A stretch of DNA of 64,000 nucleotides from Prosthecobacter dejongeii (lineage in GTDB: Bacteria > Verrucomicrobiota > Verrucomicrobiia > Verrucomicrobiales > Verrucomicrobiaceae): NCBI RefSeq assembly GCF_014203045.1, contig NZ_JACHIF010000012.1, positions 62,001 to 126,000 on the forward strand, written 5' to 3'. Positions 1-64,000 of the stretch are shown piece by piece. The notes beneath the pieces are model-generated. The model searched no databases. It saw only the letters and a program-made list of their open reading frames with translations, and was not told the DNA's origin. Made by a program: the position numbers and the translations under genes. How positions within the stretch are numbered: position 1 is the first letter of the stretch; every line of letters begins with the position of its first letter.

Positions 1-45
1 GACGCATGCTAGTCACGTGAGGGAATACGAAAGCAGAGCCGCCCC

Positions 46-633
46 TTAACGGCCTAACAAACGACGCACCTGCTCCTCCGTGTAGGCAGGATCACGCTTT
101 TGTTCTTCGAGCTCCACAAACTTGGGTCGGTCATTCTTTTGCTGACTGCGCAGAGCATCCCGAGCGGAGCCTGTTTTGAAGACATCCTCCGATCCCGAAA
201 ACATCTGCTGATCTTCTCGCGCTTTTTGAGAGCCTAACGAACTTTGTTTGGTGGTGAAACTGTCATCCGCCACGGATGACATCTTCCCCGCTTGGGCGAA
301 GGATTGACGCCCCATGTTACTCTTGCTGCTGGCCCCGGAAAAGTAGCCTGTCTTGAAGTCTTTGGTATTCGTGTAGCCCTTGCTGCCAGAGAAAGGATTG
401 GACTTGTAGCTTTTGCGGCCCAACCAACCGCCTGTGTCCTTGCCATGGGTGATGGTGGACTGCATGGCCTTGTCATAGATGCTGCGGTCATTCTGGTCCT
501 GCATCCGCTTGCGTGAAGAAGCGATGCGGTCAGACATGCGCTGAGACATGACTGGAGGCGCAGCTTCCTGCTTCGCTGAAGAGCAGGCAGCAAGCAAAGC
601 CGTGAGGAAAAGGAGACAGAGACGAAGCGTCAT
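46..633 (-). CDS. small lipoprotein, unknown function
   Basis: 195 residues. The N-terminus is a lipoprotein signal with lipobox LAAC (Cys17), so the mature protein is probably membrane-anchored. The rest is polar, rich in Ser, Lys, Gln and Gly, with no hydrophobic core, and looks largely disordered. Its ATG overlaps the stop codon of the upstream 2083-residue TPR gene (ATGA), so the two are almost certainly translated together and may act in one envelope process. No family was recognised. The gene call is secure; the function is unknown. Confidence 0.85.
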   Translation of the reverse strand: MTLRLCLLFLTALLAACSSAKQEAAPPVMSQRMSDRIASSRKRMQDQNDRSIYDKAMQSTITHGKDTGGWLGRKSYKSNPFSGSKGYTNTKDFKTGYFSGASSKSNMGRQSFAQAGKMSSVADDSFTTKQSSLGSQKAREDQQMFSGSEDVFKTGSARDALRSQQKNDRPKFVELEEQKRDPAYTEEQVRRLLGR

Positions 634-3600
634 GGCAGGGGTGTGGGGGGTGGTAGGCCCTGCGCACGGCGGCTGAGAAAAAGCACTTCCTTCTCCACGC
701 CTGCGGGCAGGTGGAACTTCGGCAGCTCCGCCTCTATTGATGCCAGTTTACCCCAGGCTTGGTAAAGCTCAAAAATCAAATTGGCGGAATCATTCACTAA
801 CGACCAATGATTCTTCATGAGATAAATCTCTGCCCGCTCAGGCTCCTGATGGCGAATGAGGAAGCGCACCCACGCGGCACTGAGGTCCAGTTGCAGGCTC
901 TGCGTATTATCCAGTTTTTTGAGGGCTTCTTGGTAAAGTTCCCGCGCTAGTCCAGGCTCTCCCACGTCTTCAAAAGCCTGCGCCCATTCCACAGGTTGGG
1001 CACCTCCAGGAACACTGCGGCGAATGACTTCAGCAAAGAACTCCTGCACGATCGCACGATCTCCCATGGCGTGTGCCACCTTCACCATCAAAGGAAGTTT
1101 CCGCCCATCCAGTCGCAGCGTGGGCAGCTCTTGCAACACTTGACAAGCATCCCACGCCCAGCGTGCTCGACCTTCTTTTAGCAGGGCCTCCGCACCCAGT
1201 TCCAGACACACGCGGTCTCCCTCACCAGCCGCCGCCCAGCCAAAAGCGATGTCATCCCCAGCCTTATCTGGCAAGGCCTTTGCTAATGCGCACAAAGCCA
1301 GCGCGGCCAGTGGGCGATCCAGCCCGGCGCGTGCCTCGGCACGCAGCAGTTGAATCCAGTTCTTCTGATTCCCCCCCTCAGCTTGTTCCCCCATCCAGTC
1401 CGCCAGTTGCTTCAAAGTATCCCGGTCACGACTGCGCACACGGAAGAGCGAGGCCACCTGGGCACGGCCACGCTCGGGCGTCCACGAAGGTTCATGGGCT
1501 AAAAGTTTCAGCAGCTCCAACCGCAGGTAAAAACGATCATTGTTTTCCTGCACCCGCCGCTCGCCTTGCGTGAGCAAATTCAGTGCCTCTGTGGCGCGAC
1601 CGTTTTTGCGCAAGAGCTCTGCCAGATGCGCCATGGCATCCAGCGATTTTCTTTCCACTGCGACGGCCATCAACTCATTGAATTCCTCCCAGCCTCCTTG
1701 ACTCGCGAGGAGGCTCGCCCGCAGCTTCAGCACCTCTTTTCCCAAAGCACCAGAGGACTCTGTCAGCGGCACAAGACGCAGTGACTCGAGTGCCGCCTTC
1801 TCACGCCCCATCTTTTGCAGCAGACGGGCCTGGTGCAGGCAGCTTTCCGCATCGGCCAGGATACCACTTTCCGCATTGGTGGAAAAAGCCAGATGCAGGC
1901 GATCCCAGGCGGCGAGCGCTTCTTTGTCCTGGCCTAACCGCTCATGCAACAAGGCTAACTCGCGCAGGTAAGGCACTTCTGGTGGGATGCGCCCTTGCAA
2001 GACACGAGTGACCTCTGGCAAAAAGCCACGACGGTGCAATTCAGCGACATCGAAATCCTGCGCTAAAAAGTAAGCGTGTTTTTCCCGCAGCACTTCATTG
2101 CCCGGCTGTGGCGGTTTCATCGGTGGCTCTGCCAGCAGCAGTTGCAGCGTGAACTTCAACCCCATTTGGGTTTCGCGGGCGGATTCGCTGGCCCGGATCA
2201 GCCATTGCGCATACTCAGGGTTCGCCGGTGCGCGGTCAGGCAGCAGGCGATAAACATCGATGGCTTCACGCGCCATTCCTTGGGACTCCAAACGCCCCCC
2301 GAGCTCGCTCAGCGTATCCACCGAGACTTCCAGCCGCATGTCCACGCTGGCCAAATACTCGCGGATCATTCTCAAACGACTGGGGTAATCCACCTCCCGT
2401 AATTGACGGGTCAAGTGCCCCAGCCGCCACTCTCCAAACTCCATGCCACTTCGAGAGCTCAGCCCCACCGATCCCCAAGTGGCGGCCAGTCCTTCATTGG
2501 CCTGCTGAACCACGCCAGCGAGTCCCTGCTGGACGAAGCTCGCCTGGATTTCCCGCGTTTCCTCCCACAGCGCCCGTAGGTGCATGGGCTCTTCATTGCG
2601 ACTGGAGCCCTGGGGCATCAGCAATCCCTGGGTCTCCCCCATGCGACGTGCCCCGAGAAAATCACCGCCAATAAAATTCTGCATCTCCATGGCCGCTGTG
2701 TCCTGCGCCCCAGCCAGGCCTGCCACTGCGGATTTACGCAGGCGAGTCAGGGCCGAATCCGGGATACTTTGGAGTCGCTTCCAGGCGGCACGGAGAGTCT
2801 CCTCACGTTCCTGCCCTGAACTGGCCAGGCGATTCGCCGTACTGAGGCTGTAAAGATAGGGGTCGTAAGTGCCGCGATAAGTGCCTGGCAAAACCGGTCC
2901 TCGCACAACCAACCCCAAATATTGACGGGCCAGGTCCCAACGCTCTGCAGACTCGGCAATGCGTGAGAGAAAAAAGGCATAGTCATCCGCCAGAGCCGTC
3001 GAATTTCGCCGCAGGCTTTCTCCCAATTCCAGGGCCTCCGCATAACGCTGCTGGTCTTGCAAATCCCGAGTGATCTCCAAGATGGAGGCATTCATGAGCA
3101 GGCGCGCCGCCCCTAGCGAGGCGAGCTCACCTTTGTCAAAGCGGAACGAGTCCAGATCCCCCAGCATGGCCACCACCGCCAACAACAAACGCTTGCGCTC
3201 ATCCATCGCTGGACCCGCAAGTCCTCCCTGGCGGGTCCAGGTCACGGCATCTTCCATGCCATGGGATCGAAGAGTCAGCCACAGCAGGGCAAAGCGTGAT
3301 TCTAATGTGGGCGTGTCTTTGAAAATCAGGCGTAGCAATGCACGAAACTCTGGGCCAGCCCCGGCATAGTAGTAGGCCCACAGGCGTTCGATCGGCACCC
3401 GGGTGGGCTGGCTCCATTCCTTCACCCAGTCCTGCAATGCAGCTTCATCTTTCTGGCGAGCGATCAGCCGACCCAACTCCTCAATGGCCCGTAGCCGCAC
3501 CAGTTCAACGGGCTCTGGCAGTTCCATGAATTCAGGCCTTGGCAGGTTCAAGTAAGCCCGCAGCCGTCCTAACTCAGGGGTATCCAGTCCTGGCACCGTA

Positions 3601-6600
3601 TCCAGCAGCCCTGTGATCTCCGTCACAGGTCCTGCAGCGCCCGTTTTACGCAGATCTGAAAGCGGTAGCGGCAGCCTTTCGGGGCTTGTCCCTGCGGCTG
3701 CATAAGCCAGAGAAACCGTCTTTGATAAAATCTCCTGCAGGTCCTTCGCCGCGGCTGCTTCATCCGCCAGCCGCAGGCTTTTCAATGCAATGCGAAGACG
3801 CGAACGTGCATCCCACGGTCTTACGCGCGCCACCTGCTCATAGACCCGTCGCTCAGCCTCATCCTGGCCGGTGGACTTGTAGTGCTCCGCCAAGTTTTCT
3901 AACGCCGCCGCATCTTGAGAAAACCGACTTTCCAAACGCCGTCGCACTCGATCTGCCTCCGCAATTTGAAAGGTCTGCTCCAGCAATTCGACCAATCGGC
4001 GGGACTCGGCAGCGAGTTCGGCAGCCGGAGCTGTGGCGGCGATTTGTTTCTGAAAATAGATAGCGGCCTTCAAGTCCGAAACACGCAGAGCCGCCTCACG
4101 CAATTGGCCTAACGAAAACGGTGTTTCTGGCGAGGTGTAATAAGCCTGCCGCATGGCTTGGAAAGCCCGGGCATCATCCCCATCCCGCTCATACACCAGT
4201 GCTAAGGCTTCATGGTAAAAGCCATCAAAAGGATGTTTGCGCGTTTGCTCCGTGAGAGCCTTTTGGAGCAGTTGCAGACGTTCTTTGGTCATCTCTACCG
4301 GCAGTTCTCCACCCTCCGCCGACCATAACAAACGATCCGCAAAACGCCGAAAGGCTTCCCGGCGGCGCTTAACGTCCGTCTCACGTTCAACAATTTCAAT
4401 GTGAACCTGCACATACTCCTCGAGTTTTTTCTGGCGCAGGAGCAGCTCGCTGTATCTTTCCAACAAAGGAATGGCGGCGGTGCCGCTGGCCTTTTTAACG
4501 GCCTCTTTCCAAAGTTTCAGCGCATCATCCAGGCGGCGCTGAATGGTGTAAGTCTGGGTCAAAGCGGAAAGCAATTGGTCCGATTCCGGCATTTCCCGGT
4601 AGGCGTCCTCCAGCAGCTTCATAGCCTGAGTCGCTGGGGGTAGAACGGGGCCGCTGGGGATCCAACGGGTGTTTTGAGACGCTGCTACCCCCGTCTGTTC
4701 CGCCTCCATGAGGAGCTCACTCAGGCGCAAGGTATAACGAACTTTGCCAGCGGCATCCTTCTGCAAAAGACGCCGCAGCACCCGCATGGCCAGGGCGTTG
4801 TTCTTATCCGTCATCGCCAGGTCCAAGAGAAGCTTTTCGGCCTCAAGCGAAAGCTCGCGAATGCGACCTGTGGCTGGATCTATCTGTAGGCGTTCGAGGA
4901 AGGCATACGCTTCTGTAAGATTCTCTGTGCGAAGAGCCCACCAGGCTGCACGAAAGACTTCTTCATCTCGAAGCACCTTTGTCGGCAGTGGATTTCCGCC
5001 GGACTTGGCGGGCACCTCTCCTGAGGTCACGTGACCAAAAAATCGTTTGGCCATGTCCATGACTGCTTCAGGCATGGGGTTATCTTTTTTCTCCTCGGTC
5101 GTCGCGCTGGCAAAGCCTTTGCCCGTAAATGCATCGGGCAACTTAAAATCCCCCGCCGTGCCCTGGACCAAACGTACCTCCGCTTTTTGCTCGCCCATCA
5201 GAACGGAGAACAGGCGCTCATCCACATCCAGGCGATCTTCGTCACTGGTGCTGGCCTGCCACGCTTTTTCCAGCAGGGTTGCGGCCTCTTCCGCTTCTCC
5301 ATGTTCCGACAAAAGATCTGCCAGGCGCAGCCATTCCTCACGGCCTGCTCCCGGCTTACCTGCGGCCTCACGCGCCAGCATGATGGCGCTGTCCAGGTCA
5401 CTACCTGAGGCCAGGAAAGCAGCAGCATCATTCAGCCGACGCTGTTTTTCCTGGTCATTGTTCGCTTGGCTGGTGAATTGACGCAGCAGAGCTTCCGACT
5501 TGGCCGTCTCTTTGCGGGCACGATGAAAACCCGCGAGTTCAAACACCGCTTCAGCCTTCGATGGATCACGCGCCACGCGGGCTTTCAGGATCATCTCAAT
5601 AACGGCATCCAGCGCCCGGGTTTGTGCAAAATTCAGCGCCTGTTTTTCCACCTCTTGCGCCTGCCCCTGAGCGCCTAACAACTGTTGCAATCTCGCCGTC
5701 GCTTCTGCCGGTTTCCCCTGACGCAGGTCCGCCTCACACCGCAAAAACACAATGGCAGGCAGGTCACTGCCATCCCCCTTCATGCGTTCATCCAGCAAAG
5801 CGGCCGCCTCAGCCGCCCCATCGTGATCCAGAAGTGCGCGCACCAGTTCCCAGCGGTAATCTGCCACCTGCGGCACTTCCTTGACCAGGGTGCGAAGGGC
5901 ACCGAGTTGCTCATCCAGATCCACCGTGATCTCGTAAAACTGCGCTAAGTTCCTCCAAGCTGCTTCACTGACAGGCTTTCGGTTAGCCTCCGTTTTTAAT
6001 TGTTGGCGAAGATCATCCAAATTGCCAAAACGCTCATGCAGCCGCACGCGTCGCCGAAAGAACTCTGCGTAACGTCCATCATGGAAATCCAGGAGGGCTA
6101 GCCCTTTGAGCAAAGCAGCGTCCGCTTGGGCAAATTGGTCCGCTTGTTCCAGAATGCGGGCCAGATCATACAGAGCATCCAGGCGCTTGGCCGGGTCTCC
6201 TTGCTCAGCCAATGTGCTGTAAAATGTGGCCGCCCGATCGGGGAAACCAGCGCGCAGCAGCAGTTCTGCCACTTGCCGGGCCAGATTCGCATCGCTAGGT
6301 TTTAAGCGCACGGCTTTCTCCCAGGCCTCGGCAGCTTCTTCGCGACGACCCGCCGCTAAAGCCTGCGTGCCGACTTCGATGTAGGCCTGGGGTTTGGAAG
6401 CATCCTCTGCGGTGAGGCTTTCCACCCACCGCTGCAACAAGGTATACGCCAAGGCGGGATCTGCCAGTTCACGCGCCATTTCAGCCCGCGCTCGCAAGGC
6501 GATCCCATTTTGCGGCTGCGCTTTCAAGACTTCATCATACAAGGCGGCAGCCTTTTTAAGCTCACCTGCCCGCCGAAACAAATGCCCCTGCACCAGCAGG

Positions 6601-6881
6601 ACGGTAGGGTGAGGCGTTTTTTCAGCTTGGGCGGAAATGTTTTCCAGCAGCAGTGGAGTCTCCCCATGCTTCTCATAAAGAGCCCACAGCAGATCCACCA
6701 CGCGACCGTATTCCGGCTGCCCGACCAGCAGGGAAAGATACTCATTGGCTAGGCGTGTCTCCCTGGCGGACCAAGTCTTGGGCGATTCTTGAGCAAGGAC
6801 AGGGAGCGCCAAACACGCCGCACACATGGCCACCCGAAGGAGACGACGTTGATGGGAGTGAAATCGTGGGGAGACCTGCAT
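630..6881 (-). CDS. giant secreted/periplasmic TPR-repeat protein
   Basis: 2083 residues. An N-terminal signal peptide (arginine-rich start, hydrophobic stretch, ending near ALPVLAQ) indicates export. The remainder is almost wholly helical and Ala/Leu/Glu-rich, with repeated TPR-like helix pairs such as ALYDEVLKAQPQNGIALRARAE near residue 110 and further repeats to the C-terminus. No catalytic domain was seen. TPR proteins of this size usually act as scaffolds in envelope, secretion or polysaccharide machinery, but the partner here is unknown. It is the first gene of a two-gene operon with a lipoprotein that starts inside its stop codon. The ATG has no Shine-Dalgarno; a candidate promoter lies about 30 bases upstream. 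Confidence 0.9.
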   Translation of the reverse strand: MQVSPRFHSHQRRLLRVAMCAACLALPVLAQESPKTWSARETRLANEYLSLLVGQPEYGRVVDLLWALYEKHGETPLLLENISAQAEKTPHPTVLLVQGHLFRRAGELKKAAALYDEVLKAQPQNGIALRARAEMARELADPALAYTLLQRWVESLTAEDASKPQAYIEVGTQALAAGRREEAAEAWEKAVRLKPSDANLARQVAELLLRAGFPDRAATFYSTLAEQGDPAKRLDALYDLARILEQADQFAQADAALLKGLALLDFHDGRYAEFFRRRVRLHERFGNLDDLRQQLKTEANRKPVSEAAWRNLAQFYEITVDLDEQLGALRTLVKEVPQVADYRWELVRALLDHDGAAEAAALLDERMKGDGSDLPAIVFLRCEADLRQGKPAEATARLQQLLGAQGQAQEVEKQALNFAQTRALDAVIEMILKARVARDPSKAEAVFELAGFHRARKETAKSEALLRQFTSQANNDQEKQRRLNDAAAFLASGSDLDSAIMLAREAAGKPGAGREEWLRLADLLSEHGEAEEAATLLEKAWQASTSDEDRLDVDERLFSVLMGEQKAEVRLVQGTAGDFKLPDAFTGKGFASATTEEKKDNPMPEAVMDMAKRFFGHVTSGEVPAKSGGNPLPTKVLRDEEVFRAAWWALRTENLTEAYAFLERLQIDPATGRIRELSLEAEKLLLDLAMTDKNNALAMRVLRRLLQKDAAGKVRYTLRLSELLMEAEQTGVAASQNTRWIPSGPVLPPATQAMKLLEDAYREMPESDQLLSALTQTYTIQRRLDDALKLWKEAVKKASGTAAIPLLERYSELLLRQKKLEEYVQVHIEIVERETDVKRRREAFRRFADRLLWSAEGGELPVEMTKERLQLLQKALTEQTRKHPFDGFYHEALALVYERDGDDARAFQAMRQAYYTSPETPFSLGQLREAALRVSDLKAAIYFQKQIAATAPAAELAAESRRLVELLEQTFQIAEADRVRRRLESRFSQDAAALENLAEHYKSTGQDEAERRVYEQVARVRPWDARSRLRIALKSLRLADEAAAAKDLQEILSKTVSLAYAAAGTSPERLPLPLSDLRKTGAAGPVTEITGLLDTVPGLDTPELGRLRAYLNLPRPEFMELPEPVELVRLRAIEELGRLIARQKDEAALQDWVKEWSQPTRVPIERLWAYYYAGAGPEFRALLRLIFKDTPTLESRFALLWLTLRSHGMEDAVTWTRQGGLAGPAMDERKRLLLAVVAMLGDLDSFRFDKGELASLGAARLLMNASILEITRDLQDQQRYAEALELGESLRRNSTALADDYAFFLSRIAESAERWDLARQYLGLVVRGPVLPGTYRGTYDPYLYSLSTANRLASSGQEREETLRAAWKRLQSIPDSALTRLRKSAVAGLAGAQDTAAMEMQNFIGGDFLGARRMGETQGLLMPQGSSRNEEPMHLRALWEETREIQASFVQQGLAGVVQQANEGLAATWGSVGLSSRSGMEFGEWRLGHLTRQLREVDYPSRLRMIREYLASVDMRLEVSVDTLSELGGRLESQGMAREAIDVYRLLPDRAPANPEYAQWLIRASESARETQMGLKFTLQLLLAEPPMKPPQPGNEVLREKHAYFLAQDFDVAELHRRGFLPEVTRVLQGRIPPEVPYLRELALLHERLGQDKEALAAWDRLHLAFSTNAESGILADAESCLHQARLLQKMGREKAALESLRLVPLTESSGALGKEVLKLRASLLASQGGWEEFNELMAVAVERKSLDAMAHLAELLRKNGRATEALNLLTQGERRVQENNDRFYLRLELLKLLAHEPSWTPERGRAQVASLFRVRSRDRDTLKQLADWMGEQAEGGNQKNWIQLLRAEARAGLDRPLAALALCALAKALPDKAGDDIAFGWAAAGEGDRVCLELGAEALLKEGRARWAWDACQVLQELPTLRLDGRKLPLMVKVAHAMGDRAIVQEFFAEVIRRSVPGGAQPVEWAQAFEDVGEPGLARELYQEALKKLDNTQSLQLDLSAAWVRFLIRHQEPERAEIYLMKNHWSLVNDSANLIFELYQAWGKLASIEAELPKFHLPAGVEKEVLFLSRRAQGLPPPTPLP

Positions 6882-6912
6882 GGCGCGAGAAATACGAGCA
6901 TACCACGCTCCA

Positions 6913-6942
6913 TGTTTACCCAGAAGGTAAAAGGCAGGTCAA
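6913..6942 (-). promoter_or_regulatory. candidate promoter of the TPR gene
   Basis: Read on the minus strand, TTGACC (-35, 6942-6937) is followed after 18 bases by TAAACA (-10, 6918-6913). This places the transcript start roughly 25 bases before the ATG at 6881. It resembles a sigma-70 promoter but was found by eye only. Confidence 0.35.
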
Positions 6943-7035
6943 AGTAGGGGATCACATTGTCCGCAACACGGCGGCCATTCCTCTCATAAATGATAATATA
7001 GTGAATCAGGAGTCTCAGTTTTACAAAAACCTGAA

Positions 7036-7062
7036 TTGAGGACTGCCTAAAAATTCTATAAT
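7036..7062 (+). promoter_or_regulatory. candidate promoter of pseudopilin gene
   Basis: A perfect TATAAT lies at 7057-7062, 24 bases before the ATG at 7087. TTGAGG at 7036-7041 is a possible -35, although the 15-base spacing is short. The implied transcript start is near 7069, which argues against the in-frame GTG at 7069 being the translation start. Confidence 0.4.
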
Positions 7063-7086
7063 TTCACAGTGTTATCAACATTGCGT

Positions 7087-7518
7087 ATGAAAATCGCGAT
7101 TCACTCCCCATCCTCCACTTCCGGCTTCAGCCTTTTCGAGATGCTGATGACTGTGTCCATCCTCGCCATCATGAGCACGATGGCTTTGGCGTGGTTCGGT
7201 GGAAGTGGCAGCGAAGTCCGGCAGGCACGCGATCAACGCAATGCACAGACCCTTTGCACCCTGTGTCAGGCCGTGGAAGCCGCCGGCATGCCCCTCACAG
7301 AGGAAGGCCACAGCCCGATGGACATCGCCCGACGTCTGGTCGAAGGCGTCACCATTGAAACGGGAGCCCTCAAAGGACGCACCTTTCACGTCCCAGGACT
7401 GGGGGCAGAGGAATTGCACGGAGCCGTTCGTTTTCTGAGCATTCAGGATGGCCAGATGCGCTATGACGTCAGTGGTCAGGCCCAGGACGGCAAGACCCGC
7501 ACCGATGGGGAGATCTGA
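7087..7518 (+). CDS. prepilin-type (type II/IV pseudopilin-like) protein
   Basis: 143 residues. The N-terminus carries a class III prepilin signal: a short basic leader, then GFSLFEMLMTVSILAIMS, with cleavage expected after Gly and the +5 Glu present, followed by the hydrophobic helix. A globular tail follows. It is clearly paralogous to the pseudopilin at 45064-45465: both begin M-x-I-x-x-H, share RNAQ after the helix and end with an aligned K-G-x-x-x-x-x-P ... G-A-x-R-[FY]-L motif. No pilus assembly ATPase, peptidase or secretin lies nearby. Start chosen at ATG 7087 from paralogue agreement and the -10 box; an in-frame GTG at 7069 is less likely. Confidence 0.85.
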   Translation: MKIAIHSPSSTSGFSLFEMLMTVSILAIMSTMALAWFGGSGSEVRQARDQRNAQTLCTLCQAVEAAGMPLTEEGHSPMDIARRLVEGVTIETGALKGRTFHVPGLGAEELHGAVRFLSIQDGQMRYDVSGQAQDGKTRTDGEI

Positions 7519-7574
7519 AGCAGGCCAGGAGACTCTTTGACCTTTGCGCTTAGGCCTCCAAAGTGGGCCTGCCC

Positions 7575-8861
7575 ATGGTGAACCGCGCCTCCCTCTTTCT
7601 AGCCCTCCGCTACCTGCGCCCCAAACGCTCGTTTGTTTCGGTGATCACGACGATCTCCGTTCTCGGTGTGGCCGTGGGGGTGCTGATGATGGTGGTGGTA
7701 CGCGCCGTCATGATGGGCTTTGAGGTGGACTTTCGTGATACGCTCATGGGCGCAGAGCCGCATGTGCTGGTGGCGCGGGACACCGCTGCGCAAAATGCTC
7801 CACCTTGGCAAGAGGTCCTAAAAATAGCCCGCGCCCAGCCAGAGACCCTGACTGCCGCACCTTATGCGGGGGGTATCCTCTACATGGCGCAAAGGGATAA
7901 CCAGACGGGGACACTCGTACTCGGTTTATCTCAGGAAGAAGGGACCGCAAACCTCAAAAAACTTACCCGTCACCTGCTGGAAGGAAACCTGGATCTGCCG
8001 GAGGACAGCATCGTCATCAGCGATTATCATGCCCAGCAGCTCGGCGTGGGAATGGGGGATGAGATCAGCGTCTATGCCTCTCAAAATGTAAATCATGCCG
8101 TGCGTCAATACGGCGCGGCCGAAGAGCAGGAATCTGAAGAAAAAAAGAAAGCTATCCTGGACGCCATCAAGCTGCAGCCACAGCCCCTGCGCGTGACGGG
8201 TCTCATCAACTCAGACACGGGCGGGTATAATGGCTACGTCTCTTTAAAGACCGGGCAGAAACTCTTCCAGTTAGGCCAAGAGGTGACAGGCATCGCCATC
8301 GAGATTCGCGACCCGCAGCAGGCCAAGGAATTTGCGGACACGCTAAAACCTACCCTCCCAGGCTGGAACTTTACGCTCTGGACCGATGCGGGCGAGTCTC
8401 GCCTAGCCGCCATGCAGAATGAGCAGACGATGATGCAGTTTGTCCTCATCATCATCGCCGTCGTAGCGGCCTTCTCTGTGATGAACACCACCATCACGGT
8501 CACCACCCAAAAGCGCCGCGAGATCGGCGTATTGGCCGCGCTGGGCAGCCGCCCTTGGCAGATTGTGAATGTGTTTCTCCTCCAGGCGGTCGTGGTGGGT
8601 GTGGTAGGCACGCTCATCGGCCTCATCGGCAGCATGATAGTACTGTGGCTGCGCAATGACATCCGTTCCATCTTGACGTTCGCCACCGGGGGGCAAGTGC
8701 ATGCAGTGGAGGGGGTGTTTCTTTCCACCATTCCTGCCCACATACAGCCCTGGGATGTCACCGTTACCTGCCTCATTTCTGTGGCCCTGTGCATCGTCGC
8801 CGGATTGATCCCCGCCTGGTTTGCCTCCCGGGTGGACCCGGCCGTGGCCCTGCGAGACTGA
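7575..8861 (+). CDS. LolC/LolE-family ABC transporter permease (first copy)
   Basis: About 428 residues. This is an FtsX/MacB-type permease: one N-terminal transmembrane helix after the LALRYLRPKRSFVSVI motif, a large periplasmic domain (about residues 45-270), then three C-terminal helices with the conserved segment MNTTITVTTQKRREIGVLAALGS. LolC/LolE-type permeases extract lipoproteins from the inner membrane with the ATPase LolD. Here two permeases are adjacent (next gene 8 bases downstream) and no ATPase gene is in the window, so it must be elsewhere or these act differently. ATG 7575 is preferred; an in-frame GTG at 7563 would add four residues. Confidence 0.85.
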   Translation: MVNRASLFLALRYLRPKRSFVSVITTISVLGVAVGVLMMVVVRAVMMGFEVDFRDTLMGAEPHVLVARDTAAQNAPPWQEVLKIARAQPETLTAAPYAGGILYMAQRDNQTGTLVLGLSQEEGTANLKKLTRHLLEGNLDLPEDSIVISDYHAQQLGVGMGDEISVYASQNVNHAVRQYGAAEEQESEEKKKAILDAIKLQPQPLRVTGLINSDTGGYNGYVSLKTGQKLFQLGQEVTGIAIEIRDPQQAKEFADTLKPTLPGWNFTLWTDAGESRLAAMQNEQTMMQFVLIIIAVVAAFSVMNTTITVTTQKRREIGVLAALGSRPWQIVNVFLLQAVVVGVVGTLIGLIGSMIVLWLRNDIRSILTFATGGQVHAVEGVFLSTIPAHIQPWDVTVTCLISVALCIVAGLIPAWFASRVDPAVALRD

Positions 8862-8869
8862 CCTTCCTC

Positions 8870-10198
8870 ATGCTTTCCAACGCCCCTCTCTTTCTGGCTC
8901 TGCGTTACCTCCGGCCCAAGCGGTCGCTGGTCTCCATCATCTCGCTCATTTCCGTGCTCGGGGTCATGCTCGGCGTGGGTGTCCTCGTGGTGGTGATGTC
9001 CGTCTTCAAAGGCTGGCAGGTGGAGTTTAAACAACTGCTTCTTGGTTTTGAACCCCACGTCGTTTTAGTCCAGGACAGCCCCTTTGTGGGGGAGCTTCCT
9101 GAGGGTGCGCCCAAACCCTTTCGCTCCAACTGGCGTGATGTGCTGAAGGACATGAAACAGCGCCCAGGCGTGCTTTCTGCCACCCCCATCGCCGAAGGCA
9201 TGATCGCTGCCCGCAATGGCGATTCCGACCCCGAAGCAGCTGAGCTTTTGGGCCTGCGAGAGGAGGCGGATAACGATCTGCTGAAAAAGCTCTCCAAGCA
9301 TCTCCTCGAAGGCGAGTTTAACCTCAAGGAAGACAACCTCATCATCACCGACAAGCTGGCTAAAAAGCTAAAGGTCAAGGTAGGAGATGTGCTTTCCATC
9401 CTGGCCTCAGACACCATCCGCCAGATGATCCGCAATCTGCGTGAGGCTGAAGAAACGACGGACCCTGAGCAGGCTAAGGCCGCACGCGACGAGATCGTCG
9501 TCCTTCCCCGGGATCTCACCGTGGTCGCCATCGTGCGTGCAGATACAGCGGGTGACCGCTGTTATGCGCCGCTGAATGTCGGTCAAGAGCTCTTCAACCT
9601 GGAAGGTGATGTGAGTGGCCTAGAGATTGAATTGGCAGATCCAGACCAGGCAGAAGACTTCGTGCAGACACTTTTTCAGGCCAATGCGCTGCCCGTGGAC
9701 TGGAATGCACGGACGTGGATCAACACCCTCGGCTCCAAGCTGCGGGATGTGGAAAACCAGCAGTCGCTGATGTACTTCCTGCTTTTCTTCATCATGCTCG
9801 TCGCCGCGATCTGTGTCATGAATACCACCATCACGGTCACGGTGCAAAAACGGCGCGAGATCGGCATCCTCACGGCCCTTGGCAGTCGGGCTCAGCAGAT
9901 CATCGGCATCTTCCTCGTGCAGGCGGGCATTGTGGCTGTTTTTGGCATCATTTTAGGCATCATCGGCGGCATGACCGTCCTGCATTTTCGCAATGATCTG
10001 CGCGATTGGATTGCTGAAATCACGGGCCGCGATTTCTTCTCCAAAGACATCTATTTCCTCAGTGAAATTCCCTCCCATATCCAGTGGGTGGACCTATCCT
10101 TCATCTGCGGCCTGGCCATGGTGCTCTGCCTCATTGCAGCCCTGATTCCAGCGTGGTTTGCTGCGCGGGTGGACCCTGCGGTGGCCCTGCGAGATTAA
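8870..10198 (+). CDS. LolC/LolE-family ABC transporter permease (second copy)
   Basis: About 442 residues and a paralogue of the preceding permease: same LALRYLRPKRS start, same four-helix topology, same MNTTITVTVQKRREIGILTALGS motif and near-identical ends (AWFxxRVDPAVALRD). The periplasmic domain diverges most, as expected for a LolC/LolE heterodimer produced by duplication. The start is ATG 8870, 8 bases after the previous stop, so the pair is one transcript. Which copy is LolC and which is LolE cannot be decided here. Confidence 0.85.
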   Translation: MLSNAPLFLALRYLRPKRSLVSIISLISVLGVMLGVGVLVVVMSVFKGWQVEFKQLLLGFEPHVVLVQDSPFVGELPEGAPKPFRSNWRDVLKDMKQRPGVLSATPIAEGMIAARNGDSDPEAAELLGLREEADNDLLKKLSKHLLEGEFNLKEDNLIITDKLAKKLKVKVGDVLSILASDTIRQMIRNLREAEETTDPEQAKAARDEIVVLPRDLTVVAIVRADTAGDRCYAPLNVGQELFNLEGDVSGLEIELADPDQAEDFVQTLFQANALPVDWNARTWINTLGSKLRDVENQQSLMYFLLFFIMLVAAICVMNTTITVTVQKRREIGILTALGSRAQQIIGIFLVQAGIVAVFGIILGIIGGMTVLHFRNDLRDWIAEITGRDFFSKDIYFLSEIPSHIQWVDLSFICGLAMVLCLIAALIPAWFAARVDPAVALRD

Positions 10199-10256
10199 AG
10201 CAGCTTTCTTCTCTCCCGCTGAAATCCCGGCCTGCTGTCTGCGTTCCCCTGTGCTC

Positions 10257-11159
10257 ATGATTCGTCTGCCTTTTTCCACCTGCGCCCTAGCCCTTCTGCT
10301 CACTGCCTGCGGTGAAGAAACGAAATTCACGATTACCCCTACAAAGCCCGCGCCTGCCGTTCCGGTATCTCCGGCGCCCGCAACGACACCCCCCGCTGAA
10401 ACAGCGAAATCCGTTTACTGGACGGCTGAAAAGCTCCACACCGAGATCAAGTACCACAATCACGAATACGCTGGGAATGGCGAGTTCAGCATCGAGGATG
10501 GCCAGCCTGTCGCCCTCAGTCTCCGAGAGGCCAAAGTGACCAACCTTGTCTTTCTGGAAAAGTTCAGGCCCCTCGCGCTCGACCTCAGCGGCACACCCAT
10601 CAAGGACATTCGCCCCCTCCAGGGCATGAAGCTCATCGAACTTTATCTGGAAGATAGCCCTATTACCGATCTCTCCCCGCTGCGCGGAATGCCGCTGCAA
10701 AAGATCTATCTCAGCCGTACCCCCGTGGTGGACCTCAGCGCCCTGGAAGGTGCGCCGCTGACGGAAGTGAACATTGTGGACACTAAAGTCACCGACGTGA
10801 CGCCTCTCTCCAAGAGCCCCATCCAGATGCTTTGGCTCAGCGGCACCCCTGTCGAAAGCATCGCCGGACTGAAAGGCATGCCCCTGGTCTCCCTCACCCT
10901 GCATCGCAGCCAGGTGAAGGACCTGTCACCCTTAAGTGGCAGCGCCCTTCAGCGACTGCACATCGGTGAAACACCCGTCACCGATCTTACCCCACTCGCC
11001 GGCATGAGCCTCACCCGCCTAGTCTTCACCCCCGCCACCATCACCCGTGGTCTGGATACTGCCAAGGCCCTCCCCCTCAAAGAAATCGGCACCCGCTTTG
11101 ACGAAACCGGCAGTGACCTCCTCCCGCCCGAAGCCTTCTGGGCCCAGCAGGGGAAATAG
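10257..11159 (+). CDS. leucine-rich-repeat lipoprotein
   Basis: 300 residues. Signal peptide with lipobox LTAC (Cys18), then a Pro/Ala-rich linker (about residues 25-50). About seven tandem 21-residue leucine-rich repeats of the type L-x-x-L-x-L-x-x-x-P-[IV]-x-D-L-x-P-L-x-G-M-P follow (about residues 107-260). This repeat class forms a curved beta-solenoid used for protein binding, so an anchored binding role is likely; the ligand is unknown. It lies 58 bases after the LolC/LolE-type pair in the same direction, so it may be co-transcribed and may itself be a substrate of that system (inference). Confidence 0.85.
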   Translation: MIRLPFSTCALALLLTACGEETKFTITPTKPAPAVPVSPAPATTPPAETAKSVYWTAEKLHTEIKYHNHEYAGNGEFSIEDGQPVALSLREAKVTNLVFLEKFRPLALDLSGTPIKDIRPLQGMKLIELYLEDSPITDLSPLRGMPLQKIYLSRTPVVDLSALEGAPLTEVNIVDTKVTDVTPLSKSPIQMLWLSGTPVESIAGLKGMPLVSLTLHRSQVKDLSPLSGSALQRLHIGETPVTDLTPLAGMSLTRLVFTPATITRGLDTAKALPLKEIGTRFDETGSDLLPPEAFWAQQGK

Positions 11160-11186
11160 TCGGAAGAGCCTACACCCAGCGAGGGC

Positions 11187-11215
11187 TTGTATTTGTTGTC
11201 TTCCTCACGTAAACT
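11187..11215 (+). promoter_or_regulatory. candidate promoter of PIN module 1
   Basis: TTGTAT (11187-11192), a 17-base spacer and TAAACT (11210-11215) lie just upstream of the antitoxin ATG at 11226. Sigma-70-like, by eye. The very short leader matches other candidate promoters in this window. Confidence 0.4.
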
Positions 11216-11225
11216 ACACATTACT

Positions 11226-11474
11226 ATGAAGACACTGGAAGCTTCTGCCCCCCTTGAAAGGCTTGGATTGCCGAGTGGTGACCATTGGGTGCGGTTCCAT
11301 GTTGAAGGCGGTTTGATCTCCTTCAATGTCGAAGCTTCCGTTCCCCCAACACAGCCACCCTTATCGGTGCGGAAACCAACGGGTTTTGTTCAGAAATGGA
11401 GCGGTTCCGCTCAAAAGCTTGAAGACTCCAGCGATCTTTGGCTTTCCCATATCAACGAGAAGCATCTTCGCTGA
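11226..11474 (+). CDS. putative antitoxin of PIN toxin module 1
   Basis: About 82 residues, ending two bases before the PIN toxin start, which is the normal antitoxin position. It has a beta-rich N-terminal half (LGLPSGDHWVRFHVEGGLIS) and a basic, polar C-terminus. No clear ribbon-helix-helix or AbrB signature was recognised, so the assignment rests on size, order and spacing. Start at ATG 11226, just after a candidate promoter. Antitoxins normally bind and neutralise the toxin and repress their own promoter. Confidence 0.6.
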   Translation: MKTLEASAPLERLGLPSGDHWVRFHVEGGLISFNVEASVPPTQPPLSVRKPTGFVQKWSGSAQKLEDSSDLWLSHINEKHLR

Positions 11475-11476
11475 AC

Positions 11477-11911
11477 ATGCGGCTGCTTATAGATGCCAAT
11501 GTGCTGCTGGATTGTCTAATCCTGGAAGCCTCGGGGCTTCCGAGAACTGGACAGCAGGCTAGCAACAGGGTTTTAGGACTGTGTGACACAAGAATGCACG
11601 AAGGTTTGGTGGCTTGGCACACCTTGCCCATCATCGCCTATTATCATGGTCGGCAGCATTCAAAGGAAGAGACGGCAGACATGATGGACATGTTGTTAGG
11701 CTTTCTAGAAGTGCCCAATGTCGGCCATACCGATGCAACAAGATGGAGAGAACACGGTATGTCTGATTTTGAAGATGCCCTGCAAATGGCTGCTGCGATT
11801 TCGGGAATGGCAGACATCATCATCACTCGAAATATTGCCGACTTTTCCGACTGCCTGATTCCAGCTATGACACCTGAATCATTCTTGACCACTTACTCAC
11901 AGGTAAAATAG
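11477..11911 (+). CDS. PIN-domain toxin (VapC-like ribonuclease), module 1
   Basis: 144 residues. A PIN fold is indicated by LLIDANVLLD with Asp6, an acidic cluster SDFEDALQ (Asp97, Glu99, Asp100) and ITRNIADF (Asn119, Asp122). These supply the metal-binding carboxylates of PIN nucleases. VapC-type toxins cut tRNA or rRNA to stop translation. The gene begins two bases after the putative antitoxin. The first acidic motif and C-terminal TRN-x-x-DF fit the type II toxin group. The RNA target is unknown. Confidence 0.8.
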   Translation: MRLLIDANVLLDCLILEASGLPRTGQQASNRVLGLCDTRMHEGLVAWHTLPIIAYYHGRQHSKEETADMMDMLLGFLEVPNVGHTDATRWREHGMSDFEDALQMAAAISGMADIIITRNIADFSDCLIPAMTPESFLTTYSQVK

Positions 11912-11923
11912 CAAAATTCCCGC

Positions 11924-13819
11924 TCACTCTCCTGCCTTCTGTTCTCCGAACATGCCCAGAGCTTCGAAGGGTAAGGTGAGACCTTCTTTGAGGACATTGC
12001 CACTGAGTTTCACGCTGCCTTTGGCGACCTTTGCCGTGCCCTGAAACAGACCTTTGGCACCTCCGATTGGCCCCTCGGGCGAGACACGGATGTCATCCAG
12101 CGGACCGCTGATTTCCATGTCGGTAAAGACATGGCTGAGCGGCAGGGTGATGCGGCCAACGATGCCACGCAGGTTGGCCCGGGCGCGGCCTTGAACGTAT
12201 TGGTTGACCAAATCCACCGTGCCAGTGGCAGTGACGGTGATGGCTTCACTGCGACCCTTGAAGGGATCAATCGTGGCCACACCTTTATTCATGGAGAAAG
12301 TCACCTGAAACTGGCCAGCGCCTGCGCGACCACGGTCAGGCAGCAGTTTGGGAAATAACGCATAAGTTTGCTCCAGCAAGGGGATGTGGACCACTGGCGC
12401 ATTGGTGAGGATGAGACTGCCACCGCCCGTGGAGCGAACAGGATTGTTGCAGATGGTTCCCTGATAGTTCAGAGACAAGTCCGAGTCCTCCAGGCTATCA
12501 TTGATTTTACCCAGCCACGGAGTGAGGCGGGCCAGCCGAAGGGACTGGAGCGAGACTTGGGCGTCGGTCAGGATGCGACCATCGTAATTGGCATCCAGTT
12601 TGAAACGCCCGTCCAAGAGTTTTCCCTTCAGGTCATTGAAATGCCACAAGTCCTTTTTTCGAGAAACCTGACCCGTGATACCATCCATGGTTAGGGGTTG
12701 ATCGCGAACCGTGACGACGATGGAGGCGGGTGTGCGCAACTGGGCACTGGCGAGAGTCCACACAGGTGGCTCCTGGCTGAGATCCAAAACAAAGTCTTTG
12801 GCCAGGATATCTGGAAACGTTTTGACCGTCAGAGCGGAGGGAAGTTGAGCTGCAAGAAGCGGGTAATTTTGGGCCAGTTCCAGGAGATCCGCGGGGCCAC
12901 TGAGACGGGCGATGGTAAGCGTGCGTTGGCTGCCCAAATAGGCGGCCTCAAATTCATCGCTGCGATTGGCGCTATCCGTGAGCGTGCCGCTGAGATTGAG
13001 CGGGGTCTGAGACCAGCCCTCGCGACTCATTTCGATCAACGCACTGCCTTGCGTGAATTGGAAGTCGCCCGTCAGCCGCAGTCCGCCTTGGGAGACTTGG
13101 CCCTCCACCATGGCATTCTTCAAGGGCACACCGCGCCACTCCACGTGCTGGCCGGTTCCTTGAAGGTCTGCATTCCAGATGACCGCGCTGTTTCTCAGAT
13201 CCACGGCGAACACCCCCGTGATCTGAAATGGCCCGGCCTCTGGATTGAAGCTTAGCGTGCGAAAGACGGAACGCAGAGACTGCCAATCCGGAGAAAATGG
13301 CGTCTTGTCCCCGCCCTGTTCTGAAGTGGTAGAGGTGAGAACTTCACCTTTCACATCAACCGTCAAAGCCCCTTGGCCCAATCGCAGGCGAGCCACATCC
13401 ACTTGGCCTTCACGCACCACGGAATCGAGGGTAAATGGGTTCAGCGTGACGGCTCCGACTTCATCTTGGAGTGTGAGGACGGCATCTTCCGCAAGCCAGC
13501 GCGTGATGGCGCTGCGGTGTTCCCAAGACTGGCCCCATTCCACCTCCACATGCAGGGCGCTGATCTGCAGCAGAGGTGGCCTGTTGCCTGAGACTTGGCT
13601 CAGAACGGCATCTTGCAACGTGACTCCGCCCCAGAGCGACCAAGACTCACTTTTGGAAGTTAGCAAAAGGCCTCGGGCCGCTAAGCTTTCCTTCACCTGC
13701 ACCTGCGCACGCCTGACGAGCCACTCGCAGCCGAGCCACAACACCGTCGCCACCACTGCGAGTGCGATGAGCGGCACGCACAGTCGGCGAGCGAGCGATG
13801 GAGCAGAGACCGTGGACAT
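11924..13819 (-). CDS. AsmA-like envelope protein
   Basis: 631 residues. One N-terminal transmembrane helix (about residues 13-33) is followed by a long beta-rich region and a C-terminal AsmA-type domain, with motifs such as the segment around VDLVNQYVQGRARANLRG and a glycine-rich end (GPLDDIRVSPEGPIGGAKG). AsmA/TamB/YhdP-family proteins span the periplasm and support lipid transport or outer-membrane assembly in diderm bacteria. It stands alone, convergent with PIN module 1 and divergent from the GH25-like gene. Family-level call; the exact role is not known. Confidence 0.75.
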   Translation of the reverse strand: MSTVSAPSLARRLCVPLIALAVVATVLWLGCEWLVRRAQVQVKESLAARGLLLTSKSESWSLWGGVTLQDAVLSQVSGNRPPLLQISALHVEVEWGQSWEHRSAITRWLAEDAVLTLQDEVGAVTLNPFTLDSVVREGQVDVARLRLGQGALTVDVKGEVLTSTTSEQGGDKTPFSPDWQSLRSVFRTLSFNPEAGPFQITGVFAVDLRNSAVIWNADLQGTGQHVEWRGVPLKNAMVEGQVSQGGLRLTGDFQFTQGSALIEMSREGWSQTPLNLSGTLTDSANRSDEFEAAYLGSQRTLTIARLSGPADLLELAQNYPLLAAQLPSALTVKTFPDILAKDFVLDLSQEPPVWTLASAQLRTPASIVVTVRDQPLTMDGITGQVSRKKDLWHFNDLKGKLLDGRFKLDANYDGRILTDAQVSLQSLRLARLTPWLGKINDSLEDSDLSLNYQGTICNNPVRSTGGGSLILTNAPVVHIPLLEQTYALFPKLLPDRGRAGAGQFQVTFSMNKGVATIDPFKGRSEAITVTATGTVDLVNQYVQGRARANLRGIVGRITLPLSHVFTDMEISGPLDDIRVSPEGPIGGAKGLFQGTAKVAKGSVKLSGNVLKEGLTLPFEALGMFGEQKAGE

Positions 13820-14015
13820 GACTCCATAGAAACGAATGCGGATCGTTGGACACGCTTACCAATCTACCGCACAACGCCAGGCGAAATGCCCGAGCCTTTT
13901 TCAACTGCACAAATTCTCTCGTGAAAACTCCCTGTTTCCTGTAAAAGGGTGTGTGCTTAGGGAAGTGTGCGGTTCTTTAGATCCACTTTCCTTCCGGCTT
14001 TGTTTTCGTCCCTTT

Positions 14016-14897
14016 ATGAACCGACTTTCCCTGCTGCCTCTGATTGTCTTACTGGCCCACTGCACCTCCCCGCAGCCCGGAAGCACCCCCACCAGCCTGC
14101 CGCCCAATTCGCGAGGCCTGCCACAGATCGTCAATGTCTCCGCCTACGATCCGAAGGAGCGCCAGCGGGAAGGACGCAGCTACTCAGAGAACGATGTTTC
14201 CGCTCTGCGCGCGAATGGAGCCAGCGGCCTCATTGCCCGAGCAGGCAAAGGCGGCAATCTGGACACGAAATGCGCTAATTTCCTGGCCTCCGCCGATCGC
14301 CAAGGGATGCTGCTGGGCGTTTACTATCGCCTGCAAACCCATGTGGATGCCGTGGCCCAAGCAGATCAATTTGTGGCCCGTGCTCAGGCCCTGGCGCGCA
14401 GCCGCTCCTGGAATGCTTCTTCGCTGCTGCTGTGCGGTGACTTTGATGCGAACTCCCGTCTTTCTGACATCCTGCGTTTCATGGACCGGGTGGAAGCCCG
14501 CACGGGGGTGGTGCCTGTGGCCTACCTGGAGAACAGCGCGCATTTAAAAATCCTCCTCGGCAATGCCGATGCGGCCACCAAGGCCAAACTCCGCCGCATG
14601 CCTTACTGGCTAGCACTTTACTCCCATGAAAGCGGCGCAGGCCCCCAGTTCCCTGCCCCAGGCAATCCCAAAGGTCTCGTGAATCAATACCGAGTGTGGT
14701 CTGACTGGACGCTGTGGCAATACGGCGGGGTGGACTGGGAAGGTGGCCGCTCCCGCCCGAAGGTTTACAATCACGGCCCATGGCGTTTCAGCCCCTACTT
14801 TGGCAACCTGGACCGCCCGGTGGAGCGCAATGTCTTCAATGGTTCCCCGGCTGCCCTACAAAGCTTCTGGCAGCGCCATGGCCTGCCGCTGAAGTAG
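14016..14897 (+). CDS. GH25-like (lysozyme-fold) lipoprotein
   Basis: 293 residues. Lipobox LAHC (Cys16). The body resembles glycoside hydrolase family 25: GLIARAGKGG and GVYYRL at the positions of the family's early strands, then LLLCGDFDAN (Asp142, Asp144) where GH25 enzymes usually carry D-x-E, and DWTLWQYGG near residue 230, matching the family's late WQY motif. GH25 enzymes hydrolyse peptidoglycan between MurNAc and GlcNAc. Asp in place of the usual catalytic Glu may alter or abolish activity. Start ATG 14016 gives a complete signal peptide. Confidence 0.75.
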   Translation: MNRLSLLPLIVLLAHCTSPQPGSTPTSLPPNSRGLPQIVNVSAYDPKERQREGRSYSENDVSALRANGASGLIARAGKGGNLDTKCANFLASADRQGMLLGVYYRLQTHVDAVAQADQFVARAQALARSRSWNASSLLLCGDFDANSRLSDILRFMDRVEARTGVVPVAYLENSAHLKILLGNADAATKAKLRRMPYWLALYSHESGAGPQFPAPGNPKGLVNQYRVWSDWTLWQYGGVDWEGGRSRPKVYNHGPWRFSPYFGNLDRPVERNVFNGSPAALQSFWQRHGLPLK

Positions 14898-14966
14898 GAC
14901 GAGAAGAAGCAAAGACTCAGACACTTTGAGCCTGAACTAGCGTTTCTTCCGTGTATAGATGACCCC

Positions 14967-15575
14967 ATGATTCGCTTTCTCCCTTCCTTCCTGAAATCAT
15001 CGGTCACGATGCGCGCTTGGGCAGTCCTGGGAGTCACCGGGCTGTTAGCCAGTTGCGGCAGCCCCAAGGAAGAAGCGCCGCCAGCCGAAGCGCCAGCAAT
15101 CGCCACAGAGCCTGCCCCCAAGGTGAGCATGACCGAATGGTCTCTGCTGGAAATGTCTTTTGACGAAGCCAAAGCCCTGAGCCCTCAGCACGCGGAAGTG
15201 GGCCAATACCGAGTGGCTGGAGACAGCGTGGAAGTGCTAAAGAAAGACGATGAGGGCAAGGCCCTGAAGGTGAAGGCCAAAGGCCACGTCTTTATCGAAA
15301 TCAATCTCCCCGACCGCGCCACCGCCCTGTGTGATGAGGCCACCCTCAGCGTGAATGAGGCCATGCTCTACGGCGGCCCCATCATGATGCAAAGCAGCCG
15401 CGTGGCCAAGTCCACCTCTGAGTCCACCGCCTTCCGCATCACGGATCACCTCCGGGTCCAGGGCCGATTTGAAATGATCAAACCGGAGGATCTGATGCAA
15501 ACCATCTTAGCCTCCACGGATGCCATGCCCATCGCTCCCCGCGCCGAGACCGCGAAACCCACCGCCGTCCGCTAA
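14967..15575 (+). CDS. small lipoprotein, unknown function
   Basis: 202 residues from ATG 14967; an internal ATG at 15009 would give a more typical lipoprotein signal. Lipobox LASC is followed by an Ala/Pro/Glu-rich linker and a small beta-rich domain. No known family was recognised. It follows the GH25-like gene by about 70 bases in the same direction and converges on hflX. The C-terminal 25 residues are Pro/Ala-rich and probably unstructured. Confidence 0.75.
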   Translation: MIRFLPSFLKSSVTMRAWAVLGVTGLLASCGSPKEEAPPAEAPAIATEPAPKVSMTEWSLLEMSFDEAKALSPQHAEVGQYRVAGDSVEVLKKDDEGKALKVKAKGHVFIEINLPDRATALCDEATLSVNEAMLYGGPIMMQSSRVAKSTSESTAFRITDHLRVQGRFEMIKPEDLMQTILASTDAMPIAPRAETAKPTAVR

Positions 15576-15601
15576 CCATAAGGGTGACTAGCACCCCCGA
15601 C

Positions 15602-16918
15602 TCATTTTTTGGCGCTCTTCTTTTTCTTCGCCACAAATTCGGTGAAGCGAGATTCAAAGCGCTTGGGCACCACGCACTGGATATCCGCCACACCACGATC
15701 ATAGGATTCCGTCAGGACTTTCCCTTCCTGATGAGCTAGAGCCACAAGGTCCATGCGGTCCAGAGGGATGCTGAGATCCAGCCGCACCACGCGATCAATC
15801 AGCATGTCATGGATGCGGTGAAAAAGGTCATCCAGGCCCTGACCTGTCTTGACGGAGATGAAGATCCCCTCAGGAAATTGACGGCGCAGCTCCATCTGGC
15901 GGCTGTCATCGGCCAGATCCACCTTGTTCAGCGCCAGCACCACGCGTTTATCCCCAGCGCCCAGTTCCGCCAGCACCTCCGTGGTGGTTTGGTAAAAACT
16001 AAAGGCATGGGGAGAGCTAGCATCCACCACGTGAATGAGGAAATCTGCCAGCACGGCCTCTTCCAGAGTTGCGCGAAAGCTCTGCACAAGATCATGCGGA
16101 AGATTGCGCACAAACCCCACCGTGTCCGTGACCAACATGGCCTGCCCATCGGGCAATTCCATCCGGCGAGTGGTGGTGTCCAGCGTCGCGAAAAGTTTGT
16201 TTTCCACGTAGGAATCCGCATCCGTCAGCTTGTTCAGCAAAGAGGATTTTCCGGCATTGGTATAACCAACAATGGCGGCATGTGGCAGCGGCACGCGGCT
16301 GCGCTCCTTGCGCATGGTGTCGCGCTGCTTCTTCACTTCCTCCAGCTCGGCTTTCACGCGGTCGAGCTTTTTGTAGGCCATACGGCGGTCCACCTCTAGC
16401 TGGGTTTCACCCTCACCACGGGCCGCACCGGCACCGCCCACGCCCCCGCCCGCGCCCCCGCCCTGACGGTCAAGGTGGGCCCACATGCGGGTCAGACGCG
16501 GAATGGAGTACTCCATGCGAGCGAGCTCCACTTGCAAACGAGCTTCGCGGGTCTTCGCACGCATGTTAAAGATGTCGAGAATGACTTCGTGACGATCAAT
16601 CACGCAGAGCTTGGACTCACTTTCCCAGGCGCGTTGCTGGCCAGGGGAGAATTCGTTGTCGAAGACAATGCACTCTGCACCCGCATTGCGGGCCGCCTCC
16701 ATCAGCTCCTGCGCCTTGCCTTTGCCGATGAGGTGGCGGGCGGTCATTTCACGGGCAAAGACCAGTTCACTCCCCACCACTTCGATGCCCAGCGTCTCCA
16801 CCAGTTCCTTCAATTCCTCCAGCAAATCTGCGGATTCCTGGGCCTTGCGGCGATCAAAATAGGCACCGACCAGAAACGCACGATCCACGTTCTGGGGCTT
16901 TTCACGAATATCGAACAT
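15602..16918 (-). CDS. hflX: GTPase HflX
   Basis: 438 residues, normal for the family. An N-terminal HflX domain (about 1-130) is followed by a glycine-rich linker with the family motif GEGETQLE (168-175), a coiled-coil stretch (about 180-207), then the G domain: G1 GYTNAGKS (218-225), G3 [10 protein letters not shown] (265-274) and G4 NKVD (331-334). HflX binds the 50S ribosomal subunit and splits or rescues stalled ribosomes, especially after heat stress. The linker is longer and more Gly/Ala-rich than usual. Single gene, divergent from the lipoprotein at 17000. Confidence 0.95.
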
Positions 16919-16999
16919 CGGCTACTTATAGCAAGGCGGGGCCTCTTGCCAAGCACCGCCAGTTGCTCCCATGCGTATTCCGTGGCAATGACCCGAATC

Positions 17000-17515
17000 A
17001 TGATCCGCCGTCTTTTTACCTGCCTCTGTCTTTTCACCCTCGCCGCCTGCGGGCCGGTGGACCGTGAAGGCGTGCGGCTGGACCACTACGAGACCGAATC
17101 TACCGAAGACCTGGTGCGCGAAATCATCCGCACCTTGCCCGATCCCAATCCCGGCGTGCCAAAGAGCTACTCCATCGCCCTGGGTGAGATCGTGCCCAAC
17201 CGAGACTACACCCCGGCCAGCGTCGCCTTTCTCAAGCGTTTCGATGACCTCAAGCTACGTCTCATTAGCGCCAGCGTGCTGACCACCGCCCAGCCGGACA
17301 ACATGATCGTGGACCCAGACCAACGCATCGCCGTTTATGTCATCCAGGTGCGCTTGATGAAGGCCCTGGCGGCCGATGCCTGGGAATATGAGGCAGGCTG
17401 GTCCTACAAAAAGGATTTTCAGCGCAAAAAGTGGCTGGTGAAGCAGGTGGACGGCAAAAATGTGGTCACCGACCAAGGCGTGCTGGATGGCAATTGGAAG
17501 GCTCCCACGAACTGA
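17000..17515 (+). CDS. small lipoprotein, unknown function
   Basis: 171 residues from ATG 17000, which gives a clean lipoprotein signal with lipobox LAAC; an ATG at 16988 is also in frame. The mature part is a compact alpha/beta domain with many charged residues and a central [12 protein letters not shown] strand-helix. No family was recognised. It lies about 80 bases upstream of the esterase gene and may be transcribed with it. Confidence 0.75.
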
Positions 17516-17595
17516 TCCGAAGGATCTGCGGCGGTGTTTACACAAAAGAAACGGTGCCTGCCTACCGTTTCCTGGGGCGTTCATCCCTACTGACC

Positions 17596-18594
17596 ATGCG
17601 CCCGACTATTCTCACCTTCTGTGCTCTCAGCCTACTGGGCGGCGCACTCTTCGCAGCCGAAACCCCTGCTAAAGCTCCCGCCAAGCCCAAAGCTGCCCAG
17701 CCTGCAAAGCCCAAAGCCCCACCAATGCCCAAGCCCACCCTGGCGAATGTGGCCTACGGCACGCATGAAAGGCAGGTGCTCGACTTTTGGAAAGCTGAAT
17801 CCGCCCAGCCCACCCCGCTGCTTTTTTTCATCCATGGCGGCGGCTGGATGGGTGGGGATAAGGGCCGCGTGGCTAACATTGAGAAATATCTAACCGCAGG
17901 CATTTCCGTCGTCTCCATCAACTACCGCTATGTTTCCCAGGCACATGCCGCCGGAATCAAACCGCCCGTAAAAGCCCCCTTGGAAGACGCTGCCCGCGCG
18001 CTCCAGTTCGTCCGTAGCAAGGCAGGCGAATGGAACATCGACAAGACCCGTATCGGTGCGTCCGGTGGCTCCGCTGGGGCCTGCTCCAGTCTGTGGCTAG
18101 CCTTTCACAACGACTTGGCAGATCCCCAAAGTAGCGACCCGATCGCCCGTGAATCCACCCGTCTCTGGTGTGCCGCCGTCATGGGAGCCCAGACCACTCT
18201 GGACCCGCAGCAGATGAAGGAGTGGACGCCCAACAGCCGCTACGGAGGCCATGCCTTTGGGTTCATCTCCCCAGACCCCAAAAAGCGCGACACCCAGTTT
18301 GCCGACTTCCTTGCAGCGAGAGAAGGCATCCTGCCTTGGATCCAGGAATACTCCCCCTACGCGAACGTCACCTCAGATGACTGCCCCATTTACCTGTATT
18401 ACAGCGCCCCTCCCGCCCTGGGCCAAGAGCAGAAAGACCCCACCCACAGCGCCAACTTTGGCGTGAAGCTGGAGGAAAAACTGAAAAGCGTGGGGGTGCC
18501 CTGCGAGCTCGTTTACCCCGGCGCCACGGAAGTGAAGCATCCCCAAGCCCACGATTACCTCATCGCCAAACTCAAGGCACCTACGGCCAAGTGA
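17596..18594 (+). CDS. secreted alpha/beta-hydrolase (esterase/lipase-like)
   Basis: 332 residues. Signal peptide ending near LFAAE, then a Lys/Pro/Ala-rich linker (about 25-45). The hydrolase fold shows the oxyanion motif HGGGWMGGD, the nucleophile elbow GASGGSAGA and a C-terminal His in EVKHPQAHDY. This is the hormone-sensitive-lipase/BD-FAE type of esterase, often active on acetylated or feruloylated plant sugars, though the substrate is not deducible. Start ATG 17596. An inverted repeat lies 18 bases after the stop. Confidence 0.85.
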   Translation: MRPTILTFCALSLLGGALFAAETPAKAPAKPKAAQPAKPKAPPMPKPTLANVAYGTHERQVLDFWKAESAQPTPLLFFIHGGGWMGGDKGRVANIEKYLTAGISVVSINYRYVSQAHAAGIKPPVKAPLEDAARALQFVRSKAGEWNIDKTRIGASGGSAGACSSLWLAFHNDLADPQSSDPIARESTRLWCAAVMGAQTTLDPQQMKEWTPNSRYGGHAFGFISPDPKKRDTQFADFLAAREGILPWIQEYSPYANVTSDDCPIYLYYSAPPALGQEQKDPTHSANFGVKLEEKLKSVGVPCELVYPGATEVKHPQAHDYLIAKLKAPTAK

Positions 18595-18612
18595 GGTCGA
18601 AGCCGAAAGGGA

Positions 18613-18643
18613 CGTTCATTTTTTCATCTGGTCAAAATGAACG
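18613..18643. repeat. perfect 10-bp inverted repeat (hairpin) after the esterase gene
   Basis: CGTTCATTTT (18613-18622) and AAAATGAACG (18634-18643) are perfectly complementary across an 11-base loop. The position just after the esterase stop suggests a transcript-end hairpin, but no T-tract follows it on the plus strand, so a simple intrinsic terminator is not supported. Confidence 0.6.
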
Positions 18644-18653
18644 CTCCTGCCTA

Positions 18654-18687
18654 GAAAGGGGACTGTCATGGCTAATAGCCCCCTTTC
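18654..18687 (+). promoter_or_regulatory. 8-bp hairpin directly before a start codon
   Basis: GAAAGGGG (18654-18661) pairs perfectly with CCCCTTTC (18680-18687) across an 18-base loop. The right arm ends three bases before the ATG at 18691, so if transcribed it would hide the initiation region. This could be a translational control element or a chance GC-rich pairing; no regulator is known. Confidence 0.4.
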
Positions 18688-18690
18688 CCC

Positions 18691-19644
18691 ATGAAAAATA
18701 TCGTCGTCCCCCTCCTCGGTGCGGTCAGCATCATTTCCACAGGTACCTTAGCTTGGCTCTTGGCCACGCCCCCATCCGTGGATCCTCGGGCGGTGAAGCT
18801 AGAAACAGAACTCCAAGAGGCACGCCAGACGATCGCCAAACTGAAAGCTGACTTGGCGCGCAAACCTACGGAGACCAGCCCCACAGCCACCGGCACCGCT
18901 AGCACCACCCCCGCCCAGGACCCTGCATCCACTGCCGCCAACCTCCCCGCGCCACCAAATTCAGGCAACCTCCGGCAAATGCTGCGCACGCCTGAAATGC
19001 GGCAGGTTCTGGAAAACCAGCAGGCCGCGCAGATCGACCTCGCCTACGGCAAGCTCTTCGAAATCCTGCGCCTGAGCCCGGAAGATAAAGAAAACTTCCG
19101 CAAGCTGCTGACCGCACGACAGAAAATGCAGACGGACCTCAGCATGCAGCTCATGGAGCCCGGCCTGACCGACCAAAAACGTCAGGAAATCCTGGCCGAA
19201 GCGAAACACCAAAGCTCCGTTTATGAGGCCTCCATCAAGGAATTTCTCAATGAAGAAAATGACTGGAAGACCTTTCAGGAATGGGACTTCACCAAACCGG
19301 ACCGGACCGTTTATGACACCTTGGGCCGCAATCTCTTTGCAGCATCGTCAGAGCCTCTCTCTGGGTCTCAGGAGCAGGAACTCCTCAAACTGATGGCAGA
19401 GGTCCGCACCAGCCCCTCCTCCATCGGTGGGCTGAATGACCAGACAGGGGGCGATCCCTCCAAGATCACCGATCAAGTCATCCAGCAGCAGATTGAGCAA
19501 CTGGAAACCAACCACCGCATCATCGCCGAACGCGCGGAGGGTTTTCTGACCCCTGGTCAGCGTGAAACACTGAAAAGCTACCTTGCACAATTGAAGACCG
19601 TTTCAAAGTCCAGCATGGAGATGTTCCGTGGGATCAATAAATAA
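18691..19644 (+). CDS. membrane-anchored coiled-coil protein, unknown function
   Basis: 317 residues. An uncleaved-looking N-terminal hydrophobic segment (about 5-25) is followed by a predicted coiled coil (about 34-55), a Thr/Ala/Pro linker (about 58-90) and a helical, Gln/Glu/Lys-rich C-terminal domain. The last part resembles proteins with repeated 'L-T-x-x-Q' helices of the LTXXQ/Spy type, but I cannot confirm it. Probably periplasmic. Two hairpins lie directly upstream. Confidence 0.75.
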   Translation: MKNIVVPLLGAVSIISTGTLAWLLATPPSVDPRAVKLETELQEARQTIAKLKADLARKPTETSPTATGTASTTPAQDPASTAANLPAPPNSGNLRQMLRTPEMRQVLENQQAAQIDLAYGKLFEILRLSPEDKENFRKLLTARQKMQTDLSMQLMEPGLTDQKRQEILAEAKHQSSVYEASIKEFLNEENDWKTFQEWDFTKPDRTVYDTLGRNLFAASSEPLSGSQEQELLKLMAEVRTSPSSIGGLNDQTGGDPSKITDQVIQQQIEQLETNHRIIAERAEGFLTPGQRETLKSYLAQLKTVSKSSMEMFRGINK

Positions 19645-19697
19645 ACCCGTGCTGCGAATCACTGGCACAGAGACTGAAATGCTCTTAACTCTGGCTG

Positions 19698-21002
19698 ATG
19701 ATTTTGCTAAAGCCATGTGAGAAAGGGCTGATGGCCCTGGCTATCTGCTCTTTCGCCTGGGCCGCACAGGCGGCCCCTCTCAATGATAACCTAAGTTCAT
19801 GGGAAGAACTGCCCCCCAGCGGACCTGCCACGCCAGGAAACAATGTGGGGGCGACTCTAGAGACCAGCGAACCTCTGCCGCCTGGATTCACCGCCCAAAG
19901 TTACGCCGCCACCTCCTGGTGGGGGCTGGAACTGGCCGCTGCAGACCAAGTCTGGTATGAGATCGAAACGGTCGGCAGCAGCTTCGATACCGTTTTATCT
20001 GTGTGGACCGGGGATGACTACACCAGCCCACCTCTGACCCTTGTGCACGTGAATGATGAAGCTGCGGAGGGTGGGGCCAGTCGCATCCGCTTTCTCGCCA
20101 ATCCATTCACCGTTTATAAAGTCGCTGTCGCAGGGCGTGGCGCAGACCAGCAGGGTAACATCGCCGTACGCGCTTCCGTGGCTGCCACCCCCTTTGCCCG
20201 GTTGACGGGTGCCACTTTCAGCCCAGCGCCTGTGGATGTCAGTCAAGCTGCCGCCACCCTGACTGCGACGGTGACCGTGGATGCATCCCAAGAAATCGGT
20301 TCGGGCCAGATGGTGCTCTACAATCCCACCGGTGTTCCAGTGGCCACTGCACCTTTCCGGGGTGAAACCCATCGTATCAGCGGCAATATTGCCAGTGGAA
20401 CTTACCGCATCAGTCTGACCGTCCCCCAGGGCGCCCTCCCAGGCACCTATCGCTGGAATCTTCAAATGAATGGCAGTGGTAACTTCCCCGGTGACAGCTC
20501 CTACGGCTGGGAAGCCCTCAGCCCCCTGCCCGCCGGGGCCACTCAGACCATCCAGGTCATCAATACGACCCCAGTAAATACCTACGCTCTCTGGACAGAG
20601 GCCAACCATCTCACCGGCCCAGATGCCGATCCTGAGCAAGACTTCGATGGGGATGGTCTGACCAACCTCACCGAATTCGCTCTGGGAATGAATCCCCGCC
20701 TCAATTCGCGAGCCAAGTTAGCGACCAGCGCAGGCAGCATCACTCAATTCGGTCTGCCTAACATCACGGTGGTGGGCGCCGGCCAGCAAAAGAAACTGCG
20801 GGTGGAGCACGCCCGCCGTGCAGGTGACACCACCCTCTCTTACACCGTCCAATTCAGCAGTGACCTCATCAACTGGACCAATGCCACCCAAGCTGCGACA
20901 TCCCTGGCCACCAATGGCACCTATGAAGTTGTCGCCGTCGAGGACGTCCCCTTTAACCCGGCCAAGAGTCGCCGATTCGCCCGTGTGCGACTTGTGCGCT
21001 GA
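19698..21002 (+). CDS. secreted protein with calcium-binding (TSP3-like) motif
   Basis: 434 residues. Signal peptide ending near AAQAAP. Residues about 30-160 resemble a pre-peptidase-type beta-sandwich (YEIETVGSSFDTVLSVWTG...). A central beta-rich region follows, then DADPEQDFDGDGLTNLTEFALGMNP (near residues 312-336), a thrombospondin type 3/dockerin-like calcium motif common in Verrucomicrobiota surface proteins, and a C-terminal beta domain. Likely exported and surface-associated; no catalytic residues are evident. Confidence 0.8.
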   Translation: MILLKPCEKGLMALAICSFAWAAQAAPLNDNLSSWEELPPSGPATPGNNVGATLETSEPLPPGFTAQSYAATSWWGLELAAADQVWYEIETVGSSFDTVLSVWTGDDYTSPPLTLVHVNDEAAEGGASRIRFLANPFTVYKVAVAGRGADQQGNIAVRASVAATPFARLTGATFSPAPVDVSQAAATLTATVTVDASQEIGSGQMVLYNPTGVPVATAPFRGETHRISGNIASGTYRISLTVPQGALPGTYRWNLQMNGSGNFPGDSSYGWEALSPLPAGATQTIQVINTTPVNTYALWTEANHLTGPDADPEQDFDGDGLTNLTEFALGMNPRLNSRAKLATSAGSITQFGLPNITVVGAGQQKKLRVEHARRAGDTTLSYTVQFSSDLINWTNATQAATSLATNGTYEVVAVEDVPFNPAKSRRFARVRLVR

Positions 21003-21022
21003 GGAGGTGCCCCTTTCTTTCC

Positions 21023-21673
21023 ATGCGCATCCGCAGTGTCCAGCCTGAGATTCTCGAAACGCTGGCCAGCGATGATCCAGCCGCCCGACGTGGCCGCCAG
21101 GATCTCCTGCTGGTCAATGGCATCATGGGGAATCACCGCTGGATCTCACGCATGATGCGGCGGTATTGCCAGCCCGGCTGGCAGATGACCGAATTGGGCG
21201 CTGGAGATGGTGCCTTGTCCCTCAAACTCGCACAACAAGGGCTGTGCCAGACGCATGACCTTCATGCTTTCGATCTAGCTCCCCGCCCAGCCTCCTGGCC
21301 TGCGGATGCAGCCTGGACACAGGGAGACTTGTTTGCTCAAAACCTGCCCCCATCGCAGGTGCTCATCGCCAATCTGTTCCTGCACCATTTTGAGGCGGCA
21401 CCACTTCACTTGTTAGGCAGCCGTATTGCTCCAGAGACGCAGCTCATCCTTGCGGCTGAGCCCGCGCGTTACCGCATCCACACCTTCATGGGTCGTCTTT
21501 TTTGCAGTCTAGCCCAGCTCAACTGGGTGACCCGCTACGACATGCAGGTGAGCATCCGCGCTGGTTTCCGGGGGCAGGAGCTTCCCGATTTTCTGGGGCT
21601 GGATTCTAGCTGGGAGATTTCCGTCCGGGAGACCGTATTCGGTGGCTACCGAATGATGGCGCGGCGCAAGTAG
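21023..21673 (+). CDS. class I SAM-dependent methyltransferase
   Basis: 216 residues. Motif I ELGAGDGALSLKLA starts near residue 56 and binds SAM; FDLAP and LIANLFLHHF supply the following Rossmann strands, giving a methyltransferase without recognisable substrate motifs. It starts 20 bases after the calcium-motif gene and is followed 42 bases later by the HpcH/HpaI aldolase gene, so it may belong to that small operon. The substrate is unknown. Confidence 0.75.
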   Translation: MRIRSVQPEILETLASDDPAARRGRQDLLLVNGIMGNHRWISRMMRRYCQPGWQMTELGAGDGALSLKLAQQGLCQTHDLHAFDLAPRPASWPADAAWTQGDLFAQNLPPSQVLIANLFLHHFEAAPLHLLGSRIAPETQLILAAEPARYRIHTFMGRLFCSLAQLNWVTRYDMQVSIRAGFRGQELPDFLGLDSSWEISVRETVFGGYRMMARRK

Positions 21674-21715
21674 CGCCCCGTCATTCAGGTCACCATCTTC
21701 AGACTCAACGATCCG

Positions 21716-22489
21716 ATGAGAAAATCCAAAATCCGTCAGAAGCTTGATGCCGGGCAAGTCGCCCGTGTGTGTGCCTTGGGGTCCAATATTCCTTATTACC
21801 CCCAGATGGCGGCCCACTTTGGTTACGATGCCATCTGGGTAGATGGGGAGCACCGCGTGTGGGATCCTCGTGAAGTCACCGAGCTAGTCACCCGTCATCA
21901 TTTGGCGGATATTGACTGCCTCTACCGCCCGCCCACAGTGGAAAAAACAGGCCTCTCCCGACTGCTGGAAGATGGTGTGGCTGCGCTGATGATCCCGCAG
22001 GTGAACGATGCCGAACGCGCGCGGCAACTGGTGGAAGCCACCAAGTTTCCACCCCTCGGTGACCGGGGGCTGGATGGCTCAGGCATGGATGCCGGTTTCT
22101 GGGTGCAGAAGTCTCCTGACTACATCCAGCAGCGCAATCGCGAAACCGTGCTCATCCTCCAGATCGAAACCCCAAAGGCCTTGGAAAACATGGCCGAAAT
22201 CGCCGCGCTCCCTGGTGTGGATGCCTTGTTCCTAGGGCCGGGAGATCTCTCCCTCCGCCTGGGTTGCACCGCCTCCATTCGCGATCCGCAGATCCATGAT
22301 GCCGTGAGCCGACTCGCGGCCGTGTGTAAAGCGGCTGGCAAACCCTGGGGCATGCCCGTGGGAAATATTGAAGATGCCAAAACCATCGTGGACATGGGCT
22401 GCCAGATCCTAGCCATGGGTAATGAATTCTGGGCCATTCACGATCACCTCAAAGCCCATGGAGAACAGCTCCAAAACCTCCTCGGCTGA
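21716..22489 (+). CDS. HpcH/HpaI aldolase/citrate lyase family protein
   Basis: 257 residues, the usual length. Family features: WVDGEH, YRPP, the substrate loop LMIPQV, the metal-site strand ILQIETPKAL and VDALFLGPGDLSLRLG. These class II pyruvate aldolases use a divalent metal to cleave or form 2-keto-4-hydroxy acids such as 2-keto-3-deoxy sugar acids. The next gene begins within or just after its 3' end, so the two are probably co-translated. The natural substrate is uncertain. Confidence 0.85.
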   Translation: MRKSKIRQKLDAGQVARVCALGSNIPYYPQMAAHFGYDAIWVDGEHRVWDPREVTELVTRHHLADIDCLYRPPTVEKTGLSRLLEDGVAALMIPQVNDAERARQLVEATKFPPLGDRGLDGSGMDAGFWVQKSPDYIQQRNRETVLILQIETPKALENMAEIAALPGVDALFLGPGDLSLRLGCTASIRDPQIHDAVSRLAAVCKAAGKPWGMPVGNIEDAKTIVDMGCQILAMGNEFWAIHDHLKAHGEQLQNLLG

Positions 22490-22514
22490 GCCCGTCTCCT
22501 CGGCGCTGCCGTAC

Positions 22515-22991
22515 ATGGACGTGAAACCCGTCGGTGCGGCAGATTTTTACACAGCGGTGAATGCCACGTTTCGTTTTATCGAACGAAAACTCGGCCCGGC
22601 AGGATTGCGGCGCTATTGGTTAGACCTGGGGCGTCATTATTACGCTCCCGTGACGCAACGTTGGTTAACAGGCGGTCTCGCTTCCGTGGCCTCACATTGG
22701 CGTGCTTTTTTTACCGCCGAGCCTGGAGCTGAGGTGGAAGTCCACGAAACAGATCAGGAAGTGGTGGTCGAAGTTCGGACCTGTCCGGCCATCCGTTTTC
22801 TGAGGGAGCATGGACGGGAAATCGTGCCGTGCTTTTGCCAGCACTGCTACCACGTCAACACTGCCATGGGAGAGGCTGCGGGCATCGAAATGCGTCTCAG
22901 CGGGGGAAATGGCCGCTGCACCCAGCGCTTTGCCAAAATAGGATATTTTCCTGAAGCCCAGAAAGCGGAAGACATCGCGACGGCAGGCTAA
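22515..22991 (+). CDS. cysteine-containing protein, possibly ATC-hydrolase-like
   Basis: 158 residues from ATG 22515; an in-frame ATG at 22458 would overlap the aldolase gene by 32 bases. The C-terminal half carries spaced cysteines in TCPAIRFL, VPCFCQHCYHV and GGNGRCTQRF. The pattern loosely resembles L-2-amino-thiazoline-4-carboxylate hydrolase-type proteins, but this is a weak recognition. The cysteines could equally bind metal. Its tight link to the HpcH/HpaI aldolase suggests a shared pathway. Confidence 0.6.
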   Translation: MDVKPVGAADFYTAVNATFRFIERKLGPAGLRRYWLDLGRHYYAPVTQRWLTGGLASVASHWRAFFTAEPGAEVEVHETDQEVVVEVRTCPAIRFLREHGREIVPCFCQHCYHVNTAMGEAAGIEMRLSGGNGRCTQRFAKIGYFPEAQKAEDIATAG

Positions 22992-23016
22992 TCTCCCGCC
23001 GCCGCGACACGGGAGA
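22992..23016. terminator. hairpin between convergent genes
   Basis: TCTCCCG (22992-22998) and CGGGAGA (23010-23016) form a 7-bp stem with an 11-base loop in the 28-base gap between two convergent genes. The position fits a bidirectional transcript end, but there is no strong T-tract on either side. Confidence 0.4.
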
Positions 23017-23019
23017 AGA

Positions 23020-23658
23020 TTACTTCAGCTCCTTGATGCGCAGGTTGCGGAACTTATAAGTCGCGCCCTTTTCACCGTGATGCTGGATGGCGATGACGCC
23101 GCTAGCATCGGTGGAGTCTTCAACATCCGTGGTGACCACGCCATTGACCTCGATCTTCAACTTGTTGCCCTTGCAGGTGATGCGGTAGGTATTCCAGTCG
23201 TTGCGCTTGAAGGCATCTCCGGCGCGGGCGCGGAAGGCTTCTTCGCTTTCTTTATTGCCCTTGATCGGGCTGATGAACCACATGCGGCGGCCCTCGTCAT
23301 AGAGTCCACCGGACCACTTACGCTTAGGGTCGCCATCCACTTCGGCCTGGTAACCAAACACTTTGTTCGGCTGCACATGAGCGCGGAACATGAAGCCGCT
23401 ATTGGCCTGACCTTCCGGCAGGAGGATGTCACCTTCAAAAATGAAGTCGCTGTAGGTCTTCTCCGTGACGACGAAGAATTTCTTCTCTCCCGTGAGGTGG
23501 ATCTCCCCATTCACGACCTCAATGTTGCCCCACTGATAAGCATTGCGCCAGCCGGTCATGGTCTTGCCATCAAACAGCGGGACAAAACCGTCTTCAGCGG
23601 CGACGGAGAAGGTGAAGGAACCCAAAAGGGCAGCGAGGAGGAGAAAGCGTCTTTTCAT
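23020..23658 (-). CDS. secreted DUF1080 (3-keto-disaccharide hydrolase-like) protein
   Basis: 212 residues. Signal peptide ending near FSVAAED. The start FVPLFDGKTMTGWRN is the hallmark of DUF1080, a jelly-roll domain related to concanavalin-type glucanases. Later parts fit: GEIHLTG, ANSGFMFR, WNTYRITCKGNKLKIEVNG and GVIAIQHHG. Members act on, or bind, carbohydrates outside the cell and are abundant in planctomycetes and verrucomicrobia. Start ATG 23658; the longer in-frame start would spoil the signal peptide. Confidence 0.85.
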   Translation of the reverse strand: MKRRFLLLAALLGSFTFSVAAEDGFVPLFDGKTMTGWRNAYQWGNIEVVNGEIHLTGEKKFFVVTEKTYSDFIFEGDILLPEGQANSGFMFRAHVQPNKVFGYQAEVDGDPKRKWSGGLYDEGRRMWFISPIKGNKESEEAFRARAGDAFKRNDWNTYRITCKGNKLKIEVNGVVTTDVEDSTDASGVIAIQHHGEKGATYKFRNLRIKELK

Positions 23659-23671
23659 GGTAGGACTGGGA

Positions 23672-24529
23672 TTATGGACCTTCCCGCCGCTCATGCAAAG
23701 AACGGATGTATTCATTATCTGGGATGGGTTTTGCAGGCCGTTCGGGTGTATCCAGCATTTCCTGAACCCGCTCCTGACTGCCGGCGATCAACTCGCGGAT
23801 GATTTGAGCCTCAGGCAGATTCTTCCAGTATTTCTGGGGCATCTCTGACTGCATCGCCTGCACTTTCAAACGCGCTGGGTTGAAGATGCTGCGATAGTAA
23901 GTGCGCCACAGATCATCATGCGCATCCGAGGCCGGGGCCTGACTGCGATCCATCCCTGGGGTGAAAAACAGCCGCTCACCATCCCAATGCGCACATTCAT
24001 CTGGCGTGAGGATGGACCAATCCATGCCCGCGAAACGTTTTTCAAAAAACGGGATGGCCAACCGAACGATGCGGTAAGTGGGCTCAAACCAGGCCACAAA
24101 CTGCTCCCGCCCCGTCTGTTCATCCTGACCAATAAGGCGGAAGCGAACAAAGGCATGCATCTTATGAATGTCTCGCCCGATGGCCTTGGCCCAGACCTGA
24201 CACAGGCGCGTATCAGGATCACTAGGCAGGTGCAGCAGATGCCTCTCTCCACCCAGAGTCAGACGGAATAACAAACGATACAGAATGGCCCAGCGTCTCT
24301 CATCAGTATGAGCACACACACTGGCAGCCAGAGATAAAAAATCTGGCGGAACCTTGATTTCCATCGGCACAGCGGTGGCATAAGTTCCAGGGGCTTCTTC
24401 CAGCAGTAAACCTGCCCCCTCATTCACATCTCCCCAAGTCACCTGCTCTGGCCGCACCCCCTGCCTCAGCAGCTCACGCGCCTTGCTTCGCCAGGCGGTG
24501 AAAGTGGGCTGGATGGAAGCGGTGATCAT
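23672..24529 (-). CDS. DUF4130/TIGR03915-family putative DNA-metabolism protein
   Basis: 285 residues. The family is recognised from LYRLLFRLTLGGERHLLHLPSD, the segment RDIHKMHAFVRFR, FVAWFEPTYRIVRLAIPFFEKRF and WRTYYRSIFNPARLKVQAMQSEMPQKYWKNLPEA. Family members are usually paired with a radical-SAM partner or fused to a uracil-DNA-glycosylase domain; neither is next to it here. The biochemical role is unproven. It ends 13 bases before the DUF1080 gene, in the same direction. Confidence 0.75.
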   Translation of the reverse strand: MITASIQPTFTAWRSKARELLRQGVRPEQVTWGDVNEGAGLLLEEAPGTYATAVPMEIKVPPDFLSLAASVCAHTDERRWAILYRLLFRLTLGGERHLLHLPSDPDTRLCQVWAKAIGRDIHKMHAFVRFRLIGQDEQTGREQFVAWFEPTYRIVRLAIPFFEKRFAGMDWSILTPDECAHWDGERLFFTPGMDRSQAPASDAHDDLWRTYYRSIFNPARLKVQAMQSEMPQKYWKNLPEAQIIRELIAGSQERVQEMLDTPERPAKPIPDNEYIRSLHERREGP

Positions 24530-24584
24530 GAGTCAAAAGACAACCCATTGATTTTTAGGTCGTCACTAGAATAACGCCTGAAAG

Positions 24585-25022
24585 TTATTCACTGAATGCC
24601 TCTTTCGAGCTAATAAACTGAGCAATGAACTCTTCTGGAGAAATGGGCTGCGGTTTGTATCCGCTGCCGATCAAAGGTCGAAAATGAGCATCATTCGTCA
24701 CGATAAAATCGGCATGAACGGTAATGGCACAATCCGCAAATTTATCATCATCCCGGTCTGCTGAGATAGTGCGAAAGAAAAAGGAAGGGGAAACTTGCTG
24801 TATATTTCCGACATATGAAGCGGCAAGATTGAACAACCGTTCCAACGATTGCCAGCGTGCCTGGCCAGATTGTCGAATCACTACCTCCTGATATTCCAGA
24901 AGAATGTCCGTGGAAACGGCCCAGATAAATCTGCCTCGATACCAAGCATTCAAAATGCAGGCGAAAGAGTGATCGGGATTGAGGGCCTGAAGAACCACAT
25001 TTGTATCCAACACGGCGATCAT
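24585..25022 (-). CDS. PIN-domain toxin, module 2
   Basis: 145 residues. MIAVLDTNVVLQAL carries Asp6; SADRDDDKFADCAI and DFIVTNDAHF carry the remaining acidic residues. The R-D-x-D-D-K-F signature marks the PIN group annotated as putative toxin-antitoxin PIN proteins (PIN_3 type). Its start overlaps the antitoxin stop (ATGA at 25019-25022), so the two are translationally coupled. Likely RNA-cleaving; the target is unknown. Confidence 0.8.
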   Translation of the reverse strand: MIAVLDTNVVLQALNPDHSFACILNAWYRGRFIWAVSTDILLEYQEVVIRQSGQARWQSLERLFNLAASYVGNIQQVSPSFFFRTISADRDDDKFADCAITVHADFIVTNDAHFRPLIGSGYKPQPISPEEFIAQFISSKEAFSE

Positions 25023-25258
25023 GCAACGTGCTGCTGAAGGTCTCTGCGCACTTCACTGATGACCTCATCCAAATGCTCATATTGCCCTGAAGCCCAATCT
25101 TGCGAGAACCCTTCACGCACTTCTTTCCAAAGACGATCCATTTCCAGGCGCGCAAGAAGCCGTTCAACCAACTCCAACTCTTCTGCGGGGAGTTGATCTA
25201 TCAACTTGTGCAGTTGAGGGCGTTTTTGCTCAGATACTGAAGTGACCAGATCACTCAT
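25019..25258 (-). CDS. putative antitoxin, module 2
   Basis: 79 residues, highly helical and acidic, with a central LPAEELELVERLLARLE segment that looks like a dimerising coiled coil. Size, order and the 4-base overlap with the PIN toxin identify it as the antitoxin. It differs in sequence from the antitoxins of modules 1 and 3. The upstream region is AT-rich (25259-25275), with a TATATT that could be a -10. Confidence 0.65.
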   Translation of the reverse strand: MSDLVTSVSEQKRPQLHKLIDQLPAEELELVERLLARLEMDRLWKEVREGFSQDWASGQYEHLDEVISEVRRDLQQHVA

Positions 25259-25327
25259 GATTTAAATATACTTCTTCAATCCCCGTGTGAAACCCAATTT
25301 TTGATAAGGCCATAGGGAGTACCCGCA

Positions 25328-26017
25328 TCACGCCCCAGGTGCCTTGGGCAAAGGCCACTCATGCGAATACACGGTGGGGTCTTCGATCCCGGCGAGGATG
25401 AAGGCTTCCCGGCGCTCCACGCAGGTGCCGCAGACGCCGCATTGCAGGTCTTCGCCTTTGTAGCAGCTCCAGGTTTTACCCAGGTCCACGCCGAGCTGAT
25501 GCCCCAGTTTGGTGATGGATGTTTTATCCATGTCAATGAAAGGGCGCAGCAACTCCGTGCGAGCGTAAGTGCCTTCCCGCATGGCATCGCCAATGGCTTT
25601 CATGAAGGGCTCGCGACAGTCTGGGTAAATGGCGTGATCCCCTGAATGCGCCGCGATGACGAGGGCATCCACCTTGCGAGATTCCGCGATGCCGCAGGCG
25701 ATGGCTAGCATGATGCCATTGCGGAAGGGAACCACGGTGCGTTTCATGTTTTCATCCGCGTAATGACCTTCAGGAATCTCACCACCGCTTTTGAGTAGAT
25801 CCGACTCAAAGAGGTCATTCACAAAAGGCAGGGACACCGTGTCATGCGGGATGCCCATCTGGCGGCAATGCCAGATGGCAAGGGTGATCTCCTTGTCGTT
25901 ATGCTTAGACCCGTAGTTAAAGCTCACCGCGCCTACCACTTCGTGATGCTGGCGCGCCCAGTAAAGCGCAACGGTGGAGTCTAGACCGCCGCTCAGAAGG
26001 ATGATGGCTTTAGACAT
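25328..26017 (-). CDS. queC: 7-cyano-7-deazaguanine synthase QueC
   Basis: 229 residues. The PP-loop SGGLDST (9-15) binds ATP, and the C-terminal cysteines in LQCGVCGTCVERR bind zinc. QueC converts 7-carboxy-7-deazaguanine to preQ0 on the path to queuosine in tRNA. The gene lies 12 bases after queF in one minus-strand operon headed by lhr. Other pathway genes (queD, queE, tgt, queA) are not in the window. Confidence 0.95.
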   Translation of the reverse strand: MSKAIILLSGGLDSTVALYWARQHHEVVGAVSFNYGSKHNDKEITLAIWHCRQMGIPHDTVSLPFVNDLFESDLLKSGGEIPEGHYADENMKRTVVPFRNGIMLAIACGIAESRKVDALVIAAHSGDHAIYPDCREPFMKAIGDAMREGTYARTELLRPFIDMDKTSITKLGHQLGVDLGKTWSCYKGEDLQCGVCGTCVERREAFILAGIEDPTVYSHEWPLPKAPGA

Positions 26018-26029
26018 ACGCAGAGAAAA

Positions 26030-26488
26030 TCAATGGGCTGTGCTCAGAGATGCCGCGGGCCATTCCAAGGGCACATCGCGTGTGGGATGCCGGGCCTCAC
26101 AGGTGAGCTGGATGCCTCCACGTGGGACGAATCGGCCACGGACGATGGCCTGCTTCGGCGCACAGGCTGCGACGAGATCATCCAGGATACGATTGACAAT
26201 GGCTTCGTTGAAAGATGCGTGATTGCGGTAACTGGCGAGGTAGAATTTCAATGACTTGGTCTCCACACAGCGTTCACCGGGAATGTAAAGAATCTCCACA
26301 TGAGCGGCATCCGGCTGGCCGGTCACGGGACATAGAGAGCCAAAGTCTGGGGCACTGAGATGGATGGTATAATTGCGGCCGGGAGTGCGATTCGGGAAAG
26401 TCTCCAGCGCAGCTTCATCTGGAGAAGCAGGCAGTCGGTGCTCGGAGCGGCCCAGTAGAGTGATATCGGCAGTGAGGGAGTCGGACAT
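26030..26488 (-). CDS. queF: NADPH-dependent preQ0 reductase QueF
   Basis: 152 residues, the short type I (GTP-cyclohydrolase-fold) form. SLCPVTGQPD contains the catalytic Cys and downstream Asp; ETKSLKFYLASYRNHASFNE is the QueF motif. It reduces preQ0 to preQ1. ATG 26488 starts five bases after the lhr stop; a TTG at 26497 is a less likely start. Adjacent to queC, giving consecutive pathway steps. Confidence 0.93.
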   Translation of the reverse strand: MSDSLTADITLLGRSEHRLPASPDEAALETFPNRTPGRNYTIHLSAPDFGSLCPVTGQPDAAHVEILYIPGERCVETKSLKFYLASYRNHASFNEAIVNRILDDLVAACAPKQAIVRGRFVPRGGIQLTCEARHPTRDVPLEWPAASLSTAH

Positions 26489-26493
26489 GAGGC

Positions 26494-29079
26494 TCAATGT
26501 GCCGGAGCCCCGCCTGATGGCAAGTAAGCATCGCCAGCCCCGCCGACCTTCTTTTCATACTCCCGCCACAGGCGCTCGATGGCTTCCTCAGGATCTTCCA
26601 GCATGAGACCTTCTTTGATTTTGCTGGCGAAAATGCCAAAGGAAAAAGGGCTCACCACAGGGACTTCGACCAGTCTCCATTCCAACTTAGGAGCAAGCTG
26701 GAGGAAATCCATGGCACGCGGTAGGTCCAAGAAGGTGTGGGTGGCCTCGCGGTAGGACTGGACCAGCATGGGGTGGTCGGGCTCATGCTCGGACAACACT
26801 CGAAAAAGGATTTCCGAACTCCACCTGAGTTGTTTGATCTTGCGATCCTGTCCTGGGCGGTTGCGTGGCACCATGAGCCCTGTTTGAGCCACCCCACGAA
26901 AGTTCCATTTCACCAGCTCGCTGTGTTGCAGAGAGGCCTTCATATCCGCCTCGGCATCGCCATTCTGAAAAATCACTTTCCACTCTTCCAGGCCCAGACT
27001 TTGAAAGGAGCGCAGGGTGAGCAAAAAGCCGTAATCATCAATGGTCACCATGGCATTGCCGCCCACGGCTTCTTTGACCCGATAGGCAATGATGCGGCTG
27101 AGGGCATCATTGGCACTGCGGCCGATGAGGGTGTGAAAAAAGAACTGCACGAGGTCGGCATCGCTGCCCTCACGGTCATCCACAAAACGCTCAATGAGAA
27201 GCGAGTGCTCCGTGGGGATTCGTGAAACACGAAGCTGATTCTGACAATGCAGTACGATCGCTAAAGCATTGCTGTTGGAGATCTCGAATCGCTCGATCAA
27301 CCATTCGCAAACCTCTTCGTTGCTATCGGTCCCCACCCGCGCAGCCAGCTCCGTTCTTAACCGGGCCACCTCATGAGCCAGACCGGAGGTCAGTGGCATC
27401 TTGTTCGCATTCCAGGCGGGCACCGTAGGCAGGCGGCCCATCGCATCTTCCACCTTCGCTTCTCCCACACCGCTTTCCAGCAGACGCACCATGCGACCAG
27501 CCAGGACAAAGATGTCGCCGTTTTTCAGCCGCTTGAGGAAACTTTCCTCGATCTGGCCCAGGCGTCTTTTCCCGAGATACACCGTCACCATGCCCTCCGT
27601 GTGGATGACCCCGACATTGGCCAGATACTCGCGCTCCACCTTTTTGTTAGGCACCGTGAGGCAATCATCCAGCCAGATGATCTTACCAAAGTTCTCCCGA
27701 TACTGTTTTTCCAGAGAGCGGCCACCGCCCTCCAGATAGTTTAAGACGCTATCCAGCTCTTCCTCCGTGAGGTCTCGATAGGGAAAGGCAGCGCGCAGAG
27801 TGCTCAGCGCCATCTCACGGGTATAGCCACCTTCCATGGCCATGCCCACCAGGTGCTGGGCCAGCACATCCAGCGGCTTTTCCAGCACTCGCACCGCATC
27901 CAGTTGCACCGCGCGGGTCATCTCCGCACAAACGATGCACTCCATGAGGTCGTTCACATTCGTGGCCACGAGGATGCCATGGCTAGCCATGTGAATGCTG
28001 TGACCGCTGCGGCCGATGCGCTGCAGGGCCCGGCTGATGCCCTTCGGGGTCGAGATCATCACCACGCAGTCCACACTGCCGATATCAATACCCATCTCCA
28101 AACTGGTGCTGCAAACGACCGCCCGAAGCTCGCCGTTTTTCAACCGATCTTCCACCTCCAGGCGCACGTCACGATCCAACGACGCATGGTGAGCCTCAAT
28201 CTTGGGAGCCAGGTCTGGCAAGGCATTCTTCAGACGGATGGAGACACTCTCTGTCGCGCTGCGGGTATTGCAGAAAACGATGACGCTGCGGTTTCTCTCA
28301 ACGATCTGGGCGATGTCTTGCATGACCCTTTGCGCCGTGTAGCCAGCGGGGGGATAGGGATTCCTTCGCACAGGGGACAGCACTTCCACACGACGCCGAC
28401 GCTCCATGCGGGCCTCGATGATCTGGCAGTCACGCCTGGTGCCTACCAGCAACTCCGCCAGCAAGGGCAAGGGTGCCGCCGTGGCTGAAAGGCCGATGCG
28501 AATGAGCGGGCGTGCAAGACGCTGCTGGAGACGCTCCACACTTAACATGAGATGAGCTCCACGTTTATTTTCTGCCAGGGAATGCAGCTCATCCACGATG
28601 ACAAAACGCACGCTTTGCAGGGCCTCTGCCCAGCCTGCCTGAGGTAAAAGGATGGCTAGGCTTTCTGGAGTCGTCAGTAGGATGTGTGGCGGCTTGCGCT
28701 TCAGCTTCGCACGCTCCGTCGTCGAAGTATCCCCGGTGCGCTGGCCGATGCGGATCTCTTCCACCAAGCCCATGCCCTCCAGCGGGGCCATAAGGTTTTT
28801 TTGAATGTCATAAGTCAGCGCCCGCAGCGGCGAGACATAGATGGCATGAATGCCGCTGCCCAGATCCCCAGCCTCATGGGCCCGTACCAGATGGTCCAGG
28901 ATGCCCAAAAAGCCCGCCAATGTTTTGCCACTGCCCGTCGGCGACGAAAGCAAAACGGAGTTCCCAGCCAGGATGTGCGGCAGCGTCAACTCCTGGGCCT
29001 GGGTAAGCTGCCCGAAAGAACCCTCCACCCACTTTTGCACACGAGGATGCGACGCTGAGAGAACGGAAGCCGTCTCCAT
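26494..29079 (-). CDS. lhr: Lhr-type (Lhr-Core) superfamily 2 DNA/RNA helicase
   Basis: 861 residues from ATG 29079. Helicase motif I SSPTGSGKT, motif II VDELH, motif III SAT and motif VI HRIG-type region (LQRIGRSGHS) are visible, with a C-terminal region covering the winged-helix and Lhr-specific domains. Lhr-Core helicases unwind DNA or RNA:DNA hybrids and are linked to DNA repair. It is the first gene of lhr-queF-queC, with only five bases before queF. A longer in-frame start exists but adds unrelated low-complexity sequence. Confidence 0.85.
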   Translation of the reverse strand: METASVLSASHPRVQKWVEGSFGQLTQAQELTLPHILAGNSVLLSSPTGSGKTLAGFLGILDHLVRAHEAGDLGSGIHAIYVSPLRALTYDIQKNLMAPLEGMGLVEEIRIGQRTGDTSTTERAKLKRKPPHILLTTPESLAILLPQAGWAEALQSVRFVIVDELHSLAENKRGAHLMLSVERLQQRLARPLIRIGLSATAAPLPLLAELLVGTRRDCQIIEARMERRRRVEVLSPVRRNPYPPAGYTAQRVMQDIAQIVERNRSVIVFCNTRSATESVSIRLKNALPDLAPKIEAHHASLDRDVRLEVEDRLKNGELRAVVCSTSLEMGIDIGSVDCVVMISTPKGISRALQRIGRSGHSIHMASHGILVATNVNDLMECIVCAEMTRAVQLDAVRVLEKPLDVLAQHLVGMAMEGGYTREMALSTLRAAFPYRDLTEEELDSVLNYLEGGGRSLEKQYRENFGKIIWLDDCLTVPNKKVEREYLANVGVIHTEGMVTVYLGKRRLGQIEESFLKRLKNGDIFVLAGRMVRLLESGVGEAKVEDAMGRLPTVPAWNANKMPLTSGLAHEVARLRTELAARVGTDSNEEVCEWLIERFEISNSNALAIVLHCQNQLRVSRIPTEHSLLIERFVDDREGSDADLVQFFFHTLIGRSANDALSRIIAYRVKEAVGGNAMVTIDDYGFLLTLRSFQSLGLEEWKVIFQNGDAEADMKASLQHSELVKWNFRGVAQTGLMVPRNRPGQDRKIKQLRWSSEILFRVLSEHEPDHPMLVQSYREATHTFLDLPRAMDFLQLAPKLEWRLVEVPVVSPFSFGIFASKIKEGLMLEDPEEAIERLWREYEKKVGGAGDAYLPSGGAPAH

Positions 29080-29138
29080 GAGCGTTGGCTGGTTTTTTGT
29101 TTTGTTTCTCTTCCCCGGCACCTGCTTATCATACGCCT

Positions 29139-29966
29139 GTGAACCTTGTTTCCCGACTACTTCGTTTGATCTTCCTGCTTTTACTGCTGCCTGTTTTGCT
29201 CCTGCTAGGCTGCCAGTCGAAGCTGATCTACTACCCTCGGGGTTATGACGAAGGTTATCGACAGACGCTAGCCAGCCACAGCGGCATCCCCCTACCGTAT
29301 GAGACAAGCCAGGGACGGCAGGTGGCGCATTACATCCCCGCGCGCAATGGAGACCCCTCCCCCAAAAACATCTGGGTGTGTTTCGGTGGCAATGGCACCT
29401 TGGCCCTTGACTGGCTATTTTACATGGAGGCCTGGGATCCGAGCTTCGCCTACCTGCTGGCGGACTACCCAGGCTATGGCGACTGCAAAGGTATGCCCAG
29501 CCCTCAACGCATCCGCGAAAGCTCGAAGGCTGCCATAGAAACTCTCACCACTCACCTGAAGCTGACCCCGGAAGAAATGCAGCCCCGTCTGCGGGTTCTA
29601 GGTCACTCCATCGGCTGTGCAGCGGGATTGATGGCTGCGGATGACTTCCACATCCAAAAGATCTTCCTCATTTCCCCTTTCACCACCCTGACCGAGATGG
29701 GCAAGCGCGTCATCGGCTGGCCCCTCTGTTACGTGAATATGCATCGCTTTGACAATCGAAAGCACCTCGCCCACGTGGTGAACCGGGGGGCCAAAGTCGT
29801 TATCTTTCACGGCACGGCAGATCCTGTGATCCCCGTGGAAATGAGCCGTGACCTCGCCAGTGCGCACCCAGGCAAAGTTATTCTTCAGGAAAAGGAAGGC
29901 TGGGATCACAATGAAATCCTCCAGGGACTGGTGCGCGAGATCGGTGTGACCATGAAGGGCCTGTAA
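29139..29966 (+). CDS. lipoprotein alpha/beta-hydrolase
   Basis: 275 residues from GTG 29139. Very hydrophobic signal with lipobox LLGC followed by SKLIYYP, a frequent start in this lipoprotein hydrolase group. The fold shows GHSIGCAAG (nucleophile elbow), FHGTADPVIP (acid) and WDHNEI (His). Probably an inner- or outer-membrane-anchored esterase/peptidase; the substrate is unknown. Divergent from lhr with a 59-base gap that must hold both promoters. Confidence 0.75.
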   Translation: MNLVSRLLRLIFLLLLLPVLLLLGCQSKLIYYPRGYDEGYRQTLASHSGIPLPYETSQGRQVAHYIPARNGDPSPKNIWVCFGGNGTLALDWLFYMEAWDPSFAYLLADYPGYGDCKGMPSPQRIRESSKAAIETLTTHLKLTPEEMQPRLRVLGHSIGCAAGLMAADDFHIQKIFLISPFTTLTEMGKRVIGWPLCYVNMHRFDNRKHLAHVVNRGAKVVIFHGTADPVIPVEMSRDLASAHPGKVILQEKEGWDHNEILQGLVREIGVTMKGL

Positions 29967-30018
29967 CGTCCCTTGCCTTTAACTTGCAGATTACCAGACA
30001 CAAAATACCCGCCACCCC

Positions 30019-32550
30019 ATGAGGCGAATGGCTTTCCCCGGTCATACGTCCATGCTTGATTCACATTCCATGTCCGCCACCCCTCCTACACCTCCTTTCC
30101 CTCGTCTCAAGACGGCTGGGAAATGGCTGCGTGCCGGGGCTGAGAAATGGCAGATGCGTGGGGTGAGTTACGGCCCGTTTAAGCCGAATTCTCTCGGGGA
30201 ACCCTTCCCTGAGGACTCGGCCCTCGTTGCCGACCTCAGGCACATCGGAGCACTTGGCTTCAACACCGTTCGTTTGTATGAACTGCCGACGCCGCAAGTG
30301 ATCCATGCCGCGACAAAACTAGGCCTGCGATTATGGGTCGGCATTCCTTGGACAGATCATGTGGATTTCCTCCGCAGCCGAGCCCAGCAAGAGCAGATCC
30401 GGCAGACCGTCATGCAGGCCGTCCTTCGGTTGAAGGACGAACCTTGCGTGGCCGGTTTTTTGGTCGGCAACGAGATCGAAAAAACACTCGTGCGGTGGAT
30501 GGGCCCCACACGCGTACGGGATTTTCTAGATGGCCTCATGGAGAGCGCCAGAGCGGTGGCTCCGCATCAGCTCTTCAGTTACGCCACTTACCCCAGCACG
30601 GAGTACCTCATCCCGAATCAGGCCGATTTTTTGGCCGTGAATCTCTACCTGGAACAGCCCGAAACTCTCGCGGCCTATCTTCAACGCCTGCAAAATCTGG
30701 CGGGAGATAAACCTCTGGTCATCAGCGAATTTGGGCTGGATGTAGCTGCCCATGGGGAGGCGGCTCAAGCCCAGACTTGGGCCTGGTTTCAGGCCGCCTG
30801 TCAGCAGGCCGCCGTGGCGGGAACAGTCTGGTTCTCCTATACGGACGAATGGTTTCGTGGGGGTGAGGCCATCACACAATGGCGCTTTGGTTTGGTGGAT
30901 TCTGTTAGGCAGGAAAGAGCCATCTGCGGCAGCTTGAAGGAGACAGCCACAGCCCACCGTCCTCACACCCAGCCACGCATCTCCGTCATCGTATGCACTT
31001 ACAATGGCACGGCTACGCTGAGGAGCTGCCTGGAGTCTCTCAGCCGACTGCGTTACTCAAACTTTGAAGCACTCTTGATTGATGATGGCTCCACCCAAGA
31101 CATCGCCACCCTCGCCAAAGATTTCCCTCACATCCGCTACGTGCGGCAAGAGCACGCGGGCCTCAGCGTGGCGCGCAATCTAGGGGCCGCTCTGGCCACG
31201 GGAGAGATCCTGGCCTACACGGATGATGACTGTATTGTGGATGAAGACTGGCTGTCAAACTTAGTGTTAGGCTTTGACGATCCACAGTGGGTGGCAGCGG
31301 GAGGGCCAAACATCCCCCCTTCACCGCGAAACCGCACTGAAGCTGTTGTCGCAGCCGCACCCGGAGCCCCCGCCCATGTGCTGCTCACAGATGTCGAGGC
31401 CGAGCATCTTCCAGGCTGCAACCTCGCCATTCGCAAAACCGCCCTGGAATCCATCGGCGGTTTTCGCCCTCAATACCGGGTGGCCGGAGATGACGTGGAT
31501 GTGTGCTGGCGGCTGCGTGAGGCTGGGGGCAAATTGCACTTTATCTCCGGCGCCATGGTGTGGCATCACCGCCGCTACACCGTGGGTGCTTACCTCCGCC
31601 AGCAGCGTGGTTATGGCCGGGCGGAGGCTCTTTTGATGAAGGACCACCCGCAGCGATTTGGGCCACTGGGCGGCGCACGTTGGTTTGGCGGTATTTATGG
31701 AGATAGGGCTGCGAGTTTGCATTTGGAAGAGGGCAGCATCTTTCATGGCCCTATGGGAGAAGGCCTTTTTCAAGGCATCTATCGGCAAGGGCCACGTGGT
31801 TGGTTAGACTGGATGAGTGGGGTGACCTGGGTGGTGTTATTGCTGGTAGCGCTTGCGCACCGCTCCCCACTTTCAGCCGCTTTGATCCTGAGTTTCTCCT
31901 TGCTGCTCGCCGCCTGTCGCTTGCGAAACCAAACCCGCGCACCTTTTTCACTCAGCCTGCTGGAGTCATGCCTTTTGTTAGGTCTATGCTGGCTTCAACC
32001 CGTGATTCGGGAATGGGAGCGCGGGCTAGGCATGCTGCGGTTGGGAGCCAGACCTGGGAGGAAGAAAAATGAGACAGCAGCCCAAGGGCTGAAGCGTCCC
32101 CGCAAAATCTCCTTCAGCCTGGGGGAGCTAGCCTTCTGGAGTGAATCAGGGGTGGACCGGGCCCGGCTGCTGGATCGTCTTCAAGCGAACCTCACCCGAC
32201 AGAAGATTTCACTCCGGCCCGATGATGGCTGGAGGCTGTTCGATCTCGAAGCGGCATCACAGTTCGATGTTTCGCCCGCCTTTCTGACCGTCACGGAGTA
32301 CCATGGAAAGCAGCGCCTGCTGACCCGCGTACGTCTAATGCTGCGGGTAAGTCTGCGGTCGCTGGTGATTCAGGCGCTGATTCTCGCGGTGGTTTCCCTT
32401 CCCACACCTCTGCGGGTGATGGCTTTCGATTTCTACACCATCTCGTTCATTGCCGTGGTGACGATTGCCTTTGCTGCCTATCAAAAGCTGAAGCGAGACG
32501 TTTTGAAAGCCGCCCAGGAAGCCGGGCTGACCCTGGCCCCTCAAGCCTGA
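30019..32550 (+). CDS. glycoside hydrolase (clan A-like)-GT2 glycosyltransferase fusion, membrane-bound
   Basis: 843 residues; start uncertain (ATG 30019, 30052 or 30070). Residues about 30-300 form a TIM-barrel glycoside hydrolase of the GH-A type, with NEIE (151-154) as acid/base candidate and SEFG (Glu237) as nucleophile. Residues about 318-590 are a GT2 glycosyltransferase: VCTYNG (325), LIDDGS (Asp355-356), YTDDD (401-404) and GDDVD (490). Transmembrane segments follow at about 602-633 and again near the C-terminus. The fusion suggests coupled synthesis and trimming of a polysaccharide at the membrane. Substrate unknown; glpD follows. Confidence 0.85.
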   Translation: MRRMAFPGHTSMLDSHSMSATPPTPPFPRLKTAGKWLRAGAEKWQMRGVSYGPFKPNSLGEPFPEDSALVADLRHIGALGFNTVRLYELPTPQVIHAATKLGLRLWVGIPWTDHVDFLRSRAQQEQIRQTVMQAVLRLKDEPCVAGFLVGNEIEKTLVRWMGPTRVRDFLDGLMESARAVAPHQLFSYATYPSTEYLIPNQADFLAVNLYLEQPETLAAYLQRLQNLAGDKPLVISEFGLDVAAHGEAAQAQTWAWFQAACQQAAVAGTVWFSYTDEWFRGGEAITQWRFGLVDSVRQERAICGSLKETATAHRPHTQPRISVIVCTYNGTATLRSCLESLSRLRYSNFEALLIDDGSTQDIATLAKDFPHIRYVRQEHAGLSVARNLGAALATGEILAYTDDDCIVDEDWLSNLVLGFDDPQWVAAGGPNIPPSPRNRTEAVVAAAPGAPAHVLLTDVEAEHLPGCNLAIRKTALESIGGFRPQYRVAGDDVDVCWRLREAGGKLHFISGAMVWHHRRYTVGAYLRQQRGYGRAEALLMKDHPQRFGPLGGARWFGGIYGDRAASLHLEEGSIFHGPMGEGLFQGIYRQGPRGWLDWMSGVTWVVLLLVALAHRSPLSAALILSFSLLLAACRLRNQTRAPFSLSLLESCLLLGLCWLQPVIREWERGLGMLRLGARPGRKKNETAAQGLKRPRKISFSLGELAFWSESGVDRARLLDRLQANLTRQKISLRPDDGWRLFDLEAASQFDVSPAFLTVTEYHGKQRLLTRVRLMLRVSLRSLVIQALILAVVSLPTPLRVMAFDFYTISFIAVVTIAFAAYQKLKRDVLKAAQEAGLTLAPQA

Positions 32551-32615
32551 ATTTGTCCATGAGCGGAGAATTGTTCTCGGCAGGCAGGCGGGCCTACGTT
32601 TAACTTGTTAACACC

Positions 32616-34175
32616 ATGAAACGCCTTGCCTCACTCACCGAGCTTTCTTCGCGGCCAGAGCCTTTTGATATTGTCATTGTGGGCGGAGGTGCCTCGGGAC
32701 TCGGCGCTGCGGTGGATGCCGCAGTGCGCGGCCACAGTGTGTTGTTGGTGGAGCAGTCTGACTTTGCCAAAGGCACCTCAAGCCGTAGCACGAAGCTGGT
32801 GCACGGCGGGGTGCGCTACCTCAAACAAGGCAACGTATCTCTGGTGCTGGAGGCCCTGCGCGAGCGTGGTCTCATGTGCCGCAATGCCCCGCACCTGGTC
32901 CATAGCCTGCCGTTTGTCATTCCCAACTACCATTGGTGGGAAGGGCCCTTTTACGGCATCGGCATGAAAGTCTATGATGGGCTAGCAGGCAGGCTGGGAC
33001 TGGAACCTTCCCGCTATCTGAATCGTGAAGACGTCATCGAGTTGCTGCCTAACATTGAACAGCAAGACCTCACGGGCGGCATCATTTATCATGACGGTCA
33101 GTTCGATGACTCGCGACTGGCGATCAATCTCGCCCAGACCGCCGCAGAAAAAGGGGCCGTGGTGCTGAACTACGTGCGATGTGCAGGCCTGATCAAAGAA
33201 GGCCCTCACGTGGCAGGCGTGAAACTGCAAGATGCGGAGACAGGTGAGGAAGCCGCAGTCAGAGCCAAGGTGGTGATCAATGCCACGGGCGTCTTTGCCG
33301 ATGAAGTGCGCCGCATGGATGACCCGCAAGCTAAGACGATGCTGAGCCCCAGCCAAGGCATCCACTTTGTGCTGCCACGCGAGTTTCTGCCGGGCGATAC
33401 CGCCATCATGATCCCCAAGACGGATGATGGACGAGTACTCTTCGCCGTGCCTTGGCATGGCCGGGTGGTGGTGGGCACCACCGATACGCCCGTGGAAAAT
33501 GCCTCACTGGAACCGCGCGCGCTAGAGGCAGAAATCGAATTCATCTTTACCCAGATCACCCGCTACCTCACCCGGGATCCCACAAGAGCGGATGTGCTGA
33601 GCGTGTATGCGGGTCTGCGCCCGCTGATCAAGTCTGACGCCAGCTCCACCGCAGCCCTGTCACGGGATCACCTCATCTCCATCTCAGACTCTGGGCTCAT
33701 CACCCTGGCCGGCGGTAAGTGGACGACGTATCGCAAGATGGCAGAGGATGTCATTGATCATGCGGAGATGATCGGTGCCCTGGATCACCGCTACTGTGCC
33801 ACCCATGAATTAAAGATCCATGGAGCCGAGGTCACCGAGGCCGAAGCCAGCCACCTCCATTACTACGGCAGTGATGCGCCCGGCATCCGCGCCTTGATTC
33901 AAAATGACCCTACCCTGGGGGAAGTCCTTCATCCAAAACTGGAGTTCCTCAAAGCCGAGATCATCTGGCATGTGCGGCATGAGATGGCACGCACGGTGGA
34001 AGATGTGCTGTCACGCCGCACCCGTGCCCTGCTGCTGGATGCACGCTCCAGCCTGGAGGCAGCCCCCATCGTCGCCCGTTTGATGGCACAGGAATTGGAC
34101 CGCGATACAAGCTGGGAACAGGCTCAGGTCAGTAGCTATGAGACGCTCGCGAAAGGCTACCTGCTGCCCGCGTGA
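32616..34175 (+). CDS. glpD: aerobic glycerol-3-phosphate dehydrogenase
   Basis: 519 residues. FAD-binding IVGGGASGLG (21-30), the family segment KGTSSRSTKLVHGGVRYL, and VVGTTDTPVE. It oxidises glycerol-3-phosphate to dihydroxyacetone phosphate and passes electrons to the quinone pool at the membrane. No glpF or glpK is adjacent. A short dyad GAGAA-TTG-TTCTC (32566-32578) lies 38 bases upstream; whether it is an operator is unknown. Confidence 0.93.
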   Translation: MKRLASLTELSSRPEPFDIVIVGGGASGLGAAVDAAVRGHSVLLVEQSDFAKGTSSRSTKLVHGGVRYLKQGNVSLVLEALRERGLMCRNAPHLVHSLPFVIPNYHWWEGPFYGIGMKVYDGLAGRLGLEPSRYLNREDVIELLPNIEQQDLTGGIIYHDGQFDDSRLAINLAQTAAEKGAVVLNYVRCAGLIKEGPHVAGVKLQDAETGEEAAVRAKVVINATGVFADEVRRMDDPQAKTMLSPSQGIHFVLPREFLPGDTAIMIPKTDDGRVLFAVPWHGRVVVGTTDTPVENASLEPRALEAEIEFIFTQITRYLTRDPTRADVLSVYAGLRPLIKSDASSTAALSRDHLISISDSGLITLAGGKWTTYRKMAEDVIDHAEMIGALDHRYCATHELKIHGAEVTEAEASHLHYYGSDAPGIRALIQNDPTLGEVLHPKLEFLKAEIIWHVRHEMARTVEDVLSRRTRALLLDARSSLEAAPIVARLMAQELDRDTSWEQAQVSSYETLAKGYLLPA

Positions 34176-34264
34176 TGCCATCCACGATGATCGCGCCTAA
34201 CTAAAAGTACGAACCAGCCAGAGAAGGATCACTCAAGTCCTCATTTAAAACCTGAATACTTACC

Positions 34265-35551
34265 GTGAAACCTGCCTGGCCTTGGTATTTTGAAGAATCC
34301 CCAAAAGCAAAATTCAGTTCCGGCTGCGCGGGTCTGTTTTGCATGCCGTTTTTGATCGGGGGCTTGTTCGTGTTATGGATGATGTGCGTGCAGCCAGGCC
34401 TGCATTGGCTGAATGCTCGCGACTGGCAAGAGACCGAAGCGGTGATCTTAGAATCAAAGTTGGATGAATCCAGAGACAGCGATGGCAGCACCTATGAAGT
34501 GGCGGTGAAGTTTCGTTACCACTTCGGCGACCGCAGTTATGAATCCTCCCGCTATTCATTCAGGATAGGTAAAACCAACATTGCCGTCGAAACCCTGCAG
34601 GCAGCGGTAGCGAGCCTTCCCAAAGGCCAAGTGACCACCTGCTGGGTAGATCCAGCCCACCCGGAGGAAGCTGTGCTGGATCGTTCTATGCCTGCATCGG
34701 CCCTCTTTGGGCTCTGTTTTTCCGTCCCTTTCATCACGATAGGTTTAGTGGGCCTGGGCATTTTCTTTCATCGCCCTTTGTTCGGTAGAATCCGGCAGTC
34801 TCGCCTGGCCCTCATTCGCGAGCTTTGCCGTGAAGGCAGCCTCCCGGCAGAGACACTAGAACGACTCGAAAACCCCGCCCTCCGCAGCGGCGCCCCCATG
34901 GTCTGGATCGCCTCAGACCAGCGGCTGCCGAGTGTGGTGGGCTTTCTACTGCTGAACCTCTTTTGGAACGGTATCGTCTCCGTCTTCATTCTCGGGGTCA
35001 TTGAGAAATGGCGCTCGGGTTCTGAACCGTGGTTTTTGACCCTCTTTCTCGTCCCCTTCGTTGCCATCGGGGCAGGCATTTTTTGGGCTTTCGTCCAGGC
35101 TTGGCGTCAACTGGCAGCCCCCGCCTGGGCCATCGCTCTGAAGCCGATACCGGGTGCCAAAGGCGGTGAAATTCATCTCTGGTGCGCCTGGGAAAAAGCC
35201 AATCGACTGCCCAGTCTGCCACGCTGCACAGGGCGCATCCTCGCGCTCGCCGCACCCTGGGATGCGGAAAATTCCGCGCCTAGCCAGGAGGCGCTATTGA
35301 ACCGCCGACACAAACACCGGAAGAATAAGACCGAGCGTGAGCTTCACGTGGCCGATTTCGGCCCCTTGCTCACGGGTGCCATGATCACTGTCCGTTTACC
35401 GCCTATCCCAGCTTGCCCAGCCCCTGAGACCAAGCTGGGACTGCGCCTGCACTGGTGCCGCTGGTGGGCGCTAGAGGTGAGCTACCCCGACGGAACGATC
35501 GAAAGAGTGAACCTGACCCAGCCTGAGAAAGACCGGGCCACAGAACGGTGA
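34265..35551 (+). CDS. DUF3592-type membrane protein
   Basis: 428 residues from GTG 34265. Transmembrane segments near residues 25-45, 145-165 and two between about 215 and 285 surround a soluble part. The N-terminal segment (W-x-x-T-E-A-V-I-L-E-S and the following TYEVAVKFRYHFGDRSYESSRY) is typical of DUF3592. The C-terminal half is cytosolic or periplasmic with no known domain. Function unknown. Confidence 0.8.
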   Translation: MKPAWPWYFEESPKAKFSSGCAGLFCMPFLIGGLFVLWMMCVQPGLHWLNARDWQETEAVILESKLDESRDSDGSTYEVAVKFRYHFGDRSYESSRYSFRIGKTNIAVETLQAAVASLPKGQVTTCWVDPAHPEEAVLDRSMPASALFGLCFSVPFITIGLVGLGIFFHRPLFGRIRQSRLALIRELCREGSLPAETLERLENPALRSGAPMVWIASDQRLPSVVGFLLLNLFWNGIVSVFILGVIEKWRSGSEPWFLTLFLVPFVAIGAGIFWAFVQAWRQLAAPAWAIALKPIPGAKGGEIHLWCAWEKANRLPSLPRCTGRILALAAPWDAENSAPSQEALLNRRHKHRKNKTERELHVADFGPLLTGAMITVRLPPIPACPAPETKLGLRLHWCRWWALEVSYPDGTIERVNLTQPEKDRATER

Positions 35552-35636
35552 AACTCACGCCGTTCCTGGAAGCGGTGTCTTGATGCTAGCGCCGCTTTTG
35601 TCTAGCGCGGGATTTAGAATGGGTTTAGAGGGGCTC

Positions 35637-35825
35637 ATGACAGAATCCGAATTTAAAGCCCGCGTCGCACGTGTTTGCCAGGTGCTTGGCTGTGGCAAAG
35701 ACCTAGCCACGGATTATGTGGAAGCGATGGGCGACTCGCCCGTGATCGAACATGGCAAAGTCATCGTCCGGGATCCTCAGGGGCACATCATCGCCCGTGT
35801 TTCTGCCTCCATCCTGGAGGACTAA
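35637..35825 (+). CDS. small protein, unknown function
   Basis: 62 residues from ATG 35637; earlier in-frame ATGs at 35580 and 35619 would add hydrophobic residues. The sequence is mixed helix/strand with VIEHGKVIVRDPQGHIIARVS at the C-terminus. No family recognised. It lies between the DUF3592 gene and the GT4 gene in the same direction. Confidence 0.5.
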   Translation: MTESEFKARVARVCQVLGCGKDLATDYVEAMGDSPVIEHGKVIVRDPQGHIIARVSASILED

Positions 35826-35883
35826 ACATTCTCCTCTGGAGTAAAGCTTGCGAAACGGCCAGACACGGCAAGGCTGATGGCCG

Positions 35884-37083
35884 ATGTCTCGATTGCGCAT
35901 CCTGATCCTTGTCGAAAATCTGCCCGTGCCGCTGGATCGGCGCGTTTGGCAGGAAGCCTGCGCCCTGAGAGATGCGGGTCATGAGGTCACCGTCATCTGC
36001 CCCCAGATGCGTGGCTACACCGCACCCGAAGAGGTATTGGAAGGCATTCAGATCTATCGCCACTGGATCAGTGCTGAAGCACGCGGCATCCGGGGTTTCA
36101 TCCTGGAATACACCACCGCTCTGTGGGGCGAACTGGGCTGCGCGCTAAAAGCCTGGCGGCGCAGCGGATTCGATGTGATTCACCTGTGCAACCCTCCGGA
36201 TCTGCTGTTCCTCATCGCACTGCCTTTCAAACTATTGGGCGGGGTCAAAGTCATCTACGATGTGCATGATCTGTGGCCAGAAATGTTTGAGGCTAAGTTT
36301 GGCAAACGTGGCCTGCTCTACTGGGCCGTACGCGTCGCGGAGCGCTGCACCCTGGCCCTGGCTGATGCGGTGATGGCGACGAACCAAAGCGTGCTCTCCA
36401 CCGTGAAAAAACGCGGGCGCAAAAAAGATGATGAGGTCTTCATCGTACGCACCGCACCGAACAAGCTGCCCACCGATCTACCCGCAGACCCAAAGCTGAA
36501 GAACGGGCGGCGTTTTCTCGTCGGTTACATCGGCGTCATGGGTAATGCAGATGGCGTGCATTACCTCATCGAGGCCGCTCATCACATCGTCCATGAGCGT
36601 GGGCGGCAGGATGTGCAGTTCGTCCTCATGGGCAGCGGCCCCGAATATGCGGAGCTGGTGAAACAGCGCGATGAACTGGGCCTGCAAGAGCAGGTAGCGA
36701 TGCCGGGCCGGGTCTCGAACGAGTTCCTCTTCACCGCCTTAAAAACCATGGATCTCGGCGTGGCCTGCGACCCCATCAACGACTACAACGACCACTGCAC
36801 GATGAACAAAACGCTGGAATACATGGCCTTTGCCAAAGCCCAGGTCATGTTCGGCACACGTGAAGGGCGCTACTCCGCTGGAGATGCCGCGCTCTATGTG
36901 ATGGAAAACTCCGCGAAGCGTCTAGGAGATGCCGTTTTGGAACTGCTGGATGATGAACCCCGCCGAATGGAGATGGGACGGATCGGCCAGGAGCGGCTGA
37001 CCACGGAGCTGAGCTGGGAACGCAGTGTGGTGCAGCTCCTCCAGACCTATGAAAGGGCCATGACGGACACTGCCAGCGTTTAA
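35884..37083 (+). CDS. GT4-family glycosyltransferase
   Basis: 399 residues, the usual GT-B length. N-terminal RILILVENLPVPLDRRVWQEA and DVIHLCNPPDLLF, a central VIYDVHDLWPEMF, then the donor-binding half with VGYIGVMGNADGVHYLIEA and LMGSGPEYAELV. Such enzymes add sugars from nucleotide donors during polysaccharide or lipid-linked glycan synthesis. Its neighbours (GH-GT2 fusion, deacetylase-like gene) fit an exopolysaccharide theme, although they are not a classical cluster. Confidence 0.88.
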   Translation: MSRLRILILVENLPVPLDRRVWQEACALRDAGHEVTVICPQMRGYTAPEEVLEGIQIYRHWISAEARGIRGFILEYTTALWGELGCALKAWRRSGFDVIHLCNPPDLLFLIALPFKLLGGVKVIYDVHDLWPEMFEAKFGKRGLLYWAVRVAERCTLALADAVMATNQSVLSTVKKRGRKKDDEVFIVRTAPNKLPTDLPADPKLKNGRRFLVGYIGVMGNADGVHYLIEAAHHIVHERGRQDVQFVLMGSGPEYAELVKQRDELGLQEQVAMPGRVSNEFLFTALKTMDLGVACDPINDYNDHCTMNKTLEYMAFAKAQVMFGTREGRYSAGDAALYVMENSAKRLGDAVLELLDDEPRRMEMGRIGQERLTTELSWERSVVQLLQTYERAMTDTASV

Positions 37084-37119
37084 GCTCGCTTCTGCGTTCG
37101 CTTCGTGGATGATGCGCCG

Positions 37120-38112
37120 ATGAAATCTGCGGAAAAGACCGCTCTCTACCGCGAACTGGCCAAGCTGACTCAGGCGGACTTTCACCTCGACCGATCCCTA
37201 ACCCTGCTGCTGTCACAAAAGAGCAGTCCTGGCAGACGAGCCTATCTGGAGGGCATGCAACGAGGCTTGGCGGAAGGGAAAAGTTTGGCCGAATCCATCC
37301 AAGAGCATAACCAAAAGCTCGTCACTGGCCTGGAGGTAGCCTTGATCGAGGCGGGTGAGCGCAGTGGCAAACTGAACGCAGCCTTCAATCACCTCGCACG
37401 TTATTTTGCCTCTGCAGACGGGGCTGCACGGCAGATGCGTGGGGCCATGATCTACCCCATGGTGCTGCTGCATCTGGCCATCGTGCTGCCAGAAATTCCC
37501 ACCGCCTTTGTCGCCACTGAGGGGCCAGGATTTTTCAGCCGGGTATTGCTCTGGTTTTTACTTTTGTGGGTGGTCTTGGCAGCCTCTTATTTTCTCTGGC
37601 ACTGGCTCACGCAAAAGGGGCTAGAGTCGGCAAAGGTGGATCGGGCGCTGAAACGCCTGCCGTGGATCGGCCCGGCGCGGCAGCACTGGGCTCTGGCGCG
37701 CTTTTGTCAGGTCTTTCATGCTGGCCTGCTGGCCGCCCTCCCCATGTCCGCCATCTGCCGTCTAGCGGGCGAGGCCTCGCAATCCGGCAGCCTCAAAAAA
37801 GCCGCCTTCGCGGCGGCGGGTCGCATCGAAACGAAAGGCGAATCACTGGCCACTTCCTTAGCGCAGGAAGAAGGTTTTGATCCCCTATTCTTAAACATGC
37901 TCGCCACGGCGGAGGAAGTGGGCCAACTGGATGAAGAAATGGCCCGTTGCGCCAGCGCGGAAACACTCAGCGCGGCCGAGGCGATGGAGCGCGCCACCCT
38001 GTGGTTGCCAAAAATCGGCTACGCCATCGTGGTCCTCTTTGTGGTCAGCCGCATCATTACGATGTTGCAGGGTTACTACGGGGGCATGTTGCGGCAACTG
38101 GACAGCTTGTGA
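37120..38112 (+). CDS. GspF/PilC-like type II secretion family protein (orphan)
   Basis: 330 residues from ATG 37120; an ATG at 37105 is also in frame. Two T2SSF-type helical domains are visible: about residues 10-95 (ending LIEAGERSGKLNAAF) and about 180-265 (ending LATAEEVGQLDEEM). Transmembrane helices are near 110-165 and at the C-terminus. GspF/PilC is the inner-membrane platform of type II secretion or type IV pili. It is somewhat shorter than typical 400-residue members and stands without other secretion genes. Possible partners are the dispersed pseudopilins. Confidence 0.8.
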   Translation: MKSAEKTALYRELAKLTQADFHLDRSLTLLLSQKSSPGRRAYLEGMQRGLAEGKSLAESIQEHNQKLVTGLEVALIEAGERSGKLNAAFNHLARYFASADGAARQMRGAMIYPMVLLHLAIVLPEIPTAFVATEGPGFFSRVLLWFLLLWVVLAASYFLWHWLTQKGLESAKVDRALKRLPWIGPARQHWALARFCQVFHAGLLAALPMSAICRLAGEASQSGSLKKAAFAAAGRIETKGESLATSLAQEEGFDPLFLNMLATAEEVGQLDEEMARCASAETLSAAEAMERATLWLPKIGYAIVVLFVVSRIITMLQGYYGGMLRQLDSL

Positions 38113-38201
38113 ATTTCACAGGTCTTTGCTTGCCGTGAGGGCTGGCTTTCGCAAGACTCACGCGTGCTTACCCGTTAGACAGGGTCCTGCATCTTCATTC
38201 T

Positions 38202-39476
38202 ATGAATCGCTCCACCCTTACCCTCGTCAGTGGTTCGCTCCTCACGGCAGCCAGCCTTTCCGCCCAGACCCCAGGAGAATGGGGCCAGTTCCGGGGTCCT
38301 AACAGCAATGGCACCGCCCCTGCGGCCAAAGTCAGCAACTGGAAGGCAGCCAACATCAAGACCCTGTGGAAGACGGAGACCCCCACGGGCTTCAGCTCCT
38401 TTGCCGTCGCAGGGGCCAAGGCCTTCACCATCATCACCGGTGAAACCGATGGCAATACCGGCGAAGTCTTGGTGGCTCTGGACGTGCGTAGCGGCAAAGA
38501 AGCTTGGAGAAAACCCCTGACCGTGATCGGCAAATACGATGGCGGTGGGAATGACGGCGCTAAAGACAACAAAGGCGGGGATGGCCCCCGCTCCACCCCC
38601 GTGGTGAATGGCGACAAAGTGTACGCCATTGATGCCAACCTGGGCGTGTTCTGCTTTGAAGCTGCCACGGGCAAACCCGTGTGGAATCACGATGTGATGA
38701 AGGACAACGCCGGCGTGCAGATCAAATGGCAGAATGCCGCCTCTCCCGTCATTGATGGCGATATTCTGCTCATGTGCGGTGGCGGTGAAGGCCAGGCCCT
38801 GCTGGGTCTAAACAAGAACACTGGAAAAGTCGTCTGGAAGGGTGAGAACGACAAAATGACCCATGCGACGCCCGTCATTGCCGACATCCACGGCGTGCAC
38901 CAGGCCATCTTTTTCACCCAGGTGGGCCTCGTGGGTGTGAATCCTGCGGATGGCAAAGTACTGTGGCGTGGGGACTTCCCTTTTAAAGTCTCCACAGCGG
39001 CGAGCCCGGTGGTGTATGAAGACATCGTCTATTGCTCTGCCGGTTACGGTGTCGGCGCAGGTGCTTTCAAGATCAGCAAGAGCGGCAGCGACCTGAGCGC
39101 GGAGCAAATCTGGCGGCGCGAAAATGAATGCTTCAATCACTGGAGCACGCCCGTGGTGAAAGATGGCTACCTCTACGGCATGTTCAGCTTCAAAGAATAC
39201 GGCAACGGCCCTCTGGCCTGTGTGGACATCAAGACAGGTAAGGATGTCTGGAAGGAAGCCGGATTCGGCCCTGGCCAGGTCATTCTCTCTGGCGATAAAG
39301 TCATCGCCCTCAGCGACAAAGGCGAAATCGTCGTCGTAGAAGCCAATCCCGAAAAATACGTGGAGCTCAAGCGCGAAGACGTTCTGGCTGGTAAGGTGTG
39401 GAGCTACCCTGTCCTGGCTTATGACCGCCTCTTTGCCCGCAGCACGGAAGAGGGTGTGTGCTTGGAGATTCAGTAA
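38202..39476 (+). CDS. secreted PQQ-type beta-propeller protein
   Basis: 424 residues. Signal peptide ending near ASLSAQ, then GEWGQFRGPNSNG, the usual start of these proteins. Repeated blades follow, with patterns such as VLVALDVRSGKEAWR, VFCFEAATGKPVW, ALLGLNKNTGKVVW and CVDIKTGKDVW, characteristic of PQQ-like (BamB/quinoprotein) repeats. No dehydrogenase domain was seen, so a binding or structural role is more likely than catalysis. Abundant in planctomycetes and verrucomicrobia. Confidence 0.85.
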   Translation: MNRSTLTLVSGSLLTAASLSAQTPGEWGQFRGPNSNGTAPAAKVSNWKAANIKTLWKTETPTGFSSFAVAGAKAFTIITGETDGNTGEVLVALDVRSGKEAWRKPLTVIGKYDGGGNDGAKDNKGGDGPRSTPVVNGDKVYAIDANLGVFCFEAATGKPVWNHDVMKDNAGVQIKWQNAASPVIDGDILLMCGGGEGQALLGLNKNTGKVVWKGENDKMTHATPVIADIHGVHQAIFFTQVGLVGVNPADGKVLWRGDFPFKVSTAASPVVYEDIVYCSAGYGVGAGAFKISKSGSDLSAEQIWRRENECFNHWSTPVVKDGYLYGMFSFKEYGNGPLACVDIKTGKDVWKEAGFGPGQVILSGDKVIALSDKGEIVVVEANPEKYVELKREDVLAGKVWSYPVLAYDRLFARSTEEGVCLEIQ

Positions 39477-39480
39477 ATCT

Positions 39481-42400
39481 TTACTCCAGACTTGGAGACG
39501 GAATAACCCGCGTCGTATTCGGCGCGGGTTTTTTTTGGTCGGCCGCTGGGGCCTGAAATCCTCTCGCCTCCTGATTCAGCCCTAAAACTTCATATCGTCG
39601 CAGAAGCAGAGCCTCCAGCGGCTGACGCAATTCGGGCTTCAACGCCGTGGCCATCATGTCCCAGGTTGCTTGATTTTTTACGCCACTCCAGAGAGTGAAG
39701 AACTGCATGAGAGCCACCTCGGAAAACTCTCGTTTGCAGAAAGCCGCCACCACTTCTTTCGCGCTGGCTCGCACTTGAGGATGTTCCACGGCCCAGTCCG
39801 TTCCCTTGGCAAAAAGACTGGTGAGGACCAGTTCCATGCTTTCATAGGCCAGATCTCGCGCAGGCCGTGTGCGCAAGATGTAATCCTTCGCAAAACGCTG
39901 CCCGCGCTCACTCTGCAAAATTTCGTTCAGCGTCTTCGCGAGTACGTTCCCCGCCAGAGCATGGACGATGGGCCCGATCCACTTATCCCGTGAGACGAGA
40001 GGCCGGGCTTTGCCAAAAAGCGCCGTCAGCCACTCCGTTGCCTGCGCTTGAGTCCAACTCTGTGCCAAGCTGCGCGCGACGAATTCCGAATGCAGTTTTT
40101 GCTGGGTGTGGTCAGCCACCCCGTCGTGGTTCTCCAAAGCTTTGACCGCCTCCTGCCACATCTTTTGCCGTGCTGATGGCGTTTCCTCAGCCATGCCAGC
40201 AACCAGCCATACCTCAATCTTGTGCCTAAGCAAAAGTCCAGAGTCTTCTTGGAGCGATTCTAACAGCTTGGCCTGAGGTTGTTCTAGAGGCGGGCGCATC
40301 CGTAGCTTCTGCCGCACTAACTCGAGAATAGGAATGGCCCGCGTGGGCTGCTGACTAGCCTCCAAAGCTTGAGCCCAGGCGACCACCGTCGCACGCAGCA
40401 CCGCATCAGTCTCTGCCCCTCCCAGGGCCGCCCATTGATCGAGACAGACCATGGTGGAATTGATTTCCGCCTCTGGCAGGCCCGCCGTGGGCTGCACCTG
40501 AGTGACCGCCTGGGTCAGTGACTGCCGGGCCTGGTGGTCATGCCCGGCAAAGTGAAAGGCCATGGCTGTGCGCACGGCTGTGTTGCGATCATCCGCACCC
40601 AAAAAATGCTGCACCCGCACAGCACGGTCCAGGTCTGGGATGTCCTCAGGCCGCACTTTGAGGCAATTCAGGCTTCGCGTGATGGGCAGATAGTGCTGAT
40701 TTAGCAGCAACCGATCTCCCGTGGCCATACCCGTGCGCACGATCTCCGGCGGGCGGTTAGCCATCATGAGATCAAACCAAGCATTCGCATGCTCCATATC
40801 CCCCAAGGTCAGATGCCCCCGCCACAATTGGAACATGGCTAGGCTTTTCCACGGTTCCGCTGGATTGCGCGCCACCTGTTCCCAGGTGGTGAGAGCATCT
40901 TTCCTTTTTTGCAGCGCCTCCAGACAAGCTGCATATTTATAAAGGCACTCCGCTTTCACATCCGCCCGGTTGAGGTATTTCTCATAGATCGCCAGGGCTT
41001 CCGTGGGCTTACCCACACTAAAAAAGTCATCCGCCTTGGCCAAAGGTGTGGCAGGCGCTTTCACATCCCGTTCACGTAATTCAAAGCGTGCGAGGCTGGA
41101 CTCGACAGGCAGCAGCAGGCTAAAACGGGCCTTCGACAAAGTGCGAGTCAGCTCAAAAATACGTGTGTAATTCAGTGGGTTGCTGCCATTGAGGCTGAAA
41201 GAAAGATCCCCATTTTCATACCGACAGCGAAGCGTCAGGTGGGGGCTGCGGCGGACTTCCAGGGGAACCAGAGCGTAGGCTAAGGGCACGTCTTCAGACA
41301 TGATGGTCATGACCTGGACCTTTTCAGGATTTTCAAAATCAGGTTGATACTGCCGAAAGCGCTCCGCCTGGAAAACGCGAAACTGCACATCCTCAAGCTG
41401 GGGGATGATGAGGGTAAGCCCAAAGGCCTTCGCCTCCTGCCAAGTCTCATGCAGCTCCATTTCTAATTCCACAGCCCCTTCCACATCCAAGGGACTGAAG
41501 AGGGTGCTCCACGTTTGACCTGCGACAGCAGGCACCGCATGCAATTCCCCGAGCTTGGCCACCCAGCCCTTGGTCTGGAAAATAACCTGTGCAGACTCTG
41601 GCGTGATGGGCCCGTGCAGGCTGGCCACCGTCTGCCAGGCTGCCTCCCGCGCCCGCCAACGGTTCAATAACAGAGAGCTATCTGGATGTTTTTTCGAGAT
41701 GAGAGCCCGGATCAAAACCTGGATCCTTTTGGAGTCAGCTTCACTCAGTCTTGGGGCTTCCAGCAGATCCTCGACCGTATGATACGTGCGTTTGAGCACA
41801 TCTTCCCGGAGGTAACGCTCCAGCACGGTATCCACTCGATGCATTTGATCCAGCAAACCATCCGTCAGCGCTAGCCGATCCGGTGTCCATTCTTCCGCTG
41901 TCAGTTGACGATTGATCTGCGAGAGTAGGTTTGACTTCTTTTTGCTCCACTGCATGCGGCTGGTGGTCCACACGGAAATACTCAGAGCCAAAAGCGCTAC
42001 CGCAGCGGCACCGAGAGCCCAGGGATAACGGCGGAAGTAGAGGTAACAGACTTCCAGGAGATCTGGATTCTTGGCCCGAATCGGGCGGCCATCCAGAAAA
42101 CGCTCCAGATCTTCCGCCATGGAGGTGCCATTCGCATAGCGGCCTTCTGGGGTCTTCTGCATAGCCCGCCAGCAGATGGCATCCAGTTCCTTGCGCGGAG
42201 ACTTCACCACGGTGGACAAACGGGGCGGTAGGTCATCCTCATGGAGGCGGGTGATGATCTGGGAGGCCAATCCCGTGCGCGGCAGGCGGCCAGAAAGCAG
42301 CTCAAACAGCATCACTCCGCAGGCATGAACATCCGTCGCTGGGGCTGGTTCTCCCAGGGTGGGGTCCACCTGTTCAGGTGCAAGGTAAGCCACTGTGCCA

Positions 42401-43038
42401 GCTAGCTCCCCATCATGCGTCAGGCGGATGTCCTGCTGCCAAGCCTGATTTTGCGCTAAGCCAAAGTCCAGCAGGATAGGCTCGTCACCTAGCACCATAA
42501 TGTTACCCGGTTTCAAATCCCGGTGCGTGATGCCGGAAGCATGCGCCACCCCGACTGAGCGAGTGATCTTGGCCATCATCTGGGCGATTTCCGTGGGCTT
42601 TCGCGATCTTTCCTTCGCCCAAACATGAAGCGGCACCCCGTCTAAAAAATCCATGACCAGCCAAGCCAGATCCCCCTCACACCCAAAGTCATGGACTGGG
42701 ACAATGTTCGGGTGGCGCAACTGAGCCATCACGGTGGCCTCGTTTTGAAAACGCGCCATCGCTCGGGGATCGCAACACAATTTGGGAGCGAGAAACTTGA
42801 TGGCGGCCCAGCGCTGCAGCTCGCGATGCCAGGCTTTGTACACCACGCCCATTCCTCCTGTACCTACGAAAGCCCAACGTTCGTATTGAGGAAGAATTTT
42901 TTCCAGAACCTCCTTTGAAATCCATCCACCCTCAGGTAACCGACCCGAGCCAGCTTCATTGGGAGTTAAATCTTTTTCAACGATGGCCTGAAAAGAGGGT
43001 ATCCCATCTTCGTTGGGAGGTAACGGCTCTGGGTTCAT
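39481..43038 (-). CDS. membrane Ser/Thr protein kinase with C-terminal helical repeats
   Basis: 1185 residues. Kinase domain about 50-320: glycine loop GTGGMG (59-64), Lys81, HRDLKPGN (172-179), DFG (191-193), APE-type AYLAPEQ (218-223). A transmembrane helix (about 338-360) follows, then a long outer part with TPR-like stretches (for example SVGKPTEALAIYEKYLNR). It is divergent from the sigma-factor gene at 43145, a pairing known for kinase-associated ECF sigma groups in planctomycetes and verrucomicrobia. It probably controls that sigma factor by phosphorylation (inference). A plus-strand terminator lies inside its 3' end. Confidence 0.9.
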   Translation of the reverse strand: MNPEPLPPNEDGIPSFQAIVEKDLTPNEAGSGRLPEGGWISKEVLEKILPQYERWAFVGTGGMGVVYKAWHRELQRWAAIKFLAPKLCCDPRAMARFQNEATVMAQLRHPNIVPVHDFGCEGDLAWLVMDFLDGVPLHVWAKERSRKPTEIAQMMAKITRSVGVAHASGITHRDLKPGNIMVLGDEPILLDFGLAQNQAWQQDIRLTHDGELAGTVAYLAPEQVDPTLGEPAPATDVHACGVMLFELLSGRLPRTGLASQIITRLHEDDLPPRLSTVVKSPRKELDAICWRAMQKTPEGRYANGTSMAEDLERFLDGRPIRAKNPDLLEVCYLYFRRYPWALGAAAVALLALSISVWTTSRMQWSKKKSNLLSQINRQLTAEEWTPDRLALTDGLLDQMHRVDTVLERYLREDVLKRTYHTVEDLLEAPRLSEADSKRIQVLIRALISKKHPDSSLLLNRWRAREAAWQTVASLHGPITPESAQVIFQTKGWVAKLGELHAVPAVAGQTWSTLFSPLDVEGAVELEMELHETWQEAKAFGLTLIIPQLEDVQFRVFQAERFRQYQPDFENPEKVQVMTIMSEDVPLAYALVPLEVRRSPHLTLRCRYENGDLSFSLNGSNPLNYTRIFELTRTLSKARFSLLLPVESSLARFELRERDVKAPATPLAKADDFFSVGKPTEALAIYEKYLNRADVKAECLYKYAACLEALQKRKDALTTWEQVARNPAEPWKSLAMFQLWRGHLTLGDMEHANAWFDLMMANRPPEIVRTGMATGDRLLLNQHYLPITRSLNCLKVRPEDIPDLDRAVRVQHFLGADDRNTAVRTAMAFHFAGHDHQARQSLTQAVTQVQPTAGLPEAEINSTMVCLDQWAALGGAETDAVLRATVVAWAQALEASQQPTRAIPILELVRQKLRMRPPLEQPQAKLLESLQEDSGLLLRHKIEVWLVAGMAEETPSARQKMWQEAVKALENHDGVADHTQQKLHSEFVARSLAQSWTQAQATEWLTALFGKARPLVSRDKWIGPIVHALAGNVLAKTLNEILQSERGQRFAKDYILRTRPARDLAYESMELVLTSLFAKGTDWAVEHPQVRASAKEVVAAFCKREFSEVALMQFFTLWSGVKNQATWDMMATALKPELRQPLEALLLRRYEVLGLNQEARGFQAPAADQKKPAPNTTRVIPSPSLE
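39505..39536 (+). terminator. intrinsic terminator of the beta-propeller gene
   Basis: AACCCGCG (39505-39512) pairs with CGCGGGTT (39523-39530) across a 10-base loop, and the T run spans 39529-39536. It starts 29 bases after the plus-strand stop codon at 39476 and overlaps the 3' coding end of the kinase gene on the other strand. Confidence 0.85.
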
Positions 43039-43144
43039 TCTGTTAAGAGGGACGTAGGTATTCCGTAATCCTTAGCAGAAAAACTGTATCATTCTTGCAT
43101 CAATCCGGTATTCCCCTTTGATTACGCCAATTTAGTTCCCCCCA

Positions 43145-43882
43145 ATGTCCATCTTTCCCGTCAACGATGGTTTTCCTGAGACCAGCCTCACTCTCGTGGG
43201 GAGGTTACGCAGTACTGATGACTCCCTGAGAGAAGAAGCTATACGCCTCGTCGCCAGGCGCTACTGGCTTCCCCTTTATGAATTTTCCCGTAGAACGGGG
43301 CTCAATGAGCATGCATCAGCCGATGCAGTGCAGGATTTTTTCCAACACATCCTCACCAATGCGGAGGGCTTCGCCACCTACGATGGTCAGCAGGGACGTC
43401 TGCGCACATGGATCATCACCATCTTCCGCCGCCGGGTTTCCAGCAGCCTCGCCCGCCAGCACACCCAGAGTCGAGGGGGCGGCATTGAGCACGTGCCGCT
43501 GGACTTCGTCTTGGCGGAATCCACCTACTTGGAGCATGCGGATCAGGACCAAGACGATCCCGAACGCGCTTTTGACCGCAGCTTTGCCCGCCAGCTCTGG
43601 CAACAGGTGCTGGATACCCTGCGCTGCTCATATTCCTACCGCCAGCGGCTCCAGGTTTATGAAACCCTACAACCGCTCATCCTGAGCGAAATCAAAAATC
43701 AGCCCCTCTCCTCGCTGGAGCTTACCCAAAAGGCAGGCCTTTCCAGCGTCACGGATTTTAAGGTCAGCCTGCACCGTCTGCGCAAAGAAGCTGCGCATGA
43801 GTTTCAGCGCCTCGTCCAGCAGACGGTGGAGGGAGATGAGTGGCAGGAAGAAGTGCGTTACCTGCTGCGGCTGGTGAGCTAG
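43145..43882 (+). CDS. ECF-type RNA polymerase sigma factor
   Basis: 245 residues. Region 2-like RYWLPLYEFSRRTGLNEHASADAVQDFFQHIL followed by RLRTWIITIFRRRVSS is a sigma-70 ECF signature. The C-terminal part (SSLELTQKAGLSSVTDFKVSLHRLRKEA) fits the sigma-4 helix-turn-helix of kinase-associated ECF factors. It faces the kinase gene across a 106-base gap containing repeated GGTATTCC motifs. Expected to direct transcription of a regulon, perhaps including its own promoter. Confidence 0.85.
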   Translation: MSIFPVNDGFPETSLTLVGRLRSTDDSLREEAIRLVARRYWLPLYEFSRRTGLNEHASADAVQDFFQHILTNAEGFATYDGQQGRLRTWIITIFRRRVSSSLARQHTQSRGGGIEHVPLDFVLAESTYLEHADQDQDDPERAFDRSFARQLWQQVLDTLRCSYSYRQRLQVYETLQPLILSEIKNQPLSSLELTQKAGLSSVTDFKVSLHRLRKEAAHEFQRLVQQTVEGDEWQEEVRYLLRLVS

Positions 43883-43888
43883 ACCCGC

Positions 43889-44992
43889 CTAGGCCAATAC
43901 GGGGGGCTTGGAATATCGGTAGTCCAGCCAGTCGCTCGGGCTGCCGGTTTGACCATCTTCGGCAGCGTGGACCAGATTCACCAGCTCACGGGCGGTGACG
44001 AAGTGGTAATGAAACCCCGGCGTGGAACGCGCCATCTCTGCCAGGCCCTGGTAAAACTGCTGCGCTGCTTTCCCCAAAAGAGCACGGTAATTCTTGGGGA
44101 TGCCCGCGTGGGTATGCAGCTTGATGAAGACCCAGGGAGCACCGTTTTTCACCCGAGGGCAAAGCTCCAGCCACAAACGCGCACGGGCCGCCGTGGGGGG
44201 ATTTGCCCCGGTGAGATCACCATTTTCCAGTCGAGGCAGCAGGCCCCATTTCCTGCGGCCCCAGTTCAGTCCTAGGGGGCCCTGGATGAGGAGCAGATGA
44301 TCGTCTTTTTCCCGCAAAGGTGCTGTTTTACCCGCCTCCACGACTACCCCGGTGTTGTGCGATTTAGCGCAGCCATCTTCCCGGGCGTAATAGACAGAAT
44401 TGATCGTCCTCGTTTGGCAGGGGTCCGGCGCACTGGGCATCGTCAGGTCGGCGTAACAGCCCGTGCGCTTCAGCACGCTGAGTTCATTGGAAACCCCACA
44501 CCAGCGGCCATCGGGTCGGGAATTGTCCAGCGCCCAATTACCGTGGATGAAAGCGTAACGTGGACGGCCATCTGACCCGCGTGTGAGCAGGCCATGGCTG
44601 GCTAGGTCGCGCACGCCATCCAGCAGCAGCTTTGTCACGCTCGCCTCGGTGTCGTTGTCATGATGCAGGTGGATCTCCACCTCACTGCCCGTTTGGGCGC
44701 ATAGGCTGGCCACAGGCGCGAGGAGGTCCGCATCGTATTGTTCCACCGGGAAAAAAAAGGTGTGCCGGGGACCGCGCCCCCCACTGTCTGGGTGAGATTT
44801 CACCAGCTCAGGCCAGGCGGCCTGCCAGTCCCCGATGGCCCGCAGAGCCCCCGCTTTATCGGTGTGATGCAGCGGCTCAAAATGATCGCACACGGCGATG
44901 CAGGCATGCAGGGGCTGCCCCGGTGAGATCCGGCCTGAGTGCCGTTCACGAGTGAGGTAAGACCAGAGCCATTGTTCAGCACCACGAAGCAT
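43889..44992 (-). CDS. putative polysaccharide-deacetylase-like protein
   Basis: 367 residues from ATG 44992; a TTG at 45028 would add 12 residues. No signal peptide. His/Asp-rich segments CDHFEPLHH, EIHLHHDNDT, FIHGNWALDN and IKLHTHAG suggest a metal-dependent hydrolase or NodB-like deacetylase fold, but the family is not firmly recognised. SHNTGVVVEAGK is another conserved-looking motif. It overlaps neither neighbour; it converges on the sigma-factor gene with a 6-base gap. Confidence 0.75.
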   Translation of the reverse strand: MLRGAEQWLWSYLTRERHSGRISPGQPLHACIAVCDHFEPLHHTDKAGALRAIGDWQAAWPELVKSHPDSGGRGPRHTFFFPVEQYDADLLAPVASLCAQTGSEVEIHLHHDNDTEASVTKLLLDGVRDLASHGLLTRGSDGRPRYAFIHGNWALDNSRPDGRWCGVSNELSVLKRTGCYADLTMPSAPDPCQTRTINSVYYAREDGCAKSHNTGVVVEAGKTAPLREKDDHLLLIQGPLGLNWGRRKWGLLPRLENGDLTGANPPTAARARLWLELCPRVKNGAPWVFIKLHTHAGIPKNYRALLGKAAQQFYQGLAEMARSTPGFHYHFVTARELVNLVHAAEDGQTGSPSDWLDYRYSKPPVLA

Positions 44993-45063
44993 GGCTGTGC
45001 TGATGCCGCCAGATGCCCCTTTCTGCAAGCCGTCGCAGGAAAAATCGAGGGCAGGCTACCGCC

Positions 45064-45465
45064 TCATTCTGACACCTGATGATAAACCAATTCACTCCCC
45101 TTCAAGTGCAGGTAACGGATTGCCCCTTGGATGTCGTGGCTCGTCATTGAGGGGAGCTGGTAAACGTGGCCTTTGAAGATCCCCGAGGATGGGCTGCAGC
45201 CATCGCGCAAATTTTCCACCGAGGCGGTCTTGTCCCCTGGCACGGCAAAGTCCGCATCCGCCGCACTGGCCACGGCTGCCAGACTGGCGATGTTTTGGGC
45301 ATTGCGCTTGTCCTTTTCATTTTCAGCCCCTTCACGCACGCCGCCAAAGGCGATGATGACCATGCTGCTCATGATCCCCAGGATGGCGATGACCATCAGC
45401 ATCTCCACCAAGCTGAAACCAGCCCGGCGCAGAGGTGTCGTGGAAGGATGGAAACCGATATTCAC
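45064..45465 (-). CDS. prepilin-type (pseudopilin-like) protein, second copy
   Basis: 133 residues, GTG start. Prepilin signal GFSLVEMLMVIAILGIMS with the +5 Glu, then a globular tail containing EKDKRNAQ, SGIFKGHVYQLPS and IQGAIRYLHLKGSELVY, all matching the paralogue at 7087-7518. The matching N-termini support this GTG start. Stand-alone gene upstream of alaS on the opposite strand. Likely processed by a prepilin peptidase encoded elsewhere. Confidence 0.85.
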   Translation of the reverse strand: MNIGFHPSTTPLRRAGFSLVEMLMVIAILGIMSSMVIIAFGGVREGAENEKDKRNAQNIASLAAVASAADADFAVPGDKTASVENLRDGCSPSSGIFKGHVYQLPSMTSHDIQGAIRYLHLKGSELVYHQVSE

Positions 45466-45472
45466 TCTGATA

Positions 45473-45500
45473 ATTCTAATTAAACTCAGTAATTTTACAA
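45473..45500 (-). promoter_or_regulatory. candidate promoter of second pseudopilin
   Basis: On the minus strand, TTGTAA (45500-45495), a 16-base spacer and TAGAAT (45478-45473) lie immediately upstream of the GTG at 45465. Only seven bases separate the -10 from the start codon, so the transcript would be nearly leaderless. Found by eye. Confidence 0.3.
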
Positions 45501-45509
45501 GTTTTTTAC

Positions 45510-45563
45510 GTCCCTAAGATTCAAAACCTGGATTTTTTCCCTTCCACTTGAGGATTTAGGGAC
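45510..45563. repeat. imperfect dyad upstream of alaS
   Basis: GTCCCTAA (45510-45517) and TTAGGGAC (45556-45563) are perfect inverse complements, with TCAA/TTGA further inward and a one-base bulge. This makes a long imperfect hairpin about 120 bases before the alaS start. It may be a leader structure or an operator; no evidence decides. Confidence 0.35.
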
Positions 45564-45683
45564 TTTCCAGCCTCCTCATAGCCAGTCCTCCAGCGTTTTT
45601 ATCCAGACCACCCTTCCCACGCCGCCCCCTTCTTTTCCGTGGTCAAGGCTCAATCCTCCGCCATAGTGCGCGCCCTTTCTGCC

Positions 45684-48446
45684 ATGTCCGCCGTCCCTAC
45701 CGCCGCCCAGATTCGCCAGACGTTCCTCGACTTTTTCAAGTCCAAGGATCACACCATCGTCCCCAGTGACAACGTGGGCTACACCAGCCGCGACGGCGCA
45801 CGTATCTTTACTAATGCGGGCATGAACCAGTTCGTCCCCATCTTCCTGGGCGAGCGCAGTGCCGATGTGGACACCTGGCCAGGCGTGCTTTCCAAAGGCC
45901 TGCCCACCCGTGCTGCCGATACGCAGAAGTGCATCCGCGCCGGCGGTAAGCACAATGACCTCGAAGACGTGGGCCTGGATACCTACCACCACACTTTCTT
46001 TGAAATGCTGGGGAACTGGTCCTTTGGCGACTACTTCAAAAAAGAGGCCATCTCCTGGAGCTGGGAGCTCATCGTCGAGCGTTTCAAATTCCCGCCGAGC
46101 CGCGTCTTCGCCACCATCTACCAGCCTAACAAAGAGAAGGGTGATCCGGCGGATCGTGACCAGGAAAGCTGGGACCTGTGGGCTGAAAAATTCCGCTCCG
46201 TGGGTCTCGACCCTGAGATCCACATCGTCAACGGCAACAAGAAGGACAACTTCTGGATGATGGCCGATACCGGCCCCTGCGGCCCGTGCACGGAGATCCA
46301 CATTGACCTCACCCCCGGGCCGATTGAGCTCAGCGAAGAACGCCAGCGTGCCGGGGCCAAGCTGGTCAATGGCAGCGACGCGAGCTGCATCGAAATCTGG
46401 AACAACGTTTTCATTCAGTACAACGCCAACCCGGACGGCACTTTCACCCCGCTGCCTGCGCAGCACGTGGATACCGGCATGGGCTTTGAGCGCCTGACCT
46501 CCATCATCCAGGGCACAAAAAACTTCACGGACTTTGAGACCGCGAAGATCAGCAACTACGACACGGATGTCTTCAAGCCGATCTTTGATGAACTGACCCG
46601 CCTGAGCGGCAAGCATTACCAGAGCACCCTGCCCCTGCCCAATGAACAGGGCCACGTCATCCCCGTGACGGAACAGGAGAAAGTGGACGTCGCCTTCCGT
46701 GTCATCGCCGATCATCTTCGCACGCTCAGCTTCTCCATTGCCGATGGCATCCAGCCCGGCAACAGCGACCGCAACTACACCCTCCGCCGCATCCTGCGCC
46801 GCGCCGTGAAGTATGGCCGCACCCTGGAATTCAAAGAGCCCTTCTTCTACAAACTCGTGGACGTGCTAGCCCTGCACATGGGCGATGTCTTCCCCGAACT
46901 GCGCGCACGCAAAGATCAGATCAAAGCGGTGCTGAAGGTGGAAGAAGAGGCGTTTAACCGGACGCTGGATCGCGGAATTGCCTTGTTCGAATCGGAGGCG
47001 TCTAAAGGATCTTCTATTACGGGTGACTTTGCTTTCCAACTTTACGACACCTTTGGTTTTCCCCTCGACCTCACGGAGCTTCTCGCTCGCGAGCGCGGCC
47101 TAACTGTTGATACAGAAGGCTTCGAGAAACTCATGACCGAACAGCGCGAGCGCGCCCGTTCTGCCATGAAAAAGAACGTCGTCTCCGTCAGCGAAATCGA
47201 AACGAAAGAGCCCACCAAGTTCATCGGTTATGACGAACTGGAGACCGAAGCCAAGGTGCTGGAAATCGTAGCAATGAAAGACAAAACGGCCATCATTCTT
47301 GATAGCAGTGTTTGTTATGCCGAGATGGGCGGCCAGATCGGCGACAGCGGTCAAATCATCTTGGGCGCTAATACTTACCCAGTTTCCAGTACGACCAAGG
47401 TGGGCAATACCTGGTTGCATTTCATCGAAGGTGAAGAAGCTCCTGCTGAAGGGGCTCTCGTGCGTCTAGCTGTGGATGGTCCGCGTCGTCACGCTATTGA
47501 GCGCCACCACACGGCCACGCATTTGCTCCACTGGGCCCTGCATGAAGTCGTGAACCAGGAGGCCACTCAAAAGGGCTCCAACGTCACAGCGGAAAAGCTG
47601 ACCTTTGACTTTAACAATGCTGCCCTCACTGCGGGCCAGCTCGCGGATATCGAGAAGCTGGTGAATGAGCGCATCGTGGCGAATGACTCCGTTTCATGGA
47701 ACGAGATTCCGTATGCGGAGGCCAAGAACAACACGGGCATCATGCAGCTCTTTGGTGAGAAGTATCCGGAGAACGTCCGCGTGGTGCAGATCGGCGGCAA
47801 GCCGCTGGCCCTGGATGGTTACAGCATGGAACTCTGCGGCGGTACCCACACCCGTCACACAGGCGAGATCGGCCTGTTCCGCCTGATTGGCGAAGGGGCA
47901 GTGGCTGCTGGCGTGCGCCGCATCGAAGCCATCGCCGGACTGGAAGCCTACCACGCTGCCCGTGCCGATGCCGACCTGCTGAAGCTGCTGGCGGGCAAGG
48001 TCAGCGCCCAAGGAGTGAGTGATCTGGAGAAGAAGATTGATAACCTTTTGGCCCAACAAAAAGAGCTGGAAAAAGCCCTCAAGGCCGCCCAGCAGCGCGA
48101 AGCTTCCGGCAAGGCGAAGGAACTCCTTGCGACGGCTGAAAACAACGTTCTCATCGCCAACCTCGGGGATGTTGATGGCGACTATGCCATGGCCGTGAAC
48201 GATGCCCTCAAAGGCGTGTTTAATGGTGTCATCGTCCTGGCCTCCATCGGTGGCGGCAACGTGACCCTCATGGCCACCGTTTCCAAAGAGCATCAGGCCA
48301 AGGTGCAGGCCGGCAAGATCATCCAGACCATTGCCCCCATCGTCGGTGGCAAAGGTGGTGGCAAACCCGACTTCGCCCGTGGCGGCGGCAAGGACGTCTC
48401 GAAAGTGGACGCCGCCCTCGCCGAAGCCCGCAAGCTGGTGGGTTAA
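45684..48446 (+). CDS. alaS: alanyl-tRNA synthetase
   Basis: 920 residues from ATG 45684, normal for bacteria. The N-terminal aminoacylation domain begins AQIRQTFLDFFKSKDHTIV and includes FTNAGMNQFVPIFLG; the editing domain carries ERHHTATHLLHWAL and CGGTHTRHTGEIG; the C-terminal coiled coil (about 775-810) and C-Ala domain end GGGKPDFARGGGKD. It charges tRNA-Ala and removes misactivated Ser/Gly. Earlier in-frame GTG and ATG codons are unlikely starts. Confidence 0.97.
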   Translation: MSAVPTAAQIRQTFLDFFKSKDHTIVPSDNVGYTSRDGARIFTNAGMNQFVPIFLGERSADVDTWPGVLSKGLPTRAADTQKCIRAGGKHNDLEDVGLDTYHHTFFEMLGNWSFGDYFKKEAISWSWELIVERFKFPPSRVFATIYQPNKEKGDPADRDQESWDLWAEKFRSVGLDPEIHIVNGNKKDNFWMMADTGPCGPCTEIHIDLTPGPIELSEERQRAGAKLVNGSDASCIEIWNNVFIQYNANPDGTFTPLPAQHVDTGMGFERLTSIIQGTKNFTDFETAKISNYDTDVFKPIFDELTRLSGKHYQSTLPLPNEQGHVIPVTEQEKVDVAFRVIADHLRTLSFSIADGIQPGNSDRNYTLRRILRRAVKYGRTLEFKEPFFYKLVDVLALHMGDVFPELRARKDQIKAVLKVEEEAFNRTLDRGIALFESEASKGSSITGDFAFQLYDTFGFPLDLTELLARERGLTVDTEGFEKLMTEQRERARSAMKKNVVSVSEIETKEPTKFIGYDELETEAKVLEIVAMKDKTAIILDSSVCYAEMGGQIGDSGQIILGANTYPVSSTTKVGNTWLHFIEGEEAPAEGALVRLAVDGPRRHAIERHHTATHLLHWALHEVVNQEATQKGSNVTAEKLTFDFNNAALTAGQLADIEKLVNERIVANDSVSWNEIPYAEAKNNTGIMQLFGEKYPENVRVVQIGGKPLALDGYSMELCGGTHTRHTGEIGLFRLIGEGAVAAGVRRIEAIAGLEAYHAARADADLLKLLAGKVSAQGVSDLEKKIDNLLAQQKELEKALKAAQQREASGKAKELLATAENNVLIANLGDVDGDYAMAVNDALKGVFNGVIVLASIGGGNVTLMATVSKEHQAKVQAGKIIQTIAPIVGGKGGGKPDFARGGGKDVSKVDAALAEARKLVG

Positions 48447-48465
48447 ATCCCCCGCCCCGCCGCAC

Positions 48466-48619
48466 GGAGCGCGAGTATGCTGAGCGTAGCGATGCTACTC
48501 GCCTCTTTTTGTGGTCTCGCTTCTCCAGCGGCCAAGGCCACTTCCTCATCCCCCACCTCACAGCCCTTTCCGGTCTTCAACACACTAGGAAAGTTAGGCG
48601 AGTAAAATACTCGCGCTCC
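48466..48619. repeat. 154-bp element with 13-bp terminal inverted repeats, copy 1
   Basis: Starts GGAGCGCGAGTAT (48466-48478) and ends with its exact inverse complement ATACTCGCGCTCC (48607-48619). Internal arms TACTCGCCT (left) and AGGCGAGTA (right) extend the pairing, and each side can also fold on itself, so the whole could form a long branched hairpin. Nearly the same length and sequence as copy 2, 18 bases away. No credible coding content. MITE-like or REP/RAYT-type element by structure (inference). With copy 2 it fills the 388-base gap after alaS. Confidence 0.85.
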
Positions 48620-48637
48620 CACAAGCCCTCGCTGCAT

Positions 48638-48791
48638 GGAGCGCGAGTATGCTGAGCGCAGCGATGCTACTCGCCTCTTTATGTGGTCTTGGGTCTCAAT
48701 CGGCCAAGGCCACTTCCTCATCCCACACCGCACAGCACTTTCCGGCCTTGAACACACTAAGAAAGTTAGGCGAGTAAAATACTCGCGCTCC
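48638..48791. repeat. 154-bp element with 13-bp terminal inverted repeats, copy 2
   Basis: Same 13-bp ends (48638-48650 and 48779-48791) and same length as copy 1, differing at scattered bases including TTTTTG/TTTATG and the segment after TGTGGTCT. Same orientation as copy 1, separated by 18 bases. Ends 43 bases before the 3' end of the pectate-lyase gene. Could act as a transcript-end structure for either flanking gene. Confidence 0.85.
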
Positions 48792-48834
48792 CCCGCAGAG
48801 AAAAACTCAATGCGCTAAAACAGTCTAATCCTCT

Positions 48835-49914
48835 TCACTTGAAACCCTGTTTAGATTGCCACTTGGGGTAATCATCTTCCAATAAGGAGGCTGGCCAAGT
48901 GCCGTAATAGGCATAACCATTGCGGCGTTCGAACTCGATCTCCCCGATGCTGTAGTGAAAAACGGAGTCACGTCCCAGGAAGAGAGGGCGATGTGTTTTC
49001 AATTCATAAAAGCGCGCCCACAATGGGCTGGCTGTGGCATCCCCCACAACCCGACGGTCTTGTTTACCTTCGGCATTTTTAAAAGTTTCTAACCGGACTC
49101 CTTTAATAGCGGCGGCCTGAAGCCAACGGATGGCTGCTTCAATGGATGCGATTATTTCAGGCGTAGGTTTTTCGATTTCCATGAGGAAACGAACCACCCC
49201 GACACTTTCGCTACCAGAAAGGGAGGGCGGCTCATACTTTCGTGCCCAAGCTGGCTCCAGAGTCGCCTCATGGTGCTGGGCACACCAGACGGTAAGCTTG
49301 CCATTTTCTCGAATCTGAGTTTTCAGAATGCAACGGATCCCCTTTTCATTTGCCTGAGCGGCTTTTTCACGATGCAAATCATCCACGAAAGTAAAAGGAG
49401 GCCGACCGCTTGCAACGTCCCGCAGCAGCTCGAGGGCGCTAATCATGGCGTTGTCGTTGTAGGTGATATGGGAGTAATATCCGGAAGGGCGGAGAGGATA
49501 AAACTGCGGGAATCCCCCATTCTCGTACTGTGAGTCTAACAAATAATCTATTCCTTTGATGACTGCCTTCTGATACGACTCTCCACCCCCGGCTTCGGTT
49601 ATCAAAGCCAGAAATCTTATGGGGGCAGTTGTCGAGCCGTTATCAATGGTATTGCCTTTTTCTTTTTGAATCTTGGCGAGTTCTTCTGCCGAAGAAGGAG
49701 GCTTCAGTAAATCGTGATTTTTTGGCCACGCACCTTCCGCAGATTGGTAGAGCAACACCGTTTGAGCCGCAGCACGAGCTTCGGCCCCAGCATACCAATC
49801 GGGTTTTTGTTTGAGCAGCTTGGTGCTCCATGAGTTCGTGGCATCGGCGGCATGGGTGCATTGTAGCAGGGCAAAAAGTGTAACTAAACACCCCGTGAAG
49901 CTTGAAATTTTCAT
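48835..49914 (-). CDS. secreted pectate lyase (PL10-like)
   Basis: 359 residues. Signal peptide ending near CTHAAD. PL10 features: LYQSAEGAWPKNHD, TIDNGSTT, NGGFPQFYPLR, ITYNDNAM, VWCAQHHEATLEPAWARKYEPPSLSGSES and ARFYELKTHRPLF. PL10 enzymes cut polygalacturonate by beta-elimination with calcium and a catalytic Arg. It is the last gene of the BNR run, with 83 bases to the gene before it, so it may be separately controlled. Catalytic competence looks intact but is untested. Confidence 0.88.
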   Translation of the reverse strand: MKISSFTGCLVTLFALLQCTHAADATNSWSTKLLKQKPDWYAGAEARAAAQTVLLYQSAEGAWPKNHDLLKPPSSAEELAKIQKEKGNTIDNGSTTAPIRFLALITEAGGGESYQKAVIKGIDYLLDSQYENGGFPQFYPLRPSGYYSHITYNDNAMISALELLRDVASGRPPFTFVDDLHREKAAQANEKGIRCILKTQIRENGKLTVWCAQHHEATLEPAWARKYEPPSLSGSESVGVVRFLMEIEKPTPEIIASIEAAIRWLQAAAIKGVRLETFKNAEGKQDRRVVGDATASPLWARFYELKTHRPLFLGRDSVFHYSIGEIEFERRNGYAYYGTWPASLLEDDYPKWQSKQGFK

Positions 49915-49997
49915 TTTGGAAAGTGGCGCGTTGTTTAGATGAAACTGCCTTCATCCTAAAGGTGCAAATCGCTGTAACTTTCTTTAAATTCAGTCAT

Positions 49998-51326
49998 TCA
50001 GTAAATGAGATCGCGAAATTTCCTCACCCGATGAAAGAGGATGAGATTGCCATTGTGGGCGGAGCGGGCTTTTTCATTGCCACTGCGACTGAGGATGCAG
50101 AGGTCCTCCCCATCCAGGCACATGCTGGCGTAGTGGCGGGATTCCTTGGGTGAAGCACCCGCGCAGACGAGGCCCGCAAAGCACCAGTCCACCATATTTT
50201 TGGAGAAGTGCAGCACCAAACGATGGCGTTCATTATCAGGCGTGCCCCAACGTTCGGTGGACATGCGATCTGGCCGTACCATGGAGTCCGTGGACTGGGA
50301 GCCGAGCATCCAGTAGAGCTTGGTCTTTTCATCCCACAAGATGTGGAAGCGCATCTGCGCACCAGGACAGGGCACGTAGAGCATGGTCTGGCCTGCGGGT
50401 GATTTCACCAGCGAGGTCGTCATGCTGCCGTCATCGTTTTCCTTCACCTGCGCAATCGCAGCATAGTTAGTTAATCCGGTGTGGGCACGCATCCAGAGAT
50501 GGAAGGTCTTTCCCTGCGGATCATGCCAGATGTGATCTGGGTCTGTGAACTGGACAACATTCGTTTCCAACCAACCTAAGGGGGCGATGCTGCGGCCTTT
50601 AGGCGGCACAAGGAACGTGGCTTTTTTGCGATCCACCGGATGAAAGGGCAGGCCAAAGTAGTTGCTCTTCTCCGCGTCCCAGATGTCTTCAAAAACGAGC
50701 TCGCTGGCGAAGGTCCAGTTCTTGGGTTCGGTGAGGTCTGAATCCGCTTGGGCGCGCATGAGCACAGGGGCGAGATCTCCCACCTGCCAGGACTGGATGC
50801 CGCGCTTCGGGGCGTGTTTCTCCATGACGAGATAGACATTCCCCTTGGCGAAATGAACGTTGCAGGCGGACTGGTGCCAAATGCCGACATCATTTAAAAA
50901 GACGCGCGGACTCCATGTGACACCGTCATCATCAGACCGGATGATGCCCACCTTTTTGCTGCGCCCCAGGATGTAGAGAGATTTACCCGCGACAAAAGGG
51001 CGGGCAAAGCTCATGTCGAAATGGGCGCGTTGCGTCCAGGTCTTACCACGATCGTCACTGGTGAGGATGCGGGCCTCGTGCAGCGGCTTGCCCTCAGGAC
51101 CGACGGGCTTACCCGTGGAGGAGACTTCATGTGTGGCGACCAGACGCCCTGATGACAAGCGGCAAATGCCAGGAGTATAACCATAAATGTTGCGGGGATC
51201 TGGCGATTCCCACAGCGTCACTTCATCCTGGGCGAGTGGCCGCACAGGCTGACCCACCGCCTGGGCCTGAAGGCAGACGGGGAGGCTGAGCAGGCCCAAG
51301 AGGAAAAGATAGCGCCCGTGCATCAT
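49998..51326 (-). CDS. secreted BNR/Asp-box (sialidase-fold) protein
   Basis: 442 residues. Signal peptide ending near LQAQAVG. Asp-box motifs SDDRGKTW and SDDDGVTW identify the six-bladed sialidase fold. The usual sialidase N-terminal R-I-P motif is not evident, so the true substrate may not be sialic acid. It starts 22 bases after the DUF4440 gene within the co-directional run and is probably co-transcribed with it. Confidence 0.83.
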   Translation of the reverse strand: MMHGRYLFLLGLLSLPVCLQAQAVGQPVRPLAQDEVTLWESPDPRNIYGYTPGICRLSSGRLVATHEVSSTGKPVGPEGKPLHEARILTSDDRGKTWTQRAHFDMSFARPFVAGKSLYILGRSKKVGIIRSDDDGVTWSPRVFLNDVGIWHQSACNVHFAKGNVYLVMEKHAPKRGIQSWQVGDLAPVLMRAQADSDLTEPKNWTFASELVFEDIWDAEKSNYFGLPFHPVDRKKATFLVPPKGRSIAPLGWLETNVVQFTDPDHIWHDPQGKTFHLWMRAHTGLTNYAAIAQVKENDDGSMTTSLVKSPAGQTMLYVPCPGAQMRFHILWDEKTKLYWMLGSQSTDSMVRPDRMSTERWGTPDNERHRLVLHFSKNMVDWCFAGLVCAGASPKESRHYASMCLDGEDLCILSRSGNEKARSAHNGNLILFHRVRKFRDLIY

Positions 51327-51348
51327 GGTGGAGGCCCTCAGCGCAACA

Positions 51349-51798
51349 TCACTTCGCCGGGCTAGCAGGAGGTAGCTTGCAAGACTGCCAAGCGAGGAAC
51401 CGCCATTCGCCTTTCTCCAGCCGCCACACGCCTAAAAAGCTGAGCACGCTGTCCATCCTGCCTTTGTCCGTGATGGCCTGGATGCGGGCACGGCCAGTCA
51501 TGAGGGCGATACCAGGGGCAGGAAAGGTGAACTTCCGCTCTTCATAGTCATAACCTGCGTATTTGGTGCGGCCCTCGGTGAGGATGTCCATGAAGCTCGC
51601 CTTGGTATCCACGACGCCATTGGAATGCGCATAATTGAGGTCATCCGAAAAGACGGAGGCCAGCTTTTCACGCTGTGGTGATTTCATGGCTGCCACGCGG
51701 GCGTCATCGGCAGCGGTGACAGCGGCGAGGGTGGCCTCATCCGCCAGGGAAAGAGAGACTATGAGACAGGAAAGGAGGACTAACCCAAAGGATTTCAT
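51349..51798 (-). CDS. secreted DUF4440/SnoaL-like protein
   Basis: 149 residues. Signal peptide ending near SLSLADE. The mature part is an NTF2-like cone fold of the DUF4440 group: AADDARVAAMKS, VFSDDLNYAHSNGVVDTKASFM and WRLEKGEWRFLAWQSCKL. These small domains bind or convert diverse small molecules; nothing shows which. Twelve bases after the FGE-BNR gene and 22 before the next BNR gene, so part of the operon. Confidence 0.82.
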   Translation of the reverse strand: MKSFGLVLLSCLIVSLSLADEATLAAVTAADDARVAAMKSPQREKLASVFSDDLNYAHSNGVVDTKASFMDILTEGRTKYAGYDYEERKFTFPAPGIALMTGRARIQAITDKGRMDSVLSFLGVWRLEKGEWRFLAWQSCKLPPASPAK

Positions 51799-51810
51799 GG
51801 TGGGGATGAC

Positions 51811-53877
51811 TTATTGTGAGACGGTGGGCAGGGCCTTGAGCCAAGCGGTGTTAAAGACGTAGTGATTCTTGCTGCTCACAAGCTGGATGTTGCCATCCCG
51901 TGTCTGCGTGACGGCCAGGTAACCGCAAGGTTCAGCCAGGGTATCGCTCTGGGTGAACTCCACGCGGTCAATGGTGTTGACGCTTTGTTTCTTGCCACCT
52001 GCCGTCACCAGCCGCCGCACGGGCCAGGTCTGGCCTTCATCATAAGACAGGGCGGCGAAAAGACCGTAGCCTGTGAACTCACCCTCCGTGCTTTTGAAGG
52101 TGATGCCCTTGCGGTTCTTCCAGTCGCTCCATTGATCGGTAAAACTGCAGATGAGGATGGCCCCATCAGCCAGACGCATCATGGCGGCGCGCTGCACGGT
52201 GCTGATGGCAGGAAATTCAGAGGCGGCGTAGGTCCAGGTTTTTCCCAGATCGGCGGTGTAACTCACGGGGGTTCTGAACTGGAACTTAGCCTGATCTTCA
52301 GGCAAGTCGTTGCGACTGATGGCCATGATGCGGCCGTCTTTGAGCTGCACCATAGGCGCATGGATGCCGGGGTAACGGAAGCCCTGGCCGCCGGGGCGGA
52401 AGTCGCTGGCCTGCTTATTGACATCGTTGAAGGCCCATGTTTTCCCTGCATCTCGGCTGAAGACGAGACTGATCTGACGTGAGTCATGCCCTAACACCAA
52501 AGTACTATCGGCCAAACGTAGCACCTGATTGCCAAACTCACCTGGAAGCGAAATGATCTGCGCCTTGGACCAAGTGGCCCCGTTGTCCGTGGAAGTGCGC
52601 ATGAGGTTTTCACGCAGGCCACGCACGAAGTTGTAGATCGTTTTGTCACCATCCCACCAGATCTTGGGCGCGTGGTCGTTCACATCCGGCCCATCCCAAA
52701 AGACGGAGGCAGGCTCCCACTCCTGGGCACCCCGGCGTAGGCGACTGGCCACGTTGCTAAGTTCAGCCCCGTCTTCATTGGCGCAGGAGTACCAAACAGC
52801 CAGGAGATCGCCATTCGGACATTCGGTGATGGAGGGGCTGTGATTGTGGCGGAAGAATAGCGGGCCAACTTCGCCGGGCTGGATTTTCACATACGGTTTA
52901 GGGCCGATGAATACGGCGCGATCCTCAGGGGTCGCCTGCATTTTGGCGAGACTCTGTGAGACAGCCTGGGCATTCAAAGGGGGCTCAGGGGCTGGACTGA
53001 ATACCCCCACTGATGGCCCTGCCTGGACGATGCGAAAACCGATGCGGTCACTGCGTGACTCTGGTAACCAAGCCCCGCGATTGGCAGAGCGCAGCACTCG
53101 ACTGAAGATGGAATGGTGGCCGCCACGAAAGACGCGGAAGTCGCCCGCTGCCGGACCGCGTGCATCCATCTGCGCGGCGACGGTGTAGGGAGCATGCCAG
53201 TCAGCACACCACTCGGCCACATTGCCGTGCATGTCATGCAGGCCCCAGGCATTCGCCGGGGTGAGGCCCACACGCAGGATCTCGTCCCGGGAGACCTGGG
53301 CGCGGTATTCGGCAGGCAGCGGTTTCCCGGCGAAATAGCGGTCGCGAAAAGCGACATCGGAGCCCCATTTTTGAAAACCCGCTGGCAGCGAATCTCCGGT
53401 GTGGAAAAGGGTGGTCGTTCCCGCCCGGCAGGCATATTCCCACTCTGCCTCGGTAGGCAGACGATAGGGCCGTTTTTCCTTGGCAGAAAGCCAGTCGCAA
53501 AAGGCCACCGCTTCTTCCCAGCTTACCTGCGTGACGGCATCCTCCGCATTCCCCTTCCCTTTCAAATGCTCGGGTTTGAACTGGCGATACTGACCTAACG
53601 TGACCTCCGTTTCCCCCATGAGAAATCCCTGGCTAAGGGTGACCTTGTGGGCGGGTTTTTCATCGGCATCTGCATCGTCGAATTTCTCCGGATGCTTCAG
53701 CATCTGATGATCAGTCGCAGGTCCGTCTTGGCCCATGAGGAAAGTGCCTGCCTCAACCACCACAAGGCGCATGCCCAGCGAATTCACGAAACTCTCAGCC
53801 GCAGACAGTGAGACTGAGAAGAAAGTCACTCCGAGGAAGACCCCAACCCACCTTGAATGAAAAGCCCAATCCTGCAT
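51811..53877 (-). CDS. secreted FGE-sulfatase-domain/BNR fusion protein
   Basis: About 688 residues from ATG 53877. After a signal-like N-terminus, residues about 30-286 form a formylglycine-generating-enzyme-type (FGE-sulfatase) domain: FLMGETEVTLGQYRQF, PYRLPTEAEWEYACRAG, GNVAEWCADW, RVFRGG and GFRIV. The paired cysteines of true FGE are absent at the RSANRG position. Residues about 325-688 are a BNR domain with Asp-boxes STDNGATW, SRDAGKTW, TADLGKTW and SYDEGQTW. The first domain is probably a binding module. A TTG at 53919 could extend it. Confidence 0.85.
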   Translation of the reverse strand: MQDWAFHSRWVGVFLGVTFFSVSLSAAESFVNSLGMRLVVVEAGTFLMGQDGPATDHQMLKHPEKFDDADADEKPAHKVTLSQGFLMGETEVTLGQYRQFKPEHLKGKGNAEDAVTQVSWEEAVAFCDWLSAKEKRPYRLPTEAEWEYACRAGTTTLFHTGDSLPAGFQKWGSDVAFRDRYFAGKPLPAEYRAQVSRDEILRVGLTPANAWGLHDMHGNVAEWCADWHAPYTVAAQMDARGPAAGDFRVFRGGHHSIFSRVLRSANRGAWLPESRSDRIGFRIVQAGPSVGVFSPAPEPPLNAQAVSQSLAKMQATPEDRAVFIGPKPYVKIQPGEVGPLFFRHNHSPSITECPNGDLLAVWYSCANEDGAELSNVASRLRRGAQEWEPASVFWDGPDVNDHAPKIWWDGDKTIYNFVRGLRENLMRTSTDNGATWSKAQIISLPGEFGNQVLRLADSTLVLGHDSRQISLVFSRDAGKTWAFNDVNKQASDFRPGGQGFRYPGIHAPMVQLKDGRIMAISRNDLPEDQAKFQFRTPVSYTADLGKTWTYAASEFPAISTVQRAAMMRLADGAILICSFTDQWSDWKNRKGITFKSTEGEFTGYGLFAALSYDEGQTWPVRRLVTAGGKKQSVNTIDRVEFTQSDTLAEPCGYLAVTQTRDGNIQLVSSKNHYVFNTAWLKALPTVSQ

Positions 53878-53894
53878 ATCTTCTAAAGGCTGGT

Positions 53895-55043
53895 TTAATG
53901 AGAGTGTGGCGGTGTCCAAAACGTCCCTTCGATCGCACGATCATCTTCTTGGGGACCATTGTAATAATACACCGTGAAAAGCTTACCATCAGGTCGAACC
54001 AGTGCGCGGGGATAACCCAAGTCGCCATCGAAGCCATCGTCCCGAATGACGATTTCGGGCAACCAAGTTTTGCCTTCATCTGAACTGATGCGTGCGCGAA
54101 TGCCAGCCGGTTGGTGACGGTAGCCGTAGGTCACACACACACGGCCATCCGGCAGCAACACCGTGGCAGGAGGATTGCCCCCGATGTTACCCGTCACCGC
54201 ACTCACATGCGTCCAGTTTTGACCCAGGTCATCACTGCGCCAAAGTTCAATGCTAGCCTTCGGCTTGCCCATGCGAATGGTCGTTAGCAGAGTTCCATCT
54301 TTGGTCCGCACGGTGCTGGGCATGATCGCAAACCCACCGGGCTGAGGTTCTTCGCCGATGTAAGAAACAAACTTCCACGTTAGGCCGCCATCCGTGGTGC
54401 GAGCGCAGAAGACACGGCCTTCCTTACCATCGTTCTTTTTGCCGCAGCTCCCAAACATCAAGCAATCGCGAGGTCCTAAAACAATGAGATCCGTGCGAGT
54501 GCAGATGCCTTGGACACCCTCCACTTCAAAAGCATAAGGCCCATGCCAAGTCTTGCAGCGGTCCGCACTGGTGTAAAACCAAGAGGGCCCTGCATGCAGC
54601 CCACCGAAACAAAACTTGATGGCTGAATCCGGCGACGTGAAGTTCAGGGGTTCAGTCAATGGCGTCGGTTTCGCTTCTTTTTGACGATCTGCAAAAGGCA
54701 CATTCTCCTCGGTCTTCCAAGTCTTGCCTCCATCCATGCTTCGGGCCTGGATTTCATAAGAAGGTTTCGTGCGGTCAATCCGGTGGTCTGTGGTGGTGGA
54801 TTTATACCAAGTGGATGTGAATCCGACGACCATTTCATCTCCCCACTGCCACAGTCCATGATTAGCAGGCCAGCCGCCATAGCGACCTGGTTCTTTGTAG
54901 ATGATCACATTCTCACGGGTAGCCGGGCTCAGAGCAGGTGCCTTTGATGTGGGTAAAACGGGCTTCAGAATTTCGAGTTTCGTATCGGCGAGAGTTATCG
55001 AGGCGATCGCCATCCAGGAGGCACTGAGAAGATATTTAATCAT
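53895..55043 (-). CDS. secreted BNR/Asp-box (sialidase-fold) protein
   Basis: 382 residues from ATG 55043. Signal peptide ending near SITLADT. Asp-boxes SMDGGKTW, SADRCKTW, TTDGGLTW, SDDLGQNW and SSDEGKTW, spaced as expected for a six-bladed propeller. The C-terminal half, with ISSDEGKTW and DGDLGYPRALVRPDGKLFTVYY, resembles the Tat-secreted protein at 60835-62034. Stops 17 bases before the FGE-BNR start. Activity unknown. Confidence 0.83.
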   Translation of the reverse strand: MIKYLLSASWMAIASITLADTKLEILKPVLPTSKAPALSPATRENVIIYKEPGRYGGWPANHGLWQWGDEMVVGFTSTWYKSTTTDHRIDRTKPSYEIQARSMDGGKTWKTEENVPFADRQKEAKPTPLTEPLNFTSPDSAIKFCFGGLHAGPSWFYTSADRCKTWHGPYAFEVEGVQGICTRTDLIVLGPRDCLMFGSCGKKNDGKEGRVFCARTTDGGLTWKFVSYIGEEPQPGGFAIMPSTVRTKDGTLLTTIRMGKPKASIELWRSDDLGQNWTHVSAVTGNIGGNPPATVLLPDGRVCVTYGYRHQPAGIRARISSDEGKTWLPEIVIRDDGFDGDLGYPRALVRPDGKLFTVYYYNGPQEDDRAIEGTFWTPPHSH

Positions 55044-55163
55044 GAGTTGAAAGGGGGAAAGACCGTGAAGTACTTCATTGTTAGAAAGGGTTCGTGACGA
55101 CGGAAACCCATCGGCACGCACGATGGTGAGCTTGCCGAGGCGAATTGAGCGATGTTGACACTT

Positions 55164-56267
55164 TTACTGCGGCCACTGGCCGTCCACGAGATCGCGGAGG
55201 ACCAGCTTCGAAGGATCAATAACGGCGTGCTTCACCTTTTGACGTTTCCAGGTGTAGGTGACATGGACCAGACCGTCCTGCGTCTGAATGATGGAGGGGT
55301 AGCTGTATTCGCCGGGGTCGCTTTCCAGCACCAGGCCTGCCTGCCAGGTGCGCCCGTCCTTGGAACCGGAAATGTTCAGCGGGGTGCGCTTGCCACCCCA
55401 TTTGCCGGGGGTGCCGCCGATGTGGTTGTAGATGATGAGGTGGGTGCCATCTTTCAGAGTCACGGCATCGGTGCCAGAGTTGTTGTTAGGCAGGGTGCCC
55501 AGACGCATCTCACTCCACGTTTTTCCATGGTCATCAGAAGTGACTTCAAAGACCTTGTCCTGACGGGAACGACCCAGGGCCATAAGCTTATCTCCCCCTA
55601 GAAAAAGAATGCTCGGCTGAATGGCCTGAATGGCCACGCCATCGTTCACTGGGCCGATGAGTTCCCATGTTTTTCCCAGATCACGGGTACGTTCAAAATG
55701 CACCGTCCACTTGCTGGGTTTTTCATGCGTTTCATTGCTGGTGGGGCAGAGGATGCTGCCATCAGGAAGCTGCACCGGCTTGTTCTTGATGGGGCCCAGG
55801 ATGCCTTCGGGCAAGCGATGTGGCTGGTCCCACGTCTGGCCACCATCGGCAGAGGTGGTGAGCATGCCCCACCAGTTTTCAGGTGTGGGGCCGGCTTTAT
55901 AAAAGAGCATCAGCGGTCCTTCCTTGGGCTGAAACAAAACGGGGTTCCAGGTGGGGTGGCGGACCACGGTGCCATCGGCCTTCGTGTATTGCACACCATT
56001 GGCCACCTCCACACTCGTCGTCCACTTGCCCTCGACAAGGCGGGACACCCAGATGCCAACGTCCGGATTCTTTTCATGGGTGCCGCCAAACCAGGCTGAA
56101 ACTAGGCCCGTGGGGGTTTCCACAATCGTGGTGGCGTGGATCTGCGGATACGGCCCGGTGTCGTAGATGAACTCGGACTTAAGCAGGGCAGGCTGGTCGG
56201 CAGCAGAGAGGGACAACCACGGAAGACACAGCACACACGGAAGGAGGAGGAAGGATTTACGGAGCAT
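55164..56267 (-). CDS. secreted BNR/Asp-box (sialidase-fold) protein
   Basis: 367 residues. Signal peptide ending near SLSAADQ. Blade motifs SADGGQTW, TRDLGKTW, SDDHGKTW and SKDGRTW. The ending EYSYPSIIQTQDGLVHVTYTWKRQKVKHAVIDP is typical of a sub-group often annotated exo-sialidase. The gene follows the DapA-family aldolase by 99 bases. This is the copy whose overall form looks closest to hydrolytic sialidase-fold enzymes, but proof is lacking. Confidence 0.83.
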   Translation of the reverse strand: MLRKSFLLLPCVLCLPWLSLSAADQPALLKSEFIYDTGPYPQIHATTIVETPTGLVSAWFGGTHEKNPDVGIWVSRLVEGKWTTSVEVANGVQYTKADGTVVRHPTWNPVLFQPKEGPLMLFYKAGPTPENWWGMLTTSADGGQTWDQPHRLPEGILGPIKNKPVQLPDGSILCPTSNETHEKPSKWTVHFERTRDLGKTWELIGPVNDGVAIQAIQPSILFLGGDKLMALGRSRQDKVFEVTSDDHGKTWSEMRLGTLPNNNSGTDAVTLKDGTHLIIYNHIGGTPGKWGGKRTPLNISGSKDGRTWQAGLVLESDPGEYSYPSIIQTQDGLVHVTYTWKRQKVKHAVIDPSKLVLRDLVDGQWPQ

Positions 56268-56366
56268 GATTGGTTAGGGGATTTCGATGAACGTTTTGTT
56301 TCGGTCAAGTTGAGTAGATAAGCTCCAGGAGCAGACCTCGGGGCGTCCCGTGGTTTTACATGCCGG

Positions 56367-57281
56367 TCAGTGAATCAAGCCGAGGGCACTGAGTCTTTCA
56401 CGGATCATCTCTCGTTCGGGTTCGCGAAAGCGCTGGAAGGGCTCCGCCATCTGGTCATCGCAGATACCCAGGAGAGAAAGACCACACTTGATGCCTTTGA
56501 TGATGGCGCTCTTGTGACGACCTACGGTGTAGATGCTACCTGCCAGGCGCATGACCTCAGCATGGAGCTGGCGGGTGAGTGGAAGATCCTGCGCAGCGGC
56601 TGCTTCGTACATTTTCACATAGAGGCTGGGGTGCAAATTGGCCCCCCCATTGATGCCGCCATGCCCTCCCAGCAGCACGGCTTCAGCAGTGAGTTCTTCG
56701 GGACCGACGAGGATGCTCCACTCAGGCCGCTGACGGGCCACCTCGATAAGGCGGTGGAAGTAGATCATGTCGCAAGAGCTATCCTTCACCCCGCAGATGC
56801 CAGGCATGTCCAAGGCGCGACGGACGAGTTCGATGTCAAAGCTCACTTTGGTTAGGCCAGGCATGTTATAAAGAAACATGGGCAGCGGCATTTCAGCCAC
56901 GAGGTCTTCGATGTACTGCTGGAGCTCTGGCGGCGCAGCGGGGAAATAATAGGGTGGTGCTGTGACCACGGCGCTCACGCCTTTTTCAGCGGAGTAACGG
57001 GCGAGGTTCACACTTTCGACAAAGGCCGTATCTGTGATGCCTACCAACACGGGGACGCGCCCTTTAACCAACTGGCAGGTGCGCTCGATCAACTCACGGC
57101 GCAGGCGATAGCTCAGACTGGGAGCCTCACCCGTGGTACCCAGGATGAAGAGGCCATGCACCCCGCCGGTGATGAGGTGCTCCACCAAACGTTCGAGACC
57201 GGCAATATCGAGGGTATCGCGACCAGACAAAGGAGTGACCAGGGGCGGGATGATACCGCGGAGAGGTTGGGGCAAGGACAT
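56367..57281 (-). CDS. DapA/NanA-family aldolase
   Basis: 304 residues. GTTGE (48-52), YNMPG (Tyr138) and GVKDSS with Schiff-base Lys166 place it in the class I pyruvate aldolase family (dihydrodipicolinate synthase, N-acetylneuraminate lyase, KDG aldolase). First gene of the minus-strand run that includes four BNR proteins, so cleavage of a nonulosonic or keto-deoxy acid is more likely than lysine synthesis (inference from context). Divergent from the AraC regulator across 137 bases. Confidence 0.87.
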   Translation of the reverse strand: MSLPQPLRGIIPPLVTPLSGRDTLDIAGLERLVEHLITGGVHGLFILGTTGEAPSLSYRLRRELIERTCQLVKGRVPVLVGITDTAFVESVNLARYSAEKGVSAVVTAPPYYFPAAPPELQQYIEDLVAEMPLPMFLYNMPGLTKVSFDIELVRRALDMPGICGVKDSSCDMIYFHRLIEVARQRPEWSILVGPEELTAEAVLLGGHGGINGGANLHPSLYVKMYEAAAAQDLPLTRQLHAEVMRLAGSIYTVGRHKSAIIKGIKCGLSLLGICDDQMAEPFQRFREPEREMIRERLSALGLIH

Positions 57282-57418
57282 GAGGGTTGTCTCACAGACT
57301 GGCGCAAAGGCCGCCTAAGAAGCAAGATTTTGCATGTGCCCATCTTTGGCAACCAAATGACGATTCTTGACTCTAGCCGCAAGAAGTCGTGAACTTCGGG
57401 CTTTGGTTTCCCTCTCCC

Positions 57419-58288
57419 ATGTCCGCCACTGAACAAGCCGACTACTTTTCCACCCAGGTGATGCGCACCCGGCGCTTTTACCTGCCAGACTGGAAGGAAA
57501 GGCAGAAAGAACGCGGCGCTTTGTGCCTCACAGGAGGAGGTTGCGAATGGTGCGCCCCAGACTTTGTGGTGGATCGCCAGACCTTTCCATTTCTTGCTTT
57601 CGAGTTCGTTTCCCGAGGTCGAGGTCATGTTACCCTAGCAAACCGCATGCAGGAGCTAGGCACAGGCCATGCGTACTTTTTTGATCCTAACACCCCGCAC
57701 GTTATCCGGTCGGATGCGGAAGATCCCCTGGTGAAATACTTCTTTAACTTCACCGGTCCACGGGCCGTGATATTGACGGAAGAACTGGGGCTCCATGCGG
57801 GGGCACTCATCCGGGTGCTGGATGCAAGCCGCGTCATCAGCCTGCTGGAGGAAGTCATCGACCACGCTCTGCGCGGGGGCCGACTCGGTCTGCGAGCTGC
57901 TAGCGCTGCCCTGGAACACGCACTCGTGCTGTGTGCAGACAGCCGCCAACCTGCGACGACGAAACTGGACCCCGCTTACGCCACCTACCTGCGCTGTCAT
58001 GGCCACATTTTGAGGAACTACCCGGTGCTAGCGAACATCGAGGAAGCGGCCCGCCATTGTCATGTCTCCGCCGCGTATCTGACCCGTCTTTTTAAACGCT
58101 ACAACGAAGAAACACCCCTGGCCTGCCTGACCCGACTGAAGATGTCTCAAGCAGCCATCAAGCTACGCCAGCCCGATGCCCAGGTGAAGGCAGTGGCCAG
58201 TGAACTGGGCTACAAAAGCGCTGCCCATTTTTCTCGGGCCTTCAAGGCCTGGAGTGGTCACCCACCCACTTCGCAGCCCGGCCGTTGA
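57419..58288 (+). CDS. AraC-family transcriptional regulator
   Basis: 289 residues from ATG 57419; a GTG at 57389 is in frame. An N-terminal cupin-like sensing part (about 40-120, with GRGHVTLANRMQELGTGHAYFFDPNTPH) and C-terminal paired helix-turn-helix: IEEAARHCHVSAAYLTRLFKRY and VKAVASELGYKSAAHFSRAFKAWSG. AraC proteins bind a sugar or related effector and activate neighbouring catabolic genes. Position between the aldolase run and the dehydrogenase genes makes it the likely local regulator. Confidence 0.9.
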   Translation: MSATEQADYFSTQVMRTRRFYLPDWKERQKERGALCLTGGGCEWCAPDFVVDRQTFPFLAFEFVSRGRGHVTLANRMQELGTGHAYFFDPNTPHVIRSDAEDPLVKYFFNFTGPRAVILTEELGLHAGALIRVLDASRVISLLEEVIDHALRGGRLGLRAASAALEHALVLCADSRQPATTKLDPAYATYLRCHGHILRNYPVLANIEEAARHCHVSAAYLTRLFKRYNEETPLACLTRLKMSQAAIKLRQPDAQVKAVASELGYKSAAHFSRAFKAWSGHPPTSQPGR

Positions 58289-58360
58289 GAACAACAAGAG
58301 GGCAGCTTTTGCCGCATTCGGCGTGGTGTTTTACCTTTCGCTAAACGATGCTTCTAGACC

Positions 58361-59359
58361 ATGATCAAAGTCGCCTTTTACGATACCAAATCTTACGACC
58401 ATGAGGCCATCCTAGAGGCTGAAGGAGCTGCTGCCTTGCAGTGGACCTTTCATGACTACCGCCTCACCGCAGAGACGGCCTCCACCGCAGCAGGTGCAGA
58501 TGCGGTGTGTGTCTTTGTGAATGACAAACTGGACCGTGCCTGCTTGGAAAAACTGGCGGCCACAGGGGTGAAGCTGGTGGCGCTGAGGTGCGCCGGATTT
58601 AACCAGGTGGATCTCTCTGCCGCCCGGGAAATGGGCATCGCCGTCACTCGTGTCCCGGCCTACTCTCCCCATGCCGTAGCGGAGCACGCCGTAGCTCTTT
58701 TGATGACACTGAATCGTAAGATCCACCGCGCCTACAACCGGGTGCGAGAGCATAATTTCTCGCTCGCTGGACTCGTTGGTTTTGATCTTTACGGAAAGAC
58801 GGCGGGCATCGTGGGGACAGGCAAGATCGGGCGTTGCACAGCGGAGATCTTTCGCGGTTTTGGCATGCAGGTGGTGGCGCATGATCCCTTTCCCCAGGAG
58901 GCCTGGGCTACTGAACACAAAATACGTTATGCCTCACTGGGAGAGGTGCTGCAAGTGAGTGATGTGCTGTCCCTGCACCTGCCGCTGGTAGCGAGCACGC
59001 ATCATTTATTGAATCAAGAAACACTAGCGCAAATGAAACCGGGAGCCTGCCTGATCAACACCAGTCGTGGCAAGCTGGTGGACAGTGCCGCGCTGATCGA
59101 AGCTCTGAAGTCTGGCCGCCTCGGCGGTGTAGCACTGGATGTGTATGAAGAGGAGGAAGGCATCTTTTTTGAAGACCACTCGGGCGCTGTTCTCCAGGAC
59201 GATACCCTGGCCCTGCTGCTTTCACTTCCCAATGTGCTGGTCACTTCCCACCAGGCCTTTCTCACTCGCGAGGCGCTGAACGAAATCGCGCACGTGACAG
59301 TGACCAATCTAGGCATGGTGAATCAGGGCGTCTTTTTGCCGGAAACGTTGCTGACCTGA
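58361..59359 (+). CDS. D-2-hydroxyacid dehydrogenase (LdhA-like)
   Basis: 332 residues. NAD-binding GTGKIG, substrate/catalytic segments TSRGKLVD (Arg), DVYEEEEG (Glu) and TSHQAFLT (His), plus RCAGFNQVDL and VPAYSPHAVAEHAVAL: a close match to D-lactate dehydrogenases. It interconverts 2-keto acids and D-2-hydroxy acids with NAD(H) and could act on pyruvate from the aldolase (inference). Preceded by AraC and followed 42 bases later by an SDR. Confidence 0.9.
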   Translation: MIKVAFYDTKSYDHEAILEAEGAAALQWTFHDYRLTAETASTAAGADAVCVFVNDKLDRACLEKLAATGVKLVALRCAGFNQVDLSAAREMGIAVTRVPAYSPHAVAEHAVALLMTLNRKIHRAYNRVREHNFSLAGLVGFDLYGKTAGIVGTGKIGRCTAEIFRGFGMQVVAHDPFPQEAWATEHKIRYASLGEVLQVSDVLSLHLPLVASTHHLLNQETLAQMKPGACLINTSRGKLVDSAALIEALKSGRLGGVALDVYEEEEGIFFEDHSGAVLQDDTLALLLSLPNVLVTSHQAFLTREALNEIAHVTVTNLGMVNQGVFLPETLLT

Positions 59360-59401
59360 AGGTAGGCTTGGCAAAAGCCCATCACTGGGCAAGGTCCAGG
59401 C

Positions 59402-60133
59402 ATGAATCTCAACGGACAAATTTGCGTCATCACCGGGGCTGCACGTGGCATCGGACTTGCCACCACCCAGGCCCTCATCGCCCATGGGGCTAAAGTGGCC
59501 CTGGTGGACCTTGACTTTGCGGCACTGACCCAGGCGCTGAATGGCCTGCCTGAAAGCCAAGCCCTGGCCATCACAGCCGACATCAGTCGGGGGGATGACG
59601 TGGCCCGCATCGTCACAGAAACGGTGGCCCGCTGGGGCAGCCCCACCGTGTGGATCAACAACGCTGGTCTAGCCCGCCATCGCTGGATCCCCGACTACAC
59701 GGAAGGTGAGATTGACGTGATGCTGGACGTGAATCTAAAGGGCACGATTATGGGTTCTCAAGCCGCCTTACGTGCGATGATGCCCCAACGCAGCGGTCAC
59801 ATCGTCAACGTCATCTCCACCGCCAGCCTGCGCGGCATCCCCAGCGAGACGGTCTATTGCGCCGCCAAGTGGGGTGTGCGTGGTTTTACTCAGGGGCTGG
59901 CTGAAGAGGCCGCTGCCCACCGCATCCGCGTCACCGCCATCCTCCCCGGCGGGGTGGACACCGCCTTCTGGGACGATGCCTCCCAACGCGAAGCCCCCAA
60001 GCAACTCTTCCTCAAACCTGAGCACATCGCCGATGGCATCCTGCGCTGCCTGGAAATGGAAGATTTCTGCGTACCCCGCGAGCTGGTACTGCGCTCCCTG
60101 GATGATAGCGACTTTTCGGTGAAGCCGGAGTGA
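59402..60133 (+). CDS. short-chain dehydrogenase/reductase
   Basis: 243 residues. NAD(P)-binding TGAARGIG, NNAG and catalytic Ser with YCAAK (Y-x-x-x-K). Classical SDR of about 250 residues; substrate unknown, perhaps a sugar or its derived alcohol given the locus. Same strand as ldhA-like gene, 42 bases after it, and convergent with PIN module 3. Confidence 0.87.
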   Translation: MNLNGQICVITGAARGIGLATTQALIAHGAKVALVDLDFAALTQALNGLPESQALAITADISRGDDVARIVTETVARWGSPTVWINNAGLARHRWIPDYTEGEIDVMLDVNLKGTIMGSQAALRAMMPQRSGHIVNVISTASLRGIPSETVYCAAKWGVRGFTQGLAEEAAAHRIRVTAILPGGVDTAFWDDASQREAPKQLFLKPEHIADGILRCLEMEDFCVPRELVLRSLDDSDFSVKPE

Positions 60134-60163
60134 ACCGGTTTGATGATGACGGCCTTTGCAAAC

Positions 60164-60586
60164 CTACTCATCCAACCAATTTTCGAACCGCAGGCCTGGG
60201 ACTTGAGCAAAGTCTCCCGTATTGCGAGTGAGCAAAACAGCATCATGGACGATGGCGATACTCGCGATCTTCAGATCCATTGTGCCAATTCTGATCCGTT
60301 GAGCTTTCATCCTCAAATAGACTTCAGCACTTTCAGCATCCCAGGGAAGAACAATCCAAGAAGCAAACAAATCGATACGATTGTTCAATTCCGAATACGC
60401 AGCAATCTGCTCGTGAGGATCCTGGAGACGATTGATCACTGCCATCCAGCCGCGCAATTGTTCTTCTACATTCACAATTGTCGTCGCAGTTTCTTGATTG
60501 GCTGCAAATAACCTGTTCCGCAAACGATCCCCTAGATCACCTGAATAACCAAGAGCAGTAATATGATTGGTATCGAGCACCAGCAT
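60164..60586 (-). CDS. PIN-domain toxin (VapC/FitB-like), module 3
   Basis: 140 residues. MLVLDTNH (Asp5), a conserved Glu in VNVEEQLRGW, GTMDLKIAS and LLTRNTGDFAQVPGL. The T-R-N-x-x-D-F-x-x-V-P-G-L end is typical of VapC/FitB toxins that cleave tRNA. Preceded by an antitoxin with a nine-base gap. Sits between two catabolic genes, so probably a later insertion. Confidence 0.82.
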   Translation of the reverse strand: MLVLDTNHITALGYSGDLGDRLRNRLFAANQETATTIVNVEEQLRGWMAVINRLQDPHEQIAAYSELNNRIDLFASWIVLPWDAESAEVYLRMKAQRIRIGTMDLKIASIAIVHDAVLLTRNTGDFAQVPGLRFENWLDE

Positions 60587-60595
60587 TGGGCCAGA

Positions 60596-60790
60596 TCAGT
60601 TATCCCGCATGGAACGACGATAATCTTCACCCAGCTTATCAGCTTCGCGAGAAACCGGGTTATCCTGAAATTTACCCACCGTGCGCTTCCAATCTTTTTT
60701 CTGAGGATTCAAGCGTAACAACTGCACAGTAAGTTGGGCAACTTGCTGTTCAAGTTGCTCCATCCGGTTTTCAAGTGCTTCCACCGTCAT
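60596..60790 (-). CDS. putative coiled-coil antitoxin, module 3
   Basis: 64 residues. The N-terminal third (LENRMEQLEQQVAQLTVQLLRL) is a clear heptad coiled coil; the C-terminal part is basic and polar and could wrap the toxin. Sequence unlike the other two antitoxins in the window. A candidate promoter lies directly upstream. Confidence 0.65.
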   Translation of the reverse strand: MTVEALENRMEQLEQQVAQLTVQLLRLNPQKKDWKRTVGKFQDNPVSREADKLGEDYRRSMRDN

Positions 60791-60796
60791 TTAATA

Positions 60797-60825
60797 TAAA
60801 TAATCTCAAATCTGGAATCTCTCAA
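60797..60825 (-). promoter_or_regulatory. candidate promoter of PIN module 3
   Basis: On the minus strand, TTGAGA (60825-60820), a 17-base spacer and TATTTA (60802-60797). The start codon is only six bases after the -10, so the message would be essentially leaderless. Found by eye. Confidence 0.35.
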
Positions 60826-60834
60826 CTGCGAGAT

Positions 60835-62034
60835 TCACCCCACCTTCCACTTCGCCATGCGCAGCACCGCGTGCTTCGGCTCCTGCATCTTTTCATACCA
60901 CACGCTGAGGAAGCTGCCATCGGCCAGTTCCACAGTGCTGGGATAGCCTAAGTCACCTCCGATGCCATCGCCTGAGATGACCATGGCTTCACCCCAAGTC
61001 TGGCCGTTATCGCGACTTAAACGAGCTTGGTTGCCGAAGGGCTCGCGGCGGTGGCCGTAGGTCATCAGAAGGCCGCCATCGCGCAGGCGCAGGAGGTGGG
61101 AAGGCAGGCCCCAAACACCGATTGAGTGAGGCTCGCTCCAGGTCTGGCCGCCATCCTTGGACTCCGTCTGCAGCGTCTCCCCTTTGTTCGTGGCACTGTG
61201 ATTTCGAATCTGCACGATGAGGGTGCCATCAGCCGCCTCCACGCCATGCAGTTCATGGTAGTCCTGCACGGCGGAGTCGCCTTTCCGGGTGGGTATTTCC
61301 GCCAGCCACTGCCAGGTGAGACCATCATCCTTGGATTCCGCCACACCGATCTTCTTCTCTCCCGTCCACAGTTGTTTGCCAGGGTAGAGCAGGCGGCCAT
61401 CTTTGAGCTGGATGGGTCCGTGTGGGCTATTGACGACCGTGGGGATGGGTGCAGACCAGGAGATGCCGCCATCGGTAGAACGCAGCGCCCATTCACCCAA
61501 TGCGGCTTTGCGTTGCTCGGGTGTCAGGAAATCCTGCGTGGCCTTCCACATGGCGTATTCACCCTCCGGCATCTTAGTGGTGCTCCAGCCTTTAGGGCCT
61601 AGCTCAGCAAACTTGCTCTGTTTTTCCAGGTAAGGCTCATAGGCCAGAGAGGTGAAGGTGGTGGCAATCAAGGAACCTTTGGCCGTCTCCAGGACTCCCG
61701 CATCGCGATCATCCATGGGCCCATCATGCAACACGCGGGCGCGGGTCCAGGAGGCACCCTCGTCGCGAGAACTCATAGCCACCACTTGGCCAAAAGGGCA
61801 GACATGCTCCTCTCGCCCACCGGAGCAGACCACCCAGAGCTCTCCGTTCTGACGACGAACGACCGTCGGCCAACCATGGTAAAACTGCGGCTGCCGGGTG
61901 ATAACCTTGGTTTCCAAAACGGTGACACTCGGAGCGGCTGCGCTTGCCCCCCAGGGCGCTGCGGCGAGCACGGCACCAGCCTGGAGGGATTGAGATAGAA
62001 AGGACCGACGGCTGGTGGTGGGCAATGACTTCAT
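60835..62034 (-). CDS. Tat-exported BNR/Asp-box (sialidase-fold) protein
   Basis: 399 residues. A twin-arginine signal TSRRSFLSQSLQAG precedes a hydrophobic stretch, so it is probably exported folded. Asp-boxes SRDEGASW, STDGGISW, SKDDGLTW, SKDGGQTW and SRDNGQTW. Its later portion (LSRDNGQTW ... GDGIGGDLGYPSTVELADGSFLSVWY) parallels the protein at 53895-55043, suggesting duplication. The other BNR proteins use ordinary signals; use of Tat may mean a bound cofactor or rapid folding. Confidence 0.83.
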   Translation of the reverse strand: MKSLPTTSRRSFLSQSLQAGAVLAAAPWGASAAAPSVTVLETKVITRQPQFYHGWPTVVRRQNGELWVVCSGGREEHVCPFGQVVAMSSRDEGASWTRARVLHDGPMDDRDAGVLETAKGSLIATTFTSLAYEPYLEKQSKFAELGPKGWSTTKMPEGEYAMWKATQDFLTPEQRKAALGEWALRSTDGGISWSAPIPTVVNSPHGPIQLKDGRLLYPGKQLWTGEKKIGVAESKDDGLTWQWLAEIPTRKGDSAVQDYHELHGVEAADGTLIVQIRNHSATNKGETLQTESKDGGQTWSEPHSIGVWGLPSHLLRLRDGGLLMTYGHRREPFGNQARLSRDNGQTWGEAMVISGDGIGGDLGYPSTVELADGSFLSVWYEKMQEPKHAVLRMAKWKVG

Positions 62035-62150
62035 AAGTAGCTGGGTGAGTGATGTCCTTCAATGTACGTCCCCATGAAGGTTTCTTTTGCCTGGTCTCTT
62101 TTTGGAACCACACGTTGCCCGGCATTGCCGGACTGTTGGCCATGTGTTTA

Positions 62151-62960
62151 ATGCCCATCACCCGCATGCCATTTCGTACCCTTGAGATCTCTTTTCCAGA
62201 GTTTGCCCCGAAGGGCATCTCTTTCGTCACGGTCAAATCAGCCGCGCTGAAGCGCCGGGTAGATCTCAGCCTTTATGTGCCGCCATCCGCCCCCCAGGGA
62301 CCGCTACCGCTCGTCACCCTGCTGCATGGGGTCTATGGCAGTCACTGGGCCTGGCTTTTCAAAGGTGGGGCACATCGTGTGCTAGATCGCCTCATGGCGG
62401 AAGAAGAACTGCCGCCCATGATGCTAGCGATGCCCTCCGATGGCCTCTGGGGGGACGGCAGCGCCTATGCGCGCCATGCCGAGGCAGACTACCATCGCTG
62501 GATCATCGAGGAGGTGCCTGCTGCTGCCACTCTCGTGGATCCGCGGGTCGCGCACGCTTCGCATTTCATCGCCGGTCTATCCATGGGCGGCTACGGCGCG
62601 CTTCGCCTCGGAGCGCTGCACCCCGAGAAATTCGCTGCCATCAGCGCCCACAGCAGTTGCACGGACATTGCTCACATGCAGGGGTTCGTTGAAGAAACCA
62701 CCGAGCAGTTTCAGCTCACAGAAGAAGCCCCCATGCCCGTCATCGAGTGTCTCAAACAAAATGCTTCTCGCCTGCCTCCGCTGCGCTTTGACTGCGGCCA
62801 AGAAGACCTCTTAATTGAGCACAATCGCACGCTGCATCATCAGTTAGGCGAGGCCAACATCGCACACGTGTATGAAGAATTCCCGGGTGGCCATACCTGG
62901 GAGTATTGGAACGAGCACTTGGCGGACAGCCTGCGCTTTTTTGGAAAAACTCTCGGTTAG
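62151..62960 (+). CDS. esterase D-like (PF00756-type) hydrolase
   Basis: 269 residues from ATG 62151; ATG 62166 is also possible. VTLLHGVYGSHWAW, nucleophile AGLSMGGYGA, acid in DCGQEDLL and His in GGHTWEYW form the catalytic triad of the esterase D/acyltransferase group. Likely deacylates a carbohydrate or S-formylglutathione-like ester. Divergent from the Tat BNR gene (116-base gap), and tail-to-tail with the CoA-binding gene. Confidence 0.85.
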   Translation: MPITRMPFRTLEISFPEFAPKGISFVTVKSAALKRRVDLSLYVPPSAPQGPLPLVTLLHGVYGSHWAWLFKGGAHRVLDRLMAEEELPPMMLAMPSDGLWGDGSAYARHAEADYHRWIIEEVPAAATLVDPRVAHASHFIAGLSMGGYGALRLGALHPEKFAAISAHSSCTDIAHMQGFVEETTEQFQLTEEAPMPVIECLKQNASRLPPLRFDCGQEDLLIEHNRTLHHQLGEANIAHVYEEFPGGHTWEYWNEHLADSLRFFGKTLG

Positions 62961-62961
62961 G

Positions 62962-63333
62962 TTAATACTGACCTGTCGCCAGCAGCACCAGCGTGCAGGC
63001 TTCCTCAGGTCGAATGCCTGCGGCCTGGAGCTTGTCTTGTAGATCGGGATTTTCGGAACCCGGATTGAAGATGACGCGCTTCGGCTTGAGCGCCACGAGC
63101 TTATCCGCTAAGCCCGCTGAGATGGCCGGTCCGACATACATGGTCACGGTATCCACCGCGCCCGTCACCGCGCCCATATCTCCCAGCACAGGACGACCTT
63201 CGATTTCTTTAAGTCGAGGATGCACCAGCACCACCTCATGACCGTGCTGCAGCAGGGCCGTCATGGCCTTGTGCGCATAGCGGTCAGGTTTATCACTGGC
63301 ACCGAGGATCACCACACGTTCAGGAGTACTCAT
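62962..63333 (-). CDS. CoA-binding-domain protein
   Basis: 123 residues, a single Rossmann-type CoA_binding_2 domain: VVILGASDKPDRYAHKAM, GHEVVLVHPRLKEIEGRPVLGDM, VDTVTMYVGPAISAGLADKL and VIFNPGSENPDLQ. Such proteins bind CoA or acyl-CoA, but their role is generally unclear. Its start codon overlaps the stop of the membrane-protein gene at 63330 (ATGA), giving translational coupling. Confidence 0.85.
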   Translation of the reverse strand: MSTPERVVILGASDKPDRYAHKAMTALLQHGHEVVLVHPRLKEIEGRPVLGDMGAVTGAVDTVTMYVGPAISAGLADKLVALKPKRVIFNPGSENPDLQDKLQAAGIRPEEACTLVLLATGQY

Positions 63334-63686
63334 AAGATTTTAGAATCGTCTTCGTCGAGGTGGAACAGGTGCAGCGCACGGTGCGCTGCTGGGGCCAGCA
63401 CAATGCCCATCACCGAGATAAACACTAGCCCACTGAATAGAGCATACGCACTGGCAAAGATCTTAGCGGCATCGCTCTTCAGTTCTCCCATGGGCCCCAT
63501 GCCGCCGAGGATCATGGAGGCATTCAATAAACTGTCCACCCAGCTCATGTCGGCGATGTAACGGTAACCCAGGATACCGATCATCAAAGCCGTCCCAGCC
63601 AACACCTGCGCCATGAGGAAGAACCAAAACATCCGCCAAGCAAAGACATGACGGGGAGCGAGGGGCGATTCACGCGATTCAAACAT
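63330..63686 (-). CDS. small membrane protein, unknown function
   Basis: 118 residues from ATG 63686. Two or three hydrophobic helices: about 18-42 (WFFLMAQVLAGTALMIGILG), a short 54-66 segment and 75-100 (ASAYALFSGLVFISVMGIVLAP). The layout (helix, re-entrant-like segment, helix) slightly recalls small ion channels, but no selectivity-filter motif is clear. The C-terminus is acidic and cytosolic. Coupled to the CoA-binding gene by a 4-base overlap. Confidence 0.75.
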   Translation of the reverse strand: MFESRESPLAPRHVFAWRMFWFFLMAQVLAGTALMIGILGYRYIADMSWVDSLLNASMILGGMGPMGELKSDAAKIFASAYALFSGLVFISVMGIVLAPAAHRALHLFHLDEDDSKIL

Positions 63687-63771
63687 CAAGCAAAATGCAG
63701 CGATGTCGGAACTTTAGCCAGCCGCCTTTTTTGAGTGAACATTTTAAGGCGGAAGTCATCTGACATCTGTC

Positions 63772-63800
63772 TTGAATGCAGACCTGGCCCTGTCTATGCT
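63772..63800 (+). promoter_or_regulatory. candidate promoter at right edge
   Basis: TTGAAT (63772-63777), exactly 17 bases, then TATGCT (63795-63800), reading out of the window. It would start a long leader toward a gene whose start is at or beyond the window end. Confidence 0.4.
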
Positions 63801-64000
63801 TAGTCTGTCTTCAATTCGGAAGCCTGCGTGCTTTCTTGCTCTTTGAAATGCCTTTCCCTGGGGGAAAAGACGGCCTCTTTTCTTCCATCACTTTCCTGCA
63901 GTGTTCGTCATCGGGCTGTTAGTGACCCGGCCCGTTTTTATGACACCGGGAGTCGCGTGACCTGGGATGTCTTGTCATGCCTTCACTGGAAGACAGCGCC
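63801..64000 (+). other. structured leader region with possible partial gene at window edge
   Basis: With 63690-63800 this makes a 311-base stretch without a complete gene. CGGGC (63912-63916) can pair with GCCCG (63930-63934), followed by TTTTTA (63935-63940), like a weak intrinsic terminator. CCCGG (63926-63930) can instead pair with CCGGG (63946-63950), which would disrupt it. Together these suggest an attenuator-like leader. Three reading frames are open at the extreme end (for example ATG 63977), so a gene may begin here, but none can be chosen. Confidence 0.35.

Follow-up and report, generated by a model that had tools for sequence, protein, structure and literature searches.

A tandem pair of REPINs downstream of alaS in Prosthecobacter dejongeii, the probable remnant of a RAYT locus

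Directly after the alanyl-tRNA synthetase gene (alaS) of Prosthecobacter dejongeii, two asymmetric REPINs belonging to a GGAG-tagged REP family stand in tandem. The window, i.e. the whole stretch of 64,000 nucleotides that was analysed, lies on contig C12; the assembly has 22 contigs, a total size of 6.0 Mb and a completeness of 96.4%. What matters beyond the elements themselves is the locus, as three relatives keep a matching RAYT at the 3' end of alaS. Probably, with a chance that we put at roughly 0.6, the pair is an array left at a RAYT docking site after alaS, where it outlived the loss of the RAYT.

Structure of the tandem pair

The REPIN pair occupies the gap between the convergent alaS and pectate lyase genes. 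Its features are as follows (positions are those of the window).

45639 to 48446, plus strand: alaS (alanyl-tRNA synthetase), upstream neighbour; Pfam tRNA-synt_2c, tRNA_SAD and DHHA1
48447 to 48465, no strand: 19-bp gap from the alaS stop to copy 1
48466 to 48619, plus strand: REPIN copy 1, 154 bp
48466 to 48503, plus strand: GGAG-tagged REP hairpin at the A end of copy 1, a long stem-loop of 38 nt
48597 to 48619, minus strand: 23-nt REP hairpin at the B end of copy 1, with tail TAACTTTCC, among the 39 exact REP pattern matches in the host genome
48620 to 48637, no strand: 18-bp spacer, whose final 11 bp are similar to the 11 bp preceding copy 1
48638 to 48791, plus strand: REPIN copy 2, 154 bp
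48638 to 48675, plus strand: A-end REP hairpin of copy 2
48683 to 48713, plus strand: internal stem of copy 2 (GTGGTCTTGG / CCAAGGCCAC); the counterpart in copy 1 is weaker
48769 to 48791, minus strand: B-end REP hairpin of copy 2, an exact REP pattern match
48835 to 49914, minus strand: pectate lyase gene, convergent downstream neighbour; Pfam Pec_lyase, 338.6 bits

The two copies are in direct orientation, 18 bp apart. Each consists of a 38-nt hairpin (A end), a 93-bp core and an inverted 23-nt hairpin (B end), and is bounded by GGAGCGCGAGTAT and ATACTCGCGCTCC, 13-bp terminal inverted repeats that are 100% complementary. A and B ends both start with GGAGCGCG. The A-end hairpin is built as GGAGCGCGAGTA, a short inner stem and then TACTCGCC, and in the window copies the tag is preceded by CAC or CAT (CAC-GGAG and CAT-GGAG). 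The copies differ at 13 of 154 positions (91.6% identity), with one difference in the A end (38 nt), 12 in the core (93 nt) and none in the B end (23 nt). Their similarity extends 11 bp leftward of each copy, indicating that the duplicated unit measured about 172 bp, spacer included.

Folding with DNA parameters gave a long hairpin of -29.8 kcal/mol for copy 1 and -33.5 kcal/mol for copy 2. When only local pairs were allowed, the folds were weaker (-26.0 and -28.8 kcal/mol). These correspond to the two folds discussed for REPINs in the available text of PMC3116915. Compared with dinucleotide shuffles, copy 1 folded as RNA and copy 2 folded as DNA both had a z-score of -4.8, and none of 200 shuffles was as good in either case. 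The unit thus has two inverted REP hairpins with a spacer between them and can, in the computed fold, form a larger hairpin, as is typical of a REPIN.

The pair is extragenic, and so are the REPs at alaS loci, to which the check extended. Three mechanical open reading frames cross the pair, two on the minus strand (48319-48561 and 48443-48757) and one on the plus strand (48636-48818). Rfam families gave no match at gathering score in the window. The 12-mer GGAGCGCGAGTA recurs exactly at 27626-27637 on the minus strand, inside a 937-aa frame that is helicase-like by eye, and the REP stem is absent after this copy.

The initial annotation, made from the letters of the window, had described equal-length, near-identical direct copies 18 bp apart, perfect 13-bp terminal inverted repeats, internal arms that extend the pairing, and spurious reading frames on both strands. 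All of these descriptions held, and the folding that it proposed as a check agreed with them. Its remark that the window contains no transposase gene agrees with the Y1 transposase search, as none of the 16 matches of the host genome falls there.

The REP family in the host genome

A REP hairpin pattern in which the stem pairs were left free matched the host genome 45 times with at most one mismatch, 39 times exactly, and the reversed pattern used as a control gave no match; the REP is thus repeated in this genome. The stem covaries (GAGTA/TACTC, GAATA/TATTC, GAGTT/AACTC). Among 35 distinct sequences, two free stem pairs showed complementarity in 32 and 33 cases, compared to shuffle means of 27.6 and 23.3 and to maxima of 31 and 29 in 2000 shuffles, counts that are inflated by sequence kinship and include a few sequences that are likely not REPs. 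Of 93 distinct REP copies, 71 have CT and 19 have CA as the two bases that follow the stem (after TCGC), the C being partly ascertained by the search patterns and the second base being free. The canonical GT[AG]G tetranucleotide was not found at the foot of the hairpins in the window, and the tag of the family is GGAG.

The full 154-bp unit has no further copy in the host assembly outside the window locus. Searching with the unit returned 12 places, namely the two window copies and ten partial matches (nine of the right end, one of the left end). The window-type A end was detected once more in the host genome, at G000:C2:573110-573147, and this type also occurs in G018, G056 and G064. Other facing pairs of exact REP matches are located at C1:392606-392712 (107 bp) and, twice, on C5 (272 and 291 bp). 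Most exact host matches have no facing partner within 200 bp, and many single REPs are embedded in a longer repeat whose flanks are conserved as well. The distribution of matches is uneven: 28 of 44 host pattern matches lie within G000:C3:11278-142432 and C5:355313-461701, about 4% of the assembly, where they are embedded in a larger conserved intergenic repeat.

Related elements in congeners

In a search of 56 genomes with the 154-bp unit, ten matched including the host, all of them among the 35 genomes of the same genus; none of the 21 genomes outside the genus did. G018 displayed seven dispersed composites of 158-163 bp with ends of the same kinds as the window unit (two of the seven have one end that has decayed beyond the reach of the hairpin scan), whereas the 154-bp unit of the host is found at the window locus only. 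Further congeners carry A-B composites of 125-142 bp (five examples). Loci L358 and L359 of G056, which are REPs back to back, were not counted as composites. The flanks of the G018 composites are alike over some 20-45 bp, and those of the G008, G017 and G056 copies are unlike (by eye). Therefore the common unit was taken to end at GGAG and CTCC.

The initial annotation had named two observations that would speak against a mobile element: absence of the unit elsewhere in the genome, or an isolated duplication with no related family. The first is indeed what the host genome displays, although congeners hold a related family, as the seven G018 composites illustrate.

The REP pattern was present in 17 of 48 genomes of the genus. 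As the reversed control pattern gave one or two matches in 12 of the 48, single REP pattern matches mean little, and three of the 17 genomes have one match. A loose-pattern scan of the genome collection was discarded: among the matches listed, most were in unrelated phyla and were taken for chance.

A RAYT clade linked to the GGAG REP

A RAYT query of the 48 genus genomes returned six proteins that are 71-100% identical to the RAYT of G011 (in G011, G067, G031, G056, G032 and G018). The next RAYTs reach at most 56% identity to it, and the best host RAYT 48%. The six form one clade, with support 98/89, in a tree of 51 RAYT loci (a subset of all RAYT matches found). No host RAYT belongs to this clade, whether in the tree of 51, in the 48-genome query or in the whole host assembly. 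The flanks of all 16 host Y1 matches were also scanned, ten loci with one pattern and six with another, and the window REP was found at none.

All six clade RAYTs have an exact REP pattern within 400 bp (nearest 20-106 bp), compared to none of 46 RAYTs under 70% identity. In congeners, the matching RAYT is thus flanked by the same REP. It occurs in six of the 17 genomes with the REP pattern and in none of the 31 without it (p 0.001, phylogeny not corrected for). When one tag mismatch was allowed, GGAG-type hairpins were detected near 13 of the 46 other RAYTs (35.6-54.8% identity), indicating that neighbouring RAYT families use similar tags. Where sequences were inspected, the stems of these hairpins are different, e.g. 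GGAGCGCGGGTTTCCAAACCCGC beside the host C10 RAYT. Given the other stems and the lack of any exact pattern at the 46, those RAYTs were treated as sister families.

Judged from its sequence, the RAYT linked to the GGAG REP is a HUH/Y1 enzyme. Scoring covered four of the six clade members (those of G011, G018, G032 and G056). With the REP_Tyr_transpos model (NCBIfam NF047646, cut-off 80 bits), G011 (82.1), G032 (91.5) and G056 (86.8) exceeded the cut-off and G018 fell just under it (79.4). All four were under the cut-off of the IS200 model (20.2-25.8 versus 55 bits).

In G032 and G011, the RAYT frame ends with RSASMA and a stop that the outer bases of the neighbouring REP encode, so that gene and REP overlap. 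G011 has three units with a 154-bp period between alaS and the RAYT. In G056, a 155-bp REPIN follows another B end after 19 bp, downstream of the RAYT, at a locus that includes a run of N.

These data separate the two options of the initial annotation, a MITE or a REP-type element mobilised by a RAYT. The latter is upheld by the 39 exact REP matches and by the RAYT clade that has the same REP in congeners; the classical MITE is not, since the REPIN consists of two different facing hairpins and not of an element with simple inverted repeats as its bounds. A RAYT near matching ends, which had been proposed as a check, is found in congeners at all six clade members and is absent from the host assembly as a whole, beyond the window too.

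The alaS 3' end across the genus

The region after alaS was surveyed over 1.1 to 2.6 kb in 43 of the 48 genomes (G062 was left out because its alaS is fragmented; G026, G019, G057 and G021 had no alaS match). Three genomes have the matching RAYT with REPs at this place, two have a REPIN without RAYT, 13 have another RAYT/Y1 gene and 25 have none of these. The matching RAYT follows alaS directly in G011, G067 and G018, pointing the same way as alaS in the first two and the opposite way in G018; in G056, G031 and G032 it is located away from alaS. The REPINs without RAYT are those of the host (two in tandem) and of G010 (one, with a changed first base in its outer B end). A search of the 1.5 kb following the host alaS revealed no coding remnant of a RAYT. 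The distance from the alaS stop to the start of the REPIN is one base in G011, G067 and G010, and 19 bases in the host. The A ends of the window are of the G018/G056 subtype, unlike the alaS-locus subtype of G011, G067 and G010.

The RAYT/Y1 genes at the 13 other occupied alaS ends show 28.9-43.4% identity in the best matched stretches. Examples are L367, L368 and L369, and several have other palindromic repeats right after the stop (TGTAGTCCCGCC..., TTCGGGCTTTAGCCCG, CAAGGAGTGATGG...). By eye, a different palindromic repeat stands within about 2 bases of the alaS stop in G031, G016, G028, G008, G068, G066 and G023. G032 and G017 have no element after alaS, yet the site reads TGACGGAG. GGAG is thus present at these element-free ends (TGACGGAGAGGATGATCA and TGACGGAGACGATGATCA), where G011 and G067 read TGACGGAGCGCGAG.

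The four nearest relatives by AlaS (G033, G056, G064 and G034) have neither a REP of the window family nor a RAYT in the 1.5 kb after alaS. In G033, the AlaS C-terminus is identical to that of the host over 299 residues and no element follows the gene. Gene order in G033:C2 and host C12 agrees up to the alaS stop, and the alignment stops exactly at that base. The two contigs are alignable over 11 kb at 79% DNA identity, with the alaS C-terminus at 91% DNA and 100% protein identity.

As a tentative suggestion, the alaS 3' end might be a recurrent docking site in the genus, at which differing RAYT/Y1 types and repeats settled a few bases past the stop in different species, in at least one case where a GGAG already stood. 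RAYT loci would then be site-seeking, and not merely inherited in place. RAYT genes have been described as single-copy, vertically inherited and not self-copying (available parts of PMC8049555). A genus in which the same gene end holds different RAYT/REP loci, REPINs alone, or an empty site with the tag offers a natural series that bears on REPIN insertion, array growth and the aftermath of RAYT loss.

Origin of the pair

According to the reading that we prefer, the two REPINs would be non-autonomous elements of the REP/RAYT system, an IS200/IS605-like single-strand system. By analogy with the TnpA-REP enzymes studied so far (available parts of PMC8266576), the RAYT would bind tag and hairpin at each end in single-stranded DNA. 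It would then, by the same analogy, cleave next to the stem foot, at CT, and carry the unit elsewhere. The array was presumably enlarged in place through duplication of the 172-bp unit, spacer included. Growth in place by the host replication machinery has been suggested for REPIN arrays (PMC8049555, available parts), and such replication-driven local growth fits the duplicated spacer of the window pair. The host would have lost the matching RAYT, most likely leaving the pair stranded as a remnant that may persist passively or be retained as a hairpin at the 3' end of the mRNA. This remnant reading is favoured by the alaS locus shared with relatives and by the same tandem design beside the RAYT in those genomes. 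The subtype of the window A ends, different from that of the alaS loci of G011, G067 and G010, counts against it, as do the lack of a RAYT coding remnant after the host alaS, the three clade RAYTs located away from alaS, the non-canonical tag and the GGAG-type hairpins near other RAYT families. In addition, as the site is empty in the four nearest AlaS relatives, a new insertion within the host lineage requires fewer steps on the AlaS tree, and with an assembly that is 96.4% complete, a RAYT elsewhere in the host could be missed.

Such an insertion is the main competitor, possible though clearly less probable: a REPIN could have inserted alone after alaS, at a site attractive to REP elements, and have been duplicated in place without there ever being a RAYT locus. 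Besides the empty nearest relatives, the GGAG at the empty alaS ends of G032 and G017 is what a pre-existing target motif or precise excision would give, and other palindromic repeats abut the alaS stop too. However, a lone insertion would have hit by coincidence the place where three relatives house the RAYT, unless REPINs truly prefer this site. The 6-Mb genome contains about 40 REP hairpins, so a chance landing on one given gene end seems unlikely, and the host junction, 19 bp before GGAG, is unlike the site in G032 and G017. Whether the pair is a remnant or a separate insertion, its units are REPINs.

The remaining alternatives concern function or another kind of element. Retention of the pair for a function between the convergent genes for alanyl-tRNA synthetase and pectate lyase, either as a terminator of transcription in both directions or as a hairpin that stabilises mRNA, is rather unlikely; such a role would in any case be compatible with a REPIN origin. 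The pair fills the gap between these genes, it folds strongly, its REP ends (61 nt) hold only one of the 13 differences between the copies compared to 12 in the core (93 nt), and CTCTTTTTG comes after the A-end hairpin of copy 1. A terminator scan, however, gave one site against 0.7 expected from shuffles, which is not above chance. Such a role leaves the RAYT linkage and the dispersed copies unexplained, and G033, with its identical AlaS C-terminus, does without the pair. A classical MITE, moved by a DDE transposase recognising the 13-bp inverted repeats, is highly improbable despite the perfection of these repeats. Of the flanking target duplications brought up by the initial annotation, copy 1 has a 3-bp CAC on either side (by eye), but no flanking match exists at copy 2, nor, by eye, at the REPINs of G056, G008 and G017 or at the inspected G018 copies. 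The ends are hairpins of two kinds, mostly without a close partner elsewhere in the host, and the linked enzyme is a HUH/Y1 RAYT according to the searches, which covered Y1 and RAYT proteins. Finally, an isolated local duplication of a chance palindrome would agree with the lack of any other full-length copy in the host genome. It was rejected as having a negligible probability in view of the fold z-scores, the REP family matches in the host genome and the related units in congeners.

Relation to known REP systems

REPINs, tandem REPIN clusters and clusters beside RAYTs have already been published (Bertels and Rainey 2011, PMC3116915); here and below, comparisons refer to the available parts of the cited papers. 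The REPINs of Pseudomonas fluorescens SBW25 described there resemble the window pair in that a variable core lies between two inverted REPs, in their long-hairpin and clover folds, and in tandem clusters that include flanking sequence. As in the present family, clusters are found beside the matching RAYT. The window unit differs in its ends, unlike in loop length and tail (A and B), in its GGAG tag, in its length of 154 bp and in the lack of a matching RAYT in the assembly. The REPIN itself thus belongs to a known kind, and what is new is that different RAYT/REP loci have repeatedly occupied the 3' end of alaS.

The REPs and REPtrons tagged with GTAG or CGTC (Di Nocera et al. 2013, PMC3733652) share tagged hairpins beside RAYT genes, and the same source reports a GTAG-type REP in the Verrucomicrobia species O. 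terrae. The tag of the window family is GGAG instead, preceded by GTA or GTG in only 4 of 93 copies. A Xanthomonas REP, GTAGGAGCGCGCTCGCGCGCGA, in a table of Nunvar et al. 2010 (PMC2817692), contains GGAGCGCG directly after GTA. The GGAG head may therefore be a GTAG-type head whose first three bases are unfixed. In contrast to this REP, GTA is absent before GGAG in the window copies, which have CAC and CAT there, and in most other copies; stem and loop are also unlike.

The TnpA-REP systems Ec, Sm and Mb (PMC8266576) resemble the window family in having REPs with a tetranucleotide on the 5' side and CT (or CA) next to the stem, and the AG at positions 3-4 of the GGAG tag is shared with GTAG. 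The reported cut site is CT for two of these enzymes, and both CT and CA for a third. In the window family, CA occurs in 19 of 93 copies and would not be predicted from GGAG by the tag rule of that paper. The GGAG tag is an additional variant for testing the model of tag-guided cleavage. IS200/IS605 elements (PMC6006769) likewise have subterminal hairpins at their two ends with a tetranucleotide at the hairpin foot, but the window unit encodes no transposase and the linked RAYTs are below the IS200 cut-off.

GGAG as the start of a word was not found in the available main text of PMC3733652 or in the available text of PMC6006769, PMC2817692, PMC8266576 and PMC12306157; alaS was not found in the available text of PMC6006769, PMC2817692 and PMC12306157. 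Among the matches listed, no title or abstract opening on Verrucomicrobia RAYTs, Prosthecobacter or REPs described a GGAG REP family, and it is in this sense that we call the family undescribed.

Other RAYTs and RAYT-like domains

Five further host RAYTs have their own adjoining palindromic repeats, on C10 (L222), C2 (L221), C3 (L219 and L224) and C5 (L223). By eye or scan, these repeats include GGAGCGCGGGTTTCCAAACCCGC and GGAGCGGGACTTGCCAAGTCCCG.

In-frame RAYT insertion may be frequent in the genus. A ClpB open frame of 1092 aa at G000:C6:97649-100927, minus strand (L225:3650-6928), bears an in-frame RAYT-like domain at residues 638-731 (REP_Tyr_transpos 64 bits, Y1_Tnp 47.3 bits), located between two parts that match ClpB. 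In L337 (G009:C45) and L341 (G015:C633), a RAYT-like domain lies inside a long uninterrupted frame that is dehydrogenase/oxidoreductase-like (names by eye). In L254 (G011:C3), it lies inside a frame that is glycosyltransferase-like by eye, and the short peptide WSADESSA flanks the insert on either side.
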